64,000 nt of DNA from Carallia brachiata (Eukaryota; Streptophyta; Magnoliopsida; Malpighiales; Rhizophoraceae). The notes beneath the pieces are model-generated. The model searched no databases. It was not told the origin of the DNA and saw only the letters and a list, made by a program, of their open reading frames with translations. How positions within the stretch are numbered: the stretch's first letter is position 1; every line of letters starts with the position of its first letter. The stretch is from assembly GCA_021464245.1 (NCBI GenBank), contig JADCRB010000046.1, positions 3,717,122-3,781,121 on the forward strand. Direction: 5' to 3'. Shown piece by piece: positions 1 to 64,000 of this stretch. Made by a program: the position numbers and the translations under genes.

Positions 1-389
1 TCTAAAAGTCTCTTTACTGCAATTATATCTTAAAAAAGAAAAATGACGTGCTCAACAAAATGAAAAAGAAAAAAAAATAAATTAACACAAAATTTGGCCT
101 TGACAACCATGCCCATTGCCAGCAAATTCAAGGGCTAAAACCACAGAAAGAAAAGGCAAGAAGCCAATGTTAACAAAGAAAAAAAAAAGAAAAAAGACGA
201 GAGTTTGTTTCCTTTTCTATGACCTTGATTTGGTGATTGGCAAGCTGTTTCAGTGTGCAACATCAAAAAATAAACGCGTAAAAATACTGAGAGTCAAAGA
301 AAAGCCAAAAACAAACTTAAAAGGTATTTCTGAAATAAAAAGTAACGGCAGCCCTAATTTAGAACATGCAAAGAAAACAATAGATTGTT
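1..389. other. AT-rich intergenic DNA
   Basis: A-rich sequence without a recognisable gene. One 93-codon open frame exists here but is lysine-rich low complexity (runs of AAA/AAG) with no domain, so it is not called. Confidence 0.6.
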
Positions 390-1065
390 GGAATTGATTA
401 ATAGTATCAAGTTGAGAGAACAATTATCATTGGGGGAAAAACTCTGACAAGCGATTCGAAACCGACACGAATCTCGTTATTGGAGCGAACAGATGTCCAA
501 AACATATCATTGATTCACCATAAACAACTCATTACTAACAGTTATAGATTGGCATCAAGCAGAAGCCAACAAGATAGAGAGAAGTGTTAATTGAAGAACC
601 GCAGAACAAGAAACTTAGAATTGGACCAAAATCACAGAGTAATCAAAGAAATAGAAAGAAATACATATGAATGAATGCGTGCTTTCTTTCCAGTAGATAC
701 TTGCAGAGAAAAAACACAACACAGAAAGAAATACATTCTTGGAATTGATTAATGGTGTTAAGTTCATCGAACACTTATCTTTCCGGAAGCTCTGACTTAA
801 AAACCCCTGGAACCTCGATCTTGGAGCAAACAGACGTCCAAAACACATCATTGAATCATCGAAGACGCCTCATTAATAACAATTATAGATTGGCGTCAAG
901 AAGAAGCCAGAGAGAGAATTGTCAATTGAAGAACCGAAGGAAAAAAAGAACTTTGAATTGGACCATAATCACAAGCAAATTAAAGAAAAAGAAAGAAATA
1001 AATATGAATGCGCCGTGCTTTCTTTCCAGTCAAATATTCACAGAGAAAACACAACATAGAAGACG
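390..1065. repeat. Diverged tandem duplication, period about 351 bp
   Basis: Two adjacent copies start with GGAATTGATTAAT at 390 and 741. They share an ordered series of blocks: a GTCCAAAACA block, the ATAGATTGGC(A/G)TCAAG block, a TTGAAGAACCG block, an AATTGGACCA block and a TGCTTTCTTTCCAGT block. Identity is roughly 80% by eye with small indels, so the duplication is old. No coding frame is conserved in both copies. It could be a duplicated promoter or gene fragment; I do not recognise the ancestral sequence. Confidence 0.7.
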
Positions 1066-4000
1066 ATGTATGTCTTCTGGCTCTGGAGGAGGAGCAGAGC
1101 AAGAAGGAGGATACAGAGCGGGAAGGGAATTGGAAATACATAGCGGCCCGCGTTCTTATAAAATTACCTAAGAAAGAAATCCCAAGGCCTTGCGGATTCC
1201 ATAAACTAATAAAGCCCACCCATTTAAGTCCCGTATCTATACCAGTCATCAGATCTTTTAAACCGACTTCCTTGCGAAACCATATTAGTACGTAACGGCT
1301 AGAAAATCAAAAAAAGATTTAAGTCCCAATATATATTTTATATTTTTTTTATCAAATGTTGTAGTTTAATAATGACCCAGTATGTTTTCTCTTATATTGA
1401 TTATAATTCAAATTTTCTCGTTGTCGCTCGTCTTCAAATAAAATAAAATTTATGCTCAGACATCCTGTTGAGTTTTACAATATAATTGTGGAAAATTTCA
1501 AGGACACCGGTCCGGAGCCCAGAAGTCTTGGGAGGAATAAAGGCCATCCACTTTAGCCTGTCATTTATTAGTGTGAGTATATTTTAAGCAAACTGATGAA
1601 GCCCCTTCGGGCGACTTCAGCCCACATAACGAATAAAGCAATAAAAATTTATTTTTTGATGGGAAAAGAATTATTCTTACTTCGAAAATTTTCTGAAAAG
1701 AATGCTTCTTATTTTGATTGACAATGGCAAGAAAATTAATGACAGCCAATGCGTCCTACACTCAATGCAATTCCCACATAGCATCTATCCTTATACGACA
1801 AAATCACCGGAAGGAGACAAACATGAAAACATTGACTTGGGGATAAGGCAGCGGGTCTGCCACAGAGATTCACTACTACGGTTTATGGTTTTTTTTTTTT
1901 ATTAAAAAATATATATATCGTCGACACGTGAGTTATCGTATGCATAAATCGAGACCATGATCATTATTATTGTTCTCGTTCAACCTATCATATGGACAGA
2001 CACTTACTACTCTAACACTGTTGGACCCAAATGTAACTTTTCGAAGCAGATTTCAACATAAATGAATTATAAATCAGCATCGATGTGTGCACAATTTCAT
2101 TGCTAAGTCTCAGAGGGCATTACTTCTAATTTGTGCGGTTTAAAACTTACACCTAAACTAAATATAAGAAAAATACGTTTGATTACGATTAGACTTTCGT
2201 CTCAATGATGCTAATACGTCTATGTTATGATTTTGTAAAATGAGACTAATGCAGTTTTAATGTTGCAATTCTTTATTCTTTGCACACACTAATTGACAGC
2301 TGTATCCATGTGCTCGCCGCATGATTAGCTCTCTTGTGTACTATGCTCGATGATGCTTCTTCTTCAAGCCATAGCTTTTTCAGTCACCTTTTTTTTTTTC
2401 GGTTTCCTTTCTTGCCACGTTGTATTAAAGCAGAGGGACCCTTCGTGGACCCTGCATTGGAAAAGAATTGGGTAGCATGGATGTTATGCTTATTTTTTAT
2501 ACAAAAGTTCTTTTTTTTGTTTTCAAGGAAATTGTTAGAACACTAGTAAAGGAGGAAAGTTGTGAGGGTAAAGTCTGAAAAATAATGCCTAAACTTTGCA
2601 TTTGACAATCATTGCTACCAACTACTTAATCTATGTCCAATCCTCAAATTTCGTTTAATTTGGTCGTTTACCAGTTTTGTTGAAATCATTTAACAACAAA
2701 TTGTCTAAAGAATCATTTTTCTTCACTGTCAACTTTTCCTTGTCTTACGTGGAAAAATTAATAAAAGATGTCAAATGTTCTCACACTTCTACTAATTTTT
2801 ATACTTTAGCATGGGGATTTTTGTTTTTTTTTCGAATGTAAAAAATGTCATGCGTCGCACAGTACCTCCACATGCAAATTTTGTATTCTAGTTAGAAAAA
2901 TCAAGTTATTTATCCGGCAAAAAACGATTAATCTACTAGTGAAAGAGTATCAATACAAGTGAATTTAAATTTGTAAAAATAGAGCCATAGAGGCGAACTG
3001 CGTTCACGTTGTGCAACCCACAATTTTACGAAGATATATTATAATAGAGACAAAAAATATATCGATAGTGCACAATATACCATTAGCCAATACTATCATT
3101 TTTCCATAGCCATCGGCTTGGAAGGATCTCAATACTCCGACGTAACATGGAAAAAATACTGCAATATATATCTAAAATGGCAACTAGGGGTTGCTTACTT
3201 AGATTATAACTTAAGTAAGAGGGAAAATCACACGTTTAACTCATGAAAAATAATTTTCTTTTGGATATATGATAAAAAAATGTGAATAATTAGTTCAAAT
3301 ATCGTAAAATGTGGCCTCTTTGCCAGAATTATACCTTACAACCAGGATCAAGTACCTACAAGGTTAAATTTGTGGGTTAAATGAAGAATTTTGTAACAAA
3401 GTGTACTTAATTCATTACATATCGTTTTGGAGCCCACATATTCTTTTATAGGTCAAAATAATGTCATACTAATATTCATCCTAATTAAATCTGGTGTATA
3501 TATATTTTTGTTAGTTTATAAATTACAAATGTAGATTTGGTAAAGTATGTTCCCTCGAAAGATTTTCCTGCAGTTGATGCGCTTTTGCTTTGAATCCAAA
3601 GCGAAGGATCCCAACAAGTCAAAAGCCGCATAGTGGAGCTCAAACATAAAATAACCACCGCTTATCGTTTGTAAGAAACCGAGCAGCCAACCCACGGCTT
3701 TACTGCTTCAGTTTTGTTTTGTTTTGTTTTGTTTTATCGTCCTTTTATTGTTGCTTTCAGAGGGGCAGGCCGGTGGTGGGCGGGGATTGGACGTGTCTAC
3801 CGCCCAAATCGTAAGTTGGAAACATTACATTACATTGATTAAAATTTAATGCCCTATTGCATTTTGTCGCAGAGCAATTTAGCTATTTTGGAATCGTTTT
3901 TACTCGGCTCTCATGTGTCTCGTTCGTTTTTGTCTCTCCATTTTTGTCTTACTTTTTTTATCCTTTAGAACTATTAGAATAACAGTAAAACAGAGAGAAT

Positions 4001-4918
4001 AATGTAAATAGTATTTAATATTCAAATTTCAGTCTTATAATTAATAACCACTGTTCTCAATCACTTAAATTATATTCAATCCACTTCCCATTTCTGTTTT
4101 ATTGTTTTTTTTTTTTGTCTACTGTTTTAACCTTTGTCTCATTGTTTTATTGTTGGTTAGTAATGGGCTCGGGTAGCCTAACCGGATCCATCACCAAGAC
4201 CTACGCAATCAAATCTATAAAAAAATCCAACGTCTGCTTTTACCAGATGCAATATCATACCAATTTTTGCCCCTGTTTTGTCTATCTTACTCTCTTGATT
4301 CCTTAGACTGACTAGAGTGTTTAAGTACTGACCTCTTAGCCCTGCTTCCTTCTTGTAGATGACAGATGCAATATCTAGCACATTCAGAGGCCTCTTTCAT
4401 GAATTGCAAATCATTTACTTGACTCGTTATTTTTTGTTATAATTATTATTGTTATTATTGGATGCTCAATGGATCACGAATTATATACCTTGGGAATAAA
4501 CAGGATTTAACTGCACTTGTAATGTGTTGACGAACAACAATAAGTTTTACCAGTCAATATCACAATAAATTGGCCTTATTTTTATTTTATTTTTTTTTTA
4601 CAAAGAGTCTTATTAGACATATAAGAAGAGAAAAAAATTGACCTTAATTTATTGCATATATATGTATGTTGGGCCAAAGATTTCATGTGCATATAGTCCA
4701 ATATTAGTTATAAGATTAATTTCCGAAATCCTTCCATTTGCGTTACCTGAAAGGGATATATCATAAATGCTTTGAGATTTTCAAAGTTTGTTCATTTCTT
4801 TCCAAGCAAAGATGTTAATGAAGGAGATTGTGAATTTTTCACGGAGAAAATTTCCCAACTCCCACACATACTCGATTTTCTTTCATGGAGTACATTGACC
4901 CAAATTTTATTGGTGGTT
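1066..4918. other. Gene-poor intergenic stretch
   Basis: No gene is supported on either strand. Open frames are short (under 82 codons) and low complexity. A five-fold GTTTT microsatellite lies near 3713-3737. A purine-rich, low-AT patch around 3540-3800 has a small GCTTTG/CAAAGC inverted repeat but no other recognisable content. Confidence 0.6.
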
Positions 4919-4923
4919 CATAA
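4919..4923 (+). repeat. Target-site duplication, left copy (CATAA)
   Basis: CATAA immediately precedes the LTR start and matches 11247-11251 exactly. Five bases is the usual footprint of Ty3/gypsy integrase. Confidence 0.85.
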
Positions 4924-5094
4924 TGTAGACGTTTTCTTTTTATTAAAAAAAAAAAAAAGTCAAAGTCGGCGTTACCGATTTCAAATTCGGCAACACCGAC
5001 CAAGGAAAAAATAGAAAAAAAAAATTCCTTTTCCATATGATATTCACGTCAGAAAGGAACACTATAAATAGGTCTCTCTGCCTCTCAATTCAAA
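4924..5094 (+). mobile_element. 5' LTR remnant (U3 and TATA box only)
   Basis: Starts TGTAGACG and is collinear with 10131-10250 and 10450-10610. It keeps the GTCGGCGTT..AACACCGAC stem-loop and a TATAAATA box at 5063-5070. Similarity to the 3' LTR stops after CTCTCAATTCAAAG (about 5094), where RT coding sequence begins. R/U5, the primer-binding site and the 5' coding half were therefore lost in one deletion. Confidence 0.8.
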
Positions 5095-7253
5095 GGCTGG
5101 CCTACATTCGCCGTTTCATCTCCAATTTAGCTGGGAGATGTCAACCTTTCCATCGGTTGATGAAGAAGGATGTCAATTTCGAGTGGGACGAAACTTGCAG
5201 CAAGCCTTTGAGAGCATAAAGAAGTTTTTTTCTAATCCACCAGTCCTGAGTGCTCCAATTCAAGGAAAGTCGTTGATTATCTACATTGCAGCGCAGGAAA
5301 GATCTTTGGGAGCTCTGCTTGCATAGGAAAATGAGTAGGAAAAGGAAGCTGCCCTGTACTACTTGAGCAGAACACTAAACGGTCCAGAACTGAGCTATTC
5401 GCCCATTGAAAAGACATGTCTAGCACTATTCTTTGCCATTGATAAGCTGAGGCACTACATGCAAGCTCACATGGTACGTCTCATTGCCAGAGCTGATCCT
5501 ATCAAATATATCTTATCTAGACCAATATTGTCAGGACGACTTGCCAAGTGGGCAGTAATCCTACAAAGTTATGACATTGTCTACGTGCCTCAAAAAGCAG
5601 TAAAGGAAAAGGCTTGGCAGATTTCCTGGCAAATCACCCTATCCTGTCGAATTGGGAGTTCACAGATGATCTTCCAGATGAAGAGGTCTTTTACATTGAG
5701 ACACTGCCACCATAGACGATATTCTTTGATGGTGCAGCAATACGTGATGGTGCTGGTGCCGGCATAGGTTTGTCACTCCTCAACGACAACTACACCATAT
5801 ACTATCATTCTCGGTGAGTTATGTTCAAATAATGTTGCTGAATACCAGGCTTTAATCATTGGTCTTCAAATGGCTGTCGATATGAAGATTCCAACTATAG
5901 AAGTCCATGGAGATTTCCAGCTCGTCATCAACCAACTTACAGGGTTGTATGACGTAAAGAAAGAGCACCTTGCACCTTACCATCAACGTGCTCGACAGCT
6001 AATGGATGAATTTGAAAGCATCACCTTGGAGCATGTGCCTCGACGAGAAAACACTCAGGCAGACGCGTTGACTAATCTGGTCACTTCTCTTGCAAAGTCA
6101 GAAATCCAAGCTACAGTTGTTGCCGTATGCCAGAAATGGATAATGCCACAGAAGGATGATGAGGAAACTATAGCAGCCAACGCTGTATCTTTACGTCCCG
6201 CGGAGGACGAGGATTGACGCCAACCAATCATTAACTACCTACAGCACGAGAAGCTGCCCGAAAATCGTTGTCATAAGACATAAATTCAACGACGAGCTCA
6301 CCGCTTCATATATCTCAAGAATGCTCTGTATCGAAGATCTTTTGATGGAGTTTTACTTCACTGCCTAGGCAATGAAGAGGCAAAACAAGCTCTCGCTGAA
6401 GCACATTCTGGTGTTTGTGGCGGACATCAATCAGGGCCTAAGTTGCACTTCCAGCTCAGAAGGATGGGATACTACTGGCCAACTATGGTACGTGATTCAA
6501 TTGAGTTTGCTAAAACCTGTCAAGCTTGTCAATTTCATGCAAATTACATACATCAACCACCAGAGCCATTGCATCCAACTGTCTCGTCCTAGCCCTTTGA
6601 AGCTTGGGGCCTCGACTTAGTGGGGCTTTTGCCAAAGTCATCCCTACGTCACCTTTACATCCTCGCAGCAACAGACTACTTCTCAAAATGGGCCGAAGCT
6701 ATTCCACTTAGAGAGGTAAAGAAGGAGCATGTTGCCAATTTCATCCGGACTCAGCTGATCTATCGCTATGGAGTCCCTCGATTCATCATCACTGATAATG
6801 GTAAGCAGTTCTACAACAGCTTGATCGACAAACTCTACGAGAAGTTCAAGTTCAAGCAGTACAAGTCATCCATGTACAATGCCCCAGCAAATGGCTTGGC
6901 CGAAGCATTCAACAAGACCTTATGCAACCTATTACGGAAGGTAGTCTCTAAATCCAAAAAAGATTGGCATGACAAAATTCCGGAGGCATTATGGGCGTAT
7001 CGTACAACTTACTGGACTCCAACATAGGCGACCCCATACTCACTTGTCTGCGGTGTCGAAGTAATACTCACTTGCAGTACGACGGCCCATCAACATGAAG
7101 CAGCATCGGCCTGGTGACAAGCTTACTTCCAAATGGGTCGGGCCATACCTAGTGCAGGAGGCCTATACTCACAACGCTTATATGCTGTCAGACCAAAAAG
7201 GCGTCCGAATTAGCCCAATCAATGGTAAATTTCTGAAACAGTATTATGTGTAA
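5095..7253 (+). pseudogene. Degenerate pol: RT end, RNase H, archaeal-type RNase H, integrase
   Basis: The reading moves between frames and crosses stops (for example TAG at 5324). The order is clear. The RT C-terminus/RNase H start is near 5100-5330. The RNase H continues through LSRTLNGPELSYSPIEK and the DPIKYILSRP motif (5360-5640). A second RNase H runs from DGAAIRDGAG (about 5725) through EVHGDFQLVINQL to RRENTQADAL (about 6090). Integrase has an HHCC zinc finger (HSGVCGGH, CQAC; about 6400-6530) and a D,D,E core: DYFSKW, ITDNGKQF, NGLAEAFNK (6670-6920). The C-terminal tail GPYLVQEAY to GKFLKQYYV ends at TAA 7251-7253. The enzyme would copy and integrate the element but is not functional here. 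Confidence 0.85.
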
Positions 7254-7304
7254 ATATGTTTTTAAAAAAAATCCAAAAAAAAAGAAAAAAAATTCAAAAA
7301 ATAG

Positions 7305-7335
<31 letters not shown>

Positions 7336-7630
7336 AAAAAATCAAAAAAAAAAGTTGGGAAGTTCCGATTTGAAACTCCAAACGAAAATCCAAATCCGAA
7401 AATCCAAACCCAAACATTTGAGCCCAATTCAGAAAACTCAAATCCCAACTCAAAAGCCTGAAAACTAAGTCCATACTCAAAACCCAAACACTCGATCCAA
7501 ATCTAACAATCCAAGTCTAGAAGCTCAAACACTAGACCCAAATCCAATCTAAAGCCCAAAACCCAAAAATTTCAAGTTTCAGACACAGTCCAGAACCCAA
7601 GTTCAAAATCTAATTCAACTCCTAGCCCGT
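7254..7630 (+). other. A-rich and CCAAA-rich spacer of the retrotransposon
   Basis: After the pol stop comes about 100 bp of poly-A with scattered G/C, then degenerate repeats of AAxCCCAAA/AATCCAAA type to about 7620. Open frames here are pure low complexity on both strands and are not called as genes. Confidence 0.6.
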
Positions 7631-7754
7631 ATGAGTATAAATTGTGAACGACCCAAAAATATAAAAGCGACGGAGGGTTTGAGTTTGAAACTCAGCATCA
7701 GTTTCAACCGATCTTCACCACTTACCAGACCTTTACTCTTCTGTCATAAGAAAG

Positions 7755-8381
7755 ATGAAACCAGTTGCAGAACCTCAAGACAAGGGAGAAGAAAGGTCAC
7801 CCCGCACAAGGTGGCAATCAACCATGTCACAACTGCAAATTTTGGAAGAAGTCTTCCACAACAATGGAGGTATTATTCCAAATACATCTCAGATTTACCA
7901 ACTTGTCTTACGATTGCGCCTGCTCGGGGCGATCGAAGGAAAAAATATATTTTATTGGTTCCAGAATCGGAGAAGCAGGAAGAAACCAGCACTGAGAACT
8001 GCTTTTTCCAAAGCACAGTCTGCCGTTCCGATAGTAGATCCCACCGGTACAGCTTCGCCCGCAAATGAAACAGGTCTGAGTTCTACTATTGCAATGGTCT
8101 CTTCAGACCATAACGATCAAAGTCGTAGCCCGTGGGAGCATGCTAACTGGTCCTGGTGGTCTTACGGAGTCAGTCAATGGTTCATTCCTCCTAAGTACTT
8201 AATTTTAGGAGGGACTTTTCTAACAGAAGGAAGTCATTCCGGCGAAATATTGCCTCTCTTCCCAGAATATTCCAGCAGTATCAACTAGCCGGAAGGCTCC
8301 AGCGACGTCAACATCATCGGCCCACCAGACGAGGCTGAGCTTGACTTGGAGTTGCGCCTCGGGCCCCGCCAGGACGGCTGA
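7755..8381 (+). CDS. WUSCHEL-like homeobox ORF carried inside the retrotransposon
   Basis: Starting at ATG 7755, 177 codons are open to a TAG at 8286-8288. The same frame then stays open for 30 more codons to TGA 8379-8381. Residues about 17-77 form a WOX homeodomain: RTRW, QILEE, NNGG..P..SQI, then IEGKNIFYWFQNRRSRKK, with the IEGKN and FYWFQN signatures of helix 3. Residues 164-170 read EILPLFP, matching the WUS-box (TLPLFP). Beyond the TAG, codons 196-203 read LDLELRLG, an EAR-type repressor motif. Homeodomain, WUS-box and EAR in this order is the layout of WUSCHEL-clade factors, which control stem-cell identity. The homeodomain has no intron, suggesting capture from a processed transcript. 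The ORF is better preserved than pol. The TAG may be a C-to-T change or a real truncation. I cannot tell if it is expressed. Confidence 0.75.
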
Positions 8382-8396
8382 CAATATAAGGTGCAA

Positions 8397-8505
8397 CGAC
8401 TTCTGCGGCACACGGCAACAATTTCTGCAGCACACGGCAACGACTTTTGCAGCACACGGTAACGACTTCTGCAACACACGGTAACGACTTTCGTAACGCA
8501 CGTCA
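8397..8505 (+). repeat. 22-bp tandem repeat, five units
   Basis: Units begin at 8397, 8419, 8441, 8463 and 8485. Each follows CGACTTCTGC-AGCACACGG-TAA with 1-4 changes, and the last unit is the most diverged. It starts 15 bases after the distal stop of the WUS-like frame, inside the element's 3' region. Confidence 0.8.
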
Positions 8506-8674
8506 GCCGCTGCCTCTTTTGTCTCTTATACGGGAAAGGGACGTGGATGACCCTACTCGATTCTGCGTACCTCCTTTTTGACTAATCAAAAAAAAAAAAA
8601 AACTCTTTATGTTATATATATCCTGCATGCCTGAGCCATAATACTCACCCATCAGCTCTTCTTCTTCTTAAAAG

Positions 8675-10450
8675 AAAATGGCTAGTCTCTGCACTTGTCT
8701 CAGTAAGTTCTTTGATCAAGAAGTTGGAGGCGCACGAGCTAAGAAAAGAATGAGTAGTCTTCCTCGAGGAATCCCTAAAAGCCCTCGAAACTTAGTCTTC
8801 AACGCCATCGGTGTCATGGAGTTCCAACTGCTCTCCTTAGTTCACCTATACCACAGAGGGATGAGACGCTGCAATCATCATAATCTTCCTTTAGATGCGA
8901 CGACGTACAGGAAAGTTCCAACTACTCTCCTTACATCGGAGCAGACTTGGGAATCATAACTACAGTCAGTCTCTCTGTGTGCCGATCTTAAAGTTCTAAA
9001 GTGTTGGGCCTTCATCTTGGGGAGGTTCAAGTTTTTTACCTACCGGATCATTCTCACCAGAGTTTTGGAACTTCAAAGAACCTTTGCTAGCTTTTGCGAG
9101 CTATGGAAGTTCAACCGCACCTGGAGTCAGAATGTCAATTTTTATATTGGCTGGGGTGCTAACTTTCTCAAATCGTATCGGGTTTCTATTGCGATCCAAC
9201 AACAGCAGGCATAGTCAGGGTTAGAAGAATTTAACATTCAATGTTCATCAAGACATTTCAAAACTTCAAGCTGGACTTCAAGACTCGGATCGGATCACGA
9301 CCGCAAAGTTCTTCCTTACCGACCCTTGAAGTGGAGGCATTTGTAGACATTTTCTTTTTATTAAAAAAAAAAGAAAATGTCAAAGTTGGGGTTGCCGATT
9401 TCAAATTCGGCAACGCCGACCAAGGAAAAAATTGAAAAAAAAAAATCCTTTCTCATGTGATGCTCACATGAAAATAGCTAGTCTCTGCACTTGTCTTAGG
9501 AAGTTCTTTGATGAAGAAGTTGGAGGCGCACGAGCTAAGAAAAGAAGGAGTAGTCTTCCTCGAGGGATCCCTAAAAGCCCTCGAAATTCAGTCTTCAACG
9601 TCATCGGTGTCATGGAGTTCCAACACTCTCCTTAGTTCACATCTATCACAGAGGGATGAGACGCTGCAATCATCATAATCTTCCTTTAGATGCGACGACG
9701 TACAGGAAAGTTCCAACTAGTCTCCTTACATCGGAGCAGACTTGGAAATCATCACTACAGTCAGTCTCTCTGTGTGTTCGTCTTGAAGTTCCAAAGTGTT
9801 GGGCCTTCATCTTGGGGAGGTTCAAGTTTTTTACCTACCGGATCATTCTCACCAGAGTTTTGGAACTTCAAAGAACTTTTGCCAGCGAGCTGTGAAAGCT
9901 CGACCGCACCTGGAGCCAGAATGTCAATTTTTATATTGGCTGGGGTGCTAACTTTCTCAAAATCGTATCGAATTCCTATTGTGATCCAACAACAGCTAGC
10001 ATAGTCAGGGTTAGAAGACTTCAACATTCAATGTTCATCAAGACATTTCAAACTTCAAGCTGGACTTCAAGACTCGGATCGGATCACGACCGTAAAGTTC
10101 TTCCTTACCGACCCTTGAAGTGGAGGCATTTGTAGACGTTTTCTTTTTATTAAAAAAAAAAATGTCAAAGTCGGCGTTGCCGATTTCAAATTCCACAACG
10201 CCGACCAAGGAAAAAATGGAAAAAAAAAAGATTCATTTCCCATGTGATGTTCACATGAAAATGGCTAGTCTCTGCACTTGTCTCAAGAAGTTCTTTGATC
10301 AAGAAGTTGAAGGCGCACGAGCTAAAAAAAGAAGGAGTAGTCTTCCTCAAGGGATCCCTAAAAGCCCTCGAAACTCAGTCTTCAACGCCGTCGGTGTCAT
10401 GGAGTTCCAACTACTCTCCTTAGTTCACATCTACCACGGAGGGATAAGAC
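8675..10450 (+). repeat. Tandem repeat of the element's 3' end, period about 790 bp
   Basis: Copies are at 8675-9470, 9471-10257 and a truncated third at 10258-10450. Each starts AAAATGGCTAGTCTCTGC (AAAATAGC in copy 2). Copies 1 and 2 run through the polypurine stretch AAGTGGAGGCATT into about 125 bp of LTR U3 (starting 9342 and 10131), then break at CACATG, inside the U3 hairpin. Copy 3 breaks at GATAAGAC and rejoins U3 at ATTTATTAAA. The short open frames within (for example from 8678 or 9432) differ between copies and are not called as genes. Confidence 0.8.
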
Positions 10451-11246
10451 ATTTATTAAAAAAAAAAAGAAAATGTCAAAGTTGGCGTTGCTGATTTCAA
10501 ATTCGGCAACGCCGACTAAGGAAAAAATGGAAAAAAAGATTCCTTTCCCATGTGATGTTCACATGGGAAAGGAACCCTATAAATAGGTCTCTACCCCTCA
10601 GTTCAAAACATATTCAGCAAATCTGTAAACAGAAAAATATAGAGAATTTGAGAGAAAAAGAAAATTTTGAAAATCTCTCAAGAAAATTTTTTCTTTTCCT
10701 ACTTGTTTTTACTCTGCAGTATACTCTCTTAACTCCTTTTTCAGAGATATTTCAGGAGTAAGCCCAAAAAAATTTGTTGTTTCCATTTCTAAAGTTATTT
10801 TTAGGTTTATATTCTGAAATCGCTCTAGATCTGAATTTATGAGAATATAGATCTAAAAATATCAAATTATTACAAATCCGGCTGGGATTAAACCTCATAC
10901 GGCCCTCAGCAAAATTCAGGCAGCTCATCCGAGAACAAGTCCCTTTGACTTTCGGTGAAATTAAGTTAGATCGGTTCAGATCAGGTCTCTGCGGTTCTTA
11001 ACCGTAGTCTAAACGTCCAAATCAGATACAGTTTCAGTCTACCCAGTTCAAGATAAAGCTGTGAAAATTATTTCTGTCAAAGATCAAGCTCGTACAGCCC
11101 TTGATGGAGTCAAAAAATGAACACTAATCAGAGGATTTATGGAGATCGACCCCATGTAAATTTTCTTTTATTTTTAAATTTTTATTTGTAATTTATTTTT
11201 GTATTTTCGAGTTTAATTATTTTATACTCAAAATTTACCCATTACA
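10131..11246 (+). mobile_element. 3' LTR (interrupted by the third repeat copy)
   Basis: TGTAGACG follows the polypurine tract at 10111-10130. U3 sequence runs to about 10257, is interrupted by 10258-10450, then resumes with its stem-loops and TATA box. The remainder is an A/T-rich R/U5 ending ..TTACCCATTACA before the CATAA duplication. The length of about 1.1 kb includes the inserted repeat copy. Confidence 0.75.
10481..10585 (+). promoter_or_regulatory. LTR promoter: two stem-loops and TATA box
   Basis: The stem GTTGGCGTTGCTGA/TCGGCAACGCCGAC (10481-10516, 8-base loop) recurs in every U3 copy. A perfect 16-bp inverted repeat follows at 10540-10574 (TTCCTTTCCCATGTGA, 3-base loop, and its complement). 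TATAAATA lies at 10578-10585. The 5' LTR keeps the same order with some decay. This is the likely retrotransposon promoter. Confidence 0.65.
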
Positions 11247-11251
11247 CATAA

Positions 11252-12279
11252 AAAAGTGCAATTATTAATTAAATAAAAAAATGTTAAGAGTGATAATATT
11301 CAATCCGACTAAATATCATGATTAAATATCTCGAAAATACTTATAAGAAAAGAAATAAGATGAAAAATAAATGAAAGAAAATTATTAAATGAAATCTTTC
11401 TTAATTTAATTTAATTTAATTTTTAATATATTCAATATAATTCATGACATAAATTTAAGATAGATAATATTTATCAATGTTATACTTTTTTGGTACTCGC
11501 ATCACTTAATCTTTTTTTTTTTTCGTTTTTCTTTTGTCTTATTACTCGCATCACTCTTCCAGTGAAAAATAATTCGCGTCAACGTTTTCCCTTGCTTTTT
11601 TTAAACATGGTGCGGGCTAATCTGGATTAGTCATTTGATCCAACGGTTCTTGTCAATAATAGGATGCCAAACAAAATATTAAATCAAAGAAATCGATCTT
11701 TCTCGAACGGCATCTTTTATTATTTTTTAAAATAAAAAAAAATTTCAATAAAGTAAATGGAAATATTATATTTTTAATCACATGACATATACTTACTCAA
11801 AAAAAAAAATACATGACATATAAATAAGATATGATTTGGTGACATAGCTATTAGGTGATACACAGTTAAACAATATTTATGGTTATCATTACAAAAAATA
11901 CATTATGTTTATAATCAAAGTGTAGATTGTGTGTCAGATAATTTTTTTTAAATAATTCAGACATAATATAAAAATACAACTACTCACTAATTTAGTGTAA
12001 TTATATTTAAAAATATAAAATAAAAAATTATAAAATTAAAATATATAATTAAATGAGTATTACTTTAAAATTTAAAATATAGATCTTAAATAATATACAC
12101 TAAAACAAAAAAAAATCCTTCAAAAACTAAATTTCTTCATAAAAAATCAATCCAATTACACTAAATTTACAACCAATTGCATTTTTATAACTTATCCAGA
12201 GGCTCCATTCGGTCGCACCATCTGGTGCAAACCTTTTCCGCTATAATTAAACGGTATCCAAACGATAGAACTGATTTAT
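11252..12279. other. AT-rich intergenic DNA
   Basis: Over 75% A/T by eye, no supported gene, and no tRNA-like or known repeat that I recognise. Confidence 0.55.
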
Positions 12280-13029
12280 GGGGTGTTTGAGTTAGTTTTT
12301 GAAGGAATGCATTTGCGTTTCATTTTTAAAAAGTAAAAAGATAGATATTTGATAAATTTTTTAGTGTTACTATTTGATTCTGTTTATTTCTTTATTTGAC
12401 TTCCTACAGCAGCTGATTGAAAAGTAGTTCCGAGTTACTTTTTGCTGTTTTTTAGATTACTTTTCACTTTTTAATATTAATAATAATTTATATGAACTAA
12501 ATTACTCTTAAAAAATATTTATATAATTTCACTATTATTTTTTTTACGTGACACATGAATTAGATATGTTAATTTATTTTATTAGTATTTATATAACTTC
12601 AATAATTTTTTTCAAGTATTCTTAAATAATTTTTTTTAACTTCAATTTTCTTTAATATTGATATTTATAAAAAAATTTCAAACATAATAATTTTTACCAT
12701 TTAATAAAAATTAATATTTTTAAAAAAAGTTAAAAATTAAAAATTAATATTTTTTAAAAAAAGTTAAAAGTTAAGTAAAATAATTCTCAATATTATTTAT
12801 AAAATATTATTCTAAAATATAAAAATAAAATTTTTAATATGGTATATCTACACAAATTATATGTCTAAATTAGATATTTTATTATTCAACAGTAACAGTA
12901 AGTATAAAATTAACTAAACATTTCATTAATTTTATCAGTAATTAGCAACAGTAAGTAGGAATTAGCAATTAGCAATCAATAATAACAATCAGTAACAGTA
13001 ATATTCAACAGTTAACTCAAATAGACCCT
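12280..13029. mobile_element. Candidate non-autonomous DNA transposon (MITE)
   Basis: The left end GGGTGTTTGAGTTAG pairs imperfectly with the right end AACTCAAATAGACCC (inverse GGGTCTATTTGAGTT). The body is AT-rich with no ORF. No clean target duplication is visible. The termini resemble hAT/PIF-type MITEs, which often start GGG(C/T)..TTTG. Confidence 0.45.
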
Positions 13030-15780
13030 TAGTGTGTGATTGACAATTTTCAAAGGAAAAGGAAAGGAAAATGAAAAAAAAGTATTTTTTATTTATTTTT
13101 TTATTCATTTTTTATAAATTCAAATAATTACTTTTTATTTTTTCTCACAAATTATTATTTATTTTCTTTCTCATAACTTTCTAATTATTACTTTTTATTA
13201 ATTATAACATTATTATTACTGTATTATTTTTTATCTATTTTCTTTTCTATTCACTTTCTATTCAATTTCTCAAAAAAAATCCAAAAAAACAAAAAATACA
13301 ATCATAAAAGCACATTTAACATTTATTTTCGAAAAAAATTTTGGGCATGCTATTGTAAGAACACTCACACTGTAATCTGAACTGTTTAATTATTAAAAAA
13401 ATATATTAAATTTTAAAAAATTAGTTATAAATTTTTATATATCTCTTTAAATATATTTACGATAACCATCCTCTTTTATTTTCATCTGATTAACAACTCT
13501 CAGTACACCTTTTACGAAGCTGCAATAAAATTTGAGCCAATGTATTGACTCTAAAACAAAGGATTAATGCTTTAATCAGTGGTTTTCATTCCCAAAACAC
13601 CCATCATAAAAAGCTTGATGTGCCACGACAAAATTCATTAATGTCGGCGTCCAATTGCCTCAACTTGTCGCATCTTACGGTTCATTGATTAGGCATCCGT
13701 CGCTCTCGATACCATGGTGATATCTTTTACAATTAAAGTTCCACCAAATCTCGGACGGTCCAATCATATCCTTCCACGTTGACACCCTCCGCAGTCTGTT
13801 ACGTAGGATGCATTATTAATGGTCACGTAAGGCAAGAGCAATTTTATATTTTTATACCAAATTTATTCTTACAATATTTGTAGTCGCCCGTAATCGGCAA
13901 TCTGTGTGCGGTTTTATCCGGGCGTGAGTACGTCCCCCATCCAACAATAATTGATTTGATTTCACGAGGAGCACTTCACTAATTAAAAATTAAAAATTTT
14001 ATTTTAAAAATTTTAGTACTTAAATTTATGAAAATAATAATAATATTATTATTATATATTTATAATTTAATATATCTTTAATAAATCAAAAAAGACTTAA
14101 AAGGCGTTTGTATTATTATATTAATTTCTATCAATTTCGTGTCATTTTCAAGGTATATATTTATATTCTCACAAAAAAAAACCTATTATTTTGTGTGACT
14201 TGAAGGCCCTGTTTGGCTTTTTTTTAATAGAAAAAAAAGAAAAGAAAAAAAAATATTTTCTACTTATTTTCTTTTCTATTCACTTTTTATCAATTTAAAT
14301 AATTATTTTTTATTTGTTTCTTATAAATTATTTTTTTTTCACAACTTTTTAATCATTATTTTTTATTAATTATAAGATTATGATTACTGTATTACTTTCT
14401 ATTCATTTTTTTTTTTACTCACTTTCTCTCAATCCAATGAAAGCCGCAGAGATTTATTTTAGTGACTGATAGTTGCATGTATAATAGACCAACGTAAGCC
14501 CTTGTCAATAATGCGTAGCTTGTAGCTAATTGCTTTGTTGATGCGTGTATAATAGACCAATGTGAGCCCTTGTCAATAATGCGTAGCTTGCAAGCTTATA
14601 TACATTTCTAGTCTTTAAAGTGAATTTATTAGACTTTATTATAAAAACAAGAATATCTTTTGTGTTATATAATTTACAAGTAACTAATTAAGTATTATTT
14701 AATTGTCAATCAAATTCCTATTGTCACCCTCCAATTGCCTTAATGGCAATGCACTGACCATGCTTAAGCTCGGGAGTTCAGGGGCCGGTAGCAGAAGCAG
14801 CCGAGATAAAAGAAACTAAATTGTACAAACACTAATTTGACCGATGGTTTTTGCTTAGGCCTGTTAGATACGGTGATTGGCTAATTTGGTTTTGTTTTTA
14901 TTTTTAACTAAAGCACCCATTAATTATTAGTATGTAGTATTAATTGCGAAAAAAAAAATGTACTGTTAGTTTTTATGTAAAAGAAAATTTATTAGTAAGA
15001 AGTCATTATGTAGATTTCTATTTCTCACCGGACCTTTTTGTTGAAACTTTTTTTTTTTTGATTAATATACAAAAACATTACAAATATTACTTAAAATAAC
15101 AAATTTAATACAAATTTTAAAAAGTAATATTTTATTTCTCTTTGAATTTTTTTGTAACAAATCTAATACGTGATAAAATTTCTTAAATATAATTTATCTG
15201 TTTCGATAATATAATACTAATTTATATGATTATGATATTATTAAAATAAATATATTTCTATAAATTTATTATCAAAATTGATAGATTCTACTCATATAAA
15301 ATTATTGTGTATTAAATTAGTTACAAAAAATTTAAAAATGAGTAAATTAATATTATTTTTTAAAATTAATATTAAATTTATTATTTTAAATAAAATCAGT
15401 AATATTTATATATATTAATTTTTTTAATTTATTTTAGTGGGAATCACTGCAGCCACATAAAAAAAAATAAAAAAAAAAGTGATGACGAGACATACGATCC
15501 CTTGCCACTGAAGCGAACTTTGGTTTTCAACTTTGGTACACAACTTAGCAGAAAGCGGGAGTGATGATTGACTAGTGGTATAACTATAACCATTCGGCTG
15601 TGTGCTCAAAGAAAAAAAAAAAAAAGAAAAGAAAAGTATAACCATTCGGCTGATTTTCCCAACATACAACTTCTGGTACAGGGCAATGCACTTCCATTCC
15701 ATAGGCCCAAATCGTCGTAACCTAACTCCTACAGTTTTTCACTTGGACACAAAATAGAAACCAGTAAAGTCAACTAATCT
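13030..15780. other. AT-rich intergenic DNA with short repeats
   Basis: No supported gene. It includes a 68-bp-period direct repeat at 14479-14590 (GTATAATAGACCAA..GCGTAGCTTG twice) and A/T-rich blocks at 13040-13320 and 14215-14440 that resemble each other and are likely MITE relics. An A-rich mini-insertion with 16-bp flanking repeats lies at 15587-15651. Confidence 0.5.
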
Positions 15781-15783
15781 AAT

Positions 15784-16029
15784 GACTTGTTTGAATTGTG
15801 AGAAGTCGAAAAGAATGAAAATTGTGAGAAAATAAAAATAATAATAATTTAAGTAAATAAGAAGTGAAAAAAATTGATGTGAAAGAAAGCAAGAAAGAAA
15901 AAATTATGAAAAGGAATTGTTTATATAAATTAAAAATATGTAAAAATAATTATAAAAAATAAATAAATAAAAAATTTCTTCCTTTTTTTTTTTCTTTCTC
16001 ACTTATTCTCACAAATCTAAATAAGTCTT
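15784..16029. mobile_element. Candidate MITE with terminal inverted repeats
   Basis: The left end GACTTGTTTGAATTGTGAGAA mirrors the right end TTCTCACAAATCTAAATAAGTC with a few mismatches. The 246-bp body is AT-rich and non-coding. Flanks contain TAATG-like sequence on both sides, but the target duplication is not clean. Confidence 0.55.
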
Positions 16030-17095
16030 AATGTAACAACTCGTTAAAAACCAGAAAAAAAAAGTTATAATTAAAGTAATTAATAGTAACGTTACATCTT
16101 GCATTTTTTTTGGGTACATACATAAAAAATACTACGGAGAGGATCGGAACCCTTTTTTAGGAGTCCTTAAATTGGGCTCCTTTGATAGTCCTCGCCGAGG
16201 GTTTTTGCGAACTCCCATGGTTAAGTTGGTTAACGGGCGAGATTTCCAAGATCTTCTTGCATTTATTACGAACATTAATTAATGATTACGATTTAAAATA
16301 ATATATAAACTCATCATTAAGTCCTATAAATATTTTGTTGTGTCTCGTAACATTGCAAAAAAAACAAAAAAAAAATTATTTAACTGTATGTTAAGAATTA
16401 TTAAGTAGTTGTTGTATATAATATATTAAAAGAAATTATAAAATATGATAAAAAATTATATGACGTATTAAAAAAATTATTTAATTACATATTATATAAT
16501 TTTTATGATATATTGTATAAATTTTTTATAATTCTTCTGTTATATCGTATAATTTTTTTTATTAATCGTATATAATAGCTACTTAATAATTTTTTTGAAA
16601 ACAGTCACTTAACGGTGTGTGAAAAAAAATAGCAAATAATTACTAAATCGTATACAATTAAGGGTAGGAAGAAAGAAGATGACATGCAGCCGCTTTGCAT
16701 CGCCTGCTGCAGCCCCCCAATAGTGTTAACAGGCTTACTGATGATGGGTTGGGTTTCTCTCTCTTTCTCGCGATAATAAATAAACAATATGAGTCCTCCT
16801 CCTCGAATCCCTCCTTTCACTATAGAAATAGCATCGGGGGCCCCAAAATAAAAAGTAGAACAAGTTACCACCATTCGTCTAGGCTTATTGCGTAGAAGTT
16901 GGAATCTTTAATTTTATAATTAGATTAAAAATTTAGTTAAAATTAAATAATGAGACTAAATTTTATGATTTATTGTTAAAAGTTGTTGTTTATTCAATTT
17001 TGTGTGTTTTTTTTTATTGAAAAAAAAAAACAGAAAGAAAGCAAAGGGGAGGGAGGACCATTCACGCGCGCACACACCCAATAAAAACTAACCTC

Positions 17096-17130
<35 letters not shown>

Positions 17131-17285
17131 CTCTCTGATATCTAGTTATCTACCCATGTAGCCCATCTGTCCATCAAAAATGCATTAGCACAGAGAAAGA
17201 GAGAGAGAGAGAGAAGAGAGAACACAGTTTATTGAGTTATGGATTCGCTTGTTGTGTAAGAATTTCGAGCACCCTTTTGTCGGTA

Positions 17286-17342
<57 letters not shown>

Positions 17343-17523
17343 TGTTTCAGGGTTTATATTTTGTCATCCTTCTTTGTTGTGTAGGCAAATACCTCGCTTT
17401 TACTATTTCTGCGTCTGTTGTGGCCGTGTTATGAGAATTTTATGCTCTTTCGCAGATTGAGGTGGTTGGTGGTAATGTGGTGTGCCTTGTCATAGTGTGT
17501 TATTCTTCTTAGGTAATTCTGTG
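16030..17523 (+). other. Intergenic DNA and probable VIL2 promoter/leader
   Basis: 16030-16600 is AT-rich with nothing recognised. From about 17040 the sequence looks like a plant leader: a (GA)n tract at 17105-17131, a second GA-rich tract near 17197-17217 and a (TA)n microsatellite at about 17292-17336. The VIL2 start codon follows at 17524. The transcription start is not resolvable from sequence alone. Confidence 0.5.
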
Positions 17524-20500
17524 ATGGATTTGTCTTTTGAGGGTGAGTTTTTCTATTCTAATTCATCTTTTATTTATTTGATTGTTTGATTCTATTGTTT
17601 CCGGAATTTACTTTTCTTGTTTATATGTAAGAGATTTGTCATGCAAGCTGTTGAATATTTGTTCATGGGTTAAAGGTGAAATCTTTGGTGAAGTTATGAA
17701 TGCATTTTTGGTTTTTTTTTTTTTCCCTGCTACCGAATTCTGTGACCATGAATAACAGTGAATTTTCGATTGCTGACAGGTTTTGGGTTTTCTTTATAAT
17801 TTTTTTTTATGTGTTGTTAAAAAATGATAATTTTCGGGTTGTGATTCCAGATGGTTGTTAAATTGGAGTTCACTTCTTGCCTAATATTGAATATGTTGTG
17901 GTGAGTGAGTTTTTGAGGTTTATAAGCTGCGTTATGTCTGGTTTCAGTGGCATTTTTTTTTTCTTTTTCCCTTCCCCCCCCCCCCAATATTTTCCTGGCA
18001 TTATGATATCTAACTGGAAAATCAAGGATTCAAGGTAATGCTGTATGGTTATTTTTCCCCCTTGTGAGCATGCCATCATGATAAATAATGCATATGATGG
18101 ACTTTTGGAAGTGTTGGCACTTCAAAGTCAATGAAGTTTCTCGAGATTTTATAGCAAAGCCATGTATGATTTATGAACTTTAGCCGAGTAGATCGTAGCA
18201 GTCTGTAAAGTATTGCATTATTTATTTGATATGGCTGGAAGTTGGAACATCTACGTTAGTGGAAGTCAATTATTTTATTTTATGTGTTTTTCTCTAACTT
18301 GTTGCTTGCTTTTTAGTAAACGGTTAATAATTTTTTAGGCACTAAAAAGAAATTGATGTGGAGCTATTAAAGCTGGTCTCCTAACTCTCTGATAATGACA
18401 AGTTGACTTCTTCCTTGGTTCATGTATTTGCTTAGTATTGTTGTCCATGCTATCCTCGTGTTTCATATTGGGGGTCATTAGATCACAGTTGTCCTGATTG
18501 AGAGAAGTTTATTGGCATGATTGTAGATAGTGCTTTCGGTTTATTGATTTTGATGAAAATTTCTGGTTTCTGATTGTTTTATATTTATCCTGAAATGCCC
18601 CCTCCCCCCCAAAGAATTCCCCCTTAGCCTGCATAGTCTATACGGTGACGTACATTTTATATTTCTTGACTTTAGGAGGTGCACTTGATCCATCAAAATG
18701 CAGTAAATTAACTATGGATGAAAAGAGAGAACTTGTCTACCAATTATCGGAGCGATCGGGGGCCTCTGAAACATTGCAATCATGGAGCCGTCAGGAGATT
18801 TTACAGATCCTGTGTGCAGAGATGGGAAAAGAAAGGAAATATACAGGCTTGACAAAGTTGAAAATCATAGAGCATCTTTTGAAAATTGTGTCTGAAAAGA
18901 GATCAGGGTATTCTGAGGTTGCAACCGACCATGACAAAGGATCATCTCCTGCACCTGCCCAGAAAGCTTCCAAAAGGCAGAGGAAAGCTGATAACCCATC
19001 TAGGCTACCCGCTCCCTTGAATTATCATGCAATGAACAACAGTGGTGGTGATCTGAGCAACATTGCGTACTGCAAGAACTCTGCTTGCCGGGCTACATTA
19101 ATACAGGATGATACATTTTGCAAGAGGTGTTCATGTTGCATCTGTTATCAATATGATGACAACAAGGATCCCAGCCTGTGGTTGATTTGCAGCTCAGAGC
19201 CTCCATTTCAAGGTGTTGCATGTGGTATGTCATGCCACCTTGACTGTGCTCTAAAGCATGAAAATTCTGGCATTGCAAAAGATGGTTGTCTTGGGAGACT
19301 TGACGGGAGTTTCCGATGTGTCGCTTGCGGGAAAGTGAATGATTTACTTGGGTAAATATCTCCACAAACTATTTCACAGTTATGTACAAGTTTGTTCTAT
19401 TGTCTAGTATCTATGCCTAGCTGTATTTCAACGTGGAGATTTTTCCTGTGCTATTTTTGATATCACTTTTCTCATAGCTATGCGATTATTGATGTTCTAG
19501 TCATATTGGGAAGTCGGGAATATCACAATTTGTTTCTGATTGATTTTTTATGTATGGGAATAGTTGCCCTTCATAATATAATTTTAAAAGCAACAGCTTC
19601 GTGAATCGACTCATTTCTTAGTTTTTTTGATCCTGGCTGCCAAGAATGATGCCTTTCTGTAAGTTGAATAGAGTTTGATTGATGTGCTGTTGGTGGTTTT
19701 AATGCATTCAGGTGCTGGAGAAAACAACTGATGATAGCAAAGGATACCAGGCGTGTAGACATATTATGCTATCGCATGTCTGTGAGCCAGAAACTTCTGA
19801 ACAGAACTGTAAAGTATAAACAACTTCATGAGATTGTGGATGGAGCTGCCAAGAGGCTGGAAGCTGAAGTGGGTCCATTAACTGGTTTACCTGTAAAGAT
19901 GGGCAGGGGCATTGTCAATAGGCTTTCATCGGGACCAGAGGTTCAGAAACTCTGTGCATCTGCTATGGAATCGTTGGACAAAATGCTTTCAAGCTGCATT
20001 TTGCTTCCATTGCCCAATCCTAAAATACAAGGTAATCATTGCATGCCTAGTGTAAGAAACAAAACAAGCAGCATGTTTTTAGCCCAATAATTAACTTATC
20101 GAGTACTGGAGTTCCAGGTTGTCTCCAGATTTCTTTTCAGGAATATGGCCACTTACCTCAAATCATGCAAATTCTTTTGGTTGTTGCTATTTGATACATT
20201 ATCTTTTTTCTTCTCATTGGTTTCCTCAAGTGACCTGAAGGTCAGAGATTTGAGTTGTGGAAATACTCTTTGTGAACAAAAGGGTAAGGCTGCGTGGGAG
20301 CCTCGTGCACCCGGGACACCCTTTTCTATCGTTTTGCTAAAGTGATAACTTTTGAGATGTTTAATCCTCTGTCAACATCTTCAGATTTGAAATTGATAAA
20401 TCCAAGCACGGTCAGATTTGAAGATGTATGTGCAAATTCTCTAGCTGTGGTTTTGGGTTCTGAAGAACCTTCAGGAGATGCTATTGTTGGTTATAAATTG

Positions 20501-21570
20501 TGGCATCGCCAGGCTATGCTTACAGATTATCCATCAGAACCTACGTGCACACTATATGTCCCAAATACAAAGTTTATTGTCACCGGTCTGTCTCCTTGTA
20601 CGACATATTATTTCAGGATTGTTTCGTTTGATGATACAAGAGAACTTGGAACCTGTGAAGTTCAGTTCCCAACCAGCATTCAGGATGAAGCCCCAAGCTG
20701 CTTCCTGGTTGAAAGAAGTCAAAGCCCAGCAACAAATTGTAGTAGCCTTTCTAACCCGTCTTCTGTGGAAGATGAAACTAATCACAACACACTGTGCAGT
20801 TACCAGATTGTCAACCGAGCGGACAATTATCTTAGTTATTGCAAGAACGGTGATAAAATCATTTCTGCCAAGATGTCCAATGGTCCTATCAACTGTACTG
20901 TCATTAACGAAGGGAGAACCCCAGTAGATGCAGCTCCCTTATTAGAAAAGGATATATGCTTAGGTAGCACCAAATCGAATGCTGATGTGCATAACCTTGA
21001 GAGCAAGCAGTCACCGGAGGGCCAAATTGCTGAGGAGATGAGCCCTGATAATGGCTCTGACGCCCCAGTTCAAACTGGAATGGAAAGTGTGCAGTTTGTC
21101 GATAACTCAGATGCTAGCTTGCCTATCACTCCATGCAGGTTGGAAATACTCAAGGATGTGCAACGAAGAAACGCAAAATCCAAATTTGGTAACAAGGATC
21201 CATTAATGGGACTGCAACAGGAGAGGGGCCGCAAGATGGCAGCACGTCCAAGAAGAGAAGTGGGGAAAGTCGAGATGAGGAGTGCACAGCTAATGGCCAT
21301 TCAGATAGAGAGTTTGAGTATTATGTGAAAGTAGTCAGACGGCTAGAATGTGAGGGACATATTGAGAAGAACTTCAGGCAGAAATTCCTGACTTGGTACA
21401 GCTTGAGAGCAACTCAACAAGAGATAAGGGTTGTGAAGGCATTTGTTGATACATTTATCGATGATCCAGCATCTCTTGCTGGGCAGCTGGTGGACACCTT
21501 TTCAGAATGTATTTCAAACAGGAGGTTATCCGTTGTGCCAGCTGGCTTCTGCATGAAGCTTTGTCATTGA
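17524..21570 (+). CDS. VIL2: VIN3-like protein (VIL2/VEL1 type), frameshifted before its C-terminal domain
   Basis: Exons: 17524-17542 (MDLSFEG), 18676-19351, 19712-20031 and 20385-21570, all with GT-AG borders. The protein has an N-terminal helical region ([32 protein letters not shown]) and a Cys-rich atypical PHD finger in exon 2 ([28 protein letters not shown]). Exon 3 is helical; exon 4 begins with a fibronectin III domain (TVRFEDV to FRIVSFDD). In the next frame lies the VID domain ([20 protein letters not shown] to [11 protein letters not shown]). VEL proteins bridge Polycomb PRC2 to chromatin, and the VID domain mediates their polymerisation. The frame switches by one base near 21203, between NKDP and NGTATGEG, with no splice site. 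As written, the frame ends at 21328 without VID. A lost base or consensus error is likely. Confidence 0.9.
20221..20328 (+). mobile_element. Truncated Au-like SINE in VIL2 intron 3
   Basis: It has a degenerate box B region (AGGTCAGAGATTTGAGTTG), then AGGGTAAGGCTGCGTG and the tail GGGAGCCTCGTGCAC..CACCCTTTT. These blocks match the Au SINE order known from many plants, with an internal deletion between GGCTGCGT and GGGAGC. It lies just upstream of the FNIII exon. Confidence 0.6.
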
Positions 21571-22563
21571 GGATCTTGTTACAGGTCCTACAACTAAGAT
21601 CAGATAGTTTTTGGTACGCAAATCCACAAGGGTTTGTGTAGCAGTAATTCATTAGAGCACATTTAACATTCTTCATTCAGACCGTTGACATTTATATCTG
21701 TCATTAAAATTTCCCATTCTTATGATGCAAGAATGTAGTCGATTCTGGTTTATAATATAACGACCTTCTCATTAACTAACACCTTTGAATTGGTAATTAG
21801 TTGCTTGGCTGTTATGAGTCTTTAAGCAATTAGACAAACAGCACTTGAACTGTGAAAGCATGTGATCTTTTGCTGGGTCGGCTAAATTTCTGGAACACGC
21901 AATTATGTTTGTTTGCTAGATGGTCCTACTCGTTTCCTGGTTGAGATTGAAACCTTGAAAAATGTACTATTTTCAATTGTAGGCACAAACTCAATCACAG
22001 TATGACAGCATGGCTGGCTGGACTGTGGTCGCATTGTTGACTTCAGACAAGGAAACTAACCTGTCTGAATGCAGTTTGTAGTTACTACCTGTGTACTGTT
22101 CTGAAGAGAAGTTCTCATTCCCAGATAAGCGCAGTTATAAACAATTGTCTTACTAGACAATTACCAACGGTTGTGATTTCCCCAGCCAACCAGCCCGACC
22201 ACCACGAGGTTGAATTGGTTGTTGGATTTGACAAAATGGTAATTCATGCTAATAATTGCGTAAGTAAAATATTGCGAGGCAAATTAATCGGAACAATAGG
22301 TGAATTTGACCTGACGTGTACATTGAATCACTTTTAACGTTTCGATAGATAATAACAATTAATAATGAAATTATAAATACGTATTTAATAATTATAATAA
22401 TATAATAAAAATATAGATAATAACAATTAATAATAAAATTATAAATATATATTTAGTAATCATGATAGTATAATAAAAACACGCCTAAAGGCGTCCGATT
22501 GATTAAAACTAAGTTGGCGTTTGAATTACTCATTTAATCACAGCACCAAACTATAACCTGCGC
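21571..22563. other. VIL2 3' flank and intergenic DNA
   Basis: The VIL2 3' UTR presumably occupies the first few hundred bases. A near-duplicate block AGATAATAACAATTAATAA..ATTATAAATA occurs at about 22347 and 22416. No other gene is seen. Confidence 0.5.
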
Positions 22564-24243
22564 ATGTTGTTGGCAACTGGAAATAAATGTCAGCTGTCGC
22601 TCTGTCTTCTCGGAGACATTAATTTCCACATGACCCGAATCCTCTCAACATCAAACCTTCCAATTCTGGCTCTTTTACAGAAGTGCACGACCATGACTGA
22701 GCTAAAGCAAATCCATGCACACACGATCACCACTGGCCTGTCTCGTTTCACGTTCACAACCAGCAAAATCTTGGCCTTTTGTGCTCTTTCTCGAGATGGA
22801 GACATGAGATATGCCCAAACAGTTTTCGATCAAATCTTAATCCCAAATGCCTTTGATTACAATTCTATGATAATGGGGTTTTCCCAAAACTCGTTACCTC
22901 AAAAGGGTCTTTCGCTTTTTGTTCATATGCGCTCTGTGGGCATTGCACCAAGCGCCCGCATTTTCACGAGTTTGGTTAAGTGTTGCGTCTTTTTGTCTTG
23001 GCTTGATCAAGTTCACGGCCAAATTCTTAGATTTGGGCATAAGGGTGATGTTTACGTTAGTAGCTGTTGTATAAATATGTATTCAAAGTTTGGAGCAATG
23101 GAACTTGCTCGTCAAGTTTTTGACGAGTGCGTGGACAAAAATGTGGTTTCTTGGACTAGTCTGATAAGTGGGTTTGTAGGTAATGGGTTAGTTAAAGAAG
23201 CGCGCGAGTTGTTTGATGGAATTCCTGAAAGAAATGCAGTTTCTTGTAGCGCAATGGTTTCTGGGTATGTTTTGAATGGTTGTTTCGATGAGGCAATTGT
23301 GTTGTTTCAAGAATTTAAAAGTTGCAGTAATGTCGTACGTAAAGGGTCTCTTTTGGTTAGCGTTCTTAATGCTTGTGCAGCAATAGGTGCTTTTGAAGAA
23401 GGAAGATGGGTTCATGCCTTTGTACATGATAATGGTTCAGAGTATGAGCTTGAGATAGGCACTGCGTTGATCGATTTTTATGCAAAGTGTGGGTGTGTAA
23501 AAGACGCGATTGAAATATTCAGGAAGATGCCATCTAAAGACATTATGACTTGGAGTGCTATGATCTTGGGGTTTGCTACCAATGGAGAGCACAAGGCAGG
23601 GCTTGATCTTTTTGAGGAGATGGAAAAGAGGGGTCCCAAGCCAAATGCTGTAACTATGGTTGGGGTTCTCTCTGCTTGCAATCACCAGACTTTGGTGAGT
23701 GAAGCTTGGCGGTTTTTTGGTCGTATGAGCAAAGTTTACGGCATTGTTCCCATGATTGAGCATTATGGATGCATGGTCGATCTTTTGGCTCGGGCTGGGA
23801 TGGTTGAGGAAGCAGAGATACTAATAAACAGTATGCCAATGAAACCAGATGGAGCTATATGGAGCTCTTTGCTTAATGGATGTCTCATGCACAATCGAGT
23901 TGACGTGGGGGAGAGGATAGGGAGGCTCCTAATCCAATTAGAGCCTCAACACAGTGGAAGATATGTACTTCTGTCTAATATGTATGCCACTAAAGGCAGC
24001 TGGGAGGAGGTGTTGAGGCTGAGGGAAACGATGGAGGAGAGGGGAATAGTTACTGTCTCCGGTTGGAGTTTCGTGGAGATTGATGGGATTGTCCGTAAGT
24101 TTCACGCTGACGATAAATACCATCCTTGTTTAAGATTTATTCTCAAATTTCTCAATGAACTCAGTAAGCAACTTGACTGTCATGATGTGGTAGAGGATGC
24201 ACCATTGTGTAAAAGTGAAATGTCCTGTTATGCGGGGGCTTAA
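22564..24243 (+). CDS. PLS-class pentatricopeptide repeat protein with E/E+ end
   Basis: A single uninterrupted 559-codon frame, as is usual for plant PPR genes. It carries tandem 31-36-residue PPR units, for example [53 protein letters not shown] and [15 protein letters not shown]. The C-terminus has the E motif ([19 protein letters not shown]) and an E+ segment ([22 protein letters not shown]), with no DYW domain. The family binds organelle RNA base by base; PLS-E proteins mostly specify C-to-U editing sites, recruiting a DYW partner. Start: ATG 22564 is the longest. An internal ATG at 22630 ([11 protein letters not shown]) would fit an organelle-targeting N-terminus equally well. The RNA target cannot be inferred. 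No frameshift is seen here. Confidence 0.9.
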
Positions 24244-25604
24244 GGCTTAATAACAGTCAATTTGATCCAGGCTTTCCGACGGTTGTCCATCTTGTTTCAA
24301 TATCGACATTAATACAAACAAGATCATGCACAGAGAGCTCCAAGCGTACACGGTTGGTGGTTCTGCTTGGTGGCTTGGGAGGTCATCAGGTAATTTGAGG
24401 ATCTCAAAGAGATGATGGGTTATGCAGTTCTTAAACTAGAATCTTCAGTCAACAAGGAGTGTATTGGATACATTCCCTGATAATTATCGGCCATGGTAAT
24501 AATCTCTTATTGCATATTTCAGTTAGATTTTTATGTTTTAACAATGTGCCATTTTACATTTTCTAATATATTTTTTTTGGGTAGGAAAAAATAAATCAAA
24601 AAAATGGTTTTGGACGAGAATGAAAGAGAGGCAATGGTTGCGCATTGCTATTGATAACCCGAGTCCTGAGGTAATTCTCATTAAACAATGATAGAACTAT
24701 TAGCTCTAAGTTAGTCCAATTTTCCGGTCAAAAGAAAATGATGTTTCATTTGCGCAAGTGAAGATATTCTTTTACTCTCCGATTTTCATCTTTTATTGCA
24801 TGTTGTATTAGTTAAATATAAATTAAGAACATTGTTTTTAGCTAAATATAAAAATTCTTGTATCATATAAAAAAACAACCCGTGCACATATGTTAGTAAA
24901 TTTCAGAATTGTTTAGTGTATTGTTATTATTGTAATGGATCTTTAGATCTTTTAAGAATTCGACAAAAGACATCGTTTTTTGGTACATCAAGGACATGTT
25001 AATTGTAGAATCTGCCTGCTGGTAAGACTGGTTACAGTCCCTTGGCCACTTGTTACATTTAAAAATTAGATGGACTGCTGGATTGTTTTTGGAATATTTT
25101 GATGAGTTTTATTATATAAACTGTATTTTATATAATATTAAAATAATTAAATAATATTTAGTAATTTATTTATTTTATTACTTTGATTACATTTTCATCT
25201 CAAAAATACTACTAAACATTTCTCCACATTAATACAGTTGCCTTGTTTCTTCAACGGTTGCTGTACAAATCATCGGTTGCAGCACTAGCTGGTGGGTCCA
25301 GAATGCCAAGTGTAATGCGGTGAGGGCAATAAGGTCAACAAGCAGGAAGTGGTGATGATGCCAAAGCTAAAGAGCCTAATAATAAAGCTCTCCACCACCT
25401 CGTAAAGGTCGTCGTCCTACTAACAGTATTTTAACAAACCACCCATCATCTCACTTGTAATCAAGCCAGCTCCTTTTGTCTTGTTCTTGAACCACTTCTA
25501 TCCCCTTGCGAAAAAAAAACTATTAATCACTTGGACTACTATTACTCTGTGCTGTTCTCCTTTTTATTCAAAAATCTTTTGTGGGAAGACTGTGTGTCAA
25601 GAAG
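24244..25604. other. Intergenic DNA, RbcS promoter at its right end
   Basis: No further gene is supported. The first few hundred bases are probably PPR 3' UTR, 24500-25230 is AT-rich, and the last 200 bases (pyrimidine-rich, to ATG 25605) should hold the RbcS promoter and leader. I could not pick a convincing light-response element by eye. Confidence 0.5.
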
Positions 25605-26686
25605 ATGTCTGCCGGAATCTTTACAGTTCCGGTTGCTGGATCCGGGTACAATGGCTTAAAAGCCAACCCAACAAAGCATTTCTTCCCTGCTAAGGATTCC
25701 ATTGCATGGAGCCGCAAAACTGTCTCCAATGGTTCTAAAACTCATTGTATGAAGGTAAGGCTAACTGCAAAAAAGTGTTTCATCACTGCCTGAATCATCA
25801 TATGTTTGAATTTGATCTTCCTGTATTTATACCTTGCGTGCTTTTTTCGATCAAACAGACATGGAATCCAATCAATAACAAGAAGTTTGAGACTCTGTCC
25901 TACCTACCTCCTCTTTCTGATGAGTCGATTGCGAGGGAGATTGACTACATGCTTAAAAAGGGATGGATCCCTTGCCTGGAATTTGATGAGGTGATATTAT
26001 TGATGTACTCAGATGCTACTTGCATGTCCTACCAGCTTTATTTCATTTTCATTCGCAAAAGATGCTAAAGATACTGTCAAATTGAAAACGATCGATCTGA
26101 TATCCTCGTGATTGTCAAATATCACATACTCAGTTGAGTTTATGTACCAATACCATTCTCCCCCCCCCCCCCCCCGCGCTTATTAAATTACGAGTGAAGG
26201 GGGACAGGAAAGAGCAAAAGGATCCTTGGATTGATTTCTTATGTCAAAAGTCTCACTATACAAACACAATAATTAGACGCAAAATAATAACACAAGTCAC
26301 TTTTTGAATTTGAGCGGTTAATTGTATTAAATTTATCATTCAATTAATAATTAAAATTTAAATAGTAAGTTTATTTCATTATTTTATATTTAAAATTTGT
26401 ATTTATGTATTTTTTTTTCTATCCTAAATTTAATGTTCTATGCTAGGTGGGGTATGTGCACAGGGAGAACAGCAGGATTCCAGGTTACTACGATGGGAGG
26501 TACTGGACATTGTGGAAGTTGCCAATGTTTGGTTGCAACGACTCCGCTCAAGTCCTCAATGAAATCCACGAATGCAAGAAGACATACCCAAATGCTTATA
26601 TCCGCTGCCTGGCATTTGACAACAAACATCAGGGCCAGTGCATGGCCTTTGTCATTCAGAAACCCCACAACAACTCTAGCACTTAA
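25605..26686 (+). CDS. RBCS: Rubisco small subunit, divergent (RbcS-T/M-like)
   Basis: Three exons, 25605-25754, 25859-25990 and 26447-26686, encode 173 residues. Introns follow codon 2 of the mature chain (MK|TW) and CLEFDE, the classic dicot RbcS positions. Residues 1-48 are a plastid transit peptide ([17 protein letters not shown]). The mature part has [43 protein letters not shown] and [12 protein letters not shown]. The subunit caps the Rubisco octamer in the chloroplast stroma. It departs from the usual leaf form: [10 protein letters not shown] instead of [29 protein letters not shown], and a tail [20 protein letters not shown] extended by about six residues. These resemble the trichome/non-leaf RbcS-T group, though that assignment rests on recalled features. 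No frameshift. Confidence 0.93.
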
Positions 26687-26756
26687 AAAGAGACATTTGA
26701 GATGAAGTTCCTACGCTGTTTAATTTTCTCTTTTTAACTTCCTCTCCCGCCGTGGA

Positions 26757-26762
26757 AATAAA
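26757..26762 (+). terminator. Polyadenylation signal of RbcS (AATAAA)
   Basis: AATAAA lies 71 bases after the RbcS stop codon, in GTGGAAATAAAGTGG context. The Mutator-like insertion begins 82 bases further on, so the transcript end is probably intact. Confidence 0.6.
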
Positions 26763-26843
26763 GTGGTGGGCGGGTGGCATATGGGTCTATTTTGAGTGCT
26801 TTTGTTTCTGGAAAACCTTCAACTAATAATGTCTTTGTTTCAA

Positions 26844-28207
26844 GGGTTAATTCCCAAAAAAAACCATGAACTTTTCATTTTTTGTCAAATCTATCGTGAA
26901 CTTTTGTTTTTACTGAATATATCACGAACTCTTCTATTTGGTATAAATATATCATGTCGTTATATCAAGTGGACGGACTCTGTTAGTATGCTGACGTGTC
27001 ACCCTTACGTGGCACAAACTGCCACGTGGACGATAATTTAATATTATTTTTACTGTATTGAAATTGTTTACACAGTAAAAAATTAATAATTTTACTGTTT
27101 GTATAGTAAAAATTGAGTAAAAAATAATTTATTTTTTTAAAAGATAAGATATTTTTAAAATTAGATGTAAAAATAAGTAAAATTTATTCAAATAATTTTT
27201 AAAATGAATAAAAATTAAATGAATGAAATAATTTTCTTTATTATTTTTTTGTCAGCATTGGAAATGAGAAGATGAAAAAATAAAAAAGTTTATTTAAAGT
27301 TCGTAAGGAATAAAAAGAAAAGTTCATATAATTGAAATGAGGAAAATGTCATTTTTCACAAAAATTATTACCGTATAATTGTATTTTAAATAATATTTTA
27401 TAATTTTACAACTTATTTATTCATTTATTTTTTTATAAAATACTGTTATTTAACAATTTATATTATTTTAATTTTATTTTAATTCTCAAAAAAATACGAC
27501 TATGAACTTCTTTTGACAAATTGACCAACAGAATTTTTATTTTTTTCACTCAAAATCTGTTCGTCACTTTATCCACATTCTTTTGCTTATTTTTGTGTTG
27601 TACGTATACTTTGTGGGTTATTTTAATTAATAAAAAAAAACTCTAGAATGAAATAAATATCCGGATTTCCTTATTGCACCAAAATAGTCTGGAATAAATA
27701 TCCAGATTCCCTTACTTATTCTTGTTGCTTTTTATTCCTTACGAACTTTAAATAAACTTTTTGATTTTTTCATCTTCTCATTTCAAATGCTAACAAAAAA
27801 ATAATTAAGAAAATTATTTCATTAATTTAGCTTCTGTTCATTTTAAAAATTATTTGAATAAATTTTACTTATTTTTATATCTAATTTTAAAAATATTTTA
27901 TCTTTTAAAAAAATAAATTAGTTTTTACCCAAATTTTACTGTACAAAGAGTAAAATATTAATTTTTTATTATTTTTACTGTGTAAACAGTGCCTAACAGT
28001 AAAAATAATATTAAATTAGGATCCACGTGACAGTTTGTGCTACGTACGGGTGCCACGTCAGCATACTAACGGAGTCCGTCCACTTGATATAACGGCATGA
28101 TAGATTTATACCAAATAGAAGAGTTCGTGATATATTCAACAAAAACAAAAGTTCATAATAGATTTGACAAAAAACGAAAAGTTCATGAATTTTTTGAGAA
28201 TTAACCC
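26844..28207. mobile_element. Non-autonomous Mutator-like foldback element
   Basis: The 9 bases TTGTTTCAA occur directly before (26835-26843) and after (28208-28216) the element, the target size typical of Mutator-like elements. The ends are GGGTTAATTC and its inverse. The left arm (26844 to about 27325) and right arm (about 27725 to 28207) are inverted copies over roughly 480 bases at about 90% identity by eye, sharing AGTGGACGGACTC and TAGTATGCTGACGTG blocks. The 400-bp centre is AT-rich with no transposase frame. Any transcript through it would fold into a long hairpin. Confidence 0.88.
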
Positions 28208-28216
28208 TTGTTTCAA

Positions 28217-31200
28217 TTATCTATTTACGGTTACTATGTTGTGGGAGACCATCTGATTGGCACATGGGTTTGTGTTTCTTTCTGGCGTAGGCTGGCGGGA
28301 ATGCCAATGGTTTTGTGCCCATGGTTTTGTGGTGGGGGTCCCTGCAGTCCCATGCTTTTACTTCGTGTTAACAATTTGTCTAGAACATGACCATTTTCCT
28401 TATCAATAATATTACAGTACCAAAAAAAATTATACTTAATGATTTTATCTAATGTAATAACCGTCTAAATTTTTATAACAACGTATTTATTTTTTATAAT
28501 TTAAAAATGTCTTCATATATTTTTATTTTTTATTTTAAAAAAAAATATAGACATCATTGTAAAAATTTAGATGACCGTTACATTAAACAAAATTTTCAAA
28601 CATAATTTTTTAATACTGCTATGACGCTCTTTCCTTAAAAAGCCAATCCAACTCGAAGCCTCGAACCAAGTTTCGTGCTTCACGCGTCAAGCTTGTGCTT
28701 TGGCCGAATTTGATGGAGGCTTCCAAATTTCCTCGAACAAAGTTTTTTTTTTTTTTTTTTCTCTCTCTCTCTCCGTGGAAGCTCGTGTAATGCCTGAATT
28801 TGATGGAGGCTTCTAAATTTCCTACAGCAACCGTAGTAAAAAAATCTAACATGAACGATGTTGGAACCTTGTAGAAAATCAACGACTAGATCTTCGCACG
28901 TTCCTCAGCCAGGTACAACTGTCCTGTATAAGGCTTAACCGATGCGAAAACACGGAAAATGAACTCAAACTGACGAGAGACTTAGAGGTCACCGTATGAA
29001 AGACTATGAACCATTAAAAAATTTTAAAAAAATAACTTATATTCTCCTGGGCAACGACTTTAGTGGTCAACGGAAATTCGGTGGGTAGATCCACACAGTG
29101 AACGCAACAGTGTTCGGCGTAGAATTTGCTCCAAAAGATTTGGAGTTAAAATTCATACTGATCATGGGAATGATGTGAAAGATCAATTTGTAAATCAATA
29201 ATGGGACACAAGACGGCCCAAAGGCCACTCAATGCTAAACACCGTTGGCCCTGATGACATCGCATTCTTTTTTCAGACTGGAAACAGTCACCTGCTACGG
29301 CAACACACCAGTGATATCTTGCCACTAATTGTTGCCAGTGATATCTTACCACCAAACAAGGACACCGAAATATATAGCTTGATGAAGGAATTGGTTGGTG
29401 AATGCAAGTTTCCGCATGCATATCATCATTAACTATCCAACAATCTCCACTAGTTAACGGAGCACAGATTATCTGCGATGTTCCTCATTACCTCATCATA
29501 TTTTGAAGGTTTCAGGTGCCTTAACTAGAGAACACAGCTCAAGATTACGGCAACGTGCTTCTAGGCGCCCCCGATGCAATAGTATCTCCTAGTCTAATAG
29601 CCAACCCCTCGATGTGGCAATTGTGGCCTCAATCCATTTATGCTAGACATATAACAAGAAGCAGACAACAAAACAATTAAAAACAATCTTCATGCAATAT
29701 CCAGAACTAACTGTTATTCCACTCACGAGCGTGCTGACCTGCAATCACACGTTGCGCTGAAAGAAAGTATGAGTCTCATCCCAAGGAATCAAAGTGTCCT
29801 GGAGGCACTGCAAATGTTAGAGCAATGGCAGGCGAAACAAAAATCCAGAGTCAGTAGATTCAATTGCAAATTTCATATCAGTTTGCAATCAAAGGAATGT
29901 CTCCATGGGGCTGCAACAGAGCAATCCCAAAAGGATATGTCTAACAGATAAACCACACAGAAAACTCAGATTAGACATATCAAGTCCTACAAGTTAATTG
30001 ATTGCGGTCCTGCTGACATGATTGAAGTATTCAAGTTCCTGAGTAATCTCACAGACAAAAATATTTCCACCTGTAAGTAAGGGCAAAAAGGAGACATAAT
30101 TAGTTCTATACACAATCTCCACTCATGTTGTTTATGGTATTGATGAAAACAAAAGAACAATAAATCTTGCAAGACAAACTTCTTTAACAAATCTAACCAG
30201 CAATGTAAGGTAATTCCCATCCAATATAAACACAACTTTCCCATAGAGCTCCCAAGAATACCAACAAATTCTTACACAGTAACAAAATCTCCTAAAACCC
30301 AACTTAGCATCTTTGTGCCATTGACGCGACACAAATACAGCACAAATCTCAAACCCCATTAGAATGTGTGAACATTGAGACATGGTTGAAGATTAGGCAC
30401 TAAAAAACAGAGATCCTAGTGTACCATATGGCACAGATTCTGAGACCTTAAGACTGCAACAACCAAAACAGACACACATGAAAAAAAAATTAAAACTCAA
30501 TCCTGGGGTGAAGGCAAGTGAAGAGTCAACTAATTATTCAAAGATGCATATTAATGGAGTTATACACACAAAAAAAGTGCACTCTGAGACGAGTCAAGGG
30601 GAAGAACACATGCGTCAACATCCCTCTATAGTATAAGACCAAACTGGAGGCAAACAACAGATCCTGGACAAAAAATTGGTACACGCATGGATGGCAAGAC
30701 AAATCCACCATAATAACACAGATAGCTAGTCTGCTTGAAAGCATAATGCAACAAGAAAAAACCAAGTAGGTGTACACATTCACCTATTGGTCTTGCCTGC
30801 TTAAGATTTTGGGAAATGTACAATCAAACTAAGTCTAAAACCTTTGGGAACCAAATGTAGGAAAGCCAAAAAGGCAAAAAATATAAATTGAATGATCAGT
30901 TTATAGCTAGAGGTGGTCAATTTTTAACGAGGGTGTGGGTCAACAGGTCAAGCAAAGGTGCAGATTTGCCAAGGGCAAGAGAAACTATCATCGACTCATA
31001 AATCCACACAAACTGCAGCCCAATGAGTCGATGAATTCATATCCAAAAAGATTACTCCAAATAGCTGCCAAATGACACCCAGTATCAATCATATGGCAAA
31101 GCCAACACCAAGGATCGATTATATGGCAAAGCCAATTCTAAATGTTGACAATGACAGAGTAACTAGATGGTTCAAAAGTGGACAATAATGGCTATATTAA

Positions 31201-31856
31201 ACAATATCATGCTGCTTCCTTCGTAGCACAAATTAAAATAACCAAACATGGCATAAATGGATCCAATTACACAGTTAAGGCCAGATACTGACCTCAAACT
31301 CACACAAACTTTGGGGAGGAGGGAAGGGAAAACCTTGATTAAGAGGAACAAGCATTGGCATTTTGCACCAATTCAAGCAACTCATTATTGCATTTCTAAG
31401 ATTGACTTTCTCTATGCTGATTGACACACTCAGTACACAATCTTCAGTTTTGGTACAAAAAGAGAATAAAGAAATTTGATTTAAATGGCTTGTGTTCCAC
31501 GAAGTCTCCCAAGCCATCCCTTAAAATCTAAATGTAAGTGATACTACTTCCCTAAATAACCTAAAATAAGACTCCACAAGACTTTGGCTTAACTTATAAA
31601 CTAACTGGAAGTTCTAAAACTCTTTTGTGGTGTACAGAACAACCATAACATATGTGGCAACGCGCGATAAAGCTCAATCAATCACCCATCAGAATGCATC
31701 ATCCACAGAACTCAATTGCACAGTACAATTACTCTAAAATAGCATAATAAAATTTATAAATCTAAACGATTTAGATTTCATATGCCAAAATTTTGTAAAA
31801 TTGTAGAAGTGATGAATCAAAACCCTAACCTGGCAAAAGATCCAAACATAGGAAGT
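28217..31856. other. Intergenic DNA between the Mutator-like element and SNRNP27
   Basis: No gene is supported on either strand. 28217-28390 continues the RbcS 3' flank. A 25-bp block GAATTTGATGGAGGCTTC-AAATTTCCT occurs twice (about 28708 and 28797) around an interrupted T/CT tract. From 29000 to 31800 base composition is milder, and this stretch could include long downstream UTR or intron sequence of the minus-strand gene. No conserved exon is recognised. Confidence 0.45.
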
Positions 31857-32514
31857 CTAACGATTGCGCTCCGCGGGCAAAGGCCTATTAAACCCTCCTC
31901 TACGATTCATGTACTGCCTGGGCTGTCTCTTCGTAACCGCCCTCACTCCGCTCACGTCAGCACCGGGCACCGGCTTCCCCTTCGTAGTATCAACCCTACC
32001 GGAATCCCTAATTTCTTCATCATTTCAATTTCGTCCTCGTCCACGGCAGCTCCTCCGCCGCCCACTCCATCTCCACCTCCATCGGCGTCGCCGTTCTCTA
32101 TCTTCTCCAGTTGCTTCCTCGCTATCCCGTCCACAAAGTCCGACACAGCAGCCCTCTGCCTATCTTTCTCTCTTTCCTTTTCTCTTTCTCTGTCCTCCTC
32201 GGCCTCACGGCGATGGCGCTTTCTTGGAGGCGAGGGGGGGGCGTCCGCTGGTGCCGATGGCGGCGGTGAGAGCGGGAGTCTGGGGATCGCGACCGTGAAC
32301 GGTAGCGGTCCGGGGAGCGAGTGCGCGAGCGGGTGTGGCGGGACCGCGTACGGTCGGGGGAGCGCGTACGGGAACGGGTGCTGCGGGCGCGATCACTTCG
32401 GTCTCTGTCTCGGTCGCGTTCACGATCCTCTTTGTCTCGGCGTCTTTCCCTATCTCTGTCTCGGTCCCGCTCCCGGTCTCTGTCGCGATCCCGGTCGCGG
32501 TGGCGGTCGCCCAT
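31857..32514 (-). CDS. U4/U6.U5 tri-snRNP 27 kDa-like protein (SNRNP27), two apparent frameshifts
   Basis: It appears as a single exon from ATG (32514-32512) to TAG (31859-31857). The N-terminal half is an RD/RS-rich arm (MGDRHRDRDRDRD, RSRTRSPD repeats) as in human SNRNP27. The middle is DFVDGIARKQLEKIENGDAD. The C-terminal core is EDEIEMMKKLGIPVG, DTTKGKPVPGADV and RQPRQYMNRRGGFNRPL, ending AERNR. This core is the conserved family signature; the protein is a component of the splicing tri-snRNP in the nucleus. The reading changes frame near 32220 (GCTTTCTTGG; one base short in the A/T run) and near 31991-31996 (TCAACCC; GF expected). No splice sites explain either. The natural product would be about 219 residues. 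Confidence 0.85.
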
Positions 32515-32636
32515 AGCCGCCGGAAATTAGACAAACGGCGAAAGCGGCGCGGACCTCTGCTTGAAAAGTTCCACTCGGCTGCTCCCCTGAGAGTAGAAAA
32601 CTAGTGGACTAAAATAGGAGGCAGCCGCGCAACTCC

Positions 32637-32703
32637 TGGGCCCATGTTCCAAGTATTAAAACCGGTGCATGGGCCTTTGGATTGGGCCGACGTGATAGGG
32701 TTT
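32637..32703 (-). promoter_or_regulatory. Site II and telo-box cluster upstream of SNRNP27
   Basis: TGGGCC occurs at 32637-32642, 32670-32675 and 32683-32688, and TAGGGTTT (inverse of the telo-box AAACCCTA) at 32696-32703. It lies 120-190 bases upstream of the start codon. Site II plus telo-box pairs are typical of plant housekeeping genes for ribosome and RNP proteins, bound by TCP and telo-box factors. Confidence 0.65.
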
Positions 32704-32932
32704 AATTAAAGGGAAAAACCAGATATAAAGTACCACCGAGTCTCTTGAAACTTGAAAGACGGCCAATTGAGCTCATAATATTTTTTTCTAAGAACAGTTT
32801 GAGTTTATATATTTATATTTTAGAGATTGTGATATAAATCTTAAGGAAGGAGAGATGAGATTTATGAGAAGAGAAAGTTATTTCAATTGTATATCTGATA
32901 GTTCAATAGTCCTCTTAATAAACTAAAAAAAA

Positions 32933-33129
32933 GGTATCACCGATCATATGGTTTAAGTGATAAGAGATTTGACCATACTTTTGTGAAGTTACGGGTTCGA
33001 ATTCTACCATGGTCGTTGGGTAAAATTAAACTTACTTTGCATCTTTCAGGGTCTCGAACAATTTTGCATTAACCCTCACTGGATATGTCGTAGTTTGCTC
33101 TCTCAATAGATCAAAAAAAAAAAAAAAAA
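32933..33129 (+). mobile_element. Candidate tRNA-derived SINE
   Basis: A box A-like TGGTTTAAGTGATAAG (about 32949) is followed 45 bases later by a box B-like GGGTTCGAATTC (about 32994), an unrelated body, and an A17-18 tail at 33112-33129. This is the layout of a plant SINE transcribed by Pol III. Target duplications are not evident. A weaker relative may lie at 44819-44960. Confidence 0.55.
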
Positions 33130-33212
33130 CTCACATCCTACTGTAGATAAAGAGTTCCAAACAAATCTCCTTAACTATTTATCCATATTAAAAGTCGGAA
33201 AAAAGTGGTTGA

Positions 33213-33520
33213 ATTCCTCATTTAGTTAGGATTCCTTGTTCAATTGAGATTTCCTATTCCACAAGGAAAACAATAAAAATAAAATAAAAATAAAAATAAA
33301 GGCAAATGCCAATTCTTTAGGATTCCACATTTAGTTAGGAATCCCCATTCAATTAGGATTTACTATTCTACAAGGAAAAAATAAAAAACAAGTAAAGTCG
33401 AATGTCAATTCTTTAGAATTCCACATTTAGTTTGGATTCCTCATTTAATTGGGATTTCATTTTTCACAAGGAAAACAATAAAAGTTAAAAATAAATGAAA
33501 TTGATTGTCAATTCTTTCGC
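33213..33520. repeat. Three-copy tandem repeat, about 96-109 bp
   Basis: Copies carry ATTCC(T/A)CATTTAGTT(A/T)GGA, then a CAATT(A/G)GGATTT block, CAAGGAAAA and a (TAAAA)n-like spacer. CATTTAG occurs at 33219, 33328 and 33424. The spacer length varies between copies. No coding content. Confidence 0.75.
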
Positions 33521-34044
33521 CTTTTGCATATATCACTTTCTGTTCATTATCACGAGGCATATCAAATATCAAAAACTTAACATATATAATCGAAATAATC
33601 TACATTATCATTTTATCTAACAGCGTTTTCATTTCAGCAATCTTACTAAAAAAAATTATATAGACATATTCTTTGCCGTCCTATCCATGTCACTCCCTTC
33701 CCTACCTTAATTTGCTGTTTGCTATGCTTAGAACTTTCTCCCCTCGCCCCTCCATGCAAACAGTAGCTGCTACTCGCTATCTTCCAGTTTCATTTTTGCG
33801 CTCTGTGAACTAAGGCCAGAATATCCCCTGTATGTGTGCATCATTCAACCCAAATTGTATGAAGGGACCTCTAAGCTAAGTACTATTGGGCTCGAGCAAG
33901 CCTCCTCCAGTCTGATCACAGTGATTGTTGAGTTTAGAACTAATCTGCTTGCACACAATCAAAATAACAATCAAAAAAGGGCATTGCCTGATTGTGAGTA
34001 GAGAAAACACGCTGAGTACCCACTAAACTACCACACTAGACGGT

Positions 34045-34248
34045 AATTTAGATTTCCAGTACACAAGGAAAATGGCAATTGGGGTTATATAATGGCATGA
34101 TTGTAAATTTGTAACGTGCCCAACCTATGACCGAAATTCTGTCAACAATTTAGATTTCCAGTACACAAGGAAAATGGCAATTGGGGTTATATAATGGCAT
34201 GATTGTAAATTTGTAACGTGCCCAACCTATGACCGAAATTCTGTCAAT
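34045..34248. repeat. Near-perfect 102-bp tandem duplication
   Basis: AATTTAGATTTCCAGTACAC..GACCGAAATTCTGTCAA occurs at 34045 and again at 34147 with no difference that I can see. It is either very recent or a local assembly artefact. Confidence 0.85.
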
Positions 34249-37171
34249 TTCATTGCTAATTTGCTATAGGAAAATCACTAGAAGTTTAATTAAAAATTGT
34301 CGGTTGTAAAAACGGTTCTAAACAAAAACTTCGTATTCCAATTATCACCCTTATTTTAATAATTTTTTAATTTGTTATGTACATTTTTTTTAACTGGCAT
34401 GGCACTTTGGATTGAGAGAGAGATTGAATTAAGTGTTGTATACATCGTTCATAAATTGTTACACATCAATTTTAACAATTTTACATGTTATAAGTTATAA
34501 AAAAAAAACATATAAAAATTTATGAAACCTACAACTAATCTAGTGTGTAAGAGACTTATATAAGATATACGCAATTAATTCCCACTCAATCCACCAAACT
34601 TTTCCATTTTTTAGTCGTGATTGTTAATTTTTATAGTTTGTGGATTTTACAGATTTATTTGGTATGAATGATGAATTTGAATTGTTGGGCCCCAATTTAA
34701 ATGAATCTGCTCTTTCTTTTTCTTTTGGTATTGTGAAGTTTAGTTGTAGGGGGTGTCTCTAGCTAGAATAAGAGAATGCTTATAGAAATTTACAATAAAA
34801 TTTACGTGTAACTTGTACATGAGAGACTCCAACGGCAACATCTTTGTTAAATCTCATGTGGGTTTAGCTCTTAAGCCCAGAGTCAAGCTTAGATCCATTT
34901 AGCATCTAAGCCCGTGTGGACAGGCCCAACAAGCGCTAATCTAGCGACGGCTTGGTCTTGAGAATGCTAATGCAATCATCATCCTATTAATGCTTGCTGA
35001 TTTAAGTGACATACGGTTCAGGTTTTTTTAAATAAAGTTTTGAGTTTAACTCTTATGTACATAGTAAATGAATGTTATGAGAGTTTTGTCTTCTTTATAG
35101 ATTTTTCTCAACTCAATTCTAAATTAATCGAAATTTAATGTGACTTTTAGATATCGAGAAGTCTTCAACAAAAATAAAAAAAAGGTTGTTTATCATTATT
35201 CTACTATTACTATGTCATGTATAGTACGAATGTGTAGTGTAGTGTTTGCTTAGGAGATTACAATTTAAATTTTTATTTTCAAAATTTCATGTTTCAATCT
35301 TAAAAAAAATTGTGAGAACTATAAGAATGGAAAAGGTATTAATAGAGATTATGCATTTTCACTTGAGAAATGCTTTTTTGACGAGATTTGTCTCGGACAA
35401 ATTGTCGAAGCTTTTTCGCCGGTTCACAGACCACAAAGTTTTTCTGCATGCATGTGGTAGCGTGATATTATGGTTGGCTGCTTTTCCGGTTATCGGTGCA
35501 CACGCATGCTGCACACATTTAATTTAAGGGCTAACTAAAGTACTGATTAAACAGTGTTTGTACCTTTTCACGTGCTCCCGTTGGCTTTGACATTTTTTTT
35601 TTTGGTGTCCTCCGGGGACATAGGCTCTTTATAAGCATGGCTATTGAGTTGGGTTTCCGATGAGAAAGCTTTATGTGTAATTAAGGGTGATCGCCGGCCG
35701 GTTTGGCTGGGAATTGAACTATGTAGTGTTTACACTTTATAGTATCATTGCCGGTGTTTTCTTTATCTTCAGTCAGTGGTTAGGGAGCTCATATTAGGGC
35801 ATTTGAGGAGCAGAACGAGGACCATACGTCTGGGTTGGTGGGAGAACACTACCCTACCACACGAGCTACGCTTAATTTTTAAAATGAGTATGTTTAAAAA
35901 TATAAGAAACACAGAATGAGCCTATTTTTAATGTGAATCCAAAATGAACTTTATTATATGGCTTAACCATGAACTAGCCTAAGTCCATGTTTTATACTTT
36001 CCAATCACAAAATGCCTCCACTTGCATATGAACAGAAAAACATGCGAAAATTAGTGAAAGTTGTAGGGTCTAAATTTTAATGCATAAGATCAAGGGATTA
36101 ATTACCTCTTTAAGTGCAAATTCTCATATCCAATAAAAAAAAAAAAAAAGGATCCTTCCTTTGTCCAATCACTGGGTGGCCAGCCGTTGCATAGTTTACA
36201 GCAACCCACATTGCAAAGTGAAGTTAAAATTTCTGAAAACTTTTTTATTATCTATTTCATTTCTGTTATGTACTTGTGACAAATCATCCCAAAACTCGCT
36301 CTATATCTCTCTTTGCTTGGGGGATGGGGGAACGATTAATATGGTAGTCTAGGCCTTCACGGATTCCAATCTTCTTCATTCCAAATCAAGTCAACACTCA
36401 ACAGCCAGATTGTTCAATCAATTTTGCTCCTTTTAAGTGAAAGGGTAAAGGTTATACGCATTTTTTTAATATCTATTATATATCAATTTTAATAAATTTA
36501 CACGTTATAAATTTTAGAAAAAAAAAATTATGAGACTTATAATTAAGATTAATGTATAACAAATTTATAAATAATATAAACAACCGTTCATTCCATTAAC
36601 ATTTTCCTGATGTGCCATGAGGACTACAGTGCAGCTTTTAGTTACATTAGGCAGTTAGCATTTAAGACTTCTAAGCACACAGTAGCACGACGAACCTAAC
36701 TTTTAACACATTGATGCAAGCAAATTATTACATTCATCCATACTTATTTCTCCTCTCCTAGGTCCACACTCCTGCCTCCACGCCTAATCGTACGGTGGCC
36801 TTGTGATGTAGTTGTCAGTATAATAATACTTATAGTTTACTCCTCAAAATTTGTTCAACCTATCTCATGTAGTAATATAACGCAATTTTTTTTAACAGCA
36901 ACATAACTTATTACCTCTAACTTACATTTTTTTTTACCAAAAGAAGGAAAGAGTTCCTCCCTGCCTAGAAGCAATAAAAACACATAATTTTGACTCTTCT
37001 CTCTCTCTCTCTCTCTCTCTCTGAGTGTTTAACTCCACGTCTCCGTATAACTGTTTCATTAAGAAAGAGAGTAAAGCTTAGCCCTTTTTGTTTTTTGTTC
37101 TTTTGTCTTTCTAATATTTGTCCACTTGTCTTCATGAAACAGAGTGCTCTGCTTCATTTGACACTGTAACA
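34249..37171. other. Intergenic DNA, kinase promoter at right end
   Basis: No gene is supported. Two AT-rich blocks (about 34395-34580 and 36450-36600) share the pattern ATCAATTTTAA..ATTTACA(C/T)GTTATAA and may be relics of one MITE family. A (CT)n tract at about 37001-37022 precedes the kinase start. Confidence 0.45.
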
Positions 37172-40100
37172 ATGAAATACATAAGAACTGGCAGCTTGAA
37201 GAGGCTGTTTTCAATAAAAAGGCACAATATTGAAGAAGAAGAAGAAGAAGACTTCACGGATGAAGAAAACAAGAAGGGGACGGTCAAGGTTGTTGAAGAA
37301 CCAAAGCATTCTCCAAGCCCCTCCTGGAGATGCTTCTCTTATGAAGAAATCTTTGATGCCACCGGTGGGTTCAGCCCAGGTTTGTGCCACTTACACTAAA
37401 GGACTTTTTTTTTTTTGGGGGTCTATGACCATTTTTCATTTTATGATGTTTAAACTGATTTCTTATGGGGCCATTAGAGAACATGGTGGGCAAAGGAGGG
37501 TATGCAGAAGTATACAAGGGAGTGTCAAAGGAAGGAGATGAAATTGCAGTGAAGAGGCTAACAAAAGCTTCTTGCAGTGATGAGAGGAAAGAGAAAGAGT
37601 TCTTGACAGAGATTGGGACAATTGGTCATGTTTGCCATCCTAATGTGTTGCCTCTCTTGGGTTGTTGCATTGACAATGGGCTTTATCTCATTTTCCATTT
37701 CTCCTCCAAAGGCTCTGTTGCTTCCCTTCTCCATGGTTGGTACACAAAACAAACTAGCTTGAAGAAACATCACATGAACACCCTTTTGTTTTAGCTGCTT
37801 CTTTCCTGGTTTTCCTTCAGTTTCATCATATTGATAACTACCTTTGTGTTATTTATTTTTTGTAGGTGAGAAATTTCCAGCTATGGGTTGGCAAATAAGG
37901 TATGATATTGCTATTGGAACTGCCAGAGGCCTCCATTACTTGCACAAAGGATGTCAACGAAGGATAATTCACCGGGACATCAAATCATCAAACATTCTAT
38001 TGACAGCTGATTTTGAACCTATGGTAAGGTATCATATGGGAATTTTCTCTTTTGCCAAATCTATTTCGCCATCATGGGTTTGATATTTAATGTTTTTCTT
38101 TCAAATGTCACAGATATCTGATTTTGGGTAGCAAAATGGCTTCCATCTCAGTGGAGTCACCACTCGATTGCCCCGATTGAAGGACATTCGGGTATCTAGC
38201 AAAATTCTCGACTAAAAGTCTGATTCTTTTGTTATATTGTATCATGATTTCGATTGAAATTCACGAAGAGATTGCTTGTTTTATAGGCATATAGCACCTG
38301 AGTACTATATGCATGGAATAGTTGATGAGAAGACTGATGTCTTTGCATTTGGAGTTTTTCTACTGGAGATCATTTCTGGCAGGAAACCAGTAGATGGCTC
38401 TCACCACAGCTTGCACAGCTGGGTAATGGCATCCTTTCAAATCTGTTGAGAAACATGGAAATCTCAATATTTCTTTAGACATGATGGTTTGATGTAATTT
38501 TATACGTATCTTTCAGCTGTACTAATTGTTTGAAGTTGAATTTAACAGGCTAGACCAATTTTTAAACAAGGCGAGATTGAACAGCTGGTGGATCCAAGGC
38601 TTGGAGGGGCCTATGATGTTACACAGCTGAGAAGACTGGCCTTTGCTGCATCTCTTTGCATTCGGGCATCTCCAACGTGGCGTCCAACAATGAATGAGGT
38701 AGCTATTTCTGATGCTGTAATTCTAATTTCATGTCACAATGATGAGCTTATTATGTCAAATTATCAATGGAAAGTATAATTTTCACGTCCATTCAACAGA
38801 TATGGACCATTGACAAAATTGCATTGCTAACATGTTTCGTAATGGTCTCTTTTCACAGAATGTGACAATTAGCAACAACTGAAGTGATATAGTCACTTTA
38901 TTCATACAATGAACAGTTCAATGAACAGTTCTATGCAACAAAGAATGTTAATCGTTGAGAAAGTTCTGAAAAACTGCTACATGTATTAAGTTTAATGAAC
39001 TTCTTGGCATGCTTCATGTTTACTAGCCAATAGTTGACCGCATAAGTGACTATTTCTATTGTTAGCCTCACACAAGTTTATGCTATTGTATTACCAACTC
39101 TCAGATATTATAAGGTCTCACCCACTTAAAGAATTTTTGGGTTTTCCTCTGTGATGACTTTGCATATCCTTTTCACCAGTTAAGAAGACTGCAACATGTA
39201 AACACAGATTTGGCGTTTTTTTAGGCATTGATAGAAGGCTTTTTGTTTTATTCACGCAATGGCAAATAGTCAGAGGACGTTCAATCCTACCTAACCTAAA
39301 TTTTAAGCTAAACCAGAAAATAATCTACTGCACCTCCCCATGTGACTAGGAGATGAGATTGTGATTATTAAAATGATTGGCAAAACGAGTCCTGTTTCAG
39401 ACTGATTATTGTGACAAATATGCCTCACATACTATGTTATAGGAAATATTTAGTGAAATTTTTTTAGTGTGATCAAAATAGGATCAAAATGAAATGTGTC
39501 GTTAGATGATTAAAATTAGAAAAAAAATAAATAAGTTATTAATTGTCGTTAAATAAACTGTGTGACTATTTTAATACTACTTAAAATTAAGTTATGTAGT
39601 AAAACACTTTATATTATTTTGAACGAGACAATGGGGTTTTCCATCCTTTTGAATCAGCTGCATAGAAAAGATCCTTCTTTTGGCCAGATTATTTAGGCAG
39701 TCATGTATTCTTTACTCTAAAATTAATTGCAGATGAGGACATCTTGTCTGCTGAGCTTGTGGGCCTCTTTTTTTGTAATATAATCCCGAGAACATAGTTT
39801 AGATTTTCTGTGTACCCCTTTTAATATAGGACAAAACATTGAGTGATTTTTTTATCTACATCTCCCATTTGCACTGTAAGGGAGAACAAGTTTTCATATT
39901 CAATTGCAAATCTTTTCTTTCTGTCATATTGTTTCAAAGAATGGGTCATGATGAAGAATATGGTATATGCTTTAACATAAATTAATCTTCTTTAATCAAT
40001 GATGATGGTTTAGAATTGTGGAGCCATTTTTATAAAGTCAAAATGTCGGATATACCAAATAATGAACTCTTGATGTTAACATCATTAATGTTCATTGACA

Positions 40101-40263
40101 GATATTAGAAGTAATGCTAGAGGGGGAGGCGGATAAAGAGAGATGGAAAATGCCAAAGGAAGAAGAGCAGGATGAATTCTGGGGATTCGAAGATCTGGAG
40201 TACGAATGTGACAGTTCCTTCTCAATCTCACCACAAGATTCAATCTCCACACGAAGCTCTTAG
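37172..40263 (+). CDS. Receptor-like cytoplasmic kinase, class VI-like
   Basis: Seven exons: 37172-37379, 37478-37735, 37866-38023, 38114-38191, 38287-38422, 38549-38698 and 40103-40263, all GT-AG; the last intron is 1.4 kb. There is no signal peptide or membrane segment. The N-terminus [15 protein letters not shown] and an acidic stretch precede the kinase domain: glycine loop [15 protein letters not shown]-type lysine in EIAVKRL, catalytic [17 protein letters not shown] in [10 protein letters not shown], and RPTMNE. The acidic tail ends ISTRSS. RLCK-VI kinases include ROP-GTPase-binding kinases (RBK1/RBK2); that specific match is inference. Exon 4 breaks frame twice by one missing base: near 38129 (DFG then TAG instead of DFGLAK) and near 38183 (EGTFG expected). 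An ATG at 37118 is an alternative start. Confidence 0.88.
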
Positions 40264-40673
40264 ATCATGAAAAATCCTAACCATCAACTTGTTACACGTG
40301 TAAATATGGAAGTTGTAAGTTGGTATGAGTAAAGTGGGGACTGCTTATCATTTCATCTTCTTCCCAATACATGAGAAGAAGTTTAGTATTCCGTCTCACA
40401 TCCTGAATGCAATAAAATTAATATTTTTTATAATTAGATTGATATATGTGCTACGTCCGATTAGTAAGTGACACAAAAAGATTAGAGTGAAACAGGCTGT
40501 GCAGACAAAAAAGTAAACTAAGTTTTGATATCATATTAAATAATGACCGTAAATCTCAAAATCTACTAAAATACTATAACTCAAAGTTATTATAAATTAA
40601 GTTATAAACTTATTTCTTCTCAATACAGAACATTATATTCTTTGACAATTAAAAACAACAATTGAAACACTAA
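40264..40673. other. Kinase 3' flank
   Basis: Probable 3' UTR and intergenic sequence. An AATAAA occurs near 40412. Nothing else is recognised. Confidence 0.5.
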
Positions 40674-41371
40674 GGGCCCGTTTGGAGTGGTTTAAGTTTT
40701 CTGTTTTCTGTTTTCTGTTTATTTTTCACAAAAAAAAACAGGAAATATGTTTGTTATTGATTCTGTTTTCTATTTTTTGTTGAAAAGTTAAAAGTGTTTT
40801 TCAAAGAAAAAAATCAAATTGGGAAAACAATAAAAATAGCTTTCCGATTTTGTTTTTCACTTTTTTTTCTATACTTTCTCTCACAACATTTTCTTTCTCT
40901 ATCCACCCTCTTTACCATATCTCTCTTTACTCATCCTCTCTCTATCCCTCTATATTTTTTCTCTCACTACTCATTCTCTCTCAACTCATTCTCTCGCTAC
41001 CCTCTCTCTCCCTTTTCTATCTCTACCATTCTCTCTCTACCCTCTCTCTCTTCTCATTCTCTCTCTACCCAGACTCTTTCACTTTTTTCTTGTTTTACCA
41101 TTCTCTCTACTCATTCTCTTTCTACCCTCTCTCTCTCTCATTTTTTTCTCTCTATCATTCTCTTTACTCGTTCTTTCTCTACCCTCTCTCTCTTTTCTCT
41201 CTTAGTCATTTTCTCTACTCATTCTCTCTCTATCCTCTCTCTCTCATTTTCTCTCTCTACTATTCTGTTTACTCATTCTTTCTCAACCCTTTCTCTTTAT
41301 GTCATTATCTCTTCTCATTCTCTTTCTTCTCTCTTTCTCTCTCCTTTTTCTCTCTCTACTCATTTTCTCTC

Positions 41372-41408
<37 letters not shown>

Positions 41409-41596
41409 ATTTTTCTCTCTATATTTATACTCTTTTTACCATTTCTCTCACTATCCTTTTTCTACCTATTTTTTTATTCTTATAGAAAAAAATAAAAATT
41501 GACAACAATAAATATAAAAATTCAGCAAATAGCAAAAACAAAAAACAGAAATTGAAAAGTAGAAATAAAAAACTGACAGCGCCTCCAAATAGACCC
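40674..41596. mobile_element. Candidate MITE with an expanded CT-rich core
   Basis: The left end GGGCCCGTTTGGAG mirrors the right end CTCCAAATAGACCC (10 of 14 paired). Flanks are TAA on the left and TTA on the right, suggestive of but not proving a PIF/Harbinger-type target. About 600 bases of the interior are a degenerate pyrimidine microsatellite (CTCTCTACTCATT-like units), including pure CT at 41378-41405. Its long Ser/Leu/Phe frames are composition artefacts. Confidence 0.55.
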
Positions 41597-44068
41597 TTAA
41601 AATTTAACACACCAAGATTATCTCATCAATGTATACATAAGAAAAAATTTGCATTTGTGGTTGCTTACACGGACGGTGCTGTTGGAAGACATTGACAACT
41701 GGAAATTTAAACAGCAAAAAGTTGAGGAACACTGCAGATCATGTTTGTTGGGTAAATGTCAATTAATATGCAGAAAAAGGTTATTTTCATGCTTTTGTTC
41801 ACAATTAATCTGCCAAAAATAGCAGGTTATAAAAGTGAGCTTGGTTTCCTGTCAACAAAATTCATCTTGGCCATTTTTATGGGTGGAAAATGAAATTTGA
41901 TGAGGAACACATAAATGCAGCTTGGTCACCTGTTATTATTGGTGCTGCTGTGTTGGCGTAAAATGTTGCTAATGTTCACTTGACTTGAATGTCAAAAAAA
42001 ATTAAAAAAAAATTCCTTCAGTAGAGAAAAAAAATTGTTTTAGAAAAAATTTCCCTGCTGTGTGTCACCTGTTTGAGCCAACATGTTTTGGGAAAACATT
42101 AATTTTTTTTTTTAAATTTTGAGTTTTCCGTTCAAATTGAGTGAACATGCAATCAGTTTGATGGAATGTGCAACAGATTCATTATAATGTGTAACGAGTG
42201 GCTCATTCCAGATACAACTAAGGAGCTCTTTAACAAATGGTAGGAATACTAATGCTTCATAAATTAGTCCTTCGTTCGGGATACAAATTGTACAAGCACC
42301 CGTTGTTTTGACTATATCCATACTCTTGTACATAAAGAGTTGTACCCAACCAACGTGTTAATGAATTCTATACATTTATTATTTTTATTTTAATATTTTT
42401 ACAAAATTAAAATTTAAATGTAGATAAGTATCACCTTAAAATATAAAGTGTAAACCTAAATAGAGTGCGCTAAAAAAAATTCCAAAAAAAAAAATGTTTT
42501 TTCTTCAATTTTTATTTTAGAAACCAAAAAAATATTAAAAAACTCTTGGTTTGGGACCTCCGAGTATAACTCAGGGGTGCCAAACTTTACCGTTCTTTTT
42601 AACTGGGTCAAATTTATCTCTCTCATAAGTTAGATCGACTCCATAATCCCTAATTTGGAACATTAATCATCTTTGCATTAGGCTATATCCTTCCTCTTGA
42701 AGAGAAACATCTCACCATTACAATCAGGCAAAGAAACAAGGCAGTTAAAAGAAACAGGCAGACTTGTCCTAATGATGCAATGGGGTCGGCAAACATGCAT
42801 GGTCCGCGTTGGACTGTGTATTTGGGACACATGATTTCGTATGCATTCGTTAAGCTCTGCCCTCCACATGTCTCTTATATGCGTGTGTGCTTGCGAGATA
42901 GAAGCATCTAAAGCCTTAATTTAATGCTTATTCGTGATTTGATTAGTGGGTCAACTGGTTGTTAAACATAAAATGACTTTTGGGGGTCGGTAGTGCAACA
43001 ACAATAACTATCGTGCGAGAAAAGGGGCGTGGCTTGTCAAGCGAAAGGGGATAGCCAGTGGCCTGACAAGAAAAATCATGAACCAATTTATGAGTCTTGT
43101 AGGTGAACGACTCACAGATTGTTCTAGTCACGGTTCAAATCAGAATTTAAAAAAAAACACAAAACCAACCTGAAACCGAAAGATTGAAATAATATCTTCA
43201 TTAGCCGGAAGGAACTTATCTCAACTAACTTCATTACTAAAAACAAACAATAAACTTGTTTATCGATTCGGGTTCTCCTGACTGGAAAACCACCCGTTTT
43301 GATTCGAAAACTGGCCAATATTCACCCTACTAACACACACATGTACATGGTCTGGAGACTGCTTTTGTTGGTTAAACAATAATCAATGGTGACTTTTTTT
43401 TTTTTTTGGGTAAGTTTGATGTTTTCAATTTCAAATGTAGAACCAGGCCGCCCATGCCTTCTTATTTTTTTTTTTATTTTTTTTATTTATTTTTTTTTTT
43501 TTATAGGGACCTTTCTAACAAACTTGCTCGGTGCGCTGGACCTTGCCGCCTAAAAATTCTATACAAAGGGAAAAAGGAAAACACCAATTCAACTAACATG
43601 GCCTTCACTGTATATGAGCAAACTTTGCCATAGCCATATTAAAATGGTGATAGATGGCTAACTAATGAATTTAAACCCCAAAAAAAAAAAAAAAGGCAAT
43701 TGGCACGGGCTTCCTCAGATTGAGAAGCCCAAAAGGTTTCTCTCAAGGGATCTAGATGTGGCCATTCTTGCGTAAAGAGAGAGTGGTACAACATTGGCAG
43801 ATGGCACCCTACAATGTAGTCTTTAAGAGTTAGAGGCTAACTGATTTGAGGAGAGGGAAGGTGAGGCAACAGGTTTGGGGATGGAACCCGACCTGTTGGT
43901 TGGAGGAAGACCCCCGACCAAAATAGCTAAAGCTGCGCCTCAATTTTACATCACTTTTAATTTGCCTTTGTCCTATTACAGCAGCAGTCAACAATTAAGC
44001 AGTGAAATAGATCCTACCAAAAATTTCAAAACTTGCATCGGCAAAAAAAGGCATCGAATCTAGCATCT
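41597..44068. other. Intergenic DNA downstream of two convergent genes
   Basis: No gene is supported. There are T-rich tracts near 43390-43410 and 43467-43504 and an A-run near 43680. The last few hundred bases are probably WDR75 3' UTR. Confidence 0.5.
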
Positions 44069-46187
44069 CTACTCTACGGTGGTAGTCCTCTTCTCCAACA
44101 ATGATTCCAAGAATGTTGTACACAACTTGGTTAGCGGTGGAAGACTGTGTGATGACCCACTAAATATTGTTTCCCATGGCCTCTCGGATGGCACCGATTG
44201 GACCCCTAGTTTCTGGCTTCCCTCCAAGCCAAGATCCGGGAGTTCCCCATAAATAGAGGCATACCCAAATTTACCTGCCACAAAGAAGAGGCAATAAAAT
44301 TTCATTGCACTTGAAAGTTTCCACAACCCAAGAACAATACCAACAACCACCCATTAACAGTGATATTCTGTAATTATGAACTGAAAAAAGAAGGAATAAA
44401 CTAATCCGAAGTTAAAGAAAACGCCCCAGTAATTAGTGTCCGCCCTCGACAATTTAATGAATTTGAGTTGGAACATACCACTAATGATGTCAGAAGATCA
44501 ATATATATATATATGGCCTAGCAAATTTAAAGACGCACCTGCTTCTTCTAGGTCAACATGACCCTTCCGCCGGCTCATGCTAAGTTCATTAGCTTCACTC
44601 CCATATGGGTCAAATAGGACATATTCGTGATCACTGTTCATGTATGCAAGTAATGCTACAGGAGATCTCCCATCTAATTTATCTTCTTCCATCGAAGAGG
44701 GATTCCCTTCAAAGAAACCAATTGCCCCTCCCTTGGCCTAAATTTAAAAGAATAGAGAGTTAGAATAGCAAGTACCAAGTCATTCAACGACGACCATTCG
44801 GTCATAATGCAGTTAAAGTAGTATCACCGATCAGGCATGTTGAAGCATTCCACCGAGATCTTTGTAAAATTCTTGACAAATTACTGGTTCAAACACTAAT
44901 TCTTCAGACAATTGACATACGGACAACAAGCAAATGGAACTTATATAATCACATTGCTGGATTTTTTTTTTAATAAAAAAAAAAAAGCTCTATTTTCTGT
45001 GTCCCCTTTTATCTCATAATTTTCCACTCACTAGCCTTGCCGTGACCGAAATTTGACCGCCTGCATCGCGACATAGGTATTGTGACAATTTTTACAATAT
45101 CTCAGATGTGAGTTGATGGCACATTAAATTCTCTTAGAATAATAAAATTTTCAATCCCTCCTGAAAACCTTTACATTTACAGGGGCAGTAAAAATCTCTT
45201 TGGACTTGGAAGTGGTCAAGCCTATTCTTCTATTTTCTTTTTGTGGAAAAATAAGAGGAAAGCACAACCACTCCAATTTATGAACCCCCACAAACTAGCC
45301 CAACTAAAGACACTATATCAATTAGACTGGACAATACATAAGGCCAGGACTAACATAGATCTCACCTTCTTCACCAACCAGGAAGCAACAGGAACAGGAT
45401 CAGATGCATGATAATAAGATTACACCATCTCTTTCTTTAAATGTTGTTCCATTCAAATTGTTGCATTTCGATGGTTCAGTGAAAAGTACAAGAGCAGCAA
45501 AAATTGATGAGTCTGCCACACTGGCAACAGCTGTACCAGCATTTATGCATAGCATAAAGTAAAAAAAAATATAAACAATAAAAATCAGAGTAATGATAAG
45601 GTTCTCTAACTGCTTCAACAAGGTAAAAAAAAAAAGAGAAACAATAACACAACGGTAATGCAAGATGCACCAAAACCAGGTGCAGGTAGTGCCAAATTGA
45701 AAATTTGAGAGGTTGGACCTGCAAGTTTCATAGTTTGCAAATTCCATAACATAGAATACGATAATGTCAAGATACTCATTTTGCATGAACGAATACAATA
45801 ACGTCATGATACTCATTTTGCCTTAAAACACAAGATTAATCGAAGCTTATCCTTTAATTAAGCACTTATCATAGATATCAGAATTACCAAATGTCAAATT
45901 TTGCTTGAATATTGAGCAGTAAAAACAAGACATGCAATATTCCATGACAGACAAATGACATCACTGAGTGGTCAAAAGACGAGGGCCGGTTCCAACTGAA
46001 AAGCAGAGAATATATATACCTTCAACATGAATCTTATATGACCAAGATATAGAAAGCTTCGACATACTCCAAACAGATAGTTGTGACTTTGAACCACTGG
46101 ATGCAGAAACAAGATACTCTGACATTCCAACAAAAGAGAGGGAAACAATTGGCTGCAAAAGGTTTTATATAACGAGTTACATAAGAA

Positions 46188-46246
<59 letters not shown>

Positions 46247-49200
46247 TGGATGCAATTAGGAGCCAAAAATGCCATATCGTGTTCCATAGAGCATCATAGA
46301 CCAAAAAGATGAGATGCTCTCAGCTGACAGGGTTCTTAATATTTTCTAATTTTTTTCTCCTCTCAGAGCTCTTCAAATTTATCTCTTTGGATGGCAAAAA
46401 TTTCTTGCTTGACATCTGCTAAGAAAGTCAAGAAGACTCTCACTCCGAGACAATTTCACGGATCAACATCAGATGTAAATCAAAACATAACTATTATATT
46501 TACTCCTGGCACACAACATCAGCATTATGAGAACTCAAACAAGGATAAACCCCCTAAAACACCCCATGCACTAGACCACAGCAAAAGTTAAAGCAATATA
46601 TACGATGACAAGCTACAAAGGTAAGAAGGTTCCTTGTAAGGCAGGCAACGTTGGGAAGCATTTAGAAACTAAAACAAGGATAAACCACTATACTGCCCAT
46701 GCATTTGACCATGCAAAAGTTAAAGGACCAACACAAACAATGAAGCTACAAGGATGTGCAACAGGGTTCCTTGGAAGGTGGATGAGTGTCGGGAAGCTAA
46801 TCTGTCTGTTACAGTGAGCCACACATATCAGTATCAGTACCAGTACCAGGTACATATACAAGTATGCATGATATCTGTTCACGCAAACATGCATGTGCAA
46901 GCAGATGCATGGGATGTTGAAATGGAGTCGTGGTCAGGATGTAGAATAATTACTGTAACAGTCTCTCCCACTACAGCAACGAGAACATTCTTTTCTGGAT
47001 CCCATAATGTGATAACAGTTTCAGCTGCAACAGCCAATACAGAACCATCACCAGAAAATGCAGCAGCTGTCATTGGCCTTTTCCTGCAATTAGAGAGACC
47101 GATTAATTTGGATAACAAAATTCGCTGGGTGATGTTGCCAACAGCCATATGTCAAGTCTGAATGCAATATTCAGTCATCAAAGTTCCAAAGGGACAGAAA
47201 ATACAGAATAAGGAAGACAAAAAAAAAAAACGTATAATTCCACTTGCAAATGAATCAGTACTTGAGCAACAGATTGACTCGAAAAGTCAATGCAACCTAT
47301 GCCATATTGCATTAAGGAAAATGAAGTAACAGAAACAATAAAAGGAACATTGCAGACCTCTATAAACTCCAATTATACCTGTAAGAGCCAAAAGCGTGGC
47401 AAGTCCATCCAGAATTTTGCAGCGTTTGATCTTTCTGCTGAATCCCATTATTGCAAGCCCAAACCTGCGGCATTCAAGAAGAAACTTAAGCATGGCAGCA
47501 GGAAAGAAAGTACCAAAAACTGCAATCTGACCATACAGCTTTACCTTGAAGTCCCCACCATATGATGAACTAACAGCCATTCGACGGTAGGATGGAAGGC
47601 AATACCAGAAATTCCAGCATCCCTATACAATTCACATATGATGTTCTCATTATTTCAGTATAACACATTTAATGACTACATTCTTATCATCACAGCAATC
47701 CAATACAAATGATCAAACAAGAACAACCAAGCATTTACATGCACGATGGCACACGCAGACATGGATAGAACAGCACACCAGGACACATTGTTTGGCATGT
47801 AATTAATAAGACAAAGAAGTTACATAACCAGACAGTTTGATTTTAAACCCAATACTGATAAGGAACAGGCATTTTGCTCTTATCATGGTTACATAGAAAG
47901 TGCTGCTGTCTATGCATGCAAACACCTCATTAAACTTCAGTAGTTGTCATCACTCCAGTTTCTGAAGAAATAGACTCGGATGAATACCGGTGGGGTTCAT
48001 AAACTATGGTAGACAGGCTGAATTCTTTGTTATGTAACCCGGCAGTCCAAAACTTGAGACAAACAAGACCTCCCAAGCCCTCTTCAGCGAGCTTCAGTTC
48101 TGCAGTACTCATCATGGAGCCATCTGGGGATAGAGCCACTAAGGTCACTACCACCTATACCCACAAATATTCAAAACAGGTAGTGAATTCTAATTCTCAG
48201 CAATTAAAATCAAAGTTAGTACAAGTGCGTTACTATTATAACCATGCCAACGGATATGAAGAGCAAATGTCATCTTGAAAAGTGGAAACAACCGATAACC
48301 AAGTTCATTACCGTGACTTCATCACCTGGTTGATGGTTTCTTTCACAGACTTGAACCTGAAAGGCCACAAGTAGAAAGTTAAAGTCCCCTCTATTTGATG
48401 CATGCCTGAAAAGGTTGGGAATTACTTTTACACGGGAACGAAAAATAATGAGTAAAAAAAATGATAAGTAGGAATTACCATTTCATATAATGAAAGTAGA
48501 AAGTGTAAAACCAACTAGATATTAGCATACAATCTTTCAGAAGAAAAATGAAAATGATGGATCAATGTAGGTAAAGAGTGTTAGCAGACAATTCATTTTC
48601 TTGACTAGGAAATAATGCAGGACAAGAGCAAGCTGAAGATTTGACTGGGGGACTTAACTGTGACCCAAATGCTATAAAAAAGAGAAATTGAAATATCATA
48701 TGAAAATATGCATACATACAACCTACAAAAAGGTGAACACCAATTCCTATTGCTTTTAAGCATAAACATATGGACTTTCTCCGAGCATGCAAAAGCTATA
48801 TATGAAGGGAACAATACAATTTACTCATTAAGAGAAAATTGCATAAATAGAATCAAAGCAAAAAAATAAGTCCTCACATCAGCTACTCCACGGTCATCAA
48901 ACAGGCTGTATAATTGGATACAGTAGTTTTCTGTACGTAAGGCAGCTAATCCAGCATTGTGATCGAAGGCAACACCAGCATACAAGCCTTCATAAGTTTG
49001 CAGAAGTGAACATGGAAGCTGAAAATTGCAGCACAAAATTTTAATGGAAAAGAACTGTCTTCCAGAAAGTAAAAGAATGCACATAATAAAGAAGCAGGTG
49101 AAAGAATGATAGTGGAATACAAGTAGAACTGTCTTCCACAAGTCCTGCAACTAATGGATGTTTAAACTCACAATGTGTTCTTGCTATTTTTCCAAGCAAG

Positions 49201-52200
49201 ATATGGTTTTCACTAAAAAAATTATCTTTCTTTTCCCATATTTTCCAAGCTTGTGGGTTTCACTAACCTAATTATCTTTCTGTTCCCATATTTTCCAACA
49301 TCAAACCTAAAGACTAATTTCAAGTGGCTTTCTTCTCTAATCTAGTGCAAAAATCCCACAATGGATTACGAAGAAATGAGCACAAAATTGAATGCCTTCT
49401 TTACCTATTTAATTTTTTATCACGATATTCGACCTCTATTTTGTTCTCGTATTCTAAACTCCTATTCCTCTCGCTGGAATTTTCTGATTTTTTAAGGAAC
49501 ATTTTCTACATGTTTTCTAGTTTACAAGATCATAAAGGAGCATCCTTCTGGGAACCTCCTTTTCACCAAACAATCATGCTTTCAATCATCCAATATTCCA
49601 GTATCCAGTTTGCAGGATGCAGAACCACATAGAATGATCAGAACTAACCTTGATTCCTGAGATAGACTTCATAATTTCCATGGAAGGCATTTTGAGGAGA
49701 AGAATTTGATTATCTGCACAAGACATCTAAAGGCCCTTGTTTCAACAATAGAAAAAATTACATGTGTCTGTGAATATGAATAGACAATTGCATGAAACCG
49801 TAATTCTGGTCCACATGCAAAAAATTCACTTACAGAAGAAAGTGAAGGATCTGGAGAATCTGTAAAATATAAGAGTGGAGACCCAATTCGTGGTAAAAAT
49901 TTTTCTTCCCTGTATCTAGCTGCCAAACCACAAGAACTCCTTCCTTTCCACCTAATGGCAGACAAAGGAACTGTCAAAGACAGGATAACTATTTTGCAAA
50001 TGTGGAAGTGGATAAAAGAAGTAAAAAAAGGAGAAATCTCCAGGAAAATTTCACAGCTAAGAAATCCAAGCCAGTTATTTGACCCTTCCCTAGATCCCAC
50101 AATGTGGGAGCCTCATGCACGGGATGCCCTTTTTTGAAAAAAAAAAAAACATAACTAAGGATCTTCTTTCATTAGCAACTGAAAAACTAGACACCTGTGA
50201 AATAGTAAAATGAAAATATGTTTTAGCAAAGGACCACATCCATCACACTGGTACCAATATTCGACTTTTAATATTGTTTACTCGAAAGACAACTGATAGC
50301 TGGCAATTCCAAAATAATCTAAAAATAAGCTCTAAAAATTTGCATAACTTTAGATTTACCAGAAAACAGATAAGCTCCATCAGAAGAGAAAGAGAGGACA
50401 TTTACTTCCGCAGGATGCCAATGCAACGTGGTGCAAGACTCAGCATCATCATCACCTCTAACCCCAGGTCTTTCATCGTCATTTTCTATTGATCTTCCAC
50501 TCACTAACTCATTGCCTTCAGCAAATGTTCTGTTTCCAAATCCTCTCCAAATCAAAATTCTCCCAGTCATGTCTCCTGCAGCCATAACCCTTTGGCTTGG
50601 GTGGAATGCAAGAACTGTCATGTTCTTTGTATGATGCAGTGTGATCTTCTTGACCACTGTGCGCTCAGAATCTGTTGAGGGGACTTTCCACACACGAAGC
50701 TTCCGATTGCTTCGGATGCCAAAATATCTTCCCGAGGGGCTAATAGTTATAACCTCTGGTTGGTGTGTCTGCCAAAAAGTAGTTAGAAGCAATATCACAC
50801 TGTGTGAACTGCAAATGCAATATAATGTACAATATTCTATACTCTTGCATTAAAAATCCAATTTGCAAATGCGTTAAAAATGGATACATGTGATGCAGTG
50901 ATGGGAAAAACACAATGATTCATTTCAACTGCTTTCAAATTTACAAATTGTGATTTCCTGTTGGCACAATACCTATGTGGTCTTTATAGGTAGACTCATA
51001 AGAAACTGAAGGTTTCCATTTCTTACAATTTTTAAAAATAGAGCAGATTTGTAACCTCAATAAATTGTTTTTAAATGTTTTTTACTTTCAGAACTGTTTA
51101 GAAGTAACTAGGTTTTTTTAATCAGTTTATCTGTTTACATGTTCTTGATTCTCCAGCATTTATAATTTAGATTATAACATTCTAGAAAGTAAATGCCTAT
51201 ACAGACATCTGCAAATTTTGGAAATCGCCCAAATATACTTGCCGTATGCACTAGCATAACTATAACACTTCAAGCCTTTTGAGTTAGTCGGTAATGAAAA
51301 CAAGCATGTCGACTGTCACGCATATCAAACTGTAGCTTTAAGTTTACAATTATTTTGCTAATGTTAGACAAGGCAAAACTTCTCACCAGTCACCACCCTA
51401 TGAGATGGTGCCCTGTGCAGTTGATACAGGTTATACCATGCGTATGTTAGTTGGAGTTATGCTCTCAAAATATTGTCACCTAGATCGCTATTTGAAAGAA
51501 TTTTCAAAAGAGCTGGTCAGTCGCCTTCAACGGCAACACTGAGCATACCCTGATGGAAACGGACATCAACAGTGAGAAGCAGATATCCCTTTTCTGTACT
51601 AAGTTTACCTTGAACAGATCTCGGCTAGTCCATAATGGATAGCCAATTTATTGCGTCTCTTGTAAAGCAAGTCAATCAGTTTCTTTCTGCTGATTTCGAT
51701 TAATATTTACGGCTCAAAAAATACTTTGTGAGACATTTTCAGAAAACACAATCAACAAAATACGAAAAACCAAAAATTACAAAGACATTTGATGCATAAC
51801 AGAAGCCTAATTCATGCTAAAGCAAATATTACTATATTGTGTGATATGAAATTCAACCTCAGCTAAAGTTACTCCACCAACAAGACGACAGTCCGTTAGG
51901 TTGCACTTCCTGAGTTGACCTCGTAAAACTTTAGATTGGTTTTCTGGGTCTTTTATCTCTTCAGTTGACACATAAGCGAATAGTTTGTGTGATTTCTCGT
52001 CAGTGTTAATTGACTGGCCTAACAAAGATGGAATCACCTGAAAATGGGTTAAAAGCAGTCAGCAATCACAAGTAAAAGGATATCAAAGAAGAATAAAATG
52101 CCCACAAGTAAGAGATAAATTAGGCGATCACATTCTCTTCATTTTGTAGACCACACAGCAACAAGACTCACAATCATTTCTTCACCCTTGTAAGCCAATG

Positions 52201-53086
52201 TTATGTTGTACATTTGGCTTAACTTTCAAAATTTCCCTAGTCCATTTCTTCTGACAATGCAAAAATAAACTTGATTGCATCTATCGTATCCTCGGTAGTT
52301 ATCAAAGTTTCAAGTACTCAACTTTAAACTTCCAGTTGCTCAACAAAAAGGAATTAACTTCAATATAAAGTTCCGAGCTTTTTAACCACACGTACGAGTT
52401 ATAAAATACTTTCCTAAGTACCCATTAATGTCCAAATTTCTATTTTACAAGGCAACAAATCAATGCTAACCATACCTACACAAAACTCACCCAACAGAAA
52501 AAGAAACAAAAGAAAGATAAAGAACTCAACAAAATCTTAGTCGAAAACCCAAACCAAACAGAGCCAAACAAGTTCAGCTAAGCTAAACTGTACAACAATC
52601 CAACTTATTCGTGCCAGTTTCAGATTTCGATTTCCGTTAACTACGCTTAATTGGGCAACCAAAAAGCATCAATGAATTACCATGGAGTAAACCGGAAACT
52701 TAATGTTAACCGTCTTAATCAACTCGGGCACCGAAAAATCCCAGTATCGGATGGTCCCGTCCAGCGAAGCCGTCCAACAATAACACAAAATCTTGGCGGC
52801 CGGACTCGACGCCGGCACCACTATCACCGTCGTCACCAGCGCCGTGTGGCCTTCCAATGACGCTACCTTCGAATAAATTAACAACAAAAATAATCATAGT
52901 CAATTAGACAGAATTAAAAAGGTAAATAATAATAATATTAATAATAATAACAATAATAATAAAACCTGTAAGCCGGTGGCAGTGCTGAAGATGGAGACGG
53001 AGTTGGAGGCGCAAACGAGGAGTCGTTTAGCGTCGTTGGAGAAGGCCGGAGGCGAAGAACACGTAGCTTCTGCCGCCATTTATCAT
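44069..53086 (-). CDS. WDR75: WDR75/UTP17 homologue, WD40 protein of the SSU processome
   Basis: About 16 exons run from ATG (53086-53084, MINGGRSYV) to TAG (44071-44069). Clear ones are 52966-53086, 52681-52866, 51858-52037, 50360-50768, 49834-49951, 48887-49020, 46955-47084 and 44069-44274. WD40 blades include LEGHTALVTTV..DGTIRYWDF, PSGRYFGIRSNRKLRVWK, MTVLAFHPSQRVMAAGDMTG, VNVLSFSSDGAYLFSG, AAAFSGDGSVLAVAAETVIT and GSKSQLSVWSMSKLS. The C-terminus is LPPLTKLCTTFLESLLEKR. WDR75/Utp17 belongs to the t-UTP group that links Pol I transcription to early 18S processing in the nucleolus. Frame switches inside exons occur near 53057, 49900 (A/T homopolymer), 47583 and 45408. The gene is head-to-head with NOP58. 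Confidence 0.88.
44819..44960 (+). mobile_element. Possible second copy of the 32933-type SINE
   Basis: GTATCACCGATCA matches the start of the 32933 element (GGTATCACCGATCA), followed after about 60 bases by a box B-like TACTGGTTCAAACAC. A T12/A12 region follows at about 44961. It sits inside a WDR75 intron and similarity is patchy. Confidence 0.3.
46191..46246. repeat. (AT)n-(GA)n microsatellite
   Basis: A pure AT tract of about 30 bases runs directly into a (GA)n tract of about 24 bases, within a WDR75 intron. Confidence 0.85.
46537..46805. repeat. Diverged tandem duplication, period about 135 bp
   Basis: AAACAAGGATAAACC, GCAAAAGTTAAAG, AAGCTACAA, GGTTCCTTG and GGGAAGC occur in the same order twice (starting 46537 and 46672). 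It lies in a WDR75 intron and is non-coding. Confidence 0.65.
50081..50135 (+). mobile_element. Au-like SINE 3' fragment
   Basis: GACCCTTCCCTAGATCCCAC then GGGAGCCTCATGCACGGGAT and GCCCTTTTTT follow the Au SINE 3' end. It lies in a WDR75 intron, opposite to the gene. The tail closely matches the fragment at 20300-20328. Confidence 0.6.
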
Positions 53087-54717
53087 TGTCTTTTTCCTTC
53101 AGAAAGAAAGGTTCTGGCGGCTGCTGAGACGGTGGTGGTAGTTTGGAAGAAGGAGGGGCGCCGCTTGTGGCGGTCGGCGGAGGAGCGGCGAGAGATTTTG
53201 TGTGTTTTTGGGATGCGGGATGCTTGAGAGTGGAGAGGAGCGAGGAAAGCGTGGGGCGGCGTGGGTTCTTGAAAAGGAAAAGCACCGAGGCGGAGGGCGG
53301 GCTCTTTTGTAGATTTACGGCAAATTGCAATTGACCACCTGATAATACAATAATTGATGTTTAATACTTTCTTGATAATATATTTTCTAATAATTTTTTA
53401 ACCTGTAGAATATTATTTTTGTTAAAAATTAATGATAATAAAATAAGAGTCCATCTTAAACTTGTCAGAGATAAATAGTATTGTGAGGTTAATTTTATTT
53501 CTTTTAATTTAATGACGTAAATAATCAAATTTAATGGGTTGCAAGAATAGGATTATAGGGTTAATTTATTATTTTTTCTTTTAGTAAATAAGACAAGGAA
53601 AACAGGCTGGAAATTTACAGTCTTGTAAAACAAGATTTTGTTCGTTATACACAACAATATAGCATACTCATCTTTTACATTGAATTTGAAGATAAAACAA
53701 AGTTTATAATTAATCCCTCTCCAACAAAAGTCAGCGACTATTTTAATAATTGTGTAGAGATATTTTAATGTTTAAAATTTAATATTTCATTAACTCTTGA
53801 AATTTATTTATTGTGTAATCTTATGAAGGGTGTAAAATTTATAAAAAAAAAAATTATCTCATAATTATATTCTAATAGACTTCTGAATAGAGTAAAAAAA
53901 ACATTGTGTCATTTTTTCTTTCAATTTCTTAGGTTTATGTATAATATACTATTTATAAAAGTTCCAAAAAAATTATTATTTATTTTATGACAAGAAAAAA
54001 GTTCTTTTTAAACAAATTTAGAGTTGTTTTACAATTTTCTATTTGAAGTATTTTACCCAGAATATGCTTTAGAGAAAATTAAATTTAAAACTGTAAATTT
54101 GATTCCTACTATTTCAAATGCAATATATTCTTCTTCAATTGAATTTAGCTGTCCAAAATTAAAATTACGAATGATTTTTTTTTTTTTTTTGGTTCGTTGA
54201 GGGTTAAGCCTCGTGATTTCAGATTTCTACTTAAATTAAAATTAAAATCCTAGTTCTGTAATTTAATTAATTAATTATTTATTATTTATTTTGATTAACC
54301 CCTAGACCTAGTACTGACTGTTTAAAACGCTACTGGCAAAACCCTACCAATAATAACGCGCTTCTCCTAGCGCAGCAGCACCCGACAGGAACCAAACCAT
54401 CCAAGTGCCGTTCCCACCCATTTGCTTCTCTTCCCTCTCTCAGAGTTCTCAAGGGCATAGAACAGCTAAACCCTATTAAAGTTTCTGTCTTTCTTAACCG
54501 ATTCCCTCTCTAAGTTCTAAAGGGCATAGAAGAGGTAAACCCCATTAAAGTTTCTGTCTTTTTTAACTGTTTTTTTTTTTTTTGCAATTTGTGTTCTGGT
54601 TGATTCTTGGAAAAACGAGGTGGGTTTCCTTTGATCGTTTTTTTTTTTTCTTTCTTGTTCGTTAGCTGATGAGTTATTTTTTTTTTGGTTGTTCTTGCAG
54701 TTGTAATTTTAAAAAAG
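53087..54717. promoter_or_regulatory. Divergent intergenic region of WDR75 and NOP58
   Basis: Telo-boxes AAACCCTA lie at 54339-54346 and 54468-54475, with a variant AAACCCCA at 54537-54544. A 71-bp tandem duplication (54433-54503 and 54504-54573) carries the second box, and its second copy carries the variant. The part next to NOP58 is probably promoter and leader; 53340-54300 is AT-rich with nothing recognised. Telo-boxes are characteristic of plant ribosome-biogenesis genes. Confidence 0.6.
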
Positions 54718-57700
54718 ATGCTTGTTTTATTTGAGACCCCTGCGGGCTTTGCCCTTTTCAAAGTATTGGATGAAGGGAAGCTCTCTAAAGTTGAGGTAAA
54801 GGTTTTTTGTCATCCCCTATTTGTTTGGTTGCAATTGCGGTGTTGTTTGCTTTTATATCTGTGTGTTGTCCTTGCCTTTGTTTCAGCCTTGTCGCGTCAG
54901 TGCACATCGGATAATTTTGGGTTTGGAATGATTAATTTGAGTTAGCGACGTTAATTTTTTGCTTTGATGTTAATGAGAGTTAATCGGATGGGAGAAATAA
55001 AGATAAAGACACAATTTTTATTTAGATTTTTTTCGCATTAGTTTATTTTTTGTGCGAGTTCATGTGAAGAGTGAAGACTTTGTTCAATGTTTCAGGACTT
55101 ATCGAAGGAGTTTTCCAGCGCGGATTCAGCAAGAAAGGTCACCTCTCTCTCTCTGTCTCTCTCTCTCTTCCTCTCTTTCGTGCACACAGACGCACATTTT
55201 GTTGCTTTTTTGAATAACTTATTATAGGAACTACCATTTGTCGTATAAACACCCTTATCTTCTGTTTCAATTGATTTTCCTCGCTATTATGAATGACACA
55301 AGTTTTAAATTGATTTTAAAAAAATGCTTGTTGCAGGTAGTGAAGTTGAAAAGCTTTTTCCAAGTTTGAGAATACGTCTGAGGCTTTGGAAGCAGTAACC
55401 AAATTAATTGACAGCACACCCAGCAAAGGTCTGCGAAAATTCCGCGTGCTCACTGTGATGGTGAAAGTTTGGCTGTGGCCGATTCAAAGCTTGGAAATGC
55501 AATTAAGGATAAATTGGTATGCTAATGCTCTTGCCTTTCGAAATTTTGACTGATTTCATTCTGAAGTGGCTTCCAGTTTTATCTGATTGAGGTTGGAGGC
55601 ATTCTGTCTCGCAGAAAATAGAATGTGTTCACAACAATGCTGTTATGGAGTTGATGAGAGGTTTGAGAAGTCAGCTGACTGACCTCATATCTGGTTTAGC
55701 AACACAAGATCTGGCTCCAATGAGCTTGGGTTTATCTCATAGCCTGTCTAGATACAAACTGAAGTTCAGTCCTGATAAGGTACTTCTTCTTGCACTGATG
55801 ACATCAAACCTGATTGATATTTTTTATCCCTTGACTTAATATCATTCTGATGCTGCCAAAACTTGCTCATCCTAGTCTTTGGCCCTGCTATGTTAGCTGG
55901 TGTGAACTTGACTAATTCTCACTCTACTCTTCTGATGCACTTATGAATTACTTATTCTGTTATTTAGTTATTCTTTAGTCAAGGAAAACCTTTGGAATAA
56001 GTGTCAAATGAAAAAGACTATATTGATGAACTTCTGATGACCAATTGCCACATCTTGCCCTTGCTTAATGTAAGCCTGTGCATTACTACTCAATGCCCAA
56101 TTTCTTTCATCTGTTGTGGTTTGGACCTAATATATGTTATAATTTTTTAGTTGTGGATGTTGTGAAAGGAGTGTCAACCAGATCAATTCGATCTGTTAGT
56201 ATGAGGGATAGATGAAGTCTTGTATACCATGGAGTGATATCCATTGTTCTTTCTTGTAGGTTGACACAATGATCATTCAGGCAATTGGGTTGCTTGATGA
56301 TCTTGATAAAGAGCTCAATACATATGCAATGAGGGTGAGAGAATGGTATGGTTGGCATTTTCCTGAGCTTGCTAAGATTGTACAAGATAACATTCTTTAT
56401 GCCAAAGCGGTGAAACTCATGGGTAGCCGTGATAATGCTGCAAAGCTGGACTTTTCTGAGGTAGACTTCAGATTTCAAGAATATCTGTTCAAAAGATGAT
56501 TACGTTTCTATCTGTGGAAACATGGTTTTTTAAAAGCTTTTCCGTTTCCCCCTTTTTTTCATCTTAATATTGTACAGATACTCCCAGAGGAGGTTGAAAC
56601 TGAATTGAAGGAGGCAGCTATGATATCCATGGGAACAGAAGTTAGTGACGTTGATTTAGCTAACATTAAAGAACTCTGTGATCAGGTGTTGGCTCTTTCT
56701 GAGTACAGAGCTCAACTGTATGATTACTTGAAAAAGTCGAATGAACACTGTTGCACCAAATTTAACTGCTCTTGTTGGAGAGCTGGTTGGAGCTCGCCTC
56801 ATTGCACATGGGGGTAGCTTGCTAAATCTTGCAAAGCAGCCTGGGAGCACAGTTCAGATTCTTGGCGCAGAGAAAGCTCTCTTCAGGGCTCTAAAGACAA
56901 AGCATGCAACACCAAAATATGGGCTCCTTTACCATGCATCATTGGTTGGTCAGGCTGGCCCCAAGATGAAGGGAAAGATTTCTCGGTCACTTGCTGCAAA
57001 AGCTGCATTGGCAATTCGATACGATGCTCTTGGAGATGGCCAAGATAACTCCATGGGACTGGAGAATAGGTTGAAGGTAATTTCCACATTGTTGAGCATC
57101 TTTCTTTGACTCTTAAAGCTGTCTTTTCCACCCTGGTGAGGGCACCTTCTCACATATTGTATTTGCAGCTTGAGGCTCGGTTAAGAAGCCTTGAAGGGAG
57201 AGAATTGGGTCGATCTGCTGGATCAGCTAAAGGCAAGCCTAAAATAGAAGCATATGACAAGGACAAAAAGAAAGGAGCTGGGGCATTGATAACTGCTGCA
57301 AAGGTCTGTGCGCAATTCCCTGAATGTTTTCTCTTTTGGGCTTCGTTCTTGCAGGCGAGTATTGATTTTTGAGTGTGTGCAGACTTATAATCCTTCTGCT
57401 GATTCTGTTCTTGGGCAAATGGCAATATCCGGTGCTGGGGATGAGGAAGAAATGGTACCAAAGAAGAGGAAGGTTGAGGCAGATACATTGCAAATGCAAA
57501 ACCTGGCTGAGGAGGCAGCAGCAGTTGCCGTAGAAAAGAAGAAAGAAAAGAAGAAAAAGAAGAGAAGTGATACTGACGAGACAGCTTTGAACGATGGCAA
57601 TGACATTTCTCAACCAGAAGGTCAAGGATCGACAAAGAAGGAAAAGAAGAAGAAGAAGAAGAAAGAGAAGACGAGCAACGAGAGCAAAATGAGGTGGATA

Positions 57701-57822
57701 ACGATGAAGCAGGGGAGAGAAAGAAAAAGAAACGGAAGCATGCTGAACAAGATGAAGAGGAAACTGGAACGCCAAGCAAGAAGAAAGAAAAGAAGAAGAA
57801 GAAGAAGAAAAGTGAAGATTGA
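54718..57822 (+). CDS. NOP58: NOP58/NOP5, core protein of box C/D snoRNPs
   Basis: Eight exons: 54718-54795, 55096-55137, 55337-55516, 55615-55779, 56260-56460, 56578-57076, 57169-57303 and 57383-57822. The N-terminus [20 protein letters not shown] and central [31 protein letters not shown] lead to the Nop domain ([69 protein letters not shown]). The tail is Lys/Glu-rich, ending KKKSED. NOP58 scaffolds C/D snoRNPs that guide rRNA 2'-O-methylation and U3-dependent 18S processing in the nucleolus. Frame switches without splice sites: extra T near 55358, missing base near 55444 (exon 3 length returns to exactly 180), extra A at 56731-56735, and one in the AAG run at about 57630-57680. Confidence 0.9.
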
Positions 57823-59279
57823 GAAAATTCTTGAGGGGCTCGGCCCCAAACATGGGGTCACAAAACTGCCACAGAATTTTTGAGCGAATTAATATTGTGA
57901 TTCATTGAATCTCCATGTAAAAGCTTCAGTTTTTAGTTACTTGCTTGCCAGCAAGCAAGGCTTCTTTGTCATGTTTCTAACTTCTCGTGGACGCCAGTCT
58001 GGGGCTGTTGCACCCGAGCAAAGACATGTCATCGCAATTGAGTCTTTGTCCTTGATATTATTTGGTTCATTTTCATTGTTCTTTTCATCGTTGACCGCAC
58101 CATTACCTTTAGGGTGAGTACTTAATTTTGTAAAACATCTCGACGGGGTTGGGAATTACACGATAAACTCCAACATCTAAAATATTACAACTGAAACCTA
58201 ACTTAACAATCCGAAGATTTTTTTAAAGTTTTGTTAGAACAGATGGATTGAAAAATAATGTGGAATTTGCTGTTTCGATCATGTCATTGCAAAACGCTCC
58301 GTTAGACGTAGAACATTTAGTTTGGTCACATACTTCGGCCCGTTCTTTTTGGTTGCAGCTCGTATTATTTAGGGAGGAAATTTTGACTACTGTTTATGTA
58401 GTTTAACTAGTTTAAAAAGTTTGATTTCAAGTGAGATTCTAAAATTGCATATTGCAAGGGCCAAACAAAACTTAAGACATTGTTTAGTTTGAGTAATATC
58501 GTAATCATCCCATCACTTTGCGTTTCCCTAAACATAAATTCACATACTCCCTCTTCGGACTTTAAGGCACCACACCCGCCTTCCAATTTTTACACCAGAG
58601 AGAAATTTTTTGATAGATAACTTCACAATTTATGAGAATGAAAAGAGTTATTCCACCCACAAGACAATAAACCTCTTAATAGACCCAATAAATAATAAAT
58701 ATACGACTGATCACCAATTCCTTGCTGTTCTAAACCCTCTTAACTCCAAGGCTCAACCTTTCTTGTCCGCAGTCCTATACAGGCCATTAATATCACTTTG
58801 TCTTTCTTGTATAAATTAAAGTCCCTTTACCAGAGATCTTGTATTGTCGGGTCAACAAGTGCATAAAACCAATTTGAGTTGCATTGACCACAGCACATTG
58901 GCTACAAACTACAGTCTTGGGTACAGTCCTCTGACAAAAAATCTTGCCATAAAAGCATTTGACATGCAAGAAGATTATACAAACTCATAGATTAGTGCAC
59001 AGCCAAACTTGATTAGCTGCTACAGCAGGCAAAGGTTACAAAGAAGTGGATTCTCAGAAACTTGGAAAATGGTCCCTTCAAGCATCCATTCCAGATGCGT
59101 TTTGATATCTTTTATATTTGGTACATAGATATAATTACATGGAAGAATCAATGACACCCTCACTCGATTGAAATCTGCATAACAATGATCTTTATATCAC
59201 AAATGATCCAATTAATAATTATCTAGGAAAAAAATGGTTTGAAACATCATATCATACCACCAGTACGAGCATGCTACTG
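57823..59279. other. Intergenic DNA
   Basis: The NOP58 3' UTR fills the first 200-300 bases. No gene is supported in the rest. The right end is the 3' flank of the minus-strand gene that follows. Confidence 0.5.
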
Positions 59280-61176
59280 CTACACGCTCTGCAATTTTTT
59301 CAATATTTTTGCTTTTTCATCTTCCTTTTCCTGCAATTAGAAAATTTCAATCTCATACAATGAAAGAGGTCTACCCATTGTCAATGAAATGACAAAGATG
59401 GTGAAAGCATCATGAACATAAGTGTAAACAACCATAAGAAAAAACTAGCACGCAAACCCAAAGGCATTCCATGATTTCCATCAGAAGGATGCATAAGCAA
59501 TTGCAAACATCTGCTTTCTTCACAACTTAAAGACCCTATGTTGCTAGCAAACTTAGTTTGCAGTAATTCTGTGAGTCCTACCCAAAGAGATATTATAATT
59601 TGTCAAAATGTTTATCCATCAAAATTAAACACGAAGCCAATTTCTTCAATTAAACCGGCTGAGAACTAATGGAAAGTTTGAGATTAATGATTGATCAACT
59701 TTTTCTTCCTACCAGGGAAAGAGGTTCAAAAAGACGAAAATGTTGCTAGTGCACCACACCTGGTTTCAGAACCAGGCTCCGGATGTAGTTTAGTCCTCTT
59801 CTATACAAACCATGTTTACAGTGCTCTTAACGATGCGACTAGTTGTAATCAGAAAAGACACTGGATTGATTTCAACACCAAAAACAACTAAGATATCTTA
59901 TGGGACTCAGAGCTGATTCAAGAGCCAGTTTGTGCAGTATTTTAACAAAGAATAGAATCCTAGGGCTGTATTCAAAGAAGATCTACGGGGTGACTCCTGA
60001 GAGTTAATTGAGTAATCCTAAATTTGTGAATAAACTAAGAACTAATCTCAATCTTCCCTCAAACAAAAACCTATTTCATTACTATGTTACTAGTTCACAG
60101 ACACGTATCCCTCTATCAAACAGTAGGAAAAGAATCAATTCCAACAAGGGCCAAATGAAAATTCTCAAAACTTCATCTTTCATCATGAGCTTACAGTCCT
60201 ATCCTAGAATAAATGATCAGACGCTCTTCAGAGACCGTTGACAAAACAGGTTACATAGCAGCAGTAAATCACTTCAGTGAACATCCTAGAAATTTACAGA
60301 GGCCACTAACAAAGGTGGATGGTGAAAAACTTGCCATCTTTGTTTTTCTAAGTCATAAAATTAGTCCCGCAGAAGTAAAATACAGGCCTCAACTAAACTT
60401 TTCATTTTTCAAGCCATTCCAGAGGCATTAGTTGAGTGTTGCTATTACCCTATTTGTTGGGACAACTATTGTTGAAACTAACTGCGAACTATCCAATAAA
60501 GTTCAAAAGAGAACAAAAGAAAGCATTGATGAATGATGAACTATATAATGCGGAGTGACACATGCAGACCGTAAAGCTCACCAAGCCCTTGCTTTCATAA
60601 TAATCATCCAGAGCCCATTGATACTTTGATTGATTTAATCCGAACCAGCGCGCCAAATGGTCATCCAAGTTTGAATGCGCTGCAATGAGAACCAAATCAA
60701 AGAGAACCCTTTCAAAAAATCAGCAAATAACTGAAAACACAAAATCATAAAGTACAAAAAAAGCTATCTTTTTTTTTTTTTTCTTTTGCGCTTTGCCTCA
60801 TTGGCCAAATAGTCCAACACAAGAACAGCATCAAGTAAGAGAGAGAGCCTCAGATCATGCAAACCCCATATGAACTAACTCACAAAAAATGTTATAAAAA
60901 AAAAAAAAAGATGCTACTCACCGTTTTGAACTTTAGTGAAAGCATTTCTAAAGAACCCACCAACAGAAGCAGCTGAAACTGGCTGAGCATAAGCAGACTT
61001 ATCAATCTGCTGAGGGGGGCCAGGACAGGCGGCGGCGAGACCACCTTGTTAGGGCGGGGATGGAAGACCGGCGGCTCCTCCAGCTTAGGGGTGGAAGGTG
61101 GGGTCATGAAGACGGTATAGGGCCCCATTTTAGCTATGGTGGGTGGGGGAGTAGAAGAGTCTCTGTTGATTGGCAT
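59280..61176 (-). CDS. Small conserved plant protein of unknown function
   Basis: Three exons with GT-AG borders: 61176-60922 (MPINRDSSTPPPTIAKMGPY, proline-rich, ending GGFFRNAFTKVQN), 60679-60582 (AHSNLDDHLARWFGLNQSKY to ESKGL) and 59330-59280. The protein is about 130 residues and soluble, with a disordered proline-rich half and a compact DDHLARWFGLNQSKYQWALD helix-like block. Exon 1 changes frame at the G6 run 61014-61019, where PPQQIDKSAYAQPVSAAS continues after PPPVLA. In exon 3, reading one base fewer in the A-run gives EKEDEKAKILKKLQSV and a stop at 59282-59280; as written, the frame runs to TAA at 59214-59212. I recognise it as a plant family without assigned function. An alternative start is MGPY. 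Confidence 0.7.
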
Positions 61177-61445
61177 TGTTTTTAACTCTAAACACCCAGA
61201 AAAAAACTGAAGCAAGTGAAGGGAAAATGGAAGGGAAAGTGAGGGCTTTTGGTTTGGGGGGGCTTCCTTGCAAGCAATTAGAGTGAAAAGACAGTAGTAA
61301 AGTAGAAGACAGTGTGACAGAGAGTGCAAGCAGGAAGCAAATCTGAATGCTTTGATTGGTGTGCAATTGCTCAAGTGAACAGCGGCCAGATCTTTGTCTT
61401 TACCTTTTTTTTTTAATTTTTTTTATAAAAGACATAAACAATCAT

Positions 61446-61968
61446 ATAAACTTTAATTTGGGATATAGTATTTTTTAATTCTAAATTTTTATATTTTTTA
61501 TATAAATTTTAAATTTTTTAAAAATTTTATTTGAATTTTAAATTTTTTTAATTTTTTTATTAAATCAATTCATCTGTTAACAAAAAATAATTAATTTATT
61601 AAAAAAATAATTCTAACCTTAGAAAAATTAATTGAAAAGAGGTTAAATACACTAATTGAAATTTTTTTATCAAAAAATATGTATTTTGTATATTTAATTT
61701 AACTATTTATTGATTAAAAAAATAATGTACATATTTGTTAATAAAAAAATATTTAACCTACGCATTTAACTTTTTTTAATAATTTTTATCAAGTTAAATT
61801 TATTTATTAACAGATTAACCACTTTTTATAAACGAAAGAACTGATATAGTAAGAAATTAAAAAATTTAGAACTCAAATAAAATATTAAAAAAATTTATGA
61901 CTCATATAAAAAATGTAAAAGTTTAGAATTAAAAAATTTTATATCTCTATTAACTTGTATATCAAGCA
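61446..61968. mobile_element. AT-rich foldback (MITE-like) element
   Basis: About 120 bases on the left (GTATTTTTTAATTCTAAATT.. onward) pair with an inverse copy on the right (..AGTTTAGAATTAAAAAATTT). Arms are roughly 61468-61580 and 61830-61950. The exact ends and target duplication are unclear. Confidence 0.5.
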
Positions 61969-62079
61969 AATATTTAGATGCAAATTGCTGTTTTTCTCTT
62001 ATTTCTTTTTTGAAAATGAAAAAATGTTTGAATGGAAAATATATTATCTATAATGTTGTTGCCTTCTTTATATTTTTTA

Positions 62080-62613
62080 GGGTTAAATGTATTTAATTTC
62101 TTATAATTTAATTATTTTACATTTTACTCTCTTGTGATTTTAATTTAGGTAATAAATTCCTTATACTTTTCAATTTTAAGAATTAACCCCTTAACAGTGA
62201 TTTGTTAAATCAATTAATAGAAATTAGTCAAAATTATATTATTTTGTAATTATTATTTTTTTACCAAAAAATATGTCATTTATTTCTTAAATTGAATTTC
62301 GATATATACTTTAACTGCATCCCACATTATTTACTTCACAATTTTTGTTATTTTTAGTATATTGCACATATTGATATAGATATATTTGAGATAATATTTA
62401 TAATTAACTTATATTGTGAAATATAATAAAATTTCTGTAATCATAAAATAAAATAAGTATGGTCAATTTTTATTAATCAATTTAATAAATTACTGTCAGA
62501 TGGATTAATTACAAAAATTAAAAAGTATAAGGAGATTTATTGACTAAATTGAAATCACAAGAGTGTAATACACAAAACAACTAAACCACAAGGAAATTGA
62601 ATACATTTAACCC
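62080..62613. mobile_element. MITE with long terminal inverted repeats, probably Mutator-like
   Basis: The left end GGGTTAAATGTATTTAATTTC mirrors the right end GAAATTGAATACATTTAACCC, and similarity extends about 130 bases. Flanks TATTTTTTA (62071-62079) and TATTTTTAT (62614-62622) are a near 9-bp duplication differing in one T-run. The termini share GGGTTAA with the element at 26844. No ORF. Confidence 0.6.
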
Positions 62614-63395
62614 TATTTTTATTGCAGACTGTTTTTTAACGTTATACACTTACACTTAAAGGTTTGTAATTCGAGGGGTTTCAAAGAGTTCGAACCCACT
62701 AAAGAATTTTATTTTGCGGTAATTTATTGTTCAAATACGTAGAGTACAAAAGTTTGTAAAATTATAAATCAAACTCATACCTTTTTGGTTTAATTAACTT
62801 AGTATTTTTTCCCATTTAAGAATAAGAAAATACCTCCAAAATTCATTGAGGAAAAAAAAAAAAAAACACATACACATACACATCCAGTTGTCTGATTGCA
62901 CACAGCAACCCTAGAAATTAACTTTACCCGTCATAAATATTCAGCCTTTTTTCTTTTCTTTCAACTTTCGTTCAAGTTACAGGTAACTTAAAATGCAACA
63001 AAGCATGTTCATGACAACAAACGGAACCCTACATGTACCAATGCTTACATGTCTATCATATAATATACTAACCGAACAAGAATGGTCCAATCTGCATGGC
63101 AGAAGTAGTTTCACACAAACCTCACAGATAAAAAGGGCAAAAAAAAAAGTACTAAGACTTGCAAGTCACCTTATGAACGTCCATCCCGTGCCAGAACTAC
63201 CTTGTACAAGAAAATGCATTAATGGACAACCACCTAATACAAAAAAAAAAAAAAAAAGGTCCTACTACAACAATGTTCTGCAAGAGTTCTTGGTGACTGT
63301 ATCCATAGCTCCGTCTTCATTTCTGGGAGATGATTCCATATTATTGAGGTTTCGGGCTTGTGATGATCGAGAATGGTTTGTATATGGCTCCAGAA
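62614..63395. other. Downstream flank of the ZTL gene
   Basis: AT-rich intergenic DNA, then probable ZTL 3' UTR (about 62990-63395). Open plus-strand frames here have no recognisable domain. Confidence 0.5.
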
Positions 63396-64000
63396 TCAGA
63401 TAACAGAACTTGCTAAGGACAGTTCGTGGAGCTCACTTAGCATCCACTCCTCCCCGGTTTGACCCCCAAGGACTATAGCCCTCGTCCCTCCAACAACACA
63501 TGTACTGTGTCCCCAAGCAAATCTTGGGGGTCGTCCGGGTACATTTAGAATCCTCCATGTAGGTTTCTCATCAGTTGGGTCCAGAAGATACAGCTGTGAG
63601 GCAGAGTGCAGACCAGCTACAGAGCCACCAAAGATGGATTTCTACCGCCTGGGAGGCTCACGGCAACATGATCAAGCCTAGGGGGAGGAGCTATGCCTCC
63701 AGGATTTCCAGCACCAGGCATTCCGCTTCCAGTTACACATCTCCAAGCAGGTTCTTCCTCGCTGAGGTCCATAGTGAACACATCACTAGAACGGAACCGA
63801 AGGGGACCACTCTTGGCCAGACCCCCGAACATGAGAATTTTTCTGCCACCGTAAACCGAGAGGGTGTGACCTAGCCGGGAAGGTGGAGTCCAAGCTACTG
63901 GTATCTCTCTCCAGACAGGTTTCTCCATCGACAGATCAAGCAGAAATGTGTCACTAAGGAGTACTCCAGAATCTGCACACCCACCAGAGACTATCAACTT
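63396..64000 (-). CDS. ZTL: ZEITLUPE/ADAGIO1-type clock F-box protein, C-terminal Kelch part
   Basis: The gene enters from the right edge and ends at TGA (63398-63396). Visible are the last Kelch repeats: [76 protein letters not shown], then [37 protein letters not shown] and the C-terminus [22 protein letters not shown] is a LOV/F-box/Kelch protein that senses blue light and targets TOC1 and PRR5 for degradation through SCF; the Kelch propeller helps hold partners. The frame is one base short near 63631-63640 (after LPGGR), where the as-written reading meets a stop. The LOV and F-box parts lie outside the window. Confidence 0.92.

Follow-up and report, generated by a model that had tools for sequence, protein, structure and literature searches.

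The functions of the extra ORFs of plant retrotransposons are mostly obscure, and captured host genes in these elements are usually taken as accidents. The closest described systems come from Vigna marina and V. riukiuensis, where WOX genes have multiplied between LTRs; for V. riukiuensis, a 2023 meeting report gives more than 1000 WOX copies, most of them bounded by identical LTRs and accompanied by target duplications (PMC10714607). Among Ty3/gypsy elements, the Tat clade is marked by an additional archaeal-type RNase H (aRH), which in angiosperm Ogre and Retand is placed between RNase H (RH) and integrase (INT); extra ORFs are common in this clade, and the domains named for them are the plant mobile domain, Transposase_28, and Athila ORF-1 (PMC6317226). 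The term "homeodomain" was not found in the main text of that survey, and because the survey took ORFs of at least 250 codons, a WOX ORF of 203 to 208 codons would escape it. Maize Bs1 and other gene-capturing retrotransposons likewise hold host gene sequence within an LTR element, and the transduced genes are described as existing in one or a few copies (PMC7264820); neither homeo- terms nor WUS occur in the main text of this review. In cotton, Gypsy and Copia elements are reported near WOX genes (PMC5501002).

Here, we report a high-copy retrotransposon family in which the extra ORF can be clearly identified with a master stem-cell regulator, WUSCHEL, and in which the functional motifs of this ORF are under selection near the level of the integrase. 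The family is like the Vigna elements in that a WOX gene is amplified between LTRs, in a different plant order; the Vigna account describes copies, LTRs, and target duplications, with no gag-pol anatomy, lineage, selection analysis, or sequence. The first-pass annotation of this DNA, which knew of no element of this kind, has to be corrected on this point in view of the Vigna report, the single near precedent in the literature searched, which did not include most subscription papers, so that absence in print is not established. From the Tat elements of the survey it differs in that the extra ORF encodes a WOX protein, and from the captured-gene retrotransposons in that the gene is found at no fewer than 150 places and is under selection, whereas theirs exist in one or a few copies. 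The family offers a test of whether a transposon steers plant development in order to gain the germ line; in addition, transposon copies of this kind can inflate WOX gene counts in such genomes.

The window, i.e., the whole stretch of 64,000 nucleotides that was analyzed, contains the WOX ORF inside one deleted Ty3/gypsy element (4924-11246) with a CATAA duplication on both sides. The features are as follows, with the basis of each in parentheses.

4919-4923, left target-site duplication CATAA (LTR/flank comparison)
4924-5094 (+), 5' LTR remnant, fused straight to RT/RNase H sequence (85.5-90% matches to the 3' LTR region)
5363-5767 (+), RNase H remnant, RT_RNaseH (Pfam E 2.5e-15)
5768-6217 (+), second RNase H, of the archaeal type (RVT_3), a diagnostic feature of Tat elements (Pfam)
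6593-7027 (+), integrase core remnant, rve (Pfam E 4.9e-9)
7636-7754 (+), leader conserved among copies, with one TATA-like box at 7636 and one at 7660; candidate internal promoter for the WOX ORF (copy alignment)
7755-8288 (+), WOX ORF, 177 codons to a premature stop (ORF translation, Pfam, genome copies)
7803-7985 (+), WUSCHEL-type homeodomain (Pfam, solved relatives, predicted structure)
8244-8264 (+), WUS-box EILPLFP (ORF translation)
8340-8363 (+), EAR motif LDLELRLG, in frame beyond the premature stop (sequence, other copies)
8674-10450 (+), 3' noncoding part of the element, in which some stretches recur about 790 bp apart (self-comparison)
9326-9341 (+), polypurine tract, inner copy, with an LTR start next to it at 9342 (sequence, LTR comparison)
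10115-10130 (+), polypurine tract, outer copy (LTR comparison)
10131-11246 (+), 3' LTR, broken up by repeated internal sequence (LTR comparison)
11247-11251, right target-site duplication CATAA (LTR/flank comparison)

With an LTR remnant beginning at 4924, an LTR ending at 11246, and CATAA on both sides, the unit is a single insertion, which afterwards suffered a deletion reaching from the 5' LTR into RT/RNase H. Gag, protease, and most of RT are missing from it, the 5' LTR remnant abutting RT/RNase H; at the other end, the stretch 10558-11246 matches the LTR of a different copy at 90% identity. The ORF had first been placed between the integrase and the polypurine tract on the sense strand of the element; order and strand hold, but both tracts lie beyond the range then given, i.e., the tract and the LTR are farther out because the 3' material of the window is repeated. 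The repetition at 8674-10570, in which 3' noncoding sequence and the start of the LTR recur at a distance of about 790 bp, gives two polypurine tracts and two LTR starts, and it may have arisen by unequal exchange or template switching.

The observation of a WOX ORF with a homeodomain and a WUS-box in the window is confirmed. The 177-codon frame, the homeodomain, and the WUS-box of the first-pass annotation were all recovered in the positions listed above. Residues 17-77 of the ORF match the Pfam Homeodomain (E 2.1e-11), and the closest solved structure is the WUSCHEL homeodomain 6ry3 (E 3.8e-16), aligned over 64 residues with no gap, whereas the STENOFOLIA homeodomain needs one. Judged against WUS, STENOFOLIA, and the host sequences, the homeodomain of the element has the WUSCHEL length, which is one residue above that of other WOX proteins; IEGKNIFYWFQNRRSRKK is found in the homeodomain of the window ORF. 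In the AlphaFold model of the ORF (mean pLDDT 63), confidence is confined to the homeodomain, for which WUSCHEL homeodomain structures rank first (6ryd_B, TM-score 0.93, target length). The EAR motif, previously described as lying further on in the same frame, is in that frame but past an in-frame stop, and the window copy has therefore lost it from its ORF. Chance is excluded because the frame recurs at every one of the 150 places scored in the genome and because purifying selection acts on its homeodomain and on its WUS-box/EAR end. The near-intactness of the ORF in the window, previously read as a hint of function, says little, since this copy is old, deleted, and stop-bearing; the evidence comes from the other copies.

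Across two copies the domains gag, RT, RNase H, archaeal-type RNase H, integrase, and WOX were found in this order: L041 has gag and a protease match that is weak and under the cut-off, and L035 has RT, RNase H, RVT_3, and both the zinc-binding and core domains of integrase. RVT_3 is present in the window as well as in L035, and in L035 the aRH lies between RH and INT as it does in angiosperm Ogre and Retand. This position of the second RNase H supports the assignment of the element to the Tat clade of Ty3/gypsy, in agreement with the Tat-like element first proposed. Ogre and Retand differ from each other in PBS type, target-site duplication length, and type of extra ORF; of these traits, the element shows 5-bp duplications and a PBS that was not matched to a tRNA.

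A search of the window's own genome (337.5 Mb, 164 contigs), suggested earlier as a way to find dispersed copies, gave 2126 first-look candidates, of which 150 were scored. All of these match the ORF at 79-100% identity, so that it is present in at least 150 copies rather than once, a single occurrence being the outcome that had been named against the original proposal. Counted by rows, 103 of the 150 places have no stop within the 177 codons; in a set of 74 copies, 34 have a stop in this stretch. Twenty-five of the 150 rows share one score at 81% identity, and in the six that were examined the first 177 residues are the same, which is the mark of a young subfamily. The EAR motif is inside an unbroken ORF in 22 of 41 rows (four places are listed twice). 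An integrase match of at least 100 residues lies within 1500 bases upstream of the ORF in 33 of 36 copies. In the other three the WOX ORF has no such integrase just upstream (35 residues in L002, none in L023 and L028); they may come from elements that underwent deletion or recombination, or may represent an alternative arrangement. When longer flanks were considered, integrase or the second RNase H was upstream in nine of ten copies, with none for L043/44, which is the same place as L002. Please note that the copies were picked by their likeness to the ORF, so the sample is biased toward conserved copies and the presence of the ORF in them is circular. Rows were removed where four loci repeated one place, where 3 of 40 fetched copies were out of register, where 4 of 74 had indels, where 1 of 36 was too gappy in the integrase, and, for one analysis, where 3 more of 35 lacked a confirmed integrase.

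Of the 10 long-flank copies, 6 show direct matches of the LTR type that are 689-993 bases long and separated by about 9.4-10.7 kb (L035/36, L037/38, L041/42, L045/46, L047/48, and L049/50). The direct matches of L033/34 and L043/44 are shorter and are not established as LTR pairs; L031/32 has matches of at most 85 bases, with 2695 masked bases, and L039/40 has none above 80 bases. K2P was computed for the first four LTR-pair copies, those with located LTR ends, and the values (0.0152, 0.0174, 0.0172, and 0.0031 for L035/36, L037/38, L041/42, and L045/46, in that order) correspond to an LTR divergence of 0.3-1.7%. Target duplications of 5 bp were found in three of five elements tested, namely CATAA in the window and AACCC and AGGAT in two of the LTR-pair copies; the other two of the four with located ends showed no clear one. 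The ORF has thus been amplified widely, and partly recently, within the element. In L009 and L019 the ORF continues past the WUS-box in a different frame (218 and 221 codons) and loses the EAR motif; this alternative frame is free of stops, and altered proteins may be made from it.

Selection was evaluated with codon models on 35 copies, omega being tested against 1 by 2dlnL. The WOX ORF as a whole has an omega of 0.634 (2dlnL 25.6), with 0.377 (30.2) for the homeodomain, 0.887 (0.7) for the linker, and 0.407 (23.5) for the part from the WUS-box to the EAR motif. None of six readings of the downstream noncoding DNA was significant (omega 0.95-1.12, 2dlnL at most 2.8). The wrong frames of the WOX region gave 1.06 (2dlnL 0.3) and, for frame +3, 1.47 (2dlnL 14.9), the latter showing that simple neutrality does not describe the region in its other frames. 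In a second set, restricted to the 32 of the 35 copies with confirmed integrase, the integrase has an omega of 0.354 (2dlnL 103.9), compared with 0.655 (18.4) for the whole ORF, which is less constrained, 0.401 (21.5) for the homeodomain, 0.930 (0.2) for the linker, and 0.409 (20.4) from the WUS-box to the EAR motif; the integrase value on the 35-copy set, 0.480, includes the three copies without confirmed integrase. A larger set of 70 copies (64 distinct) gave 0.701 overall, 0.465 for the homeodomain, and 0.927 for the linker, with 0.636 for stop-free and 0.723 for stop-bearing copies. The dN/dS comparison across copies, one of the checks first proposed, thus finds purifying selection on the homeodomain (0.38-0.40) and on the WUS-box/EAR end (0.41), and none on the linker. 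Because these values include decay after insertion, the constraint during replication was probably stronger than the measured omega.

The sharing of differences among the 70 copies was also considered. The nonsynonymous:synonymous counts are 169:68 for singletons, 72:35 for differences in 2-3 copies, 34:22 in 4-9, and 32:24 in at least 10, the neutral ratio being 2.3-3.2 depending on the mutation model; over the same classes the stops number 17, 5, 1, and 0. Singletons differ modestly from differences in at least four copies (Fisher p 0.028) and give p 0.072 against all shared differences; for the stops, p is 0.017.

For the ancestry of the ORF, nine WOX exons of the same genome were compared, which from their sequences we take to be two WUS, two WOX1, one WOX4, one WOX3, one WOX2, and two WOX5. 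In a homeodomain tree of 30 rows, nine element copies form one clade (97/100) apart from these nine host exons, the separation that the first-pass annotation had predicted; the stem of this clade is 2.24 changes per column long, and the tree fixes no place for it among the WUS-superclade genes. In the host WUS genes the homeodomain and the WUS-box are in separate open stretches more than 1 kb apart, whereas the ORF of the element is one uninterrupted frame with no intron; capture of a spliced messenger is for this reason the likely origin, and the lack of an intron together with the single clade suggests that a WUS messenger was captured once. A protein search with a profile of 10 copies returned 448 matches, of which the best 120 were considered; all 120 have a homeodomain, at 30-53% identity, and many are named WUSCHEL, the others hypothetical. 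None of these best 120 resembles the ORF of the element, as judged by sequence for six and by identity and coverage for the others, and two of the 120 are Vigna records (P0101 and P0128), both named WUSCHEL. P0013 and P0054 were candidates by their query coverage (99% and 93%) and were rejected, their sequences reading as ordinary WUSCHEL proteins. P0001, P0002, and P0005 (one contig, two Ipomoea species) are WUSCHEL-like proteins of 145-161 amino acids with a homeodomain, a WUS-box, and a C-terminal LELTL/LELSL; they could be unusual WOX genes or element-carried. Viral contigs held no relatives of the ORF or of the second RNase H, in a collection where records near the window's genome may be absent.

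The protein of the element shares with the WUSCHEL/WOX factors the WUSCHEL-length homeodomain, the WUS-box, the EAR motif, and the DNA-reading residues; its likeness to WUSCHEL is confined to these motifs, with none seen elsewhere, and helix 3 reads FQNRRSRKK in the element and FQNHKARER in WUSCHEL. EAR motifs recruit TOPLESS co-repressors. An EAR-type LxLxL is present in 35 of 36 copies when they are aligned to the frame of one copy with stops masked, and the WUS-box residues L166, L168, F169, and P170 are kept in 69, 69, 68, and 62 of 70 copies. WUSCHEL is described as reading bases through R38, Q89, N90, and R94, with W39 as an anchor, and its variants T35R and S36R as retaining TGAA binding with changed TAAT binding (PMC7203112). 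The equivalents of R38, W39, Q89, N90, and R94 are kept in 68, 67, 64, 70, and 68 of the 70 copies, and the position of S36 is an arginine in 68. Since the DNA-reading residues are kept and S36R shifts TAAT binding in WUSCHEL, the element protein likely binds DNA with an altered preference.

Over the last 120 bases 5' of the ORF, conservation per site is 0.955-0.99, compared with 0.66-0.94 in 30-base windows farther upstream (0.13-0.16 at an insertion of the reference copy). TATA-like boxes, which are consensus matches only, occur at about -119 in 34 of 36 copies and at -95 in all 36, and there is no ATG from the first of them to the ORF in 33 of 36; the conservation covers the whole 120 bp and not the boxes only. 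A separate WOX transcript from a putative promoter in this leader seems plausible. Autoregulation of the LTR through WUSCHEL sites was considered and rejected, TGAA, tandem TGAA, TTAATGG, TAAT, and the G-box being not above shuffles in four LTRs and four 3' regions; as WUSCHEL motifs show no enrichment in the LTRs, the protein more likely acts on host targets than on its own element.

Taken together, our best explanation, which we consider probable with the mechanism included, is a Tat element with a resident WUSCHEL-family gene between integrase and the 3' LTR; the interpretation of the first-pass annotation is supported to this extent. Briefly, the element would have acquired a WUS messenger on one occasion, and the WOX protein would be made from its own transcript, starting at the conserved TATA-like leader. 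It would then go into the nucleus, bind TGAA/TAAT-type sites of host genes, and recruit TOPLESS-type co-repressors through the EAR motif. The cell would thereby be shifted into a state that is dividing, stem-like, or permissive in some other way, and in which new insertions would get into the germ line. As selection for a working protein has left its mark on the copies, the element may act on host development. A stronger version, which we put forward tentatively and with more doubt than belief, likens the element to a transforming retrovirus, of which it would be the counterpart in plants, and in it the selected WUSCHEL-derived protein would drive a stem-like, germ-line-competent state and would have been retuned, by the arginine at S36, to its own set of host genes.

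Alternatively, the WOX protein could serve the element directly, for example as a DNA-binding factor for nuclear import, integration targeting, or packaging, or by repressing host silencing genes, and not through host cell fate. The codon models establish selection and not its target, which is compatible with such a role, and so is the altered binding predicted from the arginine at the S36 position (68 of 70 copies), as with S36R in WUSCHEL (PMC7203112). However, the WUS-box and the EAR motif are conserved together with the homeodomain, a combination more in keeping with a transcriptional repressor than with a structural role, and the LTR shows no enrichment in WUSCHEL motifs; we judge direct service unlikely. 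Passive hitch-hiking of a WUS cDNA that was captured by chance and gave the element no help draws on the fact that plant LTR elements do acquire host genes (PMC7264820), and the near-neutral linker (0.89-0.93) and the stops in 34 of 74 copies agree with free decay of parts of the ORF and of copies after insertion. Under hitch-hiking, omega should be 1 throughout, and this is contradicted by the values of 0.38-0.40 for the homeodomain and 0.41 for the WUS-box/EAR end against noncoding controls near 1, as well as by the depletion of stops and replacements among shared differences, so that it seems very improbable. A reading of the ORF as an ordinary WOX pseudogene of the host, in or beside which an element landed by chance, would have nothing to point to beyond the window copy itself with its deleted pol; the 150 or more copies, the integrase upstream in 33 of 36, the target duplications outside the LTRs, and the clade apart from the host genes refute this outcome, which had been named in advance as fatal to the original proposal, and we give it practically no weight.

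Several other features of the window are recorded here. About 7 kb from the element there is a VIN3-like (VEL) gene at 18594-21328 (+) with PHD_Oberon and Fn3_VIN3 domains, and a PPR gene with a single open frame and an E motif is located at 22525-24243 (+). The nearest relatives of a PPR protein of the window are from Erythroxylum (68%), one contig (68%), and Jatropha and Mercurialis (67%), which puts the host among the rosids and probably in Malpighiales. At the left edge, 369-1171 (+) contains a diverged repeat pair, 351 bp apart, with an open frame of 139 codons.
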